Source: an uncultured Alphaproteobacteria bacterium (lineage in GTDB: Bacteria > Pseudomonadota > Alphaproteobacteria > Caulobacterales > Hyphomonadaceae). From it: a DNA stretch of 40,160 bases. The notes beneath the pieces are model-generated. The model was not told where the DNA came from. It saw only the letters and a list, made by a program, of their open reading frames with translations, and ran no database searches. This document shows positions 1 through 40,160 of this stretch, piece after piece. The stretch spans positions 1-40,160 of the forward strand of contig CAIKWZ010000028.1 of assembly GCA_903831255.1 (NCBI GenBank). The letters run 5' to 3'. Position 1 is the first letter of the stretch. Every line of letters begins with the position of its first letter. A program made the position numbers and the translations under genes.

Positions 1-524
1 GCGGATCCGGGCGGAGCCGTCTGGTCAGGATGTGGGCCTGTGAGGCCGGCGCGGCTCTGATGTCCGGCGCCGAGCTGGCGGCGACAGATGTTGAAGAGAT
101 CTCTCGCCTGTCGATCGCGGCGCTCGCCATTGACGACGCGGACCTTTGCGAGGAGCCGATCCGCCTTCTGACGGCGCTTAATCTCTGTCGTTCAAGGGGG
201 GTGAGCGTCCTCATGTCGGGAGGAAGAGAGCCGGCGGCCTGGTTTTCCGCTCCGGGCGATCTTCTGTCCAGGTTGCGGGCGACGCCTACTGCTGTCATCG
301 ACCCTCCGGATGAGGCGACGCTGCTCCTGCGCCTTCAGGAGGAGTGTCTCCGGCTTCATCTCTCCGTGCCATCGACGTCCCTGAACTATCTGGTCGAGCG
401 GATGGACCGGTCATGGGACGCGGTCGCGAGGGTCGCTGAACAGATCGTGCAGACCCCTGGCCGGGGGTTCAGTCTGCATTCGGCCCGCAATGTTCTTCGC
501 GCACTTGGTCGCGAAGCGGGGTGA
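1..524 (+). CDS. hda: HdaA/Hda-type DnaA regulatory inactivator, 5'-truncated by the window edge
   Basis: This is the C-terminal part of a DnaA-like AAA+ ATPase without the DNA-binding domain IV, the architecture of Hda/HdaA. With the sliding clamp, that family promotes hydrolysis of DnaA-bound ATP and limits re-initiation. The reading frame is open to base 3. Upstream of the first ATG (position 30) it encodes GSGRSRL, a Walker A P-loop, so that ATG is not the real start and the beginning of the gene lies outside the window. A Walker B-like IDDAD follows about 40 residues later, and the protein ends after the helical lid region. Both the Walker A lysine (here Arg, GSGRS) and the usual spacing deviate slightly, which may affect nucleotide binding. 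The clamp-binding N-terminal peptide cannot be seen. It precedes ppk1, an order common in alphaproteobacteria. The family assignment rests on motifs and context. Confidence 0.82.
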   Translation, partial: GSGRSRLVRMWACEAGAALMSGAELAATDVEEISRLSIAALAIDDADLCEEPIRLLTALNLCRSRGVSVLMSGGREPAAWFSAPGDLLSRLRATPTAVIDPPDEATLLLRLQEECLRLHLSVPSTSLNYLVERMDRSWDAVARVAEQIVQTPGRGFSLHSARNVLRALGREAG

Positions 525-640
525 GGGGCGATTTTCCCACCCGAGGCGGAACAAAACCGTAATAATTGTCTGGTAACCGTCTCGGGCAGGTCCAGCGTCA
601 AGACTGGCCGCGCGGGCGTGATGAGCGGGATTGGGCGGCT

Positions 641-2869
641 ATGGCCGGGCGAAAACCATCTGCAGGCGGCGGACAGGCGCGCAGGCCCGTTCGCGGCGGT
701 GCGGCCCCCGGGCGCACCCGCAAGGCGCGCCCGATGGTTGAGGTCCCCTCTCTGCTGTCGTCTCCGGACCGGTTCTTCAACCGCGAATTGTCCTGGCTGA
801 AATTCAACTCCCGGGTCCTCGAAGAGGCGGAAAACCGGCGTCATCCGCTTCTTGAACGTCTGCGCTTCCTGTCGATATCGGGAAGCAATCTCGATGAGTT
901 CTACATGGTTCGCGTGGCGGGCCTTCGCGAACAGGTCCGCAGCGGCCTCGGGCGCGTCAGCCAGGACGGGTTGACCCCGGCTGAGCAGATCGCCCGCATC
1001 AATTCGGTCGCAGGCGAGGTGATCCTCGAACAGCAGAGGATCTGGGTTCAGATCCGTCGGGAGATGGCTGACGACGGGCTGGTGGTGCTCGAGCTTGGCG
1101 ATGTCGATGAGGCGGATCGGGACGCTCTCAGGGCCCAGTTCATGGAACGCGTGTTTCCTGTTCTCACCCCTCTCGCCATCGATCCTGCGCACCCTTTTCC
1201 ATTCATTCCCAATCAGGGCTTCGCCGTCGGGTTTTCGCTGGTCAGAACCGGAGATGGCGTGCGTCTGCGTGCGCTAGTTCCGATCCCGACCTATGTCGAG
1301 CGTTTCATGGAGTTGCCGCCGCGGGGCGATACGCGCCGCTTCCTGTCGCTCGAGAACGTGATCACGCTCTGCCAGGATGCGCTGTTTCCCGACTGCGTGT
1401 CGAAGGGACGGTGCGTTCTGCGCGTCATTCGCGACAGCGATATCGAGATCGAAGAGGAAGCCGAGGATCTCGTCCGCGAGTTCGAAATCCTTCTCAAGCG
1501 CCGACGGCGCGGTCAGATCGTCCGGCTGAAGATCGAAAGCGGGGCGCCGGAGGATCTCAAGCGCTTCTTCATCGAGGAAATCGGCGCCGAGCCGATCGAC
1601 ATCGTCGAGATCGAGGGGGTGATGGGGATGGGGCATCTCGCCCAGCTCATCGTCGAGGGCCGGCCTGATCTTGTCTTCAAGCCGTTCGAGCCCCGTTTCC
1701 CCGAGCGGATCAGGGAACATAACGGGGACTGCTTTGCAGCCATTCGTACAAAAGACATTCTGGTTCACCACCCGTATGAGTCCTTCGATGTGGTGCTGCA
1801 GTTTCTCCGCCAGGCTGCGCGCGATCCCGATGTGGTGGCGATCAAGCAGACGCTCTATCGAACCTCCAAGAACTCCCCGATCGTCGCAGCGCTCATCGAG
1901 GCGGCCGAGGCGGGTAAGAATGTGACCGCCCTTGTCGAGATCAAGGCGAGGTTCGATGAGGAAGCGAACCTCAGATGGGCGCGGGATCTCGAGAACGCCG
2001 GCGTTCAGGTTGTCTATGGCTTCATCGAACTCAAGACCCACGCCAAGGTCAGCCTCGTCATCCGGCGGGAGCAGGGATATCTGAGGACCTATGCGCATTT
2101 CGGGACCGGCAATTACCATCCGATCACCGCCCGCATTTATGACGATCTCTCCCTGTTCACCGCTGACCCCGCCTTCGGACGCGATGCGGGGCGATTGTTC
2201 AATTACGTGACCGGGTATTCCCGTCCCCGCGAACTTGAGCGGATCGCGCTGTCGCCCGTCAATCTCAAGGCGACCCTCCTCGCGCACATCGAAGATGAGA
2301 TCGGCCATGCGAAGGCTGGCCGTCCCGCCGCCCTCTGGGCCAAGATGAACGCGCTGGTGGACGAGACCATTATCGATGCCCTCTATCGGGCCAGTTGCGC
2401 GGGTGTGACCATCCGCCTCATCGTGCGCGGCATCTGTTGTCTTCGGCCCGGCGTGCCGGGTCTTTCCGAGCGTATCGAGGTGCTTTCCATCGTCGGACGC
2501 TTTCTCGAGCATTCGAGGATCGTTTGCTTCGGAAACGGTCATGAGATGCCGTCCGATCATGCCCGCGTCTTCATTTCTTCGGCGGACTGGATGCCCAGAA
2601 ACCTCGATCGCCGGGTCGAGGCCCTCACCCCGATCCTCAATCCGACCGTGCACAATCAGGTGCTCGACCAGATCATGCTCGCCAATCTCAATGACAGGGC
2701 GCAGAGCTGGACTCTGCAGCCGGATGGAAGCTATGTCCGTAACGCAGCCGGGGAGGGAGGTCCCGTCTTCGGAGCGCACGAGTATTTCATGGAGAACCCC
2801 AGCCTTTCGGGCCGGGGAAGCGCTCTGCGGATGGCGACGCCGCCTGAGCTCAAGAAACCCAGAGGCTGA
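641..2869 (+). CDS. ppk1: Polyphosphate kinase 1
   Basis: It reversibly polymerises the gamma-phosphate of ATP into inorganic polyphosphate. The N-terminal domain starts with the family-typical [20 protein letters not shown] and [15 protein letters not shown]. The two catalytic histidines lie in THAKVSLV (about residue 467) and [11 protein letters not shown] (about residue 486), 19 residues apart as in the E. coli enzyme. The C-terminal [14 protein letters not shown] is also typical. The start is uncertain. A TTG at 566 would add 25 residues, and an ATG at 734 sits directly before the conserved core and would give 711 residues. The residues between 641 and 734 are low-complexity (Gly, Arg, Pro, Ala), so 734 is quite possible. 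No strong ribosome binding site decides. An AT-rich TAATAAT at 560-566 could be part of a promoter. ppx follows after 44 bases, so a synthesis/degradation pair is encoded together. Confidence 0.95.
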
Positions 2870-2913
2870 CCCTGTCGGCGAGGCCTCTGATCACCGAGGA
2901 TCAGAGCAACCTG

Positions 2914-4407
2914 ATGCAGCCTACACAGGCAGCTCGATACAAGGTCTCAGACCCGCAGCCGAGATGGCGGCGGGTCGGCGTCATCGATGTCGGGTCGAAC
3001 TCGGTGCGGCTGGTCGTGCATGACGTGCGCGGACGCGCAATGCAGCAGCGCTTCAATGAAAAGGTTCTCGCAGGTCTCGGTCGGGGGCTCGGCGCGAGCG
3101 GTCGCCTCAGTCCCGAGGGCGCCGAGCTGGCTGTCGCTGCGCTGACACGCTTCGCCGCCATCACGCGGGCTCAGAAGGTCGAGACGCTGATCGCTTTTGC
3201 TACCGCTGCGGTTCGCGAGGCTGCGGACGGGCCTGCGTTCTGTGAACGCGTTCGTCAGGAAACTGGTCTCACGCTTCGTATTCTGTCGGGAGATGAGGAG
3301 GCGCGCTTCGCAGCGCTGGGCGTGCTGGCGGGGGGCGCTCCGGAGACGGAGGGCATTGTCGGGGACCTTGGAGGCTCTTCTCTCGAACTCGCCCGCATCG
3401 GGCGAGGCCGGTATCTCGGCGGCGCCACCTATCCGCTGGGGCCGCTGGCCCTCGATGGCGGGGCCGGTTTTCATGAGGGACGTGTCGTATCCCGCGTGTC
3501 GCAGGTTCTCTCGCGCGCCTCGGAGCTGGCGCGCGGGGCTGAGACCTTTTTCGCCGTCGGTGGGGCCTGGCGGTCGATCGCCTCGATCCACATGGAGATC
3601 CATCGCGCTCCACTCCACATCATCCAGAACTATGAGATGGACGCGACCAGACTCGCGCCCCTCCTCAGCGAGCTGATGTCGGGGCGCAAGCATGTGTCGC
3701 TGGTCGAGGATATCGCCAAGAAGCGCGCCTCAACCATTCCGTATGCGGCGGCTGTTCTCAAGGTCGCCCTTGAGACGGGCCGGTTCCGATCGGTGGTGGT
3801 CTCCTCTTATGGCGTGCGGGAAGGGGTTATCTTCGACTCGCTGAGCGAGACAGAGCGTCAGGAGGATCCCCTTGAGGCCGGGCTTGAAGCCCTGGTGGCG
3901 GGGGATGATCAGGCGGCGGAGTTCGGTCTTGCGCTCGTTGACTGGCTGTCGGAGATGCAGCCCTACACCCTTGCGCCGCGTCTTGCGCAAGCGGCCTGCC
4001 GCCTCGTTGATATCGGCGCGCTCCTGCATCCGGATCACCGTGCGGCCCTTGCGTTCGATCTGGTGGCGCGCGCGCCGCTTGCCGGTCTCACCCATACTGA
4101 ACGCGCCGCGCTGGCGCTCGCCGTCGCCACGCGTTTCAAACGGGGGGTCAAAAGCGATGTCTCAGAAAGGCTGCTTGAGCCCGACATGATCGGGCGAGCC
4201 CGCGCCCTTGGCTCTCTGATGCGGCTGGCGGCGGACTTTTCCGGTCGATCAGCGTCGCTTCTTCGGCATGCCAGGCTCCGGTGTGACGGCCGGACGATCG
4301 AACTTGTTGTCGACGAGACCCATGCGGCCCTCGTCTCCGAGTCCGTGCAGAGGCGTCTGGCTCATGCAGCTCAGGAGCTTCGCATGACGCCGGCGGTTCG
4401 CGCCTAG
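2914..4407 (+). CDS. ppx: Exopolyphosphatase (Ppx/GppA family)
   Basis: It hydrolyses terminal phosphate from polyphosphate, or pppGpp in the GppA branch. The ASKHA-fold phosphate-1 loop is GVIDVGSNSVRLVV at about residues 22-35. Further family landmarks are ATAAVREA, SGDEEARFAALGVL, the phosphate-2 loop VGDLGGSSLELARI and the adenosine-side motif AVGGAWRSIA. The C-terminal third (from about residue 310) is helical and corresponds to the HD-like domain of larger Ppx proteins. At 497 residues it has the size of the longer Ppx class. GAGG at about 2897 precedes the ATG. The gene follows ppk1 in the same direction and its last codons overlap the convergent rnd stop by 4 bases, so neither gene can have a conventional terminator between them. 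Ppx rather than GppA is inferred from the neighbouring ppk1. Confidence 0.93.
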   Translation: MQPTQAARYKVSDPQPRWRRVGVIDVGSNSVRLVVHDVRGRAMQQRFNEKVLAGLGRGLGASGRLSPEGAELAVAALTRFAAITRAQKVETLIAFATAAVREAADGPAFCERVRQETGLTLRILSGDEEARFAALGVLAGGAPETEGIVGDLGGSSLELARIGRGRYLGGATYPLGPLALDGGAGFHEGRVVSRVSQVLSRASELARGAETFFAVGGAWRSIASIHMEIHRAPLHIIQNYEMDATRLAPLLSELMSGRKHVSLVEDIAKKRASTIPYAAAVLKVALETGRFRSVVVSSYGVREGVIFDSLSETERQEDPLEAGLEALVAGDDQAAEFGLALVDWLSEMQPYTLAPRLAQAACRLVDIGALLHPDHRAALAFDLVARAPLAGLTHTERAALALAVATRFKRGVKSDVSERLLEPDMIGRARALGSLMRLAADFSGRSASLLRHARLRCDGRTIELVVDETHAALVSESVQRRLAHAAQELRMTPAVRA

Positions 4408-5573
4408 ACGCTCAGAACCTTTACGCCGTTCGGGGAGGCGGCGAGGGCAAGTTTTCCGGCCTTCAGCGCGAGGGCCTGATCTCCAAAGACATCCCGTCGC
4501 CATCCGCGCAGGGCCGCCACATCAGGGGAGGCTTCGCGGGCGATCCGCTCCAAGTCTGCGGCGTTGGCGATCAGACGGGGGGCGACGCCCGCATCATCGG
4601 CGGTCTGCTTGAGAAGCACTTTGAGAAGTTCGGTCAGCGCGCCGGGCGGAGGCCCTGCGCTTTCGGGCTGATCAACCTCGGGCGCGAAGGCCTTCGGGTC
4701 CGCCAGGGCGGCGTTGATCGTCTCGACAAGAGATTGGCCGTGCCGGGAGCGGGAAAATCCGGCGGGCACCGCCCGCAGACGCTCGATCGCTTCCCCGGTC
4801 CGCGGCTTTTGCTGGGCGATCTCCTGTATGGCGTCGTCCTTGAGGATGCGGCCCCGCGGCTTGTCCGTTTCCTGAGCCACCTGCTCGCGCCAGGCCGCCA
4901 CGGCGGCGAGGACCGCAAGATAGTCAGACTTGTATTTTCGGAGCTTCAGACGCTTCCATGCCTGCTGGGGGTCGAAGGCGTAGACCTCGGGGTCCACCAG
5001 GGCGGCGTGTTCATCCTCGATCCACTCTAGGCGGCCCCGGCGTTCAAGCTGTTCGCGCAGGATGACATAGATCCGGCGGAGATAGGTCACGTCGCCCTGT
5101 GCGTAGCGCAGCTGTTTTTCGGAGAGGGGGCGTCTCATCCAGTCCGTGAACTGGGAGGATTTGTCGACCTGTCCCTTCACCACGCGGGAGACCAGGTTTT
5201 CATAGCTGATCGAATCGCCAAGCCCGCAGGCCATGGCTGCGATCTGAGTGTCGAAGACAGGGGTGGGAACCTCGCCCATGATTCGTGCGAAAATCTCGAG
5301 GTCCTGACGGGCGGCGTGAAACACCTTCGTCCTTGACCGATCCGCGACCAGGGCCAAGAGGGGGGTCAGATCAAGGTCCGCCAGAGGATCCACGAGGATA
5401 TCGAAGTCCTCATTGGCCGCCTGGATGAGGCAGAGCTGAGGCCAATAGGTGCTCTCGCGGTGGAACTCCGTATCCAGGGCGATGAATGTTCCCTCAGCCA
5501 GCCGATCACAGGCTTCCGCCAGGGCCTGCGTGTCGGTGATAAGCCGGATGTCCCCCGTATCGTCTTTCGTCAA
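4404..5573 (-). CDS. rnd: Ribonuclease D
   Basis: A 3'-5' exoribonuclease that trims tRNA precursors and other structured RNAs. The DEDDy exonuclease domain is complete: ALDTEFHRES (Asp34, Glu36), FHAARQDLEIF for the second aspartate, and YAQGDVTYL for the final Tyr and Asp. The RNase D-specific DTQIAAMACG and LSEKQLRYAQGD are present. The C-terminal half contains the HRDC-type region with GEAIERLRAVP. Length (389) is normal. The start appears to be TTG at 5573: the first in-frame ATG would remove the exonuclease domain, and a GGGAG lies 8 bases upstream. An out-of-frame ATG GTT TGA minimal reading frame overlaps this TTG. The gene diverges from aspS across 123 bases and converges on ppx with a 4-base overlap. 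Confidence 0.95.
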   Translation of the reverse strand: MTKDDTGDIRLITDTQALAEACDRLAEGTFIALDTEFHRESTYWPQLCLIQAANEDFDILVDPLADLDLTPLLALVADRSRTKVFHAARQDLEIFARIMGEVPTPVFDTQIAAMACGLGDSISYENLVSRVVKGQVDKSSQFTDWMRRPLSEKQLRYAQGDVTYLRRIYVILREQLERRGRLEWIEDEHAALVDPEVYAFDPQQAWKRLKLRKYKSDYLAVLAAVAAWREQVAQETDKPRGRILKDDAIQEIAQQKPRTGEAIERLRAVPAGFSRSRHGQSLVETINAALADPKAFAPEVDQPESAGPPPGALTELLKVLLKQTADDAGVAPRLIANAADLERIAREASPDVAALRGWRRDVFGDQALALKAGKLALAASPNGVKVLSV

Positions 5574-5696
5574 ACCATGAACTCCCGCGGCGCGCCGATC
5601 AGGCTATATTGACAATCCAGAGGGCGGCATGCGCTTGTCCGGCCCATCAATCAAGTCGCTTCCGGGCGGCTTTACTCGATCAGGAGCGTTTTCCCG

Positions 5697-7502
5697 ATGC
5701 ACGCCTACAGGACGCACACCTGCGGCCAGCTCTGCTCGGAGCATGTCGGTCGGACCGTTCGCCTGTCGGGATGGATCCATCGCAAGCGGGATCATGGCGG
5801 GCTCCTGTTCGTGGATCTCCGCGATCATTACGGCCTGACGCAGTGCGTGGTGACCCCCTCGAACCCGCACTTCACCCGTCTGGAAAAGCTGAGGGTCGAG
5901 ACCGTCGTGACCCTGACGGGGGAGGTCGTCGCCCGGGAGGAGGGCACACGCAACGCCAACCTGGCGACCGGGGACATAGAGCTTCGCGTTCTTGATGTGG
6001 CTGTGCAGTCGGAAGCCGAGGAGTTGCCGCTTCCCGTGTTCGGGGAGCTTGATTATCCTGAAGAAATTCGTCTCCGTTACCGGTTTCTGGACCTGCGACG
6101 GGAGGGCCTGCACCGCAATGTGATCCTGCGCTCGGCGATCATTTCCTCCTTACGTCGTCGGATGATCGATCAGGGTTTCCAGGAGTTCCAGACCCCTATT
6201 CTGACGGCGTCGAGCCCTGAGGGGGCTCGCGACTTCCTCGTGCCGTCCCGCCTTCATCCGGGCAAGTTCTACGCTCTTCCCCAGGCGCCCCAGCAGTTCA
6301 AGCAGTTGCTGATGGTCGCAGGCTTCGACCGGTATTTCCAGATCGCACCGTGCTTCCGGGATGAGGACGCCCGCGCCGACCGATCGCCCGGTGAATTCTA
6401 TCAGCTTGATTTTGAAATGAGTTTCGTCACTCAAGAGGATGTGTTCGCAGCCATCGAACCGGTCCTTGAGGGCGTATTCAACGAATTCGGGGGCGGCCGC
6501 CCGGTGACGAACGCGCCCTTCCCCCAGATCCGGTATGCTGATTCCATCCGCAAATACGGTTCGGACAAGCCTGATCTTCGCAATCCCCTCGAAATGCAGA
6601 ACGTCTCCGACGCCTTCAGGGGATCGGGGTTCAAGGTCTTCGCTGCCATGCTGGCTGCAGATCCGGCCGTTGAGGTCTGGGGGCTGCCGGCGCCGGGAGG
6701 CGGCTCGCGCGCCTTCTGCGATAAGATGAATTCCTGGGCGCAGGGGCAGGGGCAGCCTGGGCTCGGCTATGTGTTCTGGCGGGAGGGCGAGGAGGGCGGC
6801 GCCGGCCCGATCGCCAAGAATATCGGACCGGAGCGGGTCGAGGCGATCCGCCGTCAGTTTGATCTCAAGGTCGGGGATGCGATGTTCTTCATCGCCGGAC
6901 GGCCCGGGGCCTTCTACAAGTTCGCGGGCGAAGCGCGTAACCGCGTCGGGCGCGAGCTCGGACTGGTTGAGGAGAACCAGTTCCGCTTCTGCTGGATCGT
7001 CGATTTCCCGATGTATGAGTGGAATGAGGACGAGAAGAAGATCGATTTTTCTCACAATCCCTTCTCGATGCCCAATTTCGATCACGAGGCGTTTCTCGCC
7101 CTGCGGCCTGAGGATCGTGAGACAATCGAAGGGATCACCGCTTTTCAGTACGATATCGTCTGCAACGGCGTGGAACTGTCGTCAGGAGCGATCCGGAATC
7201 ACAAGCCGGACATCATGCTCAAGGCGTTCGAGCTGGCCGGCTATGGACGCGAGACGGTCGAGGAGAAGTTCGGCGGCATGCTGAATGCGTTCCGCTTCGG
7301 GGCGCCGCCTCACGGAGGATCGGCCCCGGGCGTCGATCGTATCGTGATGCTTCTGGCGGGGGTGTCGAACCTGCGCGAGGTGATCGCCTTCCCGCTGAAC
7401 CAGCAGGCGCAGGATCTTATGATGGGTGCGCCTTCGGAGGTCACGCCCCGTCAGTTGCGGGAGTTGTCCATTCGCACCGCCGGCGCCGACCGCAAAGGCT
7501 GA
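5697..7502 (+). CDS. aspS: Aspartyl-tRNA synthetase, probably non-discriminating (Asp/Asn)
   Basis: It charges tRNA(Asp) with aspartate in the cytoplasm. An N-terminal OB fold (about residues 15-110) binds the anticodon. A class II core follows with motif 2 ([20 protein letters not shown]) and motif 3 ([13 protein letters not shown]), separated by the bacterial GAD insert. SPGEFYQ carries a small insertion relative to E. coli, which I associate with alphaproteobacteria. His33 in RKRDHGG matches the residue seen in non-discriminating bacterial enzymes that also make Asp-tRNA(Asn), whereas discriminating enzymes tend to have Leu there. That would require GatCAB elsewhere in the genome. AGGAG at 5682-5686 lies 10 bases before the ATG. 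The gene faces the reductase-like gene and ends just before a perfect hairpin at 7511-7536. Length 601 is normal. Confidence 0.97.
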
Positions 7503-7510
7503 TCGGCGGT

Positions 7511-7536
7511 CATCGCAGGGCTTCCACCCTGCGATG
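7511..7536. terminator. Perfect hairpin between convergent genes
   Basis: CATCGCAGGG (7511-7520) and CCCTGCGATG (7527-7536) form a 10-base-pair perfect stem around a 6-base loop, 8 bases after the aspS stop and 26 bases from the stop of the opposing gene. Neither side has a clear T-run, so it may be a bidirectional factor-independent terminator of weak type or an RNA 3'-end protector. Confidence 0.6.
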
Positions 7537-7562
7537 CGCCTGATCTCTGAAGGTGCGGCGGT

Positions 7563-9950
7563 TCAGGCGCTCTGAACCACCGCTCCGCAGGCTTCGCACA
7601 GAGCCACTCCGTCATCCGGCTTGAGCGTGAAGTGTCCGCATGACGGACATGCATCCGACAGATACTCCGAGCTTCGCTGCGCCTGAATCGGCGGGGCTTC
7701 GGTCTCGGTGCGGGTTGTCGGCTTCCGGCTTTCAAAGAGCACGATGTTGTCGGGCAGGACGCCGCGGCTGAACCCGCGCGAGATGAGTTGTTCAGGTCGG
7801 ACAGCCGGCGGCGGTTCGGCGCCTTCATGTTCCCCGCCTCCGAGGCCGTCGGCGGAGACATGATCGACTTCGGCCAGATCCTCGCGTCCGAGATAGGAGA
7901 CCGCGAGTTCGCGAAAGATGTAATCGAGAATTGATGTGGCGCGACGGATGCTGTCATTGCCTGTCACTTCGCCGGCTGGCTCGAAGCGAGTGAACACGAA
8001 TGCGTCGACGAACTCCTCGAGCGGAACGCCATACTGAAGGCCGATCGAGACAGCGATGGCGAAGTTGTTCATCAGCGACCTGAAGGCGGCGCCCTCCTTG
8101 TGCATGTCGATGAAGATCTCGCCGAGCTCTCCGTCGTCGAACTCGCCTGTGTGCAGGTAGACCTTGTGACCGCCGACGCTGGCCTTCTGAATATAGCCCT
8201 TCCGCCTGTCAGGCAGGCGCTGTCGTTCCGCAGGCCGTGGTTCGCTGATCACAATCGGCGCAGGCTGGATGCGGTCGAAATGCGTGGACTGGGTGTCGAG
8301 ACCGGCCGGCAGCCTCGCCCGTCGGCGCGCATCGGCGATGCGGCTCCTCAGGTCCGCATCGGCGCCAGGGCGTCCGGCCTCCATTCGGAGGCCAAGGCCC
8401 TCCGCCATGACGCGCTTGAGCCCCCCCAGTCGGGAGGATGACGCCCCGTCGGGGTCTGAGATCGCCGGCAGCGTCACCACAGGGGGGCGCTCGAGGCCGG
8501 GCGCGCACGCGCGAGCCATGCGGATACGGGCGTCGACCGACACTCCGTCCGAGCGCGCGAGGACGCGCGCGAGAGGGGATTTCGGGTTCGAGACAGGCCG
8601 CCGTCGACCCTGAACCGCGAGGCGGGCATCCTCTATCTCGGCCTGCGAGACCCCCAGCGCCCGAAGAAGAGCCTCTCCGTCTGTATCGAATGCGTCCGGG
8701 GACAGGCGCAGGCGGTCGCGGATCACGTCGTCTCCGACGACCCATCGGGAGAACGCCGCCGACAGGGCAAGGCCGTCCTTCATCGCCTGCTCGATCCGGT
8801 CGAGGGCTTCGCTCGTCAATCCCCGCGCCTCAAGGCGACTGCGTTCCAGACCGTCTATCTGATCGAGGGTGCGCGCCCCGAGAATGCGCAGTCTTACATC
8901 CTGTGCTTCCCGTTCGGTGGCGGCGGCCTCCAGCGCTGCGGTCACGCACGCTGAGAGGTGCGGCAGCTGTTCGTCCTCCTGCGTCAGAAGGAGATCGACC
9001 GGGTCGGGTCCGCAACTTTCGGCGACAATCCAATGCAGGGCCTCGGCCGATGGACGCTCCAGACTGGTTCGCCAGGCGTCTGACTGCGCGGCAGCGCAGA
9101 AGGCGGCCGCCGCATCAAGCCCTTCGGGGCTGTCATAGGCTTTGCCCTGAGACATGATCGCCGCGGACAGGCCCGCCAGGATGATGCGCAGGTCTCCCCC
9201 GAGGCTCGCAGCCGCTTCGGCGTCCCGGCTGAGAACCTGAAGATCAGCGTCGCCGCCTGAGGCGTATTTCGCGAGGTTGATGACCGCTCCCAACTGCGCG
9301 GAACCCCCGGATGAGGCGCTCAGGCGGATTTCGACGGCCAGGCGCGTTCGTGCCGCCTGCTCAACGACGCTGGCCATGTCGGTCGCGCTCTGGTCGCTCC
9401 AGGCGGGGATCTCCCAGACCTGGCGTCCCGGCTCGCGCGACAGGGCGGCCTGGCGTCGAAGACTGATCGCTGCGGCCCTGGGACCTCCGGGGGCTGAGAG
9501 GGCCATCTCAATCAGATCGGCGTCCGCCCCGGCTCTGAACGCGTCGACCAGAGCTTCAGATGTCGGCCGGCCGCTTTCGTCCGTCTCAATGGTGAGGGCC
9601 TCAAGGGCGTCCGCCACGGACACGAAGGCCTGAGCGGCGAGGCTGCGCGAGGCGGCTGCGGCGGCCGCGTCGGCCAGCGCCGCGGGAAGCGCGGATGCCG
9701 GCAGGGGCGTCGCACGCGGTCCGGACAGACGATCGGGCGGGGCGATCGGACTCATGCGGCGCGCGCGAATCGCATCGCACAGGCGGTCTGCAACTTCTCC
9801 GTCTCCGAGGAGCGTCCTTAGCGCCGTGAAATGCGCGTTCAGACGCCGAGGGAGCGTGGAGGAGGGCGCGTCAACTTCAAGCAACGCGATCCCGGTTTCG
9901 AGAACACGCGCCAGATGTCGGGCCTGTGACCTGATTCGCGTCTCAGACAT
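7563..9950 (-). CDS. Degenerate class II (B12-dependent) ribonucleotide reductase-like protein with TSCPD domain and zinc ribbon
   Basis: It has 795 residues against roughly 1200 for Caulobacter-type NrdJ. From about residue 578 to 690 it matches the NrdJ C-terminal TSCPD region closely ([69 protein letters not shown]). Residues about 211-530 follow the NrdJ body with decay: the AYDSPEG and [12 protein letters not shown] stretches align with AYDS-EGR and LSVESHIRMMAA in NrdJ. The active-site NPCSE appears replaced by SGGSA at 214-218, so Asn, Cys and Glu are all lost. The PTGTIG loop is absent and residues 1-210 are Ala-rich and barely recognisable. The C-terminus keeps CPSC and CEAC (zinc ribbon) but ends in VVQSA, without the terminal redox cysteine. 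GGAG at 9958-9961 lies 7 bases before the ATG. The long intact frame and conserved TSCPD argue against a pseudogene. Function is unknown. The NrdJ alignment is from memory and needs confirmation. Confidence 0.8.
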
Positions 9951-9966
9951 GGATCATCTCCGTTGA

Positions 9967-9989
9967 GGCGGCGGCAAGGGTGCGCCGCC
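9967..9989 (-). other. GC-rich hairpin in the leader of the reductase-like gene
   Basis: GGCGGCG (9967-9973) and CGCCGCC (9983-9989) can pair around a 9-base loop, just upstream of the ribosome binding site of the reductase-like gene. It could lower translation or simply reflect the high GC content. No NrdR-box-like palindrome was recognised in the 214-base divergent region 9951-10164. Confidence 0.3.
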
Positions 9990-10164
9990 GCGACTCACCT
10001 TCCATCATGATCCGCTTCGCCTCCGCTTGCCCACTCGATTTTTCGTGGTATCGCCCTGACCGGTGCGCTGGACCCGCGGGCCCGGCTGGGTCATAGTCCG
10101 CCGCGCTCGGCCGAGAAGGCCGTTTCGACGACGTCACGGCGATCCGCTGATCAGGGAGCCCTCT

Positions 10165-10557
10165 ATGTTCAAGGCGCTGTTTACTTGGTGGAACGGGGCG
10201 ACCCTCGGGGCGCGTTTCGACATCGGCCGGCGGGCGTCTCTCGTGGGGATGGACGAACAGGGAAACCGCTACTTCGAGGAGCGCAAGCCAAGTCTCGAGG
10301 GCCGCAAGCGCAGGTATGTCATCTATAACGGGCTCGCTGAGGCGTCCCGGGTGCCTCCGGACTGGCACGGGTGGATGCATCATACGTTTGATCAGCCCCC
10401 GACGACGGCGCCGCTGCCAAGGAAGTCATGGGAGAAACCGCATCGCGCCAATCTCACCGGAACGCTTGGCGCCTATCGCCCCAAGGGCAGTCTTGCGGAG
10501 GGCGGCGCGCGGGCGGACAGCTCTGGCGATTACGAATCGTGGACCCCTGGCCCCTGA
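10165..10557 (+). CDS. NDUFA12-family NADH:ubiquinone oxidoreductase subunit (B17.2-like)
   Basis: A small accessory subunit of respiratory complex I found in alphaproteobacteria and mitochondria, located on the matrix/cytoplasmic arm. The 130-residue protein starts MFKALFTWWNGATLGARFDI. It carries the family core: GNRYFEE, RRYVIYNG, the PPDWHGWMHHT signature, then KSWEKPHRANLTGT and AYRPKGS, and ends DYESWTPGP. A longer frame opens at 10063, but the ATG at 10165 has GGGAG at 10154-10158 and matches where family members start. It is followed in the same direction by a DUF2155 protein, a pairing I recognise from other alphaproteobacteria. The main nuo operon is not in the window. Confidence 0.92.
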   Translation: MFKALFTWWNGATLGARFDIGRRASLVGMDEQGNRYFEERKPSLEGRKRRYVIYNGLAEASRVPPDWHGWMHHTFDQPPTTAPLPRKSWEKPHRANLTGTLGAYRPKGSLAEGGARADSSGDYESWTPGP

Positions 10558-10657
10558 GGGTGGGATGCGGTCCTGACGAACCGGACCGGCTATCTGCGTT
10601 TTACAGATGACGCCGCCTGCGGCCGGACTTAGACAGATCGTCATGGAGGTGGCTCCG

Positions 10658-11050
10658 ATGAAGTGGAAATCGTCCGCGGCGCTTTGTCTGTCCGCTGTCC
10701 TTGTGTGCCTGCAGAGCGCATCAGCTCTGGAGCCCCGTTCCGGGGCGCGTCTCAGATTCCTTGACAAGATCACCGGCAACGCCTCGGACATTTCGGCGAA
10801 GGTCGGCGAGAGCATTGTCCAGGGACGCCTCAAGGTCACCGTGCGCGCCTGTCATCAGGCGCCGCCTGAGGACAAGCCGGAGGCGGCGGCCTTTCTTGAG
10901 ATCCGACCTGTCGCCGCTGCCGACGGAGAGGAGGGCGACATGCTCTTCTCCGGCTGGATGTTCGCCTCATCTCCGGGTCTGAGCGCCCTTGAGCATCCCG
11001 TCTATGACGTCTGGGTGATCAGCTGCAGCGCTTCGGCGCCTGTTCGCTGA
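10658..11050 (+). CDS. DUF2155 exported protein
   Basis: A 130-residue protein with a Sec-type signal peptide (MKWKSSAALCLSAVLVCLQS, cleavage probably after ASA). The mature part carries the DUF2155 landmarks: LRFLDKITGN, a conserved VRACHQAPPEDKPE with one Cys, and FSGWMFASSPGLSALEHPVYDVWVISC with a second Cys. The two cysteines probably form a disulfide in the periplasm (inference). Function is not established for the family. GGAGGT at 10645-10650, 7 bases before the ATG at 10658, decides the start over an upstream in-frame start at 10607. The last 49 bases are antisense to the 3' end of aat. It lies beside the NDUFA12-like gene, which is its usual neighbour. Confidence 0.9.
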   Translation: MKWKSSAALCLSAVLVCLQSASALEPRSGARLRFLDKITGNASDISAKVGESIVQGRLKVTVRACHQAPPEDKPEAAAFLEIRPVAAADGEEGDMLFSGWMFASSPGLSALEHPVYDVWVISCSASAPVR

Positions 11051-11655
11051 ATTTCGGGCGGACCGAAGTCCGCCTCTATCTCGAGGGCATGTGCGAGACG
11101 CCGGTGAAATTCGCCGCGTTCGATGTCTTCCGCCCCGAACTGACTGAGGTGACGTGTCAGGAACTGGGCGTCGAGCAATCTGTAGCCTCCGGCGATCAGC
11201 CTGGCGACAAGGTGAACGAGCGCGACCTTGGAGGCGTTCGGACGACGCGACACCATGCTTTCTCCGAAAAACGCTCCCCCGAGGCTGACGCCGTAAAGTC
11301 CTCCAACGAGCTCTCCGTCGAGCCAGCACTCCAGGCTGTGGGCGTGGCCTTCCCGATGAAGGGCGCTGTAGAGATTGAGAATGGGCGCGTTGATCCATGT
11401 GGAGGGGCGATCGGGCGCGCTTTGCGCGCACAGATCCATAAGGGCGGTGAAGGCGCTGTCGGTGCGGATCTGAAACGGGTCGGCGCGAACGACCTTTTTC
11501 AGGCTTCGCGGCACATGAAAACCGTTGAGCGGAATGACGCCGCGTCTGTCCGGATCGACCAGGAATAATCTGGGGTCGTCGCGGGCGTCAGCCATCGGAA
11601 AGACGCCCCGCCGATAGCAGTCCAGCAGGTCTGCGGTTCCGAAACGCCCGCTCAC
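11002..11655 (-). CDS. aat: Leucyl/phenylalanyl-tRNA--protein transferase
   Basis: It transfers Leu or Phe from tRNA to N-terminal Arg/Lys of proteins, marking them for ClpAP through the N-end rule. Family motifs are visible: LLDCYRRGVFPMAD near the N-terminus, RRGVIPL, FHVPRSLKK, TWINAPILNLYSALHREGHAHS, the GGLYGVSLGGAFFGESMVS block, and LLDAQFLTRHLSQFGA. It has 217 residues, slightly shorter than E. coli Aat. The start is GTG at 11655, only 4 bases after the accC stop, so it is the last gene of an aroQ-accB-accC-aat operon. The final 16 codons overlap the convergent DUF2155 gene by 49 bases. The Aat core ends before that tail, so the overlap probably affects a non-essential extension. Confidence 0.95.
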   Translation of the reverse strand: MSGRFGTADLLDCYRRGVFPMADARDDPRLFLVDPDRRGVIPLNGFHVPRSLKKVVRADPFQIRTDSAFTALMDLCAQSAPDRPSTWINAPILNLYSALHREGHAHSLECWLDGELVGGLYGVSLGGAFFGESMVSRRPNASKVALVHLVARLIAGGYRLLDAQFLTRHLSQFGAEDIERGEFHRRLAHALEIEADFGPPEIQRTGAEALQLITQTS

Positions 11656-11659
11656 CGTT

Positions 11660-13018
11660 TCAGTGTCCTGTTCTTCCCTTGCCAGTCCGAAGGTAGGTCT
11701 CCAGCCAGTGGATGTCGTAGTCGCCGTTCTGGATATCAGGTTCGCTCATCAGTCTCTGATGGAGCGGGAGGGTCGTCTCGACCCCGCCGACGACCATTTC
11801 TCCAAGGGCGCGCCGCATGCGCATCATCGCCTCGGTGCGGTTGCGTCCGTGCACGATAAGCTTGCCGATCAGGCTGTCATAGTGCGGAGGCACCCGGTAG
11901 CCGGAATAGGCTGCAGAATCGAGGCGCACCCCAAGGCCCCCCGGGGCATGGAAATCGGAAATGAGCCCAGGGCAGGGGGCGAATGTTTCCGGGTTTTCCG
12001 CGTTTATGCGACATTCAATCGAATGACCCGAGAGGATCACGTCCTGCTGTGTCAGCGAGAGAGGCGCGCCCGCCGCAATCCTTATCTGTTCGCGCACAAG
12101 GTCGACGCCCGTCACCATTTCGGTCACGGGATGCTCGACCTGAAGGCGCGTGTTCATTTCGATGAAATAGAAGCGGCCGTCCTCGTAAAGGAATTCGATG
12201 GTTCCCACGCCAAGATAACCCAGCTTGCCGATGGCGTCGCACACTGTCCGGCCGATCGCTTCGCGTTCCTCAGCGTTGAGTGCGGGCGAGGGGGATTCTT
12301 CCAGGATCTTCTGATGACGTCGCTGCAGTGAGCAGTCGCGTTCGCCCAGATGGATCACGTTGCCGTGGCTGTCGGCCACGACCTGAATTTCGATATGACG
12401 GGGTTTCTCGAGATATTTCTCAAGATAGACGCTGTCGTCCCCGAAAGCGGCCCGGGCTTCCGTCCGCGCCGTCTGGAAGGCGGTTTCGAGGTCGGCGGCT
12501 GAGCGCGCCACCTTCATCCCCCGCCCGCCGCCGCCGGCCGCCGCCTTTACGAGAACCGGATAACCGATGCCGGCCGCTGTCCGCAGCGCCTCTTCGACAT
12601 CGCCGACCCCACCCTTCGATCCCGGCACAACGGGAACGCCCGCCCGTGCGATGGCTTCCTTGGCGGTGATCTTGTCGCCCATCATCCGGATGTGGTCCGG
12701 CCTTGGGCCGATGAAGGTGATTCCGTGCGCTTCCACGATCTCGGCGAACTTGGCGTTTTCCGACAGGAAGCCGTATCCGGGATGGATGGCCTGGGCGCCG
12801 GTGATGCGCGCCGCAGAGATGATGGCGGCCATGTTGAGATAGGATTTTCCCGACGGGGCCGGCCCGATGCACACGCTCTCGTCTGCGAGACGCACATGCA
12901 TGGCGCTTCTGTCCGCCTCGGAATGCACCGCGACCGTCGATATGCCCATCTCACGGCAGGCCCGATGGATCCTGAGGGCGATTTCGCCACGGTTCGCTAT
13001 AAGAATTTTCTCGAACAT
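11660..13018 (-). CDS. accC: Acetyl-CoA carboxylase, biotin carboxylase subunit
   Basis: It carboxylates biotin on AccB using ATP and bicarbonate, the first half-reaction of malonyl-CoA synthesis. The protein begins [16 protein letters not shown]. It shows the ATP-grasp glycine-rich loop ([12 protein letters not shown]), [27 protein letters not shown], the catalytic [14 protein letters not shown] and the C-terminal domain with RMRRALGEM. Length is 452 residues, typical. An upstream in-frame start at 13093 would add 25 Ser-rich residues and overlap accB, so the ATG at 13018, 7 bases after the accB stop, is preferred. No good Shine-Dalgarno is visible in that gap, so translation may be coupled to accB. 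The carboxyltransferase genes accA and accD are not in the window. Confidence 0.97.
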
Positions 13019-13025
13019 CGGAGCG

Positions 13026-13523
13026 CTATTCGATGACGATGAGAGCTTCGCCGTATTCGACCGGCTGCTCGTTGGCGACAACAATCTGGGCAATGCGACC
13101 GGCGCGGGGGGCCAGAACAGGGTTGAACGTCTTCATGGCCTCGACGAGCAGGAGCGTCTGGCCCTCCTTGACCGTGTCGCCGACTTTGACGAACGGGGCC
13201 GCGCCCGCTTCGGCCGCCAGATAAACGGTCCCCACCATGGGCGATTTCACCGCTCCGGGATGATCTCCCGCAGGTGCGGCTGGCTTCGCCGAGGGGCCAG
13301 GGGCGGCCGATGGCGGGGCTGAAGCTGCGGCCGGCGCAGAATAGGCATGGACGGGGCCGGGGCTGTGCGCGACGGGCGGTCCGCTGCGGGATACGCGAAC
13401 CTTGAGGCCGCCCTGCTCAATCTCGATTTCGCCGAGGTCGGCTTCCCTGAGGATGGCGGCGATCTCACGAAGGAGGCCGGTGTCGATCTTGGCGGTTTTG
13501 TCGGAAACGGGCTTGTCTGCCAT
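13026..13523 (-). CDS. accB: Acetyl-CoA carboxylase, biotin carboxyl carrier protein
   Basis: It carries the biotin that shuttles carboxyl groups between AccC and AccDA. Three parts are visible in its 165 residues: an N-terminal segment (about 10-50), a flexible Pro/Ala-rich linker (about 55-95), and a C-terminal lipoyl/biotinyl domain. The domain contains the thumb region and the biotinylation motif VEAMKTFN, where the Lys is modified. [10 protein letters not shown] and [12 protein letters not shown] are typical of the domain edges. GGAG, lying within the aroQ 3' end, precedes the ATG, and the aroQ stop is 5 bases upstream. It is co-transcribed with aroQ, accC and aat (inference from spacing). 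Confidence 0.97.
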
Positions 13524-13528
13524 GGCGA

Positions 13529-13978
13529 TCAGGATCTCCGTTTGTTTACAAGGTGCGCCGCAGCTGCGAGGGCCAGATGGTAACCATACGCCCCAAAACC
13601 CGCCACAACCCCGGACGCCGCCGGAGAGACGAGGCTGATGCGCCGGAACTCCTCCCGGACCCCAGGATTGCTGAGGTGCACTTCCACGACCGGAATGGTC
13701 AAGACTTTAAGCGCGTCGTGCAGGGCGACTGAGGTATGAGTATAGCCTCCCGCATTGACGACGACAGCGTCAGCGGTTTTGCGGGCTTCCTGCACCCAGT
13801 CCACCAGTTCGCCTTCATGGTTGCTCTGCCGAAAGACGAGGATTGCGTCGAGGGCGAGGGCTGTCGCCTCGCAGAGCTGTTTCAGATCCTCAAGGGTTCC
13901 CGATCCGTAAACGGCCGGCTCCCTCTCACCAAGAAGGTTGAGGTTCGGGCCGTTCAGGCAGTAGATGGTCAGGCTCAT
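13529..13978 (-). CDS. aroQ: Type II 3-dehydroquinate dehydratase
   Basis: It converts 3-dehydroquinate to 3-dehydroshikimate in the shikimate pathway, acting as a dodecamer. Family motifs run in order: [18 protein letters not shown] (with the catalytic Tyr and the Arg of the lid loop), [34 protein letters not shown], and [16 protein letters not shown] (catalytic His). The usual NPGAYTHTS is NAGGYTHTS here, a mild variant. Length 149 is normal. It is the first gene of the aroQ-accB-accC-aat run and diverges from thiS across 87 bases. A weak GACGGA precedes the ATG. Confidence 0.96.
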
Positions 13979-14065
13979 TCCGTCCGTCTCACTGGGAATC
14001 GGGCCCCTCCGGATTCGGCGGGGTCGATCTGGTGAAGGAATAGGCGAAAACGTGAGGCGTATCCA

Positions 14066-14266
14066 ATGAATCTCTTTCTGAACGGGGACCCCAGGGAGGC
14101 GCCGGATGGCGCGACCCTGGACCAGCTCCTGGCCTCTCTGGGCCTTGACGGCCGGGGATTGGCGGTTGAACGCAATCTGGCGATCGTTTCGCGCTCGCTT
14201 TATCCGGTGACCCGGCTTGAGGAGGGCGACCGGCTGGAAATCGTGCAGTTCGTAGGAGGGGGATGA
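14066..14266 (+). CDS. thiS: Sulfur carrier protein ThiS
   Basis: A 66-residue ubiquitin-fold protein that carries thiocarboxylate sulfur for formation of the thiamine thiazole. It begins [13 protein letters not shown], has the internal [13 protein letters not shown] typical of ThiS, and ends EIVQFVGGG. The C-terminal GG is the site of adenylation and thiocarboxylation. It overlaps thiG by 4 bases. The Gly codons of its own C-terminus form an AGGAGG at 14254-14259, which is the ribosome binding site for thiG. No TPP riboswitch was recognised in the 87 bases upstream. The adenylating partner ThiF and the glycine oxidase ThiO are not in the window. Confidence 0.95.
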
Positions 14267-15057
14267 TGGATCAGGCCCGCAGCGATCTTTCCGATCCCCT
14301 GATCATCGCCGGGAGGACGTTTTCCTCCCGCCTGATCGTCGGGACAGGCAAATACACCAGTTACGCCCAGAACGCCCAGGCGGCCGAAGCCGCCGGGGCG
14401 GAAATCGTGACGGTCGCTCTGAGACGGGTCAATGTCGCCGCACCTGGCGGCGATCGTCTCGTCGATCATCTGGATCCGAAGCGCTATACCTACCTGCCGA
14501 ACACGGCCGGCTGCTACACGGCGGAGGAGGCGGTGCGCACGCTCAGGCTGGCGCGCGAGGCGGGCGGATGGACTCTCGTCAAGCTTGAAGTGCTGTCGGA
14601 CCAGAAGACCTTGTTTCCCGACATGGCCGAAACCCTGAAGGCGGCCCGGGAGCTGATCGCCGAGGGCTTCGAGGTGATGGTCTATTGTTCGGATGATCCC
14701 GTTTACGCCCGGCGCCTCGAGGAGGCGGGCTGCGTCGCCATCATGCCTCTGGGTTCGCTCATCGGATCGGGACTGGGGATACAGAACCCGGTCAATATCC
14801 GGCTGATCGTCGAGCAGGCCCGTGTGCCGGTTCTGGTGGACGCAGGCGTTGGAACCGCATCAGACGCTGCGGTGGCCATGGAGCTGGGATGCGACGGCGT
14901 TCTCATGAACACCGCCATCGCGGAGGCCCGCGATCCAGTGATGATGGCCCGCGCGATGAAACATGCGGTCATTGCAGGGCGTTGCGCCTATCTTGCCGGT
15001 CGCATGCAGAAGAAGCGCTACGCCGATCCCTCATCGCCCCTGGCCGGTCTTATCTGA
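14263..15057 (+). CDS. thiG: Thiazole synthase ThiG
   Basis: A TIM-barrel enzyme that condenses 1-deoxy-D-xylulose 5-phosphate, dehydroglycine and ThiS thiocarboxylate into the thiazole phosphate of thiamine. Family motifs: [10 protein letters not shown] near the N-terminus, [30 protein letters not shown], the Schiff-base Lys in [25 protein letters not shown], and [20 protein letters not shown]. Length 264 is normal. Two adjacent ATGs (14263, 14266) are possible. The second has the better spacing (6 bases) from the AGGAGG within thiS. It is an orphan thiSG pair: thiC, thiE, thiO and thiF are not beside it, while thiL lies 24 kb downstream. It converges on the DsbA-like gene, with 9 bases between the stops. 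Confidence 0.97.
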
Positions 15058-15066
15058 GCAGCTGCC

Positions 15067-15786
15067 TCAGCTTTTCGCCCGGGCGTCCCGGATCATGCGC
15101 TCAAGGGTGGGCTCGTCAAAACCGTTGATGAACTCGCCGTTGATAAAGAAGCCAGGCGTGCCGCGAATGCCGGCCTCTTCAGACTGACGAGCCACATCTG
15201 CAATGTGCTCCATCACTTTCGGGTCCGTGAAATCGGACGCGAAACGCTTCATGTCCAGACCGACCGACCGGGCGGTCGCCTCGACCCCCGCCTCGCTCAG
15301 ATCCTTTGAACGCATCAACGCCAGATGCATGTCCCGATACTTGCCCTGACGCTGGGCGGCGAGGGCGCCGCGGGAGGCGATCAGCGAGGATTCCGCAAGG
15401 ATCGGCAGTTCCTTGAAGATGACGCGCACATCGCCCGCCTTGTCGTCGAGATGACGGAAAAGCCAGGGGTAGGCGGCGTGACAATATCCGCAGTTATAAT
15501 CGAAGAACTCAATGATCGTGATCGGCGCATCCTTGGGACCCAGAGACGGATCCCGGACGTCGGCTGACAGGCTGTCGACCATCTTGTTCTGTTCATGAGC
15601 GCTCAGCGCCCGGATCGCCTCGCTCAGCACCTCGGGGTTGCTGATCAGATAGTCCTTCACGATCGCCTCGACTTCCGAGCGAGCCATCCGGTCGACGCTG
15701 TCGGGTCCGCTGGCGGCATCCTGCGGCGAACAGGCCGCCATGGAGGCGCACAGGCTCGTCAGTATGAGCAGGCTGAAGGGTTTCAT
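15067..15786 (-). CDS. DsbA-family thiol:disulfide oxidoreductase, putative lipoprotein
   Basis: A 239-residue periplasmic thioredoxin-fold protein. It begins MKPFSLLILTSLCASMAACS, a signal peptide with a lipobox-like SMAAC, so membrane anchoring is likely. An N-terminal helical segment (about 25-75) resembles the ScsC/Com1-type extension that can oligomerise. The redox motif YNCGYCHAAYP gives a CGYC active site, and GTPGFFINGE contains the cis-proline. CGYC with the Com1/BdbD-like arrangement can act as oxidase or isomerase, and the sequence alone does not decide which. The ATG at 15786 with GGAG 7 bases upstream (15794-15797) is preferred over an in-frame start at 15819. It lies 34 bases after the M48 peptidase gene, likely in the same operon. 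Confidence 0.92.
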   Translation of the reverse strand: MKPFSLLILTSLCASMAACSPQDAASGPDSVDRMARSEVEAIVKDYLISNPEVLSEAIRALSAHEQNKMVDSLSADVRDPSLGPKDAPITIIEFFDYNCGYCHAAYPWLFRHLDDKAGDVRVIFKELPILAESSLIASRGALAAQRQGKYRDMHLALMRSKDLSEAGVEATARSVGLDMKRFASDFTDPKVMEHIADVARQSEEAGIRGTPGFFINGEFINGFDEPTLERMIRDARAKS

Positions 15787-15820
15787 AGGGGAACTCCGTA
15801 GGCGTCGAGTGGGGGGCATG

Positions 15821-17167
15821 TCAGCTGCGTCGGCCGTTCAGTCTGGGATCCGTTATGGCGGCGATGTCGGACGCCCTGCGGCCGTTGGGGGTCGAAGGAT
15901 CAAGCTTGGAGGAGGCTCTTCTGGAGAACACGAACGCTCTTTGTATGTCTCCGACGGCATAGGCCTCCTCAGCGGTAGCCAGGTCCGCATCCCCGACGCG
16001 GCTTTGCCTCGCATAGACCCGGGCCAGCTGGTTCCATGCGAATGCGTTCTCACGTTCGAGCACAAGCGCATCGATGAGAAGGCCTTCAGCCTCCTTGAGA
16101 TGTTCGGCGTCCTTTGTTTCGGACAGGGACCGGGCCAGATTGACCTTGAGCAGCGCCTGATCCGGCGCCAGCTCCACGGACCGTCGATGGGGCGGGATTG
16201 ATTCCATGATCCGACCGTTCTCGAACAGAATCTGACCCATCAGTTCATGATAATAGGGATTGTCCGGGAAGTCGGCGATCAGCGCCTGAGTGTCGAGGGT
16301 CGCCGCCTTGATATCGAGGGCCCTGTAGGCGGCGATCGCGCGCGCATAGCGCGCCGGGATCGAGGTGTCCGATTTGGGATATTTAGAAAACACCCGCGAG
16401 GCCGGCTGAAGAAATCCGACAAGCTTGGCCTTCATCATCGCCAGCTGATTGAGGGACTCCTCACTTTGAGGCGAGGCTCTGGCCGAGATATCCGATGCTC
16501 TCGAACGCATGATCCCGATGCGGTCGGTCGAGACGGGGTGTGACCGGAAATAGGGGTCCCGTCGGGTTTCCGACATCAGTTCCTGATAACGGAAGCGTTC
16601 CATGAACGCGACAAGGCCGTCGGCCGACTGGCCCGTCTTCTCGAGGAAAGTCAGTCCGTACTGATCGGCTGAGCTTTCTTCGTTGCGGGTGTACTTGAAA
16701 AGCGTCAGCAGTCCGAACTGCGGGGCGCTTCCGATCAGGGCCATTCCCGCATCCGGCGCGCCGGCGGCGATCGCCAGCACTCCCAGTCCGATCGAGATCA
16801 TTGAGGTGAAATTGCCCGCCTCCATGGCCTGTCGACGCGTCACATTGTGCCCGCCGGCGATATGGCCGGTCTCGTGGGCGATCACGCCCTTGAGCTCCTC
16901 GGGTCGTTCCGAGGCCATGATCAGCCCCGTGTTCAGATGCACTCGCTGGCCGCCTGCGACGAAGGCGTTCAGCGAGGGATCACTGATGATGAACAGGTCA
17001 ACGTCAGAGGGCTTAAGACCGGCCGCCTCGAATATGGGGTCGGAATAGCTGCGCAGAATCCCTTCGATTTCCGCGTCCCGTATCACCCCCTGAGCGTTCG
17101 CCATGGGCGCTGAGGCGAGACCTCCAAGACCCGCGAGGATCAGGGCGAGGGTTCTGAACGTCTTCAT
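15821..17167 (-). CDS. M48-family metalloprotease with TPR tail (BepA/YfgC-like)
   Basis: A 448-residue protein with a Sec signal peptide (MKTFRTLALILAGLGGLASA, cleavage near ANA-QG). The zinc-binding HETGH is at 98-102, preceded by AFVAGGQRVHLNTGLI, and the third ligand Glu is in NEESSADQYGL. The C-terminal part (about 270-440) consists of TPR-like helical repeats (YHELMGQILFENGR, AFAWNQLARVYARQS). The combination matches BepA-type peptidases that assist or clear outer-membrane proteins such as LptD, so a periplasmic quality-control role is inferred. It lies between rne (39 bases upstream) and the DsbA-like gene. Pairing with a thiol oxidoreductase fits envelope protein folding. Confidence 0.92.
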   Translation of the reverse strand: MKTFRTLALILAGLGGLASAPMANAQGVIRDAEIEGILRSYSDPIFEAAGLKPSDVDLFIISDPSLNAFVAGGQRVHLNTGLIMASERPEELKGVIAHETGHIAGGHNVTRRQAMEAGNFTSMISIGLGVLAIAAGAPDAGMALIGSAPQFGLLTLFKYTRNEESSADQYGLTFLEKTGQSADGLVAFMERFRYQELMSETRRDPYFRSHPVSTDRIGIMRSRASDISARASPQSEESLNQLAMMKAKLVGFLQPASRVFSKYPKSDTSIPARYARAIAAYRALDIKAATLDTQALIADFPDNPYYHELMGQILFENGRIMESIPPHRRSVELAPDQALLKVNLARSLSETKDAEHLKEAEGLLIDALVLERENAFAWNQLARVYARQSRVGDADLATAEEAYAVGDIQRAFVFSRRASSKLDPSTPNGRRASDIAAITDPRLNGRRS

Positions 17168-17206
17168 CGTCCTGTCCTTCCTCGCCCATATCCCGTCGTC
17201 AGGCGT

Positions 17207-19717
17207 TCAGCCGGACCGACGCCGCGACCACCATCCGGTTTTTCGGGGCGTTTTCGGCTCGGGTTCGATGACGTCGCCATGAAGCGGATGGCTCCGCTCC
17301 GGGGCCGTCTCGCCCGCATCGGGCTCCCCGCCGCCTTCACTTGCGACATCCGTCGTTCCCGCACTTTGAACCTCCAGGCTGACCGTCTGCGCCGCGGGCG
17401 GCGCACTGGGCTCAGCTTCAGGCTGCAGGTCGGATGAGGCGATTTCGTGTTCAATGACCGCCTCGACCGGAGTTTTTTCATCCTCGGGCGAACCCGGCCG
17501 GGCGGGGCCGTCGGACGCGCCCGACGGCAGGGTTGTCGCCTCGGGGCCTGCCGGCAGGGCCTCGGCTGCGGTTGCGGTCGACGCGTCCTCCTCATTCGCC
17601 TCCTCGACTTGGGGCGCAATCAGGAACGGCGCAGATGCGATCGCATCCAGCCGCTCGCCGCCATCAGCGGCGATATCCGGAATGCGGGTTCGGCCGCTGT
17701 CGCGATCGCGTCCGCCGCGACGGCGACGCCCGCGTCCGCCTGCACGCGCATCCTCGGCGGCGCCTTCCGGAGATGAGGCTTCCGTCTGCGGCGCCTCGTC
17801 GGAGGCGGCGTCTTCGCGGCCGCCCCTGCGGCGGCGTCCGCCCCGACGTCCACGTCGTTTGCGCCCGTCCTCGCGTCGGGCGCGGTCGTCACCGTCCTCC
17901 TCGTCCGCATCGGCCCGTTGTTCGTCTTCATCGTGGTCTTCATCGTCCGCGGAGACGTCGTCAGCCTCGTCCTCCGCGTCTTCGTCGTCCGACGCCTCGA
18001 GGTCGTCGAGCTCCTCGTCGGCCTCCTCGTCTTCCTCGCCCGGCGCCGGAGGCGGAACGGGATGGAGTTTGGCGTAATCGACCGGCTTGATGGGCTTGTA
18101 GGGAACCGGTTCGCCATCGGCGCTGGCTTCGATCAGATATTCGCCGGGCTTGTGACCTGAGTTGGCCTCGATGCGGACCGTCACATGGCAGGTCGCTTCA
18201 ATGGCCGCAATCGAGGGACGCTTCTCGTTGAGAATGTACAGCGCCACTTCGGGCGGCGCCTGAACATTGATGGTGTCGACGCGGTCGTCAGCAGCGCGCG
18301 CTTCAATCGTTCTCAGCAGCTGGAGTGCGGCTGATCCGATCGCCCGAACGCGGCCAGTGCCGGCGCAGTGATCGCAGACTTCGCTGGACAGTTCGAGGAC
18401 GCCCGCACGGCGACGCTGGCGGGAGATCTCGAACAGTCCGAACTGGCTGATCCGGCCCGTCTGCACCCGCGCCCGGTCGATTTTCAGGCTGTCCTTCATG
18501 CGCTTTTCAACCGCGCGATTGTTCTTGGTCTCTTCCATGTCGATGAAGTCGATCACGACAAGACCCGCCAGATCGCGAAGGCGCATCTGTCGACAGGCCT
18601 CTGTTGCGGCTTCCAGATTGGTCTTGAGCGCGGTTGTCTCGACATTACGCTCCCGGGTCGCCTTGCCCGAGTTGACGTCGATGGCCACCAGAGCCTCGGT
18701 CTGATTGATCACGATGTAGCCGCCTGACGGCAGCTGAACGACCGGCGAGAAGATGCTCTCCAGCTGGTCCTCGACCCCGGTTGTGACGAACAGGGGAGGG
18801 GTCTCCGCGTGGAGCGTCACTTTTCGGGCGTGGCTCGGCATGAGCATGCGAACGAAATTGCGTGCTTCTGTGAACGCGTCCTCACCCTCGACGATGATCT
18901 GCTCGACATCCTTGTCATAGAGATCCCGGACCGCCCGCAGGACCAGATGGCCCTCTTCATGGATCAAGGCGGGAGCGATTGATTCCATCGTGCGGGTGAC
19001 GATCTGTTCCCAGAGGCGGGTCAGGTACTCGAAATCCCTGCGGATTTCGAGCTTGGTGCGCTTGGCTCCCGCCGTTCTCACGATCAGCCCGGCGCCGCGC
19101 GGAACTTCGAATTCGGAGGTAATCTTCTTAAGGCGACGCCGATCGGCGGCGTTGGTGATCTTGCGGGAGATGCCGCCCCCTCGGGCGGTGTTGGGCATCA
19201 GCACGCAGTAACGACCTGCGAGCGAGAGGTAGGTCGTCAGGGCTGCACCCTTATTGCCCCGTTCCTCTTTGACGACCTGAACCAGGATCACCTGACGGCG
19301 GCGAATGACCTCCTGGATCTTGTACTTTCTCTGAAAGTGAGCCGCGTTGCGGCGGATAACCTCTTCGGCCTCACCCTCGTCGTCTTCCTCTGCGTCGTCC
19401 TCGTCATCGCCGCGCCCGGCCGAGCGCGCCTCATCCGCCGCCTCGGCCATCAGGGCTTCGCGATCTTCTTTCGGTATCTGATAGTAGTCCGGATGGATTT
19501 CGCTGAAGGCCAGAAAGCCATGGCGATTGCCGCCATACTCTACGAACGCCGCCTGGAGCGAAGGCTCCACGCGGGTGACCTTGGCCAGATAGATGTTGCC
19601 CCGGAGCTGTCTTTTGTCCCGAGCCTCGAAGTCGAAATCTTCAATCTGTCCGTTCGAAACGACGGCGACCCGGGTCTCCTCTGGGTGGGTCGCATCGATC
19701 AGCATGAGCTTGCTCAT
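17207..19717 (-). CDS. rne: Ribonuclease E/G family endoribonuclease
   Basis: The central endonuclease for mRNA decay and rRNA/tRNA processing. Domains: an S1 domain at about 35-155, interrupted by an acidic insertion at about 95-120 (GDDEDDAEEDDEGEAEE). A 5'-sensor/RNase H-like part and the DNase I-like catalytic core follow, with AIDVNSG (Asp347) and VIDFIDME (Asp390) for Mg2+. The Zn-link is CDHCAGTG (Cys448, Cys451). The C-terminal 280 residues are low complexity: a long Asp/Glu run, then Arg/Gly-rich blocks, the usual disordered scaffold for degradosome partners and RNA. With 836 residues it is an RNase E of alphaproteobacterial size. AAGGA lies about 8 bases before the ATG. The leader contains several dyads, consistent with the autoregulation known for rne elsewhere. 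Confidence 0.96.
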   Translation of the reverse strand: MSKLMLIDATHPEETRVAVVSNGQIEDFDFEARDKRQLRGNIYLAKVTRVEPSLQAAFVEYGGNRHGFLAFSEIHPDYYQIPKEDREALMAEAADEARSAGRGDDEDDAEEDDEGEAEEVIRRNAAHFQRKYKIQEVIRRRQVILVQVVKEERGNKGAALTTYLSLAGRYCVLMPNTARGGGISRKITNAADRRRLKKITSEFEVPRGAGLIVRTAGAKRTKLEIRRDFEYLTRLWEQIVTRTMESIAPALIHEEGHLVLRAVRDLYDKDVEQIIVEGEDAFTEARNFVRMLMPSHARKVTLHAETPPLFVTTGVEDQLESIFSPVVQLPSGGYIVINQTEALVAIDVNSGKATRERNVETTALKTNLEAATEACRQMRLRDLAGLVVIDFIDMEETKNNRAVEKRMKDSLKIDRARVQTGRISQFGLFEISRQRRRAGVLELSSEVCDHCAGTGRVRAIGSAALQLLRTIEARAADDRVDTINVQAPPEVALYILNEKRPSIAAIEATCHVTVRIEANSGHKPGEYLIEASADGEPVPYKPIKPVDYAKLHPVPPPAPGEEDEEADEELDDLEASDDEDAEDEADDVSADDEDHDEDEQRADADEEDGDDRARREDGRKRRGRRGGRRRRGGREDAASDEAPQTEASSPEGAAEDARAGGRGRRRRGGRDRDSGRTRIPDIAADGGERLDAIASAPFLIAPQVEEANEEDASTATAAEALPAGPEATTLPSGASDGPARPGSPEDEKTPVEAVIEHEIASSDLQPEAEPSAPPAAQTVSLEVQSAGTTDVASEGGGEPDAGETAPERSHPLHGDVIEPEPKTPRKTGWWSRRRSG

Positions 19718-20100
19718 GAAGGAATTCCTTGTTGTCTGAGAAGCGGGCGGCGCGCACGTGCGCTGAGCTCACCCGCGAAAGGATGGGAAAGTGCGTCGAA
19801 TGGATCCGGCGGCCGGTCAGGCTAATTGAAACTCGCGAGAACGCGTTCATCGAAGGACCTGACCAAGGGAGCGAAACCTCGCGCCCCGTGCGCGCTGAAA
19901 ACCGTATTCCACGTCTCTAGCAGTCAACCCTTACCGAGCGGTGTCGCTAAAGACGAGCGGACGACCGTTCGGCGTCCTTTTTTGATCATTGCACACTTCA
20001 GCGCCATTTTGAAAGCCGAATGCGACTGAACGAATGGTTAAGGCCATGATGACATAGCTGTTGGGAGCGAATGGTCTGATTTGAAGGATTTTTTGGTTCC
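19718..20100. promoter_or_regulatory. 383-base divergent region between rne and the amidase gene; structured rne leader
   Basis: No protein gene is supported here. Next to rne lies a perfect 12-base palindrome GCGCACGTGCGC (19752-19763), flanked by arms that could extend it (GCGGG/CCCGC), directly upstream of the rne ribosome binding site. Farther out, GGTCAGG (19815-19821) and CCTGACC (19858-19864) are 7-base inverted arms around CTCGCGAG. On the minus strand, TTGACT (19927-19922) and TACGGT (19906-19901) spaced by 15 bases could be a weak rne promoter, giving a leader of nearly 200 bases. A plus-strand terminator-like hairpin lies at 19959-19983. RNase E feedback on its own leader is known in enterobacteria. 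Here it is inference. Confidence 0.4.
19959..19983 (+). terminator. Terminator-like hairpin with T-run and no obvious upstream gene
   Basis: GGACG-A-CCG, a TT loop, then CGG-CGTCC forms an 8-base-pair stem with one bulged A, followed directly by six T residues (19978-19983). This is the classical factor-independent form, reading on the plus strand toward the amidase gene. The only sequence upstream on that strand before rne is the rne leader region, so it would terminate either a small RNA from 19718-19958 or read-through antisense to rne. Confidence 0.5.
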
Positions 20101-21312
20101 GTGTCGCGTTGGCTCCTGACAGCTCTCCTATTGCTGTGGCCGGCTCTGACGGCCGTTGCCGATCCGCCCTCCTCGCGGATTACCGGGTTGCGCTTCGGAG
20201 GCGGCCAAAGTCAGACCAGGATCGTCATAGACAGCGATAAACCTCTGACATTCCAGACATTTTCCTCTCAGGGCGGAGAGGCGCGGATCGTCGTGGAACT
20301 TCCCAAGGTGCGCTGGTCCCTCGGCGGCCTGACCGCCGAATCGGGCCAGGGGGACGGGGAGGGTCTGGTTCAGACTTACCGATACGCCCACAACTCCTCT
20401 TCCTCATCGCGTCTCACCCTCGACCTCAGGTCCCCGGCTCGTCTGGTGCGCAGTTTCGCCCTGCCGCCGGCGGGCGACGATCCGCATTATCGCATCGTTC
20501 TCGACCTGCGCCCGATCGAGCCGACCCCGGCGCTTACGGCGAAGACATCTCCGGAACGGGCCTCCGCGGTTCGTCCGTCCCCGCAGGCCGCAGCTCCCAG
20601 GCCGGCGCCTGATCCGTCCCGTCGCCCGCTGATCGTGATCGATCCGGGTCATGGCGGTCGCGATCCGGGGGCTGTGTCCTCAAGCGGCCTCAGAGAGAAG
20701 GACGTGACCCTTGAAATTGCTAGACTTATCAGGGACGAGCTTGTCGCGAGCGGTCGCTACCGCGTTGCTCTCACCCGGACGCGCGACGAGTTCATCGAGC
20801 TTGAAGCGAGGGTGGAGAGAGCCCGCAGTCTGGGGGCCGATCTGTTCATATCCCTTCATGCGGACGCCGGGCCGAACTCTTCTGTCCGGGGCGCCTCGGT
20901 CTACACCCTGTCGGCGGAAGGGGAAAAGCGCGCGGAGGAAGTTCGGCACCGCAATGACTGGATCCTGGATGTTGAGACAGATTCCAGCCGGCCCCGGGAG
21001 GTGAACGATATTCTGGCTGACCTCGTTCAGAGGGAAACCAAGACCCAGTCCTCCAGATTTGCTCAGATGCTTATTCCCGCCCTCTCGGACGCCGGATGGC
21101 CGGCCCTTGCCAATACGCACAGAAAGCGGGGGTTTTTCGTTCTTCTCAGTCCCGACGTTCCCGCCGTGCTGCTCGAGATGGGGTTCATGACCCATCCTGC
21201 GGATGAGGCGATGCTTGTGTCCGACGCCCGGCGCGCCCGGCTGGCCGACGGCGTTCTGGCGGCGATCGACGGATTTTTCTCCCGGGACGCGCCGCTTCTG
21301 GCGGAACGTTGA
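20101..21312 (+). CDS. amiC: N-acetylmuramoyl-L-alanine amidase (AmiC-like, AMIN + Amidase_3)
   Basis: It cleaves the stem peptide from glycan in septal peptidoglycan in the periplasm. The 403-residue protein has a signal peptide (MSRWLLTALLLLWPALTAVA), an AMIN domain at about 27-140 (peptidoglycan targeting), a Pro/Ala-rich linker to about 175, and an Amidase_3 domain. The zinc and catalytic motifs of that domain are DPGHGGRDPGA, a downstream Glu, SLHADA, and EMGFMTHPADE with the catalytic Glu. TRTRDEFIELEARVE is typical. The start is GTG at 20101 with GAAGGA upstream. No other start in the region fits the signal peptide. Next, in the same direction, is PBP1a, so hydrolase and synthase are encoded together. 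AmiC-type enzymes usually need an EnvC/NlpD-like LytM activator. An M23 protein is encoded about 5 kb away, but linking the two is speculation. Confidence 0.94.
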   Translation: MSRWLLTALLLLWPALTAVADPPSSRITGLRFGGGQSQTRIVIDSDKPLTFQTFSSQGGEARIVVELPKVRWSLGGLTAESGQGDGEGLVQTYRYAHNSSSSSRLTLDLRSPARLVRSFALPPAGDDPHYRIVLDLRPIEPTPALTAKTSPERASAVRPSPQAAAPRPAPDPSRRPLIVIDPGHGGRDPGAVSSSGLREKDVTLEIARLIRDELVASGRYRVALTRTRDEFIELEARVERARSLGADLFISLHADAGPNSSVRGASVYTLSAEGEKRAEEVRHRNDWILDVETDSSRPREVNDILADLVQRETKTQSSRFAQMLIPALSDAGWPALANTHRKRGFFVLLSPDVPAVLLEMGFMTHPADEAMLVSDARRARLADGVLAAIDGFFSRDAPLLAER

Positions 21313-21461
21313 ACGCAATGAACGTCGATCAGGGCGCCAATCGAGCTACCCGTCTTTGCTTCCGCGCCATAAAGATACCGCATTGACCGGTGATTCCGGG
21401 TGATCATGGATCGAGGTCCGGCGCCCGAGTGCGCGCCGGATCGGGTCAGGACAGGTGCGAG

Positions 21462-24053
21462 ATGCTCAGAAAGATCCTTTTCGGCGCTCTGGCTGCGGTC
21501 GCCATTCTGGTGATCGGGGTCGGCGGCTGGTTTCTCCTGGTCACACAGGATCTGCCCTCCGAAAAGGATCTGGCCAATTATGAGCCTCCCATCACCAGTC
21601 GCGTTCATGCGGGCGACGGACGACTGGTGGCGGAGTTCGCCAGTCAGCACAGGGTCTACGTGCCCTCGGAGGAGTTGCCGCGTCAGCTTGTGGAGGCCTT
21701 CATCTCCGCTGAGGACAAGACGTTTTTTGAACACTCAGGCATCAATCTCTGGGGAATGGTTCGCGGTACGCTCGGAAACGCCATTCGCGGTCGGCGGATG
21801 ACCGGTGGGTCGACCATCACCCAGCAGGTCGTGAAGAACATGCTGGTGGGAGATGATCGGTCGATCGCACGCAAGGTTCGCGAGGCGATCCTCGCCGGCC
21901 GGCTCGAAAAGCAGTTCTCGAAGGATCAGATCCTCGAGCTTTACATGAACGAGATTTTTCTTGGCGGACGCTCCTATGGCGTCGGAGCCGCCGCGCTCAA
22001 TTACTTCGGCAAATCCCTGAACGATCTGACCCTCGCCGAGTCGGCGATGCTGGCTGCGCTTCCGCAGCGACCCAGCCGGGTCAATCCCTATAATCGGCCC
22101 GAGGCCGCCGTCGAACGCAGGAACTGGGTGATCGACAGGATGGTCGCCAACGGTTTCGTCGACAAGGATGAAGCTCTGATCGCCAAGGCGGAGAAGCTGA
22201 CCACGGTCGCCCGCCTCGATACGGATGAGAACGTCGCCTCAGCTTATTTCGTGGAGGAGGTGCGTCGCGAGATCCTGCGCCTCGGCAAGGAGCGGCGCCT
22301 CGAAGGGTTTGGCAATGAGAAGGAAGCGACCAAGGGCTTCTATGAGGGCGGGCTGTCGATCCGCTCCACGCTCGACACCAATCTTCAGCTGATAGGCCAG
22401 ACCGCCCTTCGCGCCGGTCTTGAAACCTATGACCGGCGCCGCGGATGGCGCGGGCCGGTGGGCGCAGTGAAGGCGGGAGAGGGCGCCGCTGAGGAGCTGA
22501 CCGCTTTTCTGGAAACCGATGAGGGGAAGGCCCGGATCGCCGGAGCGGCGCCGGACTGGCGCGCCGCAGCGGTGACCTCTGTCAAGGGAGAGGTGCGTCT
22601 GCTGTTCGCGGACGGTTCGAAGGGCACGCTCTCGGCGGAGGATGTAAAATGGGCCTCCGCTTTCAAGCGCAAGGGTAAGGGCGGCGTGGCGCCGGGCGAT
22701 GTGATCCTGGTCTCGAGGCGTCCGGTTCCGGATGTCTCCGCTCAACTGATCGTCGAGTATGCGGATGCGAAATCTCCGACCTCAGGACCCTGGCGTTTGC
22801 GCCAGACGCCCGAAGTGGAGGGAGCGCTGATCGCCATGGATCCGCACACCGGTCGAGTGCTCGCGATGGCCGGAGGGTATTCCTTCAGCCGTAGCCAGTA
22901 CAACCGGTCTGTGCAGGCGATGCGCCAGCCTGGCTCCTCGTTCAAGCCGTTCGTCTACGCCGCGGCGATGGAAAACGGATGGACGCCGTCAAGCCGGGTG
23001 CTGGATGCGCCGTTCGTGGACTGTTCGGATGAAACCCAGGAGACGTGCTACAAGCCCAGCAACTATTCCGATGAGTTTTACGGCCTTTCGACGCTTCGTC
23101 TGGGTATTGAGAAGTCCCGAAATGCGATGACGGTCCGTCTTGCTCAGGACATGGGCCTCGAGAAAGTGTCTGAGATCGGAGAACGCTTCGGGATCTATGA
23201 CCGTCTTCCCGCCTATCAGTCGATGTCCCTCGGCGCCGGCGAGACGACGCCGATGAAAATGGTGACCGCCTATGCGATGCTGGTCAACGGCGGCAAGCGG
23301 GTTCAGCCCATTCTGCTCGACAGGATCCAGAACCGGCATGGACAGACGGTCTTCCGTCAGGATGAACGCGAATGCGGGGAGTGTTCCGCTACCTGGAGAT
23401 CAGGTCTGCAGCCGCCGGCGTTTTCTGACGATCGCGACCAGGTTATCGATCCGGTCACCGCCTATCAGATGGTCTCCATCCTCGAAGGCGTCGTGGAACG
23501 CGGAACGGCTGCGACGGCTCGCTCTGTCGGCAAGCCCCTTGCGGCCAAGACGGGCACAACCAACGATCAGGTCGACGCCTGGACGGTGGGGTTCAGCCCT
23601 GATCTCGTGGTCGGTATCTGGATCGGGTTCGACACACCCCGCGACATGGGCGACGGCGAGTCCGGAGGTCGCGTCGCATCGCCTGTCTTCCGCGACTTCA
23701 TGCTGGCGGCTCTGAAGGATCGGCCCGCCCTGCCGTTCCGCATTCCCCAGGGCGTCAGGCTGGTGGAGGTCGACGCCGATTCGGGATGCCTGCCGGCGCC
23801 TGACAGTCGTCTGGTGATCCTCGAAGCGTTCCGTCCCGGGACGGAGCCTACGGAGCGCTGCGAGGCAGGCGGAACGGATGCCGACGGGTATCGGGTTGAT
23901 TACTCCCGCGTTCTGGCTGGAGATGAGGCGGTCAGCGCGCCTGTCGACGGCACCAGCACCCCCCCTGTGAGGCCGGATGCTCCGGTTGATCCGGGGCTGC
24001 TTCAGGAACCCCCGCCGCGAGAGGAATTGACACTCAAGGACGGCATCTTCTAG
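21462..24053 (+). CDS. mrcA: Penicillin-binding protein 1A (bifunctional transglycosylase/transpeptidase)
   Basis: It polymerises lipid II glycan and cross-links peptidoglycan at the outer face of the inner membrane. The 863-residue protein has a single N-terminal membrane anchor (ILFGALAAVAILVIGVGGWF). The GT51 domain follows, with SAEDKTFFEHSGIN, TGGSTITQQVVKNM, RKVREAILAGRLE and NEIFLGGRSYGVGAAA. An OB-like insert comes next (about 350-440). The transpeptidase domain has the SxxK motif GSSFKPF, SxN in KSRNAMTV, and KTGTTNDQVDAW. The start is set at ATG 21462 (AGGTGCGAG upstream), because the in-frame start at 21390 would place 24 polar residues before the anchor. The C-terminal tail is Pro-rich. 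It lies 149 bases after the amidase gene. Confidence 0.95.
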   Translation: MLRKILFGALAAVAILVIGVGGWFLLVTQDLPSEKDLANYEPPITSRVHAGDGRLVAEFASQHRVYVPSEELPRQLVEAFISAEDKTFFEHSGINLWGMVRGTLGNAIRGRRMTGGSTITQQVVKNMLVGDDRSIARKVREAILAGRLEKQFSKDQILELYMNEIFLGGRSYGVGAAALNYFGKSLNDLTLAESAMLAALPQRPSRVNPYNRPEAAVERRNWVIDRMVANGFVDKDEALIAKAEKLTTVARLDTDENVASAYFVEEVRREILRLGKERRLEGFGNEKEATKGFYEGGLSIRSTLDTNLQLIGQTALRAGLETYDRRRGWRGPVGAVKAGEGAAEELTAFLETDEGKARIAGAAPDWRAAAVTSVKGEVRLLFADGSKGTLSAEDVKWASAFKRKGKGGVAPGDVILVSRRPVPDVSAQLIVEYADAKSPTSGPWRLRQTPEVEGALIAMDPHTGRVLAMAGGYSFSRSQYNRSVQAMRQPGSSFKPFVYAAAMENGWTPSSRVLDAPFVDCSDETQETCYKPSNYSDEFYGLSTLRLGIEKSRNAMTVRLAQDMGLEKVSEIGERFGIYDRLPAYQSMSLGAGETTPMKMVTAYAMLVNGGKRVQPILLDRIQNRHGQTVFRQDERECGECSATWRSGLQPPAFSDDRDQVIDPVTAYQMVSILEGVVERGTAATARSVGKPLAAKTGTTNDQVDAWTVGFSPDLVVGIWIGFDTPRDMGDGESGGRVASPVFRDFMLAALKDRPALPFRIPQGVRLVEVDADSGCLPAPDSRLVILEAFRPGTEPTERCEAGGTDADGYRVDYSRVLAGDEAVSAPVDGTSTPPVRPDAPVDPGLLQEPPPREELTLKDGIF

Positions 24054-24121
24054 ACCCTCGCGCGATCCCTGTTCCGTCCGCTTCCGGGCGGGCAGGGGCG
24101 CATCTCTGACAGGCCGGTGAC

Positions 24122-25241
24122 ATGCAGCCCGAACTTGAGAATATGGTGGAGCGAATCAAGCAGTCCGTAGGACTGCTGAGGAGGCGTCTTTGACTGGGGC
24201 GTCGCCGAAAAACGTCTGGATGAACTGAACGCGCTGTCCGAGAGACCGGATTTCTGGGGAGATCCCGCGCGGGCGCAGACCATGATGCGTGAGCGCAATC
24301 AGCTTGAAGCGTCGATGAATGATGTCCGGGCGCTTGAGCGCGAGGCAAGCGATGCCGTCGAGCTCTGGGAGATGGCTGACGCAGAAGGCGATGTCTCCCT
24401 GTTCGCCGAGGTTGAAAGCGCTCTGAAAGCCGCCGTGCGCAGGGCGGAAGAGGCTGAGCTGAAGGCCCTTCTGTCGGGCGAGGTCGACGGAAACGACTGT
24501 TATGTGGAGATCCATGCCGGCGCTGGCGGCACGGAAAGCCAGGACTGGGCCTCGATGCTCCGGCGGATGTATGTCCGCTGGGCGAACGCCCGCGGTTTCA
24601 AGATCGAGGAAGTCGAGGAGCATGTCGGCGAAGAAGCGGGGATCAAATCTTCGACGCTGCTCATTCATGGCGACAGCGCCTATGGCTGGCTGAAGAGCGA
24701 GTCGGGCGTTCATCGCCTTGTCCGGATCTCGCCCTACGATTCCAACGCCCGGCGACATACGAGCTTCGCTTCGGTTTGGGTCTATCCGGTGATCGATGAC
24801 ACGATTGTCGTGGATATCGAGGAAAAGGATGTGCGAACCGACACCTATCGCGCCAGCGGCGCCGGCGGCCAGCACATCAACAAGACAGACAGCGCGGTTC
24901 GACTGACGCATATCCCGACGGGAATTGTCGTTTCGTGCCAGACTGACCGCTCGCAGCACAAGAACCGAGCCAAGGCCTGGGACATGCTCAGGGCCAGGCT
25001 TTATGAGCTTGAGCTCAAGAAACGCGAGGAGGCCGCACAGGCCGAGCAGGATTCCAAGAGCGAGATCGGCTGGGGTCGCCAGATCCGTTCCTACGTGCTC
25101 CAGCCCTATCAGATGGTGAAAGACCTTCGGACGGGGGTCGAGACGTCGGATTCTCAGGGCGTGCTCGACGGCGAGATCGACCCGTTTCTCGCTGCCGCCC
25201 TGTCTCAGAAAGTCGGCGCTGCGGTGGAAGACCTCGACTAG
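24122..25241 (+). CDS. prfB: Peptide chain release factor 2, expressed by programmed +1 frameshift
   Basis: It recognises UGA and UAA stops and releases the peptide. The first 23 codons start at ATG 24122 ([14 protein letters not shown]...) and end at an in-frame TGA at 24191-24193. The rest of the protein continues in the +1 frame from GAC at 24192 ([14 protein letters not shown]) to 25241, giving 372 residues in total. The frameshift site AGGAGG-CGT-CTT-TGA-C has the same layout as in E. coli: internal Shine-Dalgarno, 3 bases, slippery CTT, TGA, C. The codon-recognition tripeptide is SPY (about 203-205) instead of SPF, a variant I associate with alphaproteobacteria. The catalytic GGQ is at about 248-250. 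A reading that starts at the first ATG of the second frame (24282) would wrongly miss 53 residues. It lies 68 bases after the PBP1a gene. Confidence 0.96.
24179..24194 (+). promoter_or_regulatory. Programmed +1 ribosomal frameshift site of prfB
   Basis: AGGAGG (24179-24184) pairs with the 16S anti-Shine-Dalgarno inside the coding region. After a 3-base spacer, CTT (24188-24190) slips to TTT when release factor 2 is scarce and the TGA (24191-24193) followed by C is read slowly. This gives autoregulation of release factor 2 level, the mechanism established for E. coli prfB. The layout matches, while its operation here is inferred. Confidence 0.93.
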
Positions 25242-25340
25242 TCCGGCCTGCGTTCGCCGGTTCGGGATCTGAGGATCATCCTGCCTCTCTTGAGGGATCG
25301 CCCAGCAGATCCTGCGTCCTCGCTCTTCGTACCAAAGAGA

Positions 25341-25369
25341 AACGCCTCCGGCGCATGTCCGGAGGCGTT
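25341..25369 (-). terminator. Strong terminator hairpin of the M23-bactofilin operon
   Basis: AACGCCTCCGG (25341-25351) and CCGGAGGCGTT (25359-25369) form a perfect 11-base-pair stem with a 7-base loop. On the minus strand the stem is followed by a pyrimidine- and T-rich tail (TTCTCTTTGG), 33 bases after the bactofilin stop. On the plus strand it lies 99 bases after prfB and may stop that transcript as well. Confidence 0.8.
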
Positions 25370-25401
25370 CATAATCTCACGTCGATGGTCCCAGGCGCTC
25401 G

Positions 25402-25869
25402 TCAGCCGACAGGCGGCGCGGCCGGAGGCGCGCTCGGGGCGGGCGCCGGAGCCTCCGCCATCGGGTCCTGCGCGTGCTTCACGGCCCCTTCGAAGATGGC
25501 GTTGGGTTCGATGGCGAGGGACGCGTGGAAAATGTCCCCGCGGACTTTGGCGCCCGTGCACAGCTGGACTTTCCTGGCGCGAATGCGACCCTCAACTGTG
25601 CCGCGAATGACCACCGTCTCGGCGATGACTTCGCCCTTGACCGCGCCCGTGTCGCCGATGACGAGGGACAAAGCCCGGACATCTCCCTCGATGTGGCCGT
25701 CGATCTGGAGTTCGCCCTGGGAGACGATCGCTCCCTTCATCTTAACATCGGCGCTGATCAGGGACGGCGCCGCCTTGGAAGCCGGAAGCGGCCTCTTGGC
25801 CGGCTCTGGAATGGTTGGCTTGGCCGCAGGCGGCGGAGGCGGTTCTGGCGTCTTACCCTTTGTAAACAT
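25402..25869 (-). CDS. Bactofilin (polymer-forming cytoskeletal protein)
   Basis: A 155-residue protein with a central bactofilin beta-helix (about 38-135). Repeats such as ISQ/IVSQGELQIDGHIEGDV, VIGDTGAVKGEVIAETV, IRGTVEGRIRARKV and AKVRGDIFHASLAIE show the six-residue periodicity of the family. The core is flanked by Pro-rich disordered tails (PEPPPPPAAKPTIPEPAK at the N-terminus). Bactofilins form nucleotide-independent membrane-associated filaments and recruit peptidoglycan enzymes. The start codon lies within the 3' end of the M23 peptidase gene (17-base overlap, different frame), with AAGGG in that gene as ribosome binding site, so the two are probably translationally coupled. The pairing is the classical bactofilin/LytM-peptidase module known from stalked and helical bacteria. 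Confidence 0.94.
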   Translation of the reverse strand: MFTKGKTPEPPPPPAAKPTIPEPAKRPLPASKAAPSLISADVKMKGAIVSQGELQIDGHIEGDVRALSLVIGDTGAVKGEVIAETVVIRGTVEGRIRARKVQLCTGAKVRGDIFHASLAIEPNAIFEGAVKHAQDPMAEAPAPAPSAPPAAPPVG

Positions 25870-27079
25870 GCTTGCCGGCCCTTAAAAACTTGATCGGATC
25901 GTAGGATTTTCCGTTGTAGTAGACTTCGTAGTGGAGGTGAGGGCCAGTGCTGCGTCCCGTCGAGCCCATCGTGCCGATCTTCTGACCGATCGCCACCTTA
26001 GCCCCGACTTTGGCCGTGATCGACTGAAGATGGCCGTAACGGGTCTTGAACCCCTTGCCGTGATCCACCTCAACAACACGTCCGTACCCTGACTTCACTC
26101 CTGCAAACGACACGACCCCGGGCGCCGTCGCTGTGATCGGCGCTCCGTAGAACTTTGCAAGATCCACGCCGTCATGCCACGCGTTCCGACGGGTGAAGGG
26201 ATCCGGCCTCGAACCGAACCCGGAGGTCTCGCGATAGGGTTCAGCGATCGGCGCCCCAAGGGGAAGCGTGTGGATCACCGTCTCAAAGAGTCTGGCTTCC
26301 TCCAGCCGCTCCACAACCTCCCGGGCCCTGAGCGTGAAACCGTCATCCAGCGCCACGCCTGCCTCGCCGTCCGCGGCCAGGGGCGGCAGTTCGATCAGCG
26401 GGCCGCCCATTTCGAGGGTTTCTATAACCTTGGTGACCGGCGCTCCGGTCTGCCGAAGCACGCCGCGATAGTGTTCAGCCCGTTCGACCGCCTCTTCTTC
26501 TGCGATGTCGAGAAAGGCTGTCTGATCATTGCGAACGGCGTCGAACTTGGCGCGGAAGCCCGCCTTATCGTTGACTTTCGAGATCGTCTCGCTCGGACGA
26601 GACTGGCGCTCATCGGCCTCATCGATGCTCGAATCCACGAGGATTTGCCGGCCATCGCCCACAAGTGGAGCGGAGCCGCCGCTTCCGCCGCCGCCCTGCA
26701 TATGCGCCAGCAGCTTCTTGATGGTTTCATGACGATCTTCGAGCTGATCGAGATCGGCTTCGAATGTCGTGGTTCTCTGTTCCAGGAGCGAGAGGGCGAT
26801 GGCTTCATTCGCCCGCGCTTTCGCCAGCTCGCGCTCGTAACGGGCGATACGTCCGTCCTTGCCTTCCGCCCCGCCTGCGGAGGGCGATCGAAGCAGCACG
26901 GCGGCAGTCGCAAACAGGCACCAGGCGATCACAATCGTGCCGGCGGCCGCCATCGCGGCCTGTCGCCAGGGCGAGATCTTGACGAACGTCACCGAACCGC
27001 CGCTGCGATGGTAAATCTGGCGTTCAGGGAACGCCTTCTCAAACAAAGCCCGAGTGCGAGATCTTATCTTGGCCGCCAT
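25853..27079 (-). CDS. M23-family (LytM) peptidase with N-terminal DUF5930-like membrane segment
   Basis: A 408-residue inner-membrane-anchored protein. The cytoplasmic start FPERQIYHRSGGSVTFVKIS resembles the DUF5930 region of alphaproteobacterial M23 proteins. A single transmembrane helix follows (AAMAAAGTIVIAWCLFATAA), then a coiled coil (about 80-130), a Gly-rich linker, and the LytM domain at about 290-395. The zinc motifs are HDGVD (HxxxD) and HLHYE (HxH). The ligands look intact, so it should be an active endopeptidase on peptidoglycan cross-links, unlike EnvC-type degenerate activators. It shares an operon with bactofilin, so local cell-shape control is inferred. The 213 bases upstream contain an inverted repeat at 27206-27226. 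Confidence 0.93.
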   Translation of the reverse strand: MAAKIRSRTRALFEKAFPERQIYHRSGGSVTFVKISPWRQAAMAAAGTIVIAWCLFATAAVLLRSPSAGGAEGKDGRIARYERELAKARANEAIALSLLEQRTTTFEADLDQLEDRHETIKKLLAHMQGGGGSGGSAPLVGDGRQILVDSSIDEADERQSRPSETISKVNDKAGFRAKFDAVRNDQTAFLDIAEEEAVERAEHYRGVLRQTGAPVTKVIETLEMGGPLIELPPLAADGEAGVALDDGFTLRAREVVERLEEARLFETVIHTLPLGAPIAEPYRETSGFGSRPDPFTRRNAWHDGVDLAKFYGAPITATAPGVVSFAGVKSGYGRVVEVDHGKGFKTRYGHLQSITAKVGAKVAIGQKIGTMGSTGRSTGPHLHYEVYYNGKSYDPIKFLRAGKHVYKG

Positions 27080-27205
27080 TTACGCCGTCCGATCCGTCCG
27101 CCCGTCACACTCCGCCCGTCACGCCTGACCCTCGCATCGCGCCCGTTGAGAGCGGGAGGAATCCTTTGCGTGTTGCCCAGCGGGCACATGGATAGCCTAG
27201 AATTA

Positions 27206-27226
27206 TGACAGAGCGAACCCCTGTCA
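27206..27226 (-). promoter_or_regulatory. Inverted repeat and promoter-like sequence upstream of the M23 gene
   Basis: TGACAG (27206-27211) and CTGTCA (27221-27226) are perfect 6-base arms separated by 9 bases. On the minus strand, CTGACA can serve as a -35 element with TAATTC 16 bases downstream as a poor -10. The dyad would then overlap the promoter, as an operator might. Nothing else is recognisable in the 213-base gap 27080-27292. Confidence 0.3.
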
Positions 27227-27292
27227 GAACCTTTTTCAGGCAATTTCTCAGTGGGCTCTTAAGGGTTGATGAAGACCTTGCCGCGCGCTCCG

Positions 27293-27763
27293 TCAGGTCG
27301 CCCTGGCCTGAGCAAGAACGGCCTGAACATGTCCTGCAACGCGCACCTTGCGCCAGACTTTGCGGATAATTCTGTCGGGGCCGATCAGAAACGTGGTTCG
27401 CTCCACCCCCATAAAGGTGCGGCCGTAAAGCTTCTTTTCCCGCCAGACCCCGAATGCTTCGCAGACTTCCCCGCCTTCGTCCGAGGCCAGGGGGACGCTC
27501 AGGGCGCGCCGATCAATGAACCGCTGATGCGAATCGGGGTTGTCTCGCGATACCCCGAGAACAGACACTCCCAGCGCGTCGAACTCTTCGAGCGCGGCGC
27601 TGAATTCAAGCGCCTCCTGGGTGCATCCGGAGGTGTCGTCCCGCGGGTAGAAATACAGGACCAGGCCGCGGTTTCGAAAGTTTCGCCAGCTGATCGCCTG
27701 TCCATCAGGCGCCGCCAGAGTGAACTCAGGGGCCTTTTCGCCGTCGCCTGGAATATAACCCAC
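27293..27763 (-). CDS. bcp: Thioredoxin-dependent thiol peroxidase (Bcp/PrxQ peroxiredoxin)
   Basis: It reduces hydrogen peroxide and organic hydroperoxides with electrons from thioredoxin. The 156-residue protein shows GEKAPEFTLAAPDG, LVLYFYPRDDTSGCTQEALEF with the peroxidatic Cys, GVSRDNPDSHQRF, LYGRTFMGVERTTFLIGPD and a C-terminal VRVAGHVQAVL. The usual Pro before the GCT motif (TPGCT) is Ser here (TSGCT), a tolerated variant in some members. A second Cys in GGEVCEAFGVW lies outside the usual PrxQ resolving position (five residues after the first), so the protein may act as a 1-Cys or atypical enzyme. The start is GTG at 27763. It diverges from the AsmA-like gene across 101 bases. Confidence 0.93.
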   Translation of the reverse strand: MGYIPGDGEKAPEFTLAAPDGQAISWRNFRNRGLVLYFYPRDDTSGCTQEALEFSAALEEFDALGVSVLGVSRDNPDSHQRFIDRRALSVPLASDEGGEVCEAFGVWREKKLYGRTFMGVERTTFLIGPDRIIRKVWRKVRVAGHVQAVLAQARAT

Positions 27764-27811
27764 TTTAACCTCAATCTGCTTAGATAAGGGACTGTGACTG
27801 GTGTTTACCCT

Positions 27812-27840
27812 TTCCCGGGGCTTCCGGTGAAGGGTATAAA
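27812..27840 (+). promoter_or_regulatory. Candidate promoter of the AsmA-like gene
   Basis: TATAAA at 27835-27840 is a good -10 match 25 bases before the GTG start. A poor -35 (TTCCCG, 27812-27817) lies 17 bases upstream. The 6-base arms ACCCTT/AAGGGT flank this stretch. The -35 is weak, so this is tentative. Confidence 0.3.
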
Positions 27841-27864
27841 GTCCCCTGTGAGGGCGGAGTCGGT

Positions 27865-30800
27865 GTGTTGAGAGTGTCGGCCCGACTTTTCGTGTTCGAG
27901 GCGCTGGCCCTCCTGGTCTTCGGACTTCTCGCGGGCGCCGGCTTCCTTGCCTGGCGCCTCTCGCAGGGGCCGGTGGACCTCGAGTTGTTTCGTCCCGCGC
28001 TTGAGCGCTCCCTCAGCGATGCCCGGGGCGGGCGGAACGTCTCCATCGATAGTCTCGTTCTGGAGTGGTCCTCGGATCATGCCCGGGTCGAGGTGGCGGC
28101 CCGCGGACTGAGCGCGCTTGATCGCGTCGGAATCGTTATTTCCCGGGCTGAACGCGCCACGATGTCGGTTGACGCTGTCTCCCTTCTCTCAGGGCGTCTC
28201 AAGGTGCGGCATATCCGGCTCGAGAACGGCCGCGCCCAGGTCCGGCGCTCGCTGGATGGGGTCTGGACCCTTGCGGGGGTCGAATTTCTTCGGGAGCCCC
28301 GACCGGTCGGAGATCTGCTTCGACTGCTTCGCGAGCTTGACTGGAAGACCCTCGCCACGCCTGTCCGGGCGCTTGTGTCCGCGGGCGCCTTCGAGCGCGT
28401 GGACCTTGTCAATTTCAGCATCGATGTCGTGGACGAGACGATCGACGGCGGGTGGAGCGCCAGTCCGGTCAACGCCGTCTGGCGGGCGAACCGGTCGACC
28501 GTCGCCCTCGATCTCAAGGCGGGGCTGATCGGAGCGGGAGGGCCGAACAGCGTTCATCTGTCCCTCACGGCTGACGGCGATGTCTCCAGCGCGCGGGGGT
28601 CGGCGACGCTTGAGGGCGTTGATCCGGTCGCGGTCGCCCGCATGTTCGGTTATCGGGACAGCGAGTTTGTCTCCGGTATCCCCGCGAGCGCCGCCTTCCG
28701 AATGGAGGCGAGCGAGGCGGCCGGCCTTCAGCAGGCCACTCTCAGTCTGTCCGGCGTTCGGGGCGCCGGGCGAATTGCCGATCTTGATCTGGTTCTCGAG
28801 GATCTGGCGTTCGAGGCTCGTTACGAGCCTCTTGATCAGCGTGTCGAGCTTGTCTCGTTCGATATTCGCTCCGATCGTCTCAGCGGGGCGTTCACCGGAT
28901 CGCTTGATCTGTCATCGATCATGTCAGGCGATGGGACGGCCTGGACGGCCTTCAATCTGTCTGGTCGTGAGTTCACCCTGTCCGCCATGCCGGTGTTCGA
29001 GGCGCCGTGGTCCATGGCTTCGGCGGATCTGCGTGCGAAAGTGTCGCCGGATCTGAAGCGCCTGCAGATCGAAAGTCTCGAGGCTGTGACGGGTGGCTTG
29101 TCCGCCTCCGCGTCCGGAGAGATCTGGATCGATCCGCCTGGGGTCTCTTCGCCTCCGGTCGCCGCGGCGGCCGTGGGCTCCGTTGAGGTCTCTTCACAGA
29201 GCGGCTCAGCGCCCGCGCTCGCCCCGTCTCCGGGCGGGGTGGGGGTTCGGCTCAAGGCGACCGGCGAGGGGGTCATCACTCCCGCACAGATTGTCGCCTT
29301 CTGGCCAGTCGGGCTGAGCCCCGATGCGCGGGAATGGGTCAGGCGTCATATTCCAACGGGTGCGGCGAGCCGCGCTGTTTTTTCGGTCGACTGGCCTCCC
29401 GGGGCGAATGCCGGAGGGTATCTTCCGGACGAGAGGCTGACCCTCGATTTTGATGTGGCTGACGCCAGCGTCATGTTTCTTCCGGATTTTCCGCCGCTCA
29501 CCGGTCTTAAGGGACGGGGACGGCTTCTGGGCAACAGTCTGAAGGTGGATGTCTCCGATGGACGGCTTGGCGGCTGGGATATCGGTCAGGGGCAGGTCAG
29601 TCTGTCTCGCTTCGCCCCGACGGGCGGCGTCCTCGATATCCGGGTCGACGGTCGCGGCGATCTGAGGGAGCTGATGACGGTCCTCGAGACCTCCGATCTG
29701 AAGATCGCCACCCGATACGGACTGAATGTCGGTCAGATGGCGGGAAAGGGGGACATTGATGCGACCTTCACCCTTCCGCTCGTCGAAGACATTGTTCCTG
29801 AGATGCTCCGTTACCAAGTCAAAGGGAGTTTTGAGCGTGCGACCGCGCCTGACCTTGCCGCGGGCTTCGGTCTGTCGGAGGCCGATGTCCGTTTCGCGGC
29901 CGCTGATACGGGGCTCCAGCTGGCCGGGTCGGGTCGCTTCGGGCCGGCCCCCGTCACCTTTGACTGGCGTGAGGTGTATCCCGGGGGCGGTCGGGCCGCC
30001 GGCTCGGATCTGACCGCCAGCGCCAAGCTGACCCCGGATCTTCTCAACGCCTTCGGCCTGCCGGCGCGAACGATCATGCAGGGCGCCGGAGACCTTCAGC
30101 TCACCGCTCGCGGACAGGGACGCATCTTCACCGCGCTCGAGGCCGATATCGATCTGACGGCGGCTGCGCTCGATATCTCGGCGCTGAACTGGCGCAAGCG
30201 CGCCGGTCTGCCTGCGCAGGGACGACTTCGGTATTCCGGAGACGAGGCTGGCGGAACGCTGAGCGGAGATGTCCGGGCAGACGGTCTGCAGCTATCGGGC
30301 GATGCCCTTCTTGCAAACCGGGAGGGGGGGCTGAAGTCTGCGAACATCTCCCGCATTTACGCGCGTGACGGGGTCGATCTTCGAGGCGGCCTGACCCGCC
30401 GGGAGGATGGCGGATACCGGATCACGGCCAGCGGGCCATACCTCGATGCAAGCTCCTGGATCGACGCCGTTCTTCGTTTCGGCGAGGACGCGCCCGGTCC
30501 GGCTCGGTCCTCTTCCTCCGCGGCTGCTTCTTCTGCCCAGTCCGGCTCATCGCAGCTGGTTGAGCTCGTTCTTGCCGCAGATCGTGTCCGCCTTCGCAAG
30601 GACGCCGAGCTTCAGCGGTTCAATCTTGACCTCGCCTTCGACGCTTCAGGTCCGCAGAGAGGTCGGATGACGGGGGAGATCTCGCGGGGAAAGACGGTCG
30701 ATGTCAGGATCGCCTCGAATGGCGATGCGCGAACGCTCTCCGTGCGCTCCGATGACGCGGGGTTTGCCGCGCGGGCGCTCACCAACTCGGATTTTCTCGT

Positions 30801-31359
30801 CGGCGGCCGCCTGGAGATGGAGGGTTCGTTCTCCGGTCCCCGCGGCAAGGCTGATGTCCGGATGGAGGACGTGCGCCTTCAGGATGCTCCTCTTGTTGCG
30901 CAGATCCTGTCGCTGGCGTCCCTGAGGGGGCTTGCGGACGTGTTGTCGGGAGACGGCGTCCTGTTTACCCGTGTCGAGGCGCCGGTCGTGATCGAGCCGG
31001 GTCGGCTTGAGTTCCCGGGGCTTCGCGCCTCCGGTCCGGCCATGGGCATCACCGCGCGCGGATGGCTGGCCCCGGGGCCAGGCGATGTCAGTCTTGACGG
31101 CGTGCTCGTCCCGTCTTTCGGCGTGAATTCCGCGCTGGGCGCCTTGCCGCTGATCGGCGATCTATTCGTATCGAGGCGAGGCGAGGGCCTTTTTGCTCCC
31201 ACATATTCTGTGCGGGGCTCGCTGTCGCGAGCCCGCGTCTCGATCAATCCGGTTTCGGCGCTTACGCCGGGTGTGCTGAGGCGGATATTTGAAAGTCCCG
31301 GGGAGCCGCCTCCGACCCCGGAGACGCGACCTGCGGCGGGGGCGAAGTCTCCCCGCTGA
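27865..31359 (+). CDS. AsmA-like/DUF3971 envelope protein (YhdP-type)
   Basis: An 1164-residue protein with one N-terminal transmembrane helix (ALALLVFGLLAGAGFLAW) and a very long periplasmic region rich in beta-strands. This is the layout of TamB/YhdP/AsmA proteins, which form hydrophobic grooves spanning the periplasm and move phospholipid to the outer membrane. The N-terminal part matches the DUF3971 style (VRHIRLENGRAQVRRSLDG). The C-terminal quarter (about 1000-1150) has the AsmA-like C-terminal signature: QILSLASLRGLADVLSG, MGITARGWLAPGPGDVSLDG and the closing FAPTYSVRGSLSRARVSINP. A Ser/Ala-rich stretch at about 880-900 separates two parts. The start is GTG at 27865 with GGGCGGAG upstream. 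YhdP-like is inferred from size and single anchor, and lipid transport from family knowledge. Confidence 0.85.
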   Translation: MLRVSARLFVFEALALLVFGLLAGAGFLAWRLSQGPVDLELFRPALERSLSDARGGRNVSIDSLVLEWSSDHARVEVAARGLSALDRVGIVISRAERATMSVDAVSLLSGRLKVRHIRLENGRAQVRRSLDGVWTLAGVEFLREPRPVGDLLRLLRELDWKTLATPVRALVSAGAFERVDLVNFSIDVVDETIDGGWSASPVNAVWRANRSTVALDLKAGLIGAGGPNSVHLSLTADGDVSSARGSATLEGVDPVAVARMFGYRDSEFVSGIPASAAFRMEASEAAGLQQATLSLSGVRGAGRIADLDLVLEDLAFEARYEPLDQRVELVSFDIRSDRLSGAFTGSLDLSSIMSGDGTAWTAFNLSGREFTLSAMPVFEAPWSMASADLRAKVSPDLKRLQIESLEAVTGGLSASASGEIWIDPPGVSSPPVAAAAVGSVEVSSQSGSAPALAPSPGGVGVRLKATGEGVITPAQIVAFWPVGLSPDAREWVRRHIPTGAASRAVFSVDWPPGANAGGYLPDERLTLDFDVADASVMFLPDFPPLTGLKGRGRLLGNSLKVDVSDGRLGGWDIGQGQVSLSRFAPTGGVLDIRVDGRGDLRELMTVLETSDLKIATRYGLNVGQMAGKGDIDATFTLPLVEDIVPEMLRYQVKGSFERATAPDLAAGFGLSEADVRFAAADTGLQLAGSGRFGPAPVTFDWREVYPGGGRAAGSDLTASAKLTPDLLNAFGLPARTIMQGAGDLQLTARGQGRIFTALEADIDLTAAALDISALNWRKRAGLPAQGRLRYSGDEAGGTLSGDVRADGLQLSGDALLANREGGLKSANISRIYARDGVDLRGGLTRREDGGYRITASGPYLDASSWIDAVLRFGEDAPGPARSSSSAAASSAQSGSSQLVELVLAADRVRLRKDAELQRFNLDLAFDASGPQRGRMTGEISRGKTVDVRIASNGDARTLSVRSDDAGFAARALTNSDFLVGGRLEMEGSFSGPRGKADVRMEDVRLQDAPLVAQILSLASLRGLADVLSGDGVLFTRVEAPVVIEPGRLEFPGLRASGPAMGITARGWLAPGPGDVSLDGVLVPSFGVNSALGALPLIGDLFVSRRGEGLFAPTYSVRGSLSRARVSINPVSALTPGVLRRIFESPGEPPPTPETRPAAGAKSPR

Positions 31360-31399
31360 CCGCAAGGCGTGGTTTCAGACGTCTCAAAAGCCGCGCAAT

Positions 31400-31433
31400 C
31401 GGGGATTTTTGCGGAATGTGACGCAAATCCCCG
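31400..31433 (+). other. Long dyad upstream of the LdtR-like regulator
   Basis: CGGGGATTTTTGCG (31400-31413) and CGCAAATCCCCG (31422-31433) are complementary except for two extra T in the left arm, with an 8-base loop. It lies 40 bases after the AsmA-like stop. It may be the terminator of that gene, though no T-run follows (CATAAATTTCG), or part of the regulator's control region. Confidence 0.45.
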
Positions 31434-31446
31434 CATAAATTTCGAC

Positions 31447-31463
31447 AAAACTCCCCGAGTTTT
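31447..31463 (+). promoter_or_regulatory. Palindrome AAAACT-N5-AGTTTT, candidate MarR-type operator
   Basis: Perfect 6-base arms (31447-31452 and 31458-31463) around CCCCG, 62 bases before the regulator's first start codon. A 17-base AT-edged palindrome fits the size of MarR-family operators, and such regulators often bind their own promoter. No DNA-binding specificity is proven. Confidence 0.4.
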
Positions 31464-31501
31464 AGAGGTTTATTAGCCCTGCTGGCGTAGGGTTATCTCA
31501 A

Positions 31502-31520
31502 GGCGACGAAAAAAGTCGCC
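31502..31520 (+). promoter_or_regulatory. Hairpin directly before the regulator start codon
   Basis: GGCGAC (31502-31507) and GTCGCC (31515-31520) are perfect 6-base arms around an A-rich 7-base loop, ending 4 bases before ATG 31525. No normal Shine-Dalgarno is visible between stem and ATG, so the structure could limit initiation there or favour a later start codon. Confidence 0.4.
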
Positions 31521-31524
31521 AGCA

Positions 31525-32037
31525 ATGATGGTGGTGGTGATGGTCAACGTAATGGTCCGGGAAACCGGACAGGAAGAGCCTGTCAGTCAGTCTTTCCTGA
31601 AGTCGCTCTCTCTTCTTGAGCAAGCTCACAGACGCCTGCACGATGTGGTGAAGGATAATCTGGAACGTGCGGGCGAGCGTTCGCTCACGGGCGTTCAGGC
31701 TCTCCTGATCTATGAGATCGGCGAAAGCGAAACGCCCGCCAGCGCTCTGCGCGCCAGGGGCTCGTTCGCCGGGACCTCGATGTCCTACAACATCAAGAAG
31801 CTGCAGGAAGGCGGTTATCTCGTTCAGAGCCGCTCCAGCGACGACCGCAGGGCTGTGCGCCTCAAGCTCACGCCTTCGGGCAAGGCTGTGCGTTCGCGGG
31901 TGCGCGACCTGTTCGAGAAGCAGGCGGTGGCCCTTGAGCCTACGGCGTCCGTCCGCGCCGACGATCTTGACCAGCTCAACAAGACCATCGGCCGCCTCGA
32001 GCGCTTCTGGTCCGATCAGATCCGCTATCAGCTCTGA
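31525..32037 (+). CDS. MarR-family regulator, LdtR-like
   Basis: A winged-helix protein of up to 170 residues. The core SLLEQAHRRLHDVVKDNLER, then GVQALLIYEIG, SYNIKKLQEGGYLVQSRSSDDRRAVRLKLTPSG and a C-terminal dimerisation helix, closely follows alphaproteobacterial LdtR. LdtR is a MarR-type regulator linked to L,D-transpeptidase expression and envelope stress. The recognition helix lies around GTSMSYNIKKL and the wing at DDRRAVRL. Several in-frame starts are close together (31525, 31528, 31540, 31552). The N-terminal run MMVVVMVNVMV is unusual, so a start at 31540 or 31552 is plausible. A perfect hairpin at 31502-31520 lies just before the first ATG. The upstream AsmA-like gene and downstream hemA are separated by hairpins, so the regulator is probably transcribed alone. 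Confidence 0.85.
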   Translation: MMVVVMVNVMVRETGQEEPVSQSFLKSLSLLEQAHRRLHDVVKDNLERAGERSLTGVQALLIYEIGESETPASALRARGSFAGTSMSYNIKKLQEGGYLVQSRSSDDRRAVRLKLTPSGKAVRSRVRDLFEKQAVALEPTASVRADDLDQLNKTIGRLERFWSDQIRYQL

Positions 32038-32040
32038 TCC

Positions 32041-32078
32041 TCCGGGCGGGCCTGTCTTTCGGACAAGGCCCGCCCGGA
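32041..32078 (+). terminator. Very stable hairpin after the LdtR-like gene
   Basis: TCCGGGCGGGCC (32041-32052) pairs with GGCCCGCCCGGA (32067-32078), with an additional inner TGTC/GACA pairing. The stem begins 3 bases after the stop codon. The T-run is missing, as is common in GC-rich genomes. It probably ends the regulator transcript. Confidence 0.7.
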
Positions 32079-32289
32079 TCGTCCTGCCGGCTCCTGTTTA
32101 ACTCCGGTTCACGGGGGCTTCACGCAAGCGTGTGCTCTTCTGCGAGCCATTCTCAGAACCCTGCGACAATTCAGGGATTTAACGCCGCCCCGGAATGCGT
32201 TTAGTGTCTTTGCAGCCATCCGCCGGAAGCCTAATGTTGCGGATGGATTGACAGGGAGCGGGACGCTTTCGCGCGACCCGGCTGGCGTA

Positions 32290-33510
32290 ATGAAGCATCT
32301 GACGGCTTTTGAGAGCGCCGTTGAAGAGATCCGGTCGGAAGGCCGGTATCGGGTGTTTATCGATCTCAAGAGGTACCGGGGGCAGTTCCCCAAGGCCTCC
32401 GTCCGGCATGATGACGGTCGCGAGCAGGACGTTGTCGTCTGGTGCTCCAACGATTACCTGGGAATGGGGCAGGATCCGGATGTGATCCAGTCTATGCACG
32501 AAGCCATAGACGCCTTCGGCGCCGGATCGGGCGGGACGCGCAATATTTCAGGCACCACACGCTACCATGTCGACCTTGAGCGTGAGCTGGCCAGTCTTCA
32601 CGGCAAAGAAGCCGCGCTCCTGTTCACCTCCGGCTATGTCTCTAACGACGCGACCCTGTCGACCCTCGCCAAGATCATGCCGAACCTCATCATCTATTCC
32701 GATGAGCTCAATCACGCCTCGATGATCGAGGGGATAAAGCGCGCGAACTGCGCCAAGCGAATCTTCCGACATAATGACGTCGGTCATCTCAGGGCCCTGA
32801 TGGAGAACGATCCTCCCGAGGCGCCCAAGGTCATCGCCTTCGAGAGCGTGTACTCCATGGATGGCGATGTCGCTCCGATGGAGGCCATCTGCGATGTCGC
32901 AGAGGCGTTTGACGCGATCACCTACCTCGATGAGGTGCACGCCGTTGGCATGTATGGACATGAGGGCGCAGGCGTGGCCCAGCGCGACAATGTCATGCAT
33001 CGTATCGATATCTGCGAAGGCACGCTCGCCAAGGCCTTTGGCGTCATGGGCGGTTACATCGCGGCCAGGGCGGCGGTCGTCGACGCTATCCGGTCGATGG
33101 CGCCTGGTTTCATCTTCTCCACCTCGACATGCCCCGTACTGGCGGCCGGTGCGTTGACGTCTATCCGCAAGCTCCGTGGAGAGCAGGGTCAGGAACTGCG
33201 GCGTCAGCATCAGGCCAAGGCCGAGATGCTTCGCCAGAAACTCATCGCGGCCCGCCTGCCGGTGATGATGTCTGATACGCATATCGTGCCGCTTCTTGTC
33301 GGCGATCCTGAGCGATGCAAGGCGCTGTCGGACACGCTTCTGTTCGATTTCGGCATTTACGTTCAGCCTATCAACTATCCGACCGTCCCCAAGGGAACCG
33401 AGCGTCTGCGTTTCACCCCGTCGCCTCACCACACCGAGGCGATGATGGACGAGCTCGTCGCCGCCCTGCTGGCGATCTGGGCCCAGCTGGGATTGAAGCG
33501 TGCAGCCTGA
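32290..33510 (+). CDS. hemA: 5-aminolevulinate synthase
   Basis: It condenses glycine and succinyl-CoA to 5-aminolevulinate with pyridoxal phosphate, the C4 entry to heme typical of alphaproteobacteria. The 406-residue protein has [68 protein letters not shown] and [13 protein letters not shown]. The PLP Lys is in [13 protein letters not shown] at residue 248, the same number as in the Rhodobacter enzyme. The ATG at 32290 agrees with family starts, while an upstream TTG (32248) would add 14 residues. No clear ribosome binding site is visible at 32290. The 252 bases upstream hold the terminator hairpin of the regulator gene but no recognised Fnr-type site. Confidence 0.97.
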
Positions 33511-33576
33511 ACGCCGCCAGACGAGGCGCTGGCCGGGTCCTCGGTCCGGTGAGCCTGTTGAAACGGATCGCCTGTC

Positions 33577-33816
33577 GTGAGCGCAGCGGGCGGGGGGGAC
33601 ATTCTGATCCAGACCAGCCGGATGGGCGGGGCGGTTGAGGTGCGTGCTGTGGCCGCAGACGACGGTCTGGAAGTGTCCTTTACGGCTCCGGCGAACGCAA
33701 TGCGGAGCGATCTTGAACGGCTCGCCCGGGCCAAGCTCGATTATGTCCGCAGGCGTCAGTCCCAGGAGGGCCGCGGGGGCTCCGGGCCAGACGGTCGCGG
33801 CGGGGTGCTCGCCTGA
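33577..33816 (+). CDS. DUF6898-type small protein
   Basis: A 79-residue protein. Residues about 8-62 (GDILIQTSRMGGAVEVRAVA, LEVSFTAPANAMRSDLERLA, KLDYVRRR) follow the small alphaproteobacterial DUF6898 family, in which GNAVKVTA, GPANA and LRKLEYV are the recurrent landmarks. The fold is probably two beta-strands and a helix. The function is unknown. The start is a GTG at 33577 without a strong ribosome binding site, 66 bases after hemA. The C-terminal 15 residues are Gly/Arg-rich and unlike the family, and may be read-through extension. It sits between hemA and glyA. Confidence 0.72.
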   Translation: MSAAGGGDILIQTSRMGGAVEVRAVAADDGLEVSFTAPANAMRSDLERLARAKLDYVRRRQSQEGRGGSGPDGRGGVLA

Positions 33817-33912
33817 GACGGGCGCCTCCGATGCGCTCGTTCGTCGGCTTGCCAAGATGCGCCGAAGGCCTTAACGCCCAGCACATTAATGCAGTCGTCG
33901 GAGGGCCGTTCC

Positions 33913-35223
33913 ATGGGCGAACCCAGTCTCAAGTCCGCCGAGCGGACAGGTCCGTTTTTTTCCGCCACGCTGGCCGACGCAGACCCTGCGATCGCGGCGC
34001 TGGTCGGCTCGGAACTGAACCGGCAGTCCCATCAGATCGAGCTGATCGCCTCTGAAAACATCGTGTCTCGGGCGGTCCTCGAGGCGCAGGGGTCCATCCT
34101 CACCAACAAATATGCCGAGGGATATCCTGGCAAGCGCTACTATGGCGGCTGCGAGTTTGTCGACGAGGTTGAGACACTCGCGATCGATCGCGCGCGGAAG
34201 CTGTTCTCGGCTGGCTTCGCCAATGTTCAGCCCAATTCAGGAAGTCAGGCTAACCAGGCTGTGTTCCAGGCGCTTCTCAAGCCGGGCGATTCCATTCTCG
34301 GGATGAGCCTCGACGCCGGCGGTCACCTGACCCATGGGGCGGCGCCCAATCAGTCCGGAAAGTGGTTCGCGGCGAGCCAGTATGGCGTGCGCAGGGAGGA
34401 TGGCCTCATCGATCTCGATGAGGTGCGCAGGACAGCGGAGGCGGTCCGTCCGAAAATGATCATCGCCGGCGGCTCTGCGTATTCAAGGATCATTGATTTT
34501 TCAGCCTTCCGGGCGATCGCCGATTCCGTGGGCGCGCTGTTCATGGTGGACATGGCTCATTTCGCAGGCCTTGTGGCGGCGGGTCTTTATCCCAATCCGC
34601 TCGAGCATGCTCATGTGGCGACGACGACCACCCACAAGACCCTTCGCGGACCGAGGGGCGGGATGGTGCTCACCAATGACGGCGACATCGCCAAAAAAAT
34701 CAATTCGGCGGTCTTCCCCGGCATTCAGGGCGGACCGCTGATGCACGTGATCGCAGGTAAGGCGGTTGCGTTCGGGGAGGCCCTCACTCCGGAGTTCAGG
34801 GCCTATGCCCAGCGTGTGGTCGACAATGCCCGCACGCTTGCCGCCGCCCTGAAAGACGGCGGGCTTGATATCGTCTCGGGGGGGACCGACACCCATCTCG
34901 CGCTGGTCGATCTCCGACCGAAAGGGGTCAAGGGTCATGCCGCCGAGAAGGCGCTTGAGCGCGCATGCATCACCTGCAACAAGAACGGCGTTCCCTTCGA
35001 CCCTGAGAAGCCGACGGTCACCTCGGGCGTCCGGGTCGGATCGCCCGCCGCCACCACGCGCGGTTTCGGAGGCGAGGAGTTCCGACAGGTCGGGTCGTGG
35101 ATGGTCGAGGTCATCGACGCGATTGCGGCGGGGGGAGATACGTCTGCGGTCGAGGCCAAGGTCGGGGCTGAGGTTCGCGAGCTGACCGCACGTTTCCCGA
35201 TCTATGGCGTAGCCGGGAGCTGA
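33913..35223 (+). CDS. glyA: Serine hydroxymethyltransferase
   Basis: It interconverts serine and glycine with tetrahydrofolate, the main source of one-carbon units and of glycine. The 436-residue PLP enzyme shows [47 protein letters not shown], the PLP Lys in [12 protein letters not shown] (Lys242), and [18 protein letters not shown]. The ATG at 33913, with GGAGGG at 33900-33905 and 7-base spacing, is preferred over an ATG at 33889. It starts the packed glyA-nrdR-rib-nusB-thiL run: nrdR begins 3 bases after its stop. Glycine supply fits the nearby hemA. Confidence 0.97.
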
Positions 35224-35226
35224 CAG

Positions 35227-35709
35227 GTGCGCTGTCCTTTCTGCGGCTTCGCCGACTCGGTCGTGAAGGACAGCCGGCCTGCGGAAGAGGATACGGCCGT
35301 GCGGCGGCGGAGGGGCTGTCCGCAGTGCGGCGGACGGTTCACGACCTTTGAGCGGGTTCAGCTTCGCGAGCTCATCGTGATCAAACGCGATGGGAGACGA
35401 ACGCCCTTCGAACGCGAAAAGCTTCGCCGTTCGCTCAAGATCGCCCTTCAGAAGCGACCGGTTTCGGAAGACCAGCTGGATCAGATGATTTCGGGGATTG
35501 TGCGCCGCCTGGAGAATATGGGCGAGACCGAGATACAGACTTCGTCCATCGGCGAGATGGTCATGGACAGTCTGGGCGGTCTCGACCCCGTCGCGTATGT
35601 TCGTTACGCCTCAGTTTACAAGGACTTTCGGTCTCCGTCTGATTTCGCCCGCTTCATCGAGGACGCGCTGACGGGGCATGAGCGCAGCGAAGCGACAGAT
35701 GAGGAATGA
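35227..35709 (+). CDS. nrdR: Transcriptional repressor NrdR
   Basis: An ATP/dATP-sensing repressor of ribonucleotide reductase genes. The N-terminal zinc ribbon has Cys3, Cys6, Cys31 and Cys34 ([21 protein letters not shown]). An ATP-cone follows (about 48-138) with [16 protein letters not shown] and ASVYKDFRS. Length 160 is normal. The start is GTG at 35227, using a GGGAG that overlaps the glyA stop, and its stop overlaps the first possible ribD start. In other genomes NrdR binds paired palindromic boxes at nrd promoters. None was recognised in this window, including in front of the reductase-like gene at 7563-9950. Confidence 0.96.
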
Positions 35710-35714
35710 GCCCC

Positions 35715-36374
35715 ATGCCGGGTCCTCTCCCTTTTGTCACCCTGAAGCTCGCGACCTCCCTCGACGGACGTATAGCGACGTCTTCAGGAGAGAGCCGCTG
35801 GATTACCGGTGAGGCTGCGCGTCGCGAGGGGCACCGCCTCAGGGCTGCCCATGATGCGGTTCTGGTGGGCTCGGGCACGGTGCTCGCTGACGATCCGGAG
35901 CTCACCGTTCGCCTCGATACGCCGACCCCACCCCAGCCTCTGCGGATCATCGCAGACGGCCGCGCCCGCACGCCGGAGACAGCCCGTCTGTTTGCAACTC
36001 TGGATCTTGGTCCGGTGGCGGTCGCAACGCTTGATGCAGGTCGGCGATGGCCTGAGGGGGTGTCCGTGTGGCGACTGTCGCCTGGGCCTGAGGACGGCGC
36101 GCTGCCGCCCCAGGGCGTTCTGGAGGCCGCTGCGAAGGCGGGCGTCTCCTCGGTGCTGATCGAGGGAGGAGGGGTTCTGGCGGGGGCCTTTCTGCGGGCT
36201 GGACTGGTCGGTCGTCTCGAGTGGTTCAGGGCGCCGATCCTTCTGGGGGCGCGCGGTCGACCCTGCGTCGGAGATCTTCATCTCGATGCGCTTGCCGACG
36301 CGCCGGTCTTTGTGCGACGGGAGGTGCGGCCCATTGGGCGTGACCTTTGGGAAACCTATGAGCGGGACGTCTGA
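35715..36374 (+). CDS. ribD: RibD reductase domain protein without the deaminase domain
   Basis: The sequence matches only the RibD C-terminal (5-amino-6-(5-phosphoribosylamino)uracil reductase) domain: FVTLKLATSLDGRIAT, WITGEAARREGHRLRAAHDA, VLVGSGTVLADDPELTVR and VSSVLIEGGGVLAGAFL. Standard bifunctional RibD has about 150 further N-terminal residues with the zinc deaminase motifs HAE and PCxxxG..PxC. These are missing, and nrdR occupies the DNA upstream. It should be a stand-alone NADPH-dependent reductase of riboflavin synthesis. GAGGA at 35701-35705 is too close for the ATG at 35706 but well placed (9 bases) for the ATG at 35715, so the latter is preferred (219 residues). The deaminase step must be encoded elsewhere. 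Confidence 0.9.
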   Translation: MPGPLPFVTLKLATSLDGRIATSSGESRWITGEAARREGHRLRAAHDAVLVGSGTVLADDPELTVRLDTPTPPQPLRIIADGRARTPETARLFATLDLGPVAVATLDAGRRWPEGVSVWRLSPGPEDGALPPQGVLEAAAKAGVSSVLIEGGGVLAGAFLRAGLVGRLEWFRAPILLGARGRPCVGDLHLDALADAPVFVRREVRPIGRDLWETYERDV

Positions 36375-36377
36375 GCC

Positions 36378-36998
36378 ATGTTCACCGGACTTGTGACAGA
36401 TGTTGGCAGAGTGACGGCCATCGAGGATCGACCGGGTCTGCGACGACTGATGATCGACAGCTCCTATCCGATCGCCTCTCTGCAGTTAGGCGCCTCAGTG
36501 ATGCATTCGGGCGTTTGTCTGACGCTGGTGGAGATATCCGCCCGGGACGGCGGCTCGAGCTGGTGCGTAGAGGCTGTCCCGGAGACGCTTGCCCGGACGG
36601 TCGTTGGCGCATGGGTTGCCGGCTCGCGCGTCAATCTCGAATTGTCTCTTAAGGTGGGCGATGAGATCGGAGGACATCTTGTCTCCGGCCATGTTGACGG
36701 ACTGGGAGAGGTTTCGGGAGTTGATCAGGAAGGCGAGAGCTGGAGGATCCGCATCGCCCTTCCGGACCGCCTTGAGAGATATCTCGCGGAAAAGGGGTCT
36801 ATCTGCGTCGACGGGGTCTCCCTGACAGTCGCTGCCGTCGGCCGGGATGCAGAGCGTCCCTGGTTCGAGGTCGCCGTCATTCCCCATACGCTGGCGGTCA
36901 CCACACTGGGCGGAGCAAAGCCTGGTCAGCCGGTCAATCTCGAAGTTGATCTCCTGGCGCGCTATGTCGCGCGGATGATTGAGGTGCGCGGAACATGA
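36378..36998 (+). CDS. ribE: Riboflavin synthase
   Basis: It dismutates two 6,7-dimethyl-8-ribityllumazine molecules to riboflavin, acting as a trimer. Two tandem lumazine-binding repeats are visible: MFTGLVTDVGRV to about residue 95, and GHLVSGHVDGLGEV to the end, with GVCLTLVE in the first and GVSLTVAAV in the second. The first repeat reads ASVMHSGVCLT, where most enzymes have SIAVNGVCLT, a variation worth noting near the substrate pocket. Length 206 is typical. It begins 3 bases after ribD and overlaps ribBX by 4 bases. Confidence 0.96.
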   Translation: MFTGLVTDVGRVTAIEDRPGLRRLMIDSSYPIASLQLGASVMHSGVCLTLVEISARDGGSSWCVEAVPETLARTVVGAWVAGSRVNLELSLKVGDEIGGHLVSGHVDGLGEVSGVDQEGESWRIRIALPDRLERYLAEKGSICVDGVSLTVAAVGRDAERPWFEVAVIPHTLAVTTLGGAKPGQPVNLEVDLLARYVARMIEVRGT

Positions 36999-38131
36999 CA
37001 GACAGTCTTGCAGGAGCGATCAGCCCGATCGAGGAGATCGTCGAGGAGGCCCGCAACGGCCGCATGTACATTCTGGTCGACGCCGAGGATCGTGAGAACG
37101 AGGGAGATCTCATCATCCCGGCTCAGTTCGCGACCCCGGCGCAGGTGAACTTCATGGCGCGCTTCGGTCGCGGCCTGATCTGTCTGTCCCTTACGCGCGA
37201 TCGGGCGGAGTGTTTGCAGCTCGACATGATGGCGAGGGAAAACCGGGAGAGCATGAAGACCGCTTTTACGGTCTCCATCGAGGCCCGGGAGGGCGTTACG
37301 ACCGGTATCTCGGCTCATGATCGAGCCCATACGATCGCAGTGTCGGTGGATCCGACAAAGGGCGCCGACGACATCGTGTCGCCCGGGCACGTCTTTCCGC
37401 TTGTCGCACGCGACGGCGGCGTCCTTGTCAGGGCCGGACATACGGAGGCGAGCGTCGATATCTCACGGATTGCGGGCCTTTATCCCGCCGCTGTCATCTG
37501 CGAGATCATGAACGACGACGGCACGATGGCGCGCCTGCCGGAGCTCGTGACGTTTGCGCGTCATCACGGCATGAAGATCGGAACGATCGCGGACCTCATC
37601 GCATGGAGACGTCGTCACGATCGTTTCCTTGAACGGCGTATCGAGGGAGAATTTGAAAGCGCTTATGGGGGGCGCTTCAGGATTGTGGTGTTCCGCAACA
37701 CGCTGGACGGCGCTGAGCATGTCGCGCTCGTCCGGGGAGATGTGTCGGGCTCCGCTCCGACGCTTGTGCGGGTGCATCGCGTGGATTTTCTGGCGGATGT
37801 GCTGGGAGAGTCCGGAGGGCGCGAGGGGCTTGTGCGTCGGGCTATGGAGCAGATGGCTTCGGGCGATCTTCCCTCTGTCGCGGTTTTCGTGCGCATGGGA
37901 ATGGGGGAGGATATTGCGCGCACGCTTGGCGCCATAGAGGCCACGCCGAGAGCGGCGGAAGCTGTCCATCCTCTCAGAGAGTATGGCGTCGGGGCGCAGA
38001 TCCTGAAGGATCTTGGCGTTCAGAGGATGATCCTTCTCAGCAATACGCGTCCTGGTCACCTTCCGGGGCTTGACGGTTACGGTCTGACAGTCGAGGGCTG
38101 GCGCAGGATAGATGAAGAGGATCCCACATGA
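36995..38131 (+). CDS. ribB: 3,4-dihydroxy-2-butanone 4-phosphate synthase with degenerate GTP cyclohydrolase II domain (RibBX type)
   Basis: Residues about 1-210 form a complete RibB domain: [18 protein letters not shown] with the acidic metal/substrate residues, [32 protein letters not shown] and [10 protein letters not shown]. It makes the four-carbon unit of lumazine from ribulose 5-phosphate. Residues about 212-378 follow the RibA fold ([38 protein letters not shown]). However, the RibA zinc and catalytic region, normally RVHSECLTGD followed by RCDCG, has no cysteine here, so GTP cyclohydrolase II activity is very unlikely. Such RibB-RibX hybrids are known in proteobacteria. The RibX part may be regulatory or structural. 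It overlaps ribE and ribH by 4 bases each. Confidence 0.94.
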
Positions 38132-38571
38132 CCGATGGCGTACGCGTCCTGATCGTCACTTCGCGCTATTATGCGCGCATCGCTGAAGAGCTTGAGGCGG
38201 GGGTGACCGATGCGCTGGATGCTGTCGGTATCGGTTATGATTTTCTCGAAGTTCCGGGCGCCTTTGAAATCCCCGCAGCCATCGCCCTCGCGACCAGTTC
38301 GGGTGAGTATGATGGATATGCGGCGCTGGGCTGTGTCCTTCGCGGAGAGACCAGCCATTATGACCTGATCTGCGCCGAAGTTGCGCGCGCCATGATGGAT
38401 CTTTCCCTGTCGGGGATCGCCGTCGGCTTTGGCGTTCTGACCTGCGAGACGCAGGAGCAGGCCTGGGAGAGGGCCTCTCGGAGCGGCAAAAACAAGGGCC
38501 GCGAGGTTGTCGACGCCGTCGTACGGATGATCGAGCTGTCTCAGCACTTCAGCGGCGTGGATGAGGAATGA
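38128..38571 (+). CDS. ribH: 6,7-dimethyl-8-ribityllumazine synthase
   Basis: It condenses the pyrimidinedione with dihydroxybutanone phosphate, the penultimate step of riboflavin synthesis. The 147-residue protein has RVLIVTSRYYARIAEELEAG, VPGAFEIPAAIALA, ALGCVLRGETSHYDLIC (with the catalytic His) and FGVLTCETQEQAWERAS. Length and motifs match the standard chain that assembles into pentamers or icosahedra. It is coupled to the RibBX gene and to nusB by 4-base ATGA overlaps, so the products are probably made in similar amounts. Confidence 0.97.
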   Translation: MTDGVRVLIVTSRYYARIAEELEAGVTDALDAVGIGYDFLEVPGAFEIPAAIALATSSGEYDGYAALGCVLRGETSHYDLICAEVARAMMDLSLSGIAVGFGVLTCETQEQAWERASRSGKNKGREVVDAVVRMIELSQHFSGVDEE

Positions 38572-39053
38572 GCCGACGTCCGGATCCGGCTTCGGAGGCT
38601 GAGCGCGAGGTTCGGCGAGCGCGTCGCGCCGGAGGCCGCCTTGCGGCTATTCAGGCTCTCTATCAGATGGAGCAGACGTCTTCCAGCGTCCCGGCGGTGA
38701 TCGCGGAGTTTCTCGACGACCGTCTCGGCCTGTCCGACGACGGCGCGCCGATTGAGGAGGCTGATCCGGATCTTTTCAAGGCGATCGTGTCCGGCGTGGT
38801 CGACCGTCAGGAGGATGTGGATCGCGCAATCATGCGTCGTCTCGCCTCTGGATGGAGGATGGAGCGCCTGGATGCGACGTCGAGAGCGATCCTGCGCGCT
38901 GCGGTTTTCGAGCTTCTTGCGACGCGCGATCTTCCTGCGAACATCATTCTGGGCGAGTACGTGTCGATCGCTCATGCCTTCTTTGATAAAACGGAAGCGT
39001 CGTTCATCAACGGACTTCTCGACCAGGCGGCCGCCGATATTCGTGGCGGCTGA
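38568..39053 (+). CDS. nusB: Transcription antitermination factor NusB
   Basis: An all-helical RNA-binding factor that joins NusE at boxA to support antitermination of rRNA transcription. The 161-residue protein starts with a basic segment (REVRRARRAGGRLAAIQALY, including the Arg-rich RNA-binding face). It then has YQMEQTSSS, DLFKAIVSGVVDRQEDVD, WRMERLDATSRAILRAAVFEL, and the C-terminal IILGEYVSIAHAFFDKTEAS plus FINGLLDQ. ribH-nusB-thiL order is widespread in proteobacteria. It overlaps ribH by 4 bases, and thiL follows after 24 bases. Confidence 0.96.
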   Translation: MSRRPDPASEAEREVRRARRAGGRLAAIQALYQMEQTSSSVPAVIAEFLDDRLGLSDDGAPIEEADPDLFKAIVSGVVDRQEDVDRAIMRRLASGWRMERLDATSRAILRAAVFELLATRDLPANIILGEYVSIAHAFFDKTEASFINGLLDQAAADIRGG

Positions 39054-39077
39054 CACGACCCCGGCACGGATCGCGTC

Positions 39078-40043
39078 ATGGATGAATTTGACATCATACG
39101 GTCCTGCTTCGCGCCACTCGCCCGTTCAGAGGGTGCTGCGGGTCTTCTGGATGATGTGGCGGAGATCGAAATACCCGCCGGTCGGCTTATTGTGACGACG
39201 GATGCGATCGTCGAGGGCGTTCATTTCCTGTCCGATGATCCCATCGACTCGCTCGCCGCGAAGCTCGTTCGCGTCAATGCGTCGGATATCATCGCCAAGG
39301 GGGGGCGCTTACAGGGCGCCCTTCTGACGCTGGTCTGGCCTCGAGCGAGGTCCCGGACCGATATTGAAGCATTCGCCCGTCGTCTGGGCGAGGAGCTCAC
39401 CATCTGGGGCGGTCATCTTCTTGGAGGCGACACCTCAGCGACCGACGGTCCTCTCGTTCTGTCTCTGACCCTCACAGGCGTGTGCGGAGAGCGGGGTCCC
39501 GTTCGGCGATCCGGGGCGCGTCCGGGAGATGATCTCTGGGTCACGGGTTCGATCGGGGACGGATGGCTTGGTCTGCAGGCCTCGATACGGCCGGACTTCG
39601 AGGTGTCGGCGGAGGACCGTTTGTGGCTGGTTTCGCGCTACCGCGAACCCGTTCCTCCGTCGCCAGCGTTTGCAGACTGCATCGCACGCTTTGCATCGGG
39701 TTCTGCGGATGTGTCGGACGGGCTTGTCGCCGATGCTTCGCGCATAGCGTCGGCTTCCGGGGCGGGCCTGGTCATTGAGGGCGCGCGTATTCCTCTGAGC
39801 GAGGCGGCCCGGCGCTGGCTGGCGGGGTCATCCATGGCCGACGTCGGCGCTCTGGCCACAGGCGGGGATGATTATCAGGCGCTGTTTACAGCGTCTCCCC
39901 GGGATCGAACGGCTCTGGAGGCGTCGGCCCGTTCTCTGGGCGTTCGTCTGACGCTGATCGGAACTGTTGTTGAGAGGGGCGGGGTGCGTCTGGAAGGCTT
40001 TGATGCTCCTGTTGCGACGGGATGGAGTCATTTTCAGAGCTGA
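39078..40043 (+). CDS. thiL: Thiamine-monophosphate kinase
   Basis: It phosphorylates thiamine monophosphate to the coenzyme thiamine diphosphate with ATP. Motifs: LLDDVAEI (metal-binding Asp pair, usually GDDAAV), VTTDAIVEGVHF, LVRVNASDIIAKGG, the GGDTSATDGPLVLSLTLTG block, RSGARPGDDLWVTGSIGD, ADVSDGLVADASRIA and GGDDYQALF. Length 321 is typical. The first metal motif is slightly off consensus, while all other Asp sites are intact. No strong ribosome binding site precedes the ATG. It completes a thiamine role together with the distant thiSG pair. Confidence 0.96.
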   Translation: MDEFDIIRSCFAPLARSEGAAGLLDDVAEIEIPAGRLIVTTDAIVEGVHFLSDDPIDSLAAKLVRVNASDIIAKGGRLQGALLTLVWPRARSRTDIEAFARRLGEELTIWGGHLLGGDTSATDGPLVLSLTLTGVCGERGPVRRSGARPGDDLWVTGSIGDGWLGLQASIRPDFEVSAEDRLWLVSRYREPVPPSPAFADCIARFASGSADVSDGLVADASRIASASGAGLVIEGARIPLSEAARRWLAGSSMADVGALATGGDDYQALFTASPRDRTALEASARSLGVRLTLIGTVVERGGVRLEGFDAPVATGWSHFQS

Positions 40044-40098
40044 TTGAAATCTCCCCTCAACCCTTATCTGGCAGAGGGAAGGGCCCGGAGGTGCTTCG

Positions 40099-40160
40099 AT
40101 GCGTTCCCTGTTCCTGACTGCTGTGCTCATGCTTTCAGCCCTCTCCGGGGCGATGGCCCC
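40099..40160 (+). CDS. Exported protein, 3'-truncated by the window edge
   Basis: Only the first 20 codons are visible. They encode MRSLFLTAVLMLSALSGAMA, a typical Sec signal peptide with an AxA cleavage site at the end. GGAGGT at 40087-40092 is 6 bases before the ATG, the best-placed ribosome binding site in this part of the window. The gene starts 55 bases after thiL and could be part of its operon. The protein family cannot be judged from this fragment. Confidence 0.75.
   Translation, partial: MRSLFLTAVLMLSALSGAMA

Follow-up and report, generated by a model that had tools for sequence, protein, structure and literature searches.

A degenerate class II ribonucleotide reductase of the Caulobacterales whose TSCPD domain is kept under purifying selection

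The gene and its locus

The window that we analysed, 40,160 nucleotides of DNA from an uncultured member of the Hyphomonadaceae (Caulobacterales), carries at 7563..9950 on the reverse strand an uninterrupted reading frame, stop codon included, for a protein of 795 aa that we call pseudo-NrdJ on the basis of its reading frame, homology and fold. On the forward strand are aspS (5697..7502), which from its sequence we take to be the gene for aspartyl-tRNA synthetase, and genes for an NDUFA12 homologue (10063..10557) and a DUF2155 protein (10607..11050), both confirmed by Pfam (PF05071 and PF09923 respectively). All three are neighbours of the ancestral nrdJ locus. The gene names aspS, aat, accC, accB, aroQ and rnd are presumptive throughout the loci.

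The same neighbours are found around true nrdJ genes, and in two Pelagibacteraceae loci with a true nrdJ (L102 and L118) the gene order is accC-DUF2155-NDUFA12-[nrdJ]-aspS-rnd. The dead gene is thus the orthologue, gutted in place, and on gene order and homology the window gene is a descendant of NrdJ at the ancestral nrdJ locus. NDUFA12 lies within the fetched flank in 90 of the 102 degenerate loci (one mixed row, L089, being counted) and in 24 of the 48 true loci, counts to be read with the shortness of many loci in mind. An Rfam search of the window gave no match to a known RNA family, and control of the gene by such an RNA was rejected on that ground.

With regard to the parts of the protein, all on the reverse strand, residues 1-174 (9429..9950) are by alignment and model a helical N-terminal part with 14% identity to true NrdJ, and residues 175-330 (8961..9428) are a remnant of the catalytic barrel with the NPCSE finger loop deleted and the beta-F Cys replaced. 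Residues 331-450 (8601..8960) form a helical segment before the CRD; in phmmer, residues 335-448 match 712-826 of 7b9q (E 3.6e-5). The degraded last part of the barrel and a low-confidence linker occupy residues 451-573 (8232..8600), as judged by alignment, AlphaFold and dN/dS. The TSCPD domain is at residues 574-692 (7875..8231), its start rich in invariant Arg and Lys, and a conserved linker motif at residues 724-735 (7746..7781) has eight columns invariant in 20 sequences (S724, G726, F727, R729, G730, P733, D734 and N735). A zinc ribbon at residues 761-795 (7566..7670) keeps Cys 768, 771, 785 and 788. The sequence thus has both the TSCPD domain and the four-Cys zinc site by which we recognise a CRD.

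Profile searches and structure prediction, which an earlier note on this DNA had proposed as a check, bear out what it observed. TSCPD was found, as the sole Pfam family above cut-off (PF12637, E 2.4e-10, residues 591-683), but the barrel family went undetected: in Pfam the RNR barrel PF02867 was not listed for the protein even at E 1, nor was the class II N-domain PF08471 at that value, while both match the true NrdJ of L070 that served as control. In NCBIfam the NrdJ model PRK07562 matches at E 1e-95 in three stretches, best at residues 574-751, with a score far under the model cut-off (321 vs 1737 bits). Modelled with AlphaFold (mean pLDDT 76), the whole protein retains alternating strands and helices, and the solved fold closest to it is that of a class II RNR from Rhodobacter sphaeroides (7b9p, E 2e-8), followed by NrdJ of T. 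maritima, but the global match is weak (TM 0.33 and below, rmsd 10.5). Homology to NrdJ is therefore seen in a shared domain, in a fold with that weak global match, and in the locus.

The TSCPD domain has been described as IscU-like (PMC9669993). In our model it has a pLDDT of about 90, but in a fold search of the PDB the CRD model (pTM 0.53) matched no solved fold at E 0.001, so that the IscU-like fold was not reproduced. According to Burnim et al. (PMC9669993), no function had been reported by 2022 for this domain in class II reductases.

Loss of the catalytic features

For comparison of residues and identity the protein was aligned with nine true NrdJ and ten degenerate rows. Alignment sets A1 and A2 had 20 and 67 chosen rows respectively; L004, a second cut of the window gene, and L001-L003, which are other reductases, were dropped, and L047 and L074 contain masked letters. 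The NPCSE finger loop is intact in all nine true NrdJ and is a gap in the window protein. NPCSE had earlier been read as changed to SGGSA; the active-site residues are indeed gone, but the loop is deleted and SGGSA lies just after the gap, in a stretch that is not kept in the relative L007. The PTGTIG loop, previously described as deleted, is also gone, but is replaced rather than cleanly deleted, with P at the first column and L at the last; both this call and that of the finger-loop deletion depend on the alignment. Against the same nine true NrdJ, the column of the beta-A Cys is a gap and that of the beta-F Cys has Ala, these two active-site residues being presumed after T. maritima NrdJ.

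We examined 150 homologues, 70 from the genomes of relatives and 80 from named loci. NPCxE, PTGTIG and six Cys in the tail are present together in 44; neither motif is present in 99, which have four tail Cys. Of these motif-less rows 94 are complete frames and five start at a contig edge, so that NPCxE may lie outside. The other seven of the 150 are partial (cut) or mixed.

The loss extends to the ribbon. In NrdJd of Stackebrandtia nassauensis, Cys920, 923, 936 and 939 are the proposed zinc ligands and Cys933 and 945 the proposed redox pair (PMC5704485). Two CxxC pairs are retained in 99 of 101 degenerate sequences. Both positions of the redox pair are Cys in 48 of 48 true rows (the 44 with NPCxE plus four cut rows, L092, L142, L144 and L147, assigned by hand and partly by their tails), and neither is Cys in any of the 99 degenerate rows with a readable ribbon, L108 and L139 being the two of the 101 without one. 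The window protein has V782 and S794 at these positions.

Judged by its sequence, pseudo-NrdJ cannot carry out ribonucleotide reduction by the known mechanism, as it no longer has the radical Cys or the Asn and Glu that accompany it, nor the active-site Cys for reduction, the PTGTIG loop or the relay Cys pair near the C-terminus. As the defining catalytic features were looked for and found to be absent, we do not class the gene as a class II RNR, and its product is almost certainly a pseudoenzyme. An intact pseudoenzyme derived from a class II RNR is what the earlier note had proposed, and the uninterrupted 795-aa frame, the homology to NrdJ and the loss of active-site residues are in good agreement with it. 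It could still be supposed that the protein is an active reductase with a rebuilt active site, as the folds nearest to its model are RNR barrels, weak as that match is. However, outside the zinc ribbon no Cys column is invariant or nearly so in 20 diverse members, and class I NrdAB is present in the genome, so that we hold this to be extremely improbable.

Conservation and selection

TSCPD shares on average 86% of its residues with the nine true NrdJ, the ribbon 39%, the linker (residues 693-760) 30%, residues 331-450 29% and the remainder, residues 1-330 included, 14-20%. The view that the TSCPD region is almost unchanged and the catalytic body eroded is thus well founded. In comparison with NrdJ of the long alphaproteobacterial type (PRK07562), pseudo-NrdJ has the same locus, TSCPD domain, four zinc Cys and helical segment before the CRD, but lacks both loops (finger and PTGTIG) as well as the reducing Cys and the redox pair, and has 795 aa rather than about 1220 aa, with the barrel only 14-20% identical.

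We estimated dN/dS by the Nei-Gojobori method on 15 closely related sequences, of which 14 belong to the genus and one to a sister genus. The overall value of 0.16 is rough, as the mean dS of 1.2 is high and the pairs used, 84 in number, are not independent; the other 21 of the 105 pairs were dropped with dS of 1.5 or more, or undefined. By part the value rises from 0.029 in TSCPD through 0.058 (ribbon), 0.10 (helical segment) and 0.13 (linker) to 0.24 in the barrel remnant, the most relaxed part, and among 12 pairs dN/dS ranges from 0.03 to 0.38. Selection on the window gene is purifying, as had been anticipated for the relatives, with dN/dS not near 1. Together with the identity of TSCPD to that of true NrdJ, this supports the suggestion of a retained non-catalytic role.

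The TSCPD domains of the two forms can be compared directly. For pairs matched at an NDUFA12 distance of 0.40-0.45 the TSCPD difference is 0.140 in degenerate forms (1156 pairs) and 0.166 in true ones (26 pairs), and a comparison matched on AspRS goes in the same direction, with just seven rows in the true set. On these sequence differences TSCPD did not relax upon loss of catalysis. The named loci are the 80 best among at least 590 retrieved with two exact TSCPD peptides, a choice that overstates TSCPD conservation in them, in both forms alike; the 120 related genomes were not so chosen. By these patterns selection keeps the CRD, TSCPD most strongly, followed by the zinc ribbon and the helical segment that precedes the CRD.

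Other reductases and regulation

The genome has the separate reductase for which the earlier note had proposed a search, a class I NrdA of 618 aa (contig C44) and NrdB of 349 aa (C24). It also has a short class II-like reductase of 622 aa without a CRD (G000 contig C13; L001, 1180-3048, forward strand), which is NrdJ_Z/PRK06948-like, with NPCGE present and TSCPD absent. A sister genome (G014), in which the window gene is 97% identical, has a similar match in a 611-aa frame. A single ATP-cone (window 35374-35634, forward strand) is found in the genome, in a 161-aa frame that we take to be NrdR, and the class I NrdA/NrdB is thus without the usual overall-activity domain.

Scored against a presumed NrdR box consensus, the best site at the window gene has 11 of 16 positions, which is chance level, and NrdR control of the gene was rejected. 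The scores are 14 for nrdA, where the search covered 460 bases, and 13 for nrdB, where the box is the best in the 3.7 kb locus and just upstream of the gene. The want of a convincing box at the window gene argues against control with the dNTP genes. A box of 13 of 16 or better is upstream of 13 of 41 true genes and 7 of 93 degenerate genes, and none reached this threshold in one mononucleotide shuffle of each set; by this search the NrdR signal is weaker, yet not wholly absent, in the dead family.

Another class II-like enzyme was seen, among the matches listed, in 11 of the 73 genomes of the window's family, the window's own included. One or two NrdA-pattern matches alone, judged by score and frame length, were listed for 59, and no reductase-pattern match was listed for three incomplete genomes, so that 62 of the 73 (these three included) gave no sign of another class II enzyme among the matches listed. 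These counts bear on the idea that the dead protein might act on a catalytic class II reductase, as its partner or its inhibitor, in the manner of NrdJb. Split class II RNR (NrdJa+b) carries its CRD on a protein of its own (PMC5704485), and the window's own genome encodes the CRD-less class II enzyme of 622 aa, with which a partnership is conceivable there. But NrdJb of Pseudomonas aeruginosa, which like pseudo-NrdJ is a CRD with no functional catalytic barrel attached, works for an active enzyme and is described in PMC5704485 as one domain with the CRD of six Cys, while pseudo-NrdJ has lost the redox pair, as have all 99 readable degenerate rows, and most genomes of its family show no NrdJa-like partner among the matches listed. 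The claim of an inhibitor or partner of a true NrdJ is thus not supported as a general role, and we rate it as improbable. Electron donation in trans was also considered as a role, and was rejected as the redox Cys are lost.

Distribution and origin

A homologue is present in 113 of 120 related genomes. By frame length 14 of the 120 have a full-length form (1196-1287 aa), these being two genomes of family f4 and the whole of f5 (12 genomes), and 99 a short one (at most 1075 aa); complete frames of true NrdJ have 1197-1297 aa in the rows read. NPCxE is present in four of the 70 homologues that were read out of the 113, and absent from 66. Among the named loci, with organism names taken from the record titles, the dead form is found in Hyphomonas, Henriciella, Maricaulis, Marinicauda, Caulobacter, Phenylobacterium and Brevundimonas; Robiginitomaculum, Hellea, Euryhalocaulis, Aquisalinus and other alphaproteobacteria have the intact enzyme. 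In 385 genomes of the class, most of the matches listed from beyond the order lie in frames of some 1180-1360 aa, with shorter frames, besides one in G335 discussed below, in for example G217, G431 and G485.

The genus of G105, of which one member (L065) groups in the tree with Caulobacter endophyticus and Caulobacter sp. HMWF025, has a match in 59 of 61 genomes and no frame longer than 977 aa. The 12 best of these matches were read, and all 12 are without NPCxE and PTGTIG and have four Cys. Six matches in the genus have an in-frame stop; it falls after the ribbon in the five checked, the sixth (G669) being outside that check.

There was no match to the gene in 7 of the 120 genomes, one of them 73% complete. 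Some relatives have thus lost the gene, which cannot be needed by all. Among the Caulobacterales, near-complete genomes that lack a match are G087, G091, G095, G073, G097 and G113, each of which has a reductase of NrdA-like score and length.

In a tree that includes the remnant barrel, all degenerate Caulobacterales forms are on one side of one branch (SH-aLRT 100, to which long branches may contribute). A tree of TSCPD only, which left out L097, L112 and L126 as the motif was not matched, gives a single origin of these forms an SH-aLRT of 64 and an AU p of 0.55. One origin is the simplest reading of the tree with the remnant barrel, and the loss of catalysis would then be old. This is relevant to the possibility that the gene is a decaying pseudogene, open by chance. 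The barrel is eroded and variable in length and some genomes have lost the gene, as one might expect of a pseudogene, but the purifying selection described above, strongest in TSCPD, the probable age of the loss and the positions of the five stops checked all speak against it, and among the matches listed in the 120 genomes there is no internal stop save at one weak second place in G063. We give a chance-open pseudogene hardly any credence.

A barrel-intact form was sought in 149 Caulobacteraceae genomes. Nine of them gave a match at E 1e-30, all of 30-35% and in frames of 710-973 aa, of which one (G505) was read.

A mixed form is present in a Brevundimonas MAG (sp. UBA2388, L089), where a reading frame running from the contig edge to 2122 and adjoining aspS has the NrdJ barrel intact from just after the radical Cys, with PTGTIG, fused to a four-Cys CRD of the degenerate type. 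No close match to its barrel was found in the 149 Caulobacteraceae genomes, and it is either a real intermediate, a recombinant or a chimaeric assembly.

Reduction of NrdJ in other lineages

G335, from another order, has a form of 912 aa without NPCxE or PTGTIG and with four Cys, which is just above the PF02867 cut-off (25.3 vs 23.9 bits), and a second, cut copy on another contig. Its nearest rows are true NrdJ, and grouping with the Caulobacterales forms was rejected, though not strongly (AU p 0.029, 91 rows), in a test for which the degenerate rows were thinned by half and 8 true rows out of 48, in which the motif was not matched, were left out.

In family f31 (L180, L181 and L182) there are forms of 526-907 aa beside NDUFA12, the longest (907 aa) probably over-extended at its start. 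Their TSCPD is 51-54% identical, the zinc ribbon is absent, and a long branch sets them apart as a separate clade. The reduction has gone furthest in G216 (1.2 Mb, 29% GC at the locus), where a 272-aa protein (L183, 3909-4724) has TSCPD alone recognisable (71% identical) and no ribbon; its gene is flanked by NDUFA12 and aspS, with the ancestral order of genes complete. A test of independence for this stub gave an AU p of 0.46; for the tree of G216 and f31 the degenerate rows were thinned by two thirds and the 8 true rows without a matched motif again left out, and L089 and L074 were left out of both this tree and that for G335.

As the f31 forms and the G216 stub are without the ribbon, the ribbon is not always needed. 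From these cases TSCPD appears to outlive the enzyme repeatedly, with dismantling independent of that in Caulobacterales indicated by test for G335 and perhaps, by appearance, for f31 and G216.

Possible functions

Work on active NrdJ (PMC5704485) credits the CRD with electron transfer and with the formation of tetramers and hexamers in the presence of dATP or dGTP. As the relay Cys pair is lost, assembly and whatever TSCPD binds are what remain of the known CRD functions, and because the CRD assembles working NrdJ in response to dATP or dGTP an oligomerising scaffold would be the most likely mode of action. Taken as a whole, the best explanation is probably a pseudo-NrdJ in which the CRD has a function apart from catalysis, the protein being a non-catalytic, oligomerising sensor or adaptor. 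That the CRD has a function independent of catalysis we think highly probable, given its conservation; that the protein is a sensor or adaptor acting by oligomerisation is by analogy with active NrdJ a tentative proposal, somewhat short of an even chance. The function would date back to true NrdJ and would have outlasted the handover of DNA-precursor synthesis to class I NrdAB. The protein would be a scaffold without chemistry, oligomerising and binding a ligand or partner, with the zinc purely structural and the vestigial barrel merely a platform. The zinc-ribbon adaptor suggested before is possible in these terms, given the two retained CxxC pairs. Our best guess for the target, though an unlikely one, is dNTP supply, for example the class I NrdA/NrdB without an ATP-cone; the lack of a convincing NrdR box at the window gene counts against such a link.

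The main alternative is that TSCPD moonlights outside dNTP metabolism, for example on nucleic acid or an abundant complex, in a role shared by true NrdJ and the dead form. It would suit the about equal conservation of TSCPD in the two forms, its survival nearly alone in G216, the chance-level NrdR box at the window gene and the abundance of invariant Arg and Lys at the start of TSCPD. But there is no positive sign of such a partner, the CRD fold search gave no significant match, and the zinc ribbon matches TFIIB-type ribbons below cut-off only; we see about one chance in three that it is right.

Whichever holds, the scaffold that we prefer or such moonlighting, we incline slightly towards TSCPD being an independent regulatory module with a second function, either unrelated to RNR or acting on RNR in trans, left after the enzyme was dismantled in Caulobacterales and other lineages, and towards CCNA_01966 of C. 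crescentus being a regulator. The kin of C. crescentus suggest that CCNA_01966 is the dead form. It is listed as NrdJ, with NrdE and NrdB, under nucleotide reduction in PMC6538847, and the GsrN paper (PMC5869019) has its RNA among the co-purified RNAs, a listing that is uninformative as to the protein. In the open-access literature that we searched there was no report of a bacterial pseudo-NrdJ, nor, on TSCPD, Caulobacter NrdJ and pseudoenzyme RNRs, any report bearing on one.

Dead RNR large subunits kept for another job are reported in UL45 of HCMV and M45 of MCMV. These herpesvirus homologues are derived from class I, are viral and act on host signalling, whereas pseudo-NrdJ is cellular, derived from class II and vertical in a bacterial order, and the part that it retains is the CRD. 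Pseudoenzymes are thus familiar as a kind, and dead RNR large subunits from cytomegaloviruses; the bacterial, class II-derived variant appears to be new in the literature searched. If CCNA_01966 is the dead form it is not a B12-dependent reductase, and the B12 economy drawn for Caulobacter would change. Evolution has in effect run a separation experiment in which catalysis was removed and TSCPD kept: TSCPD probably does something separable from catalysis, and this can be tested in Caulobacter.
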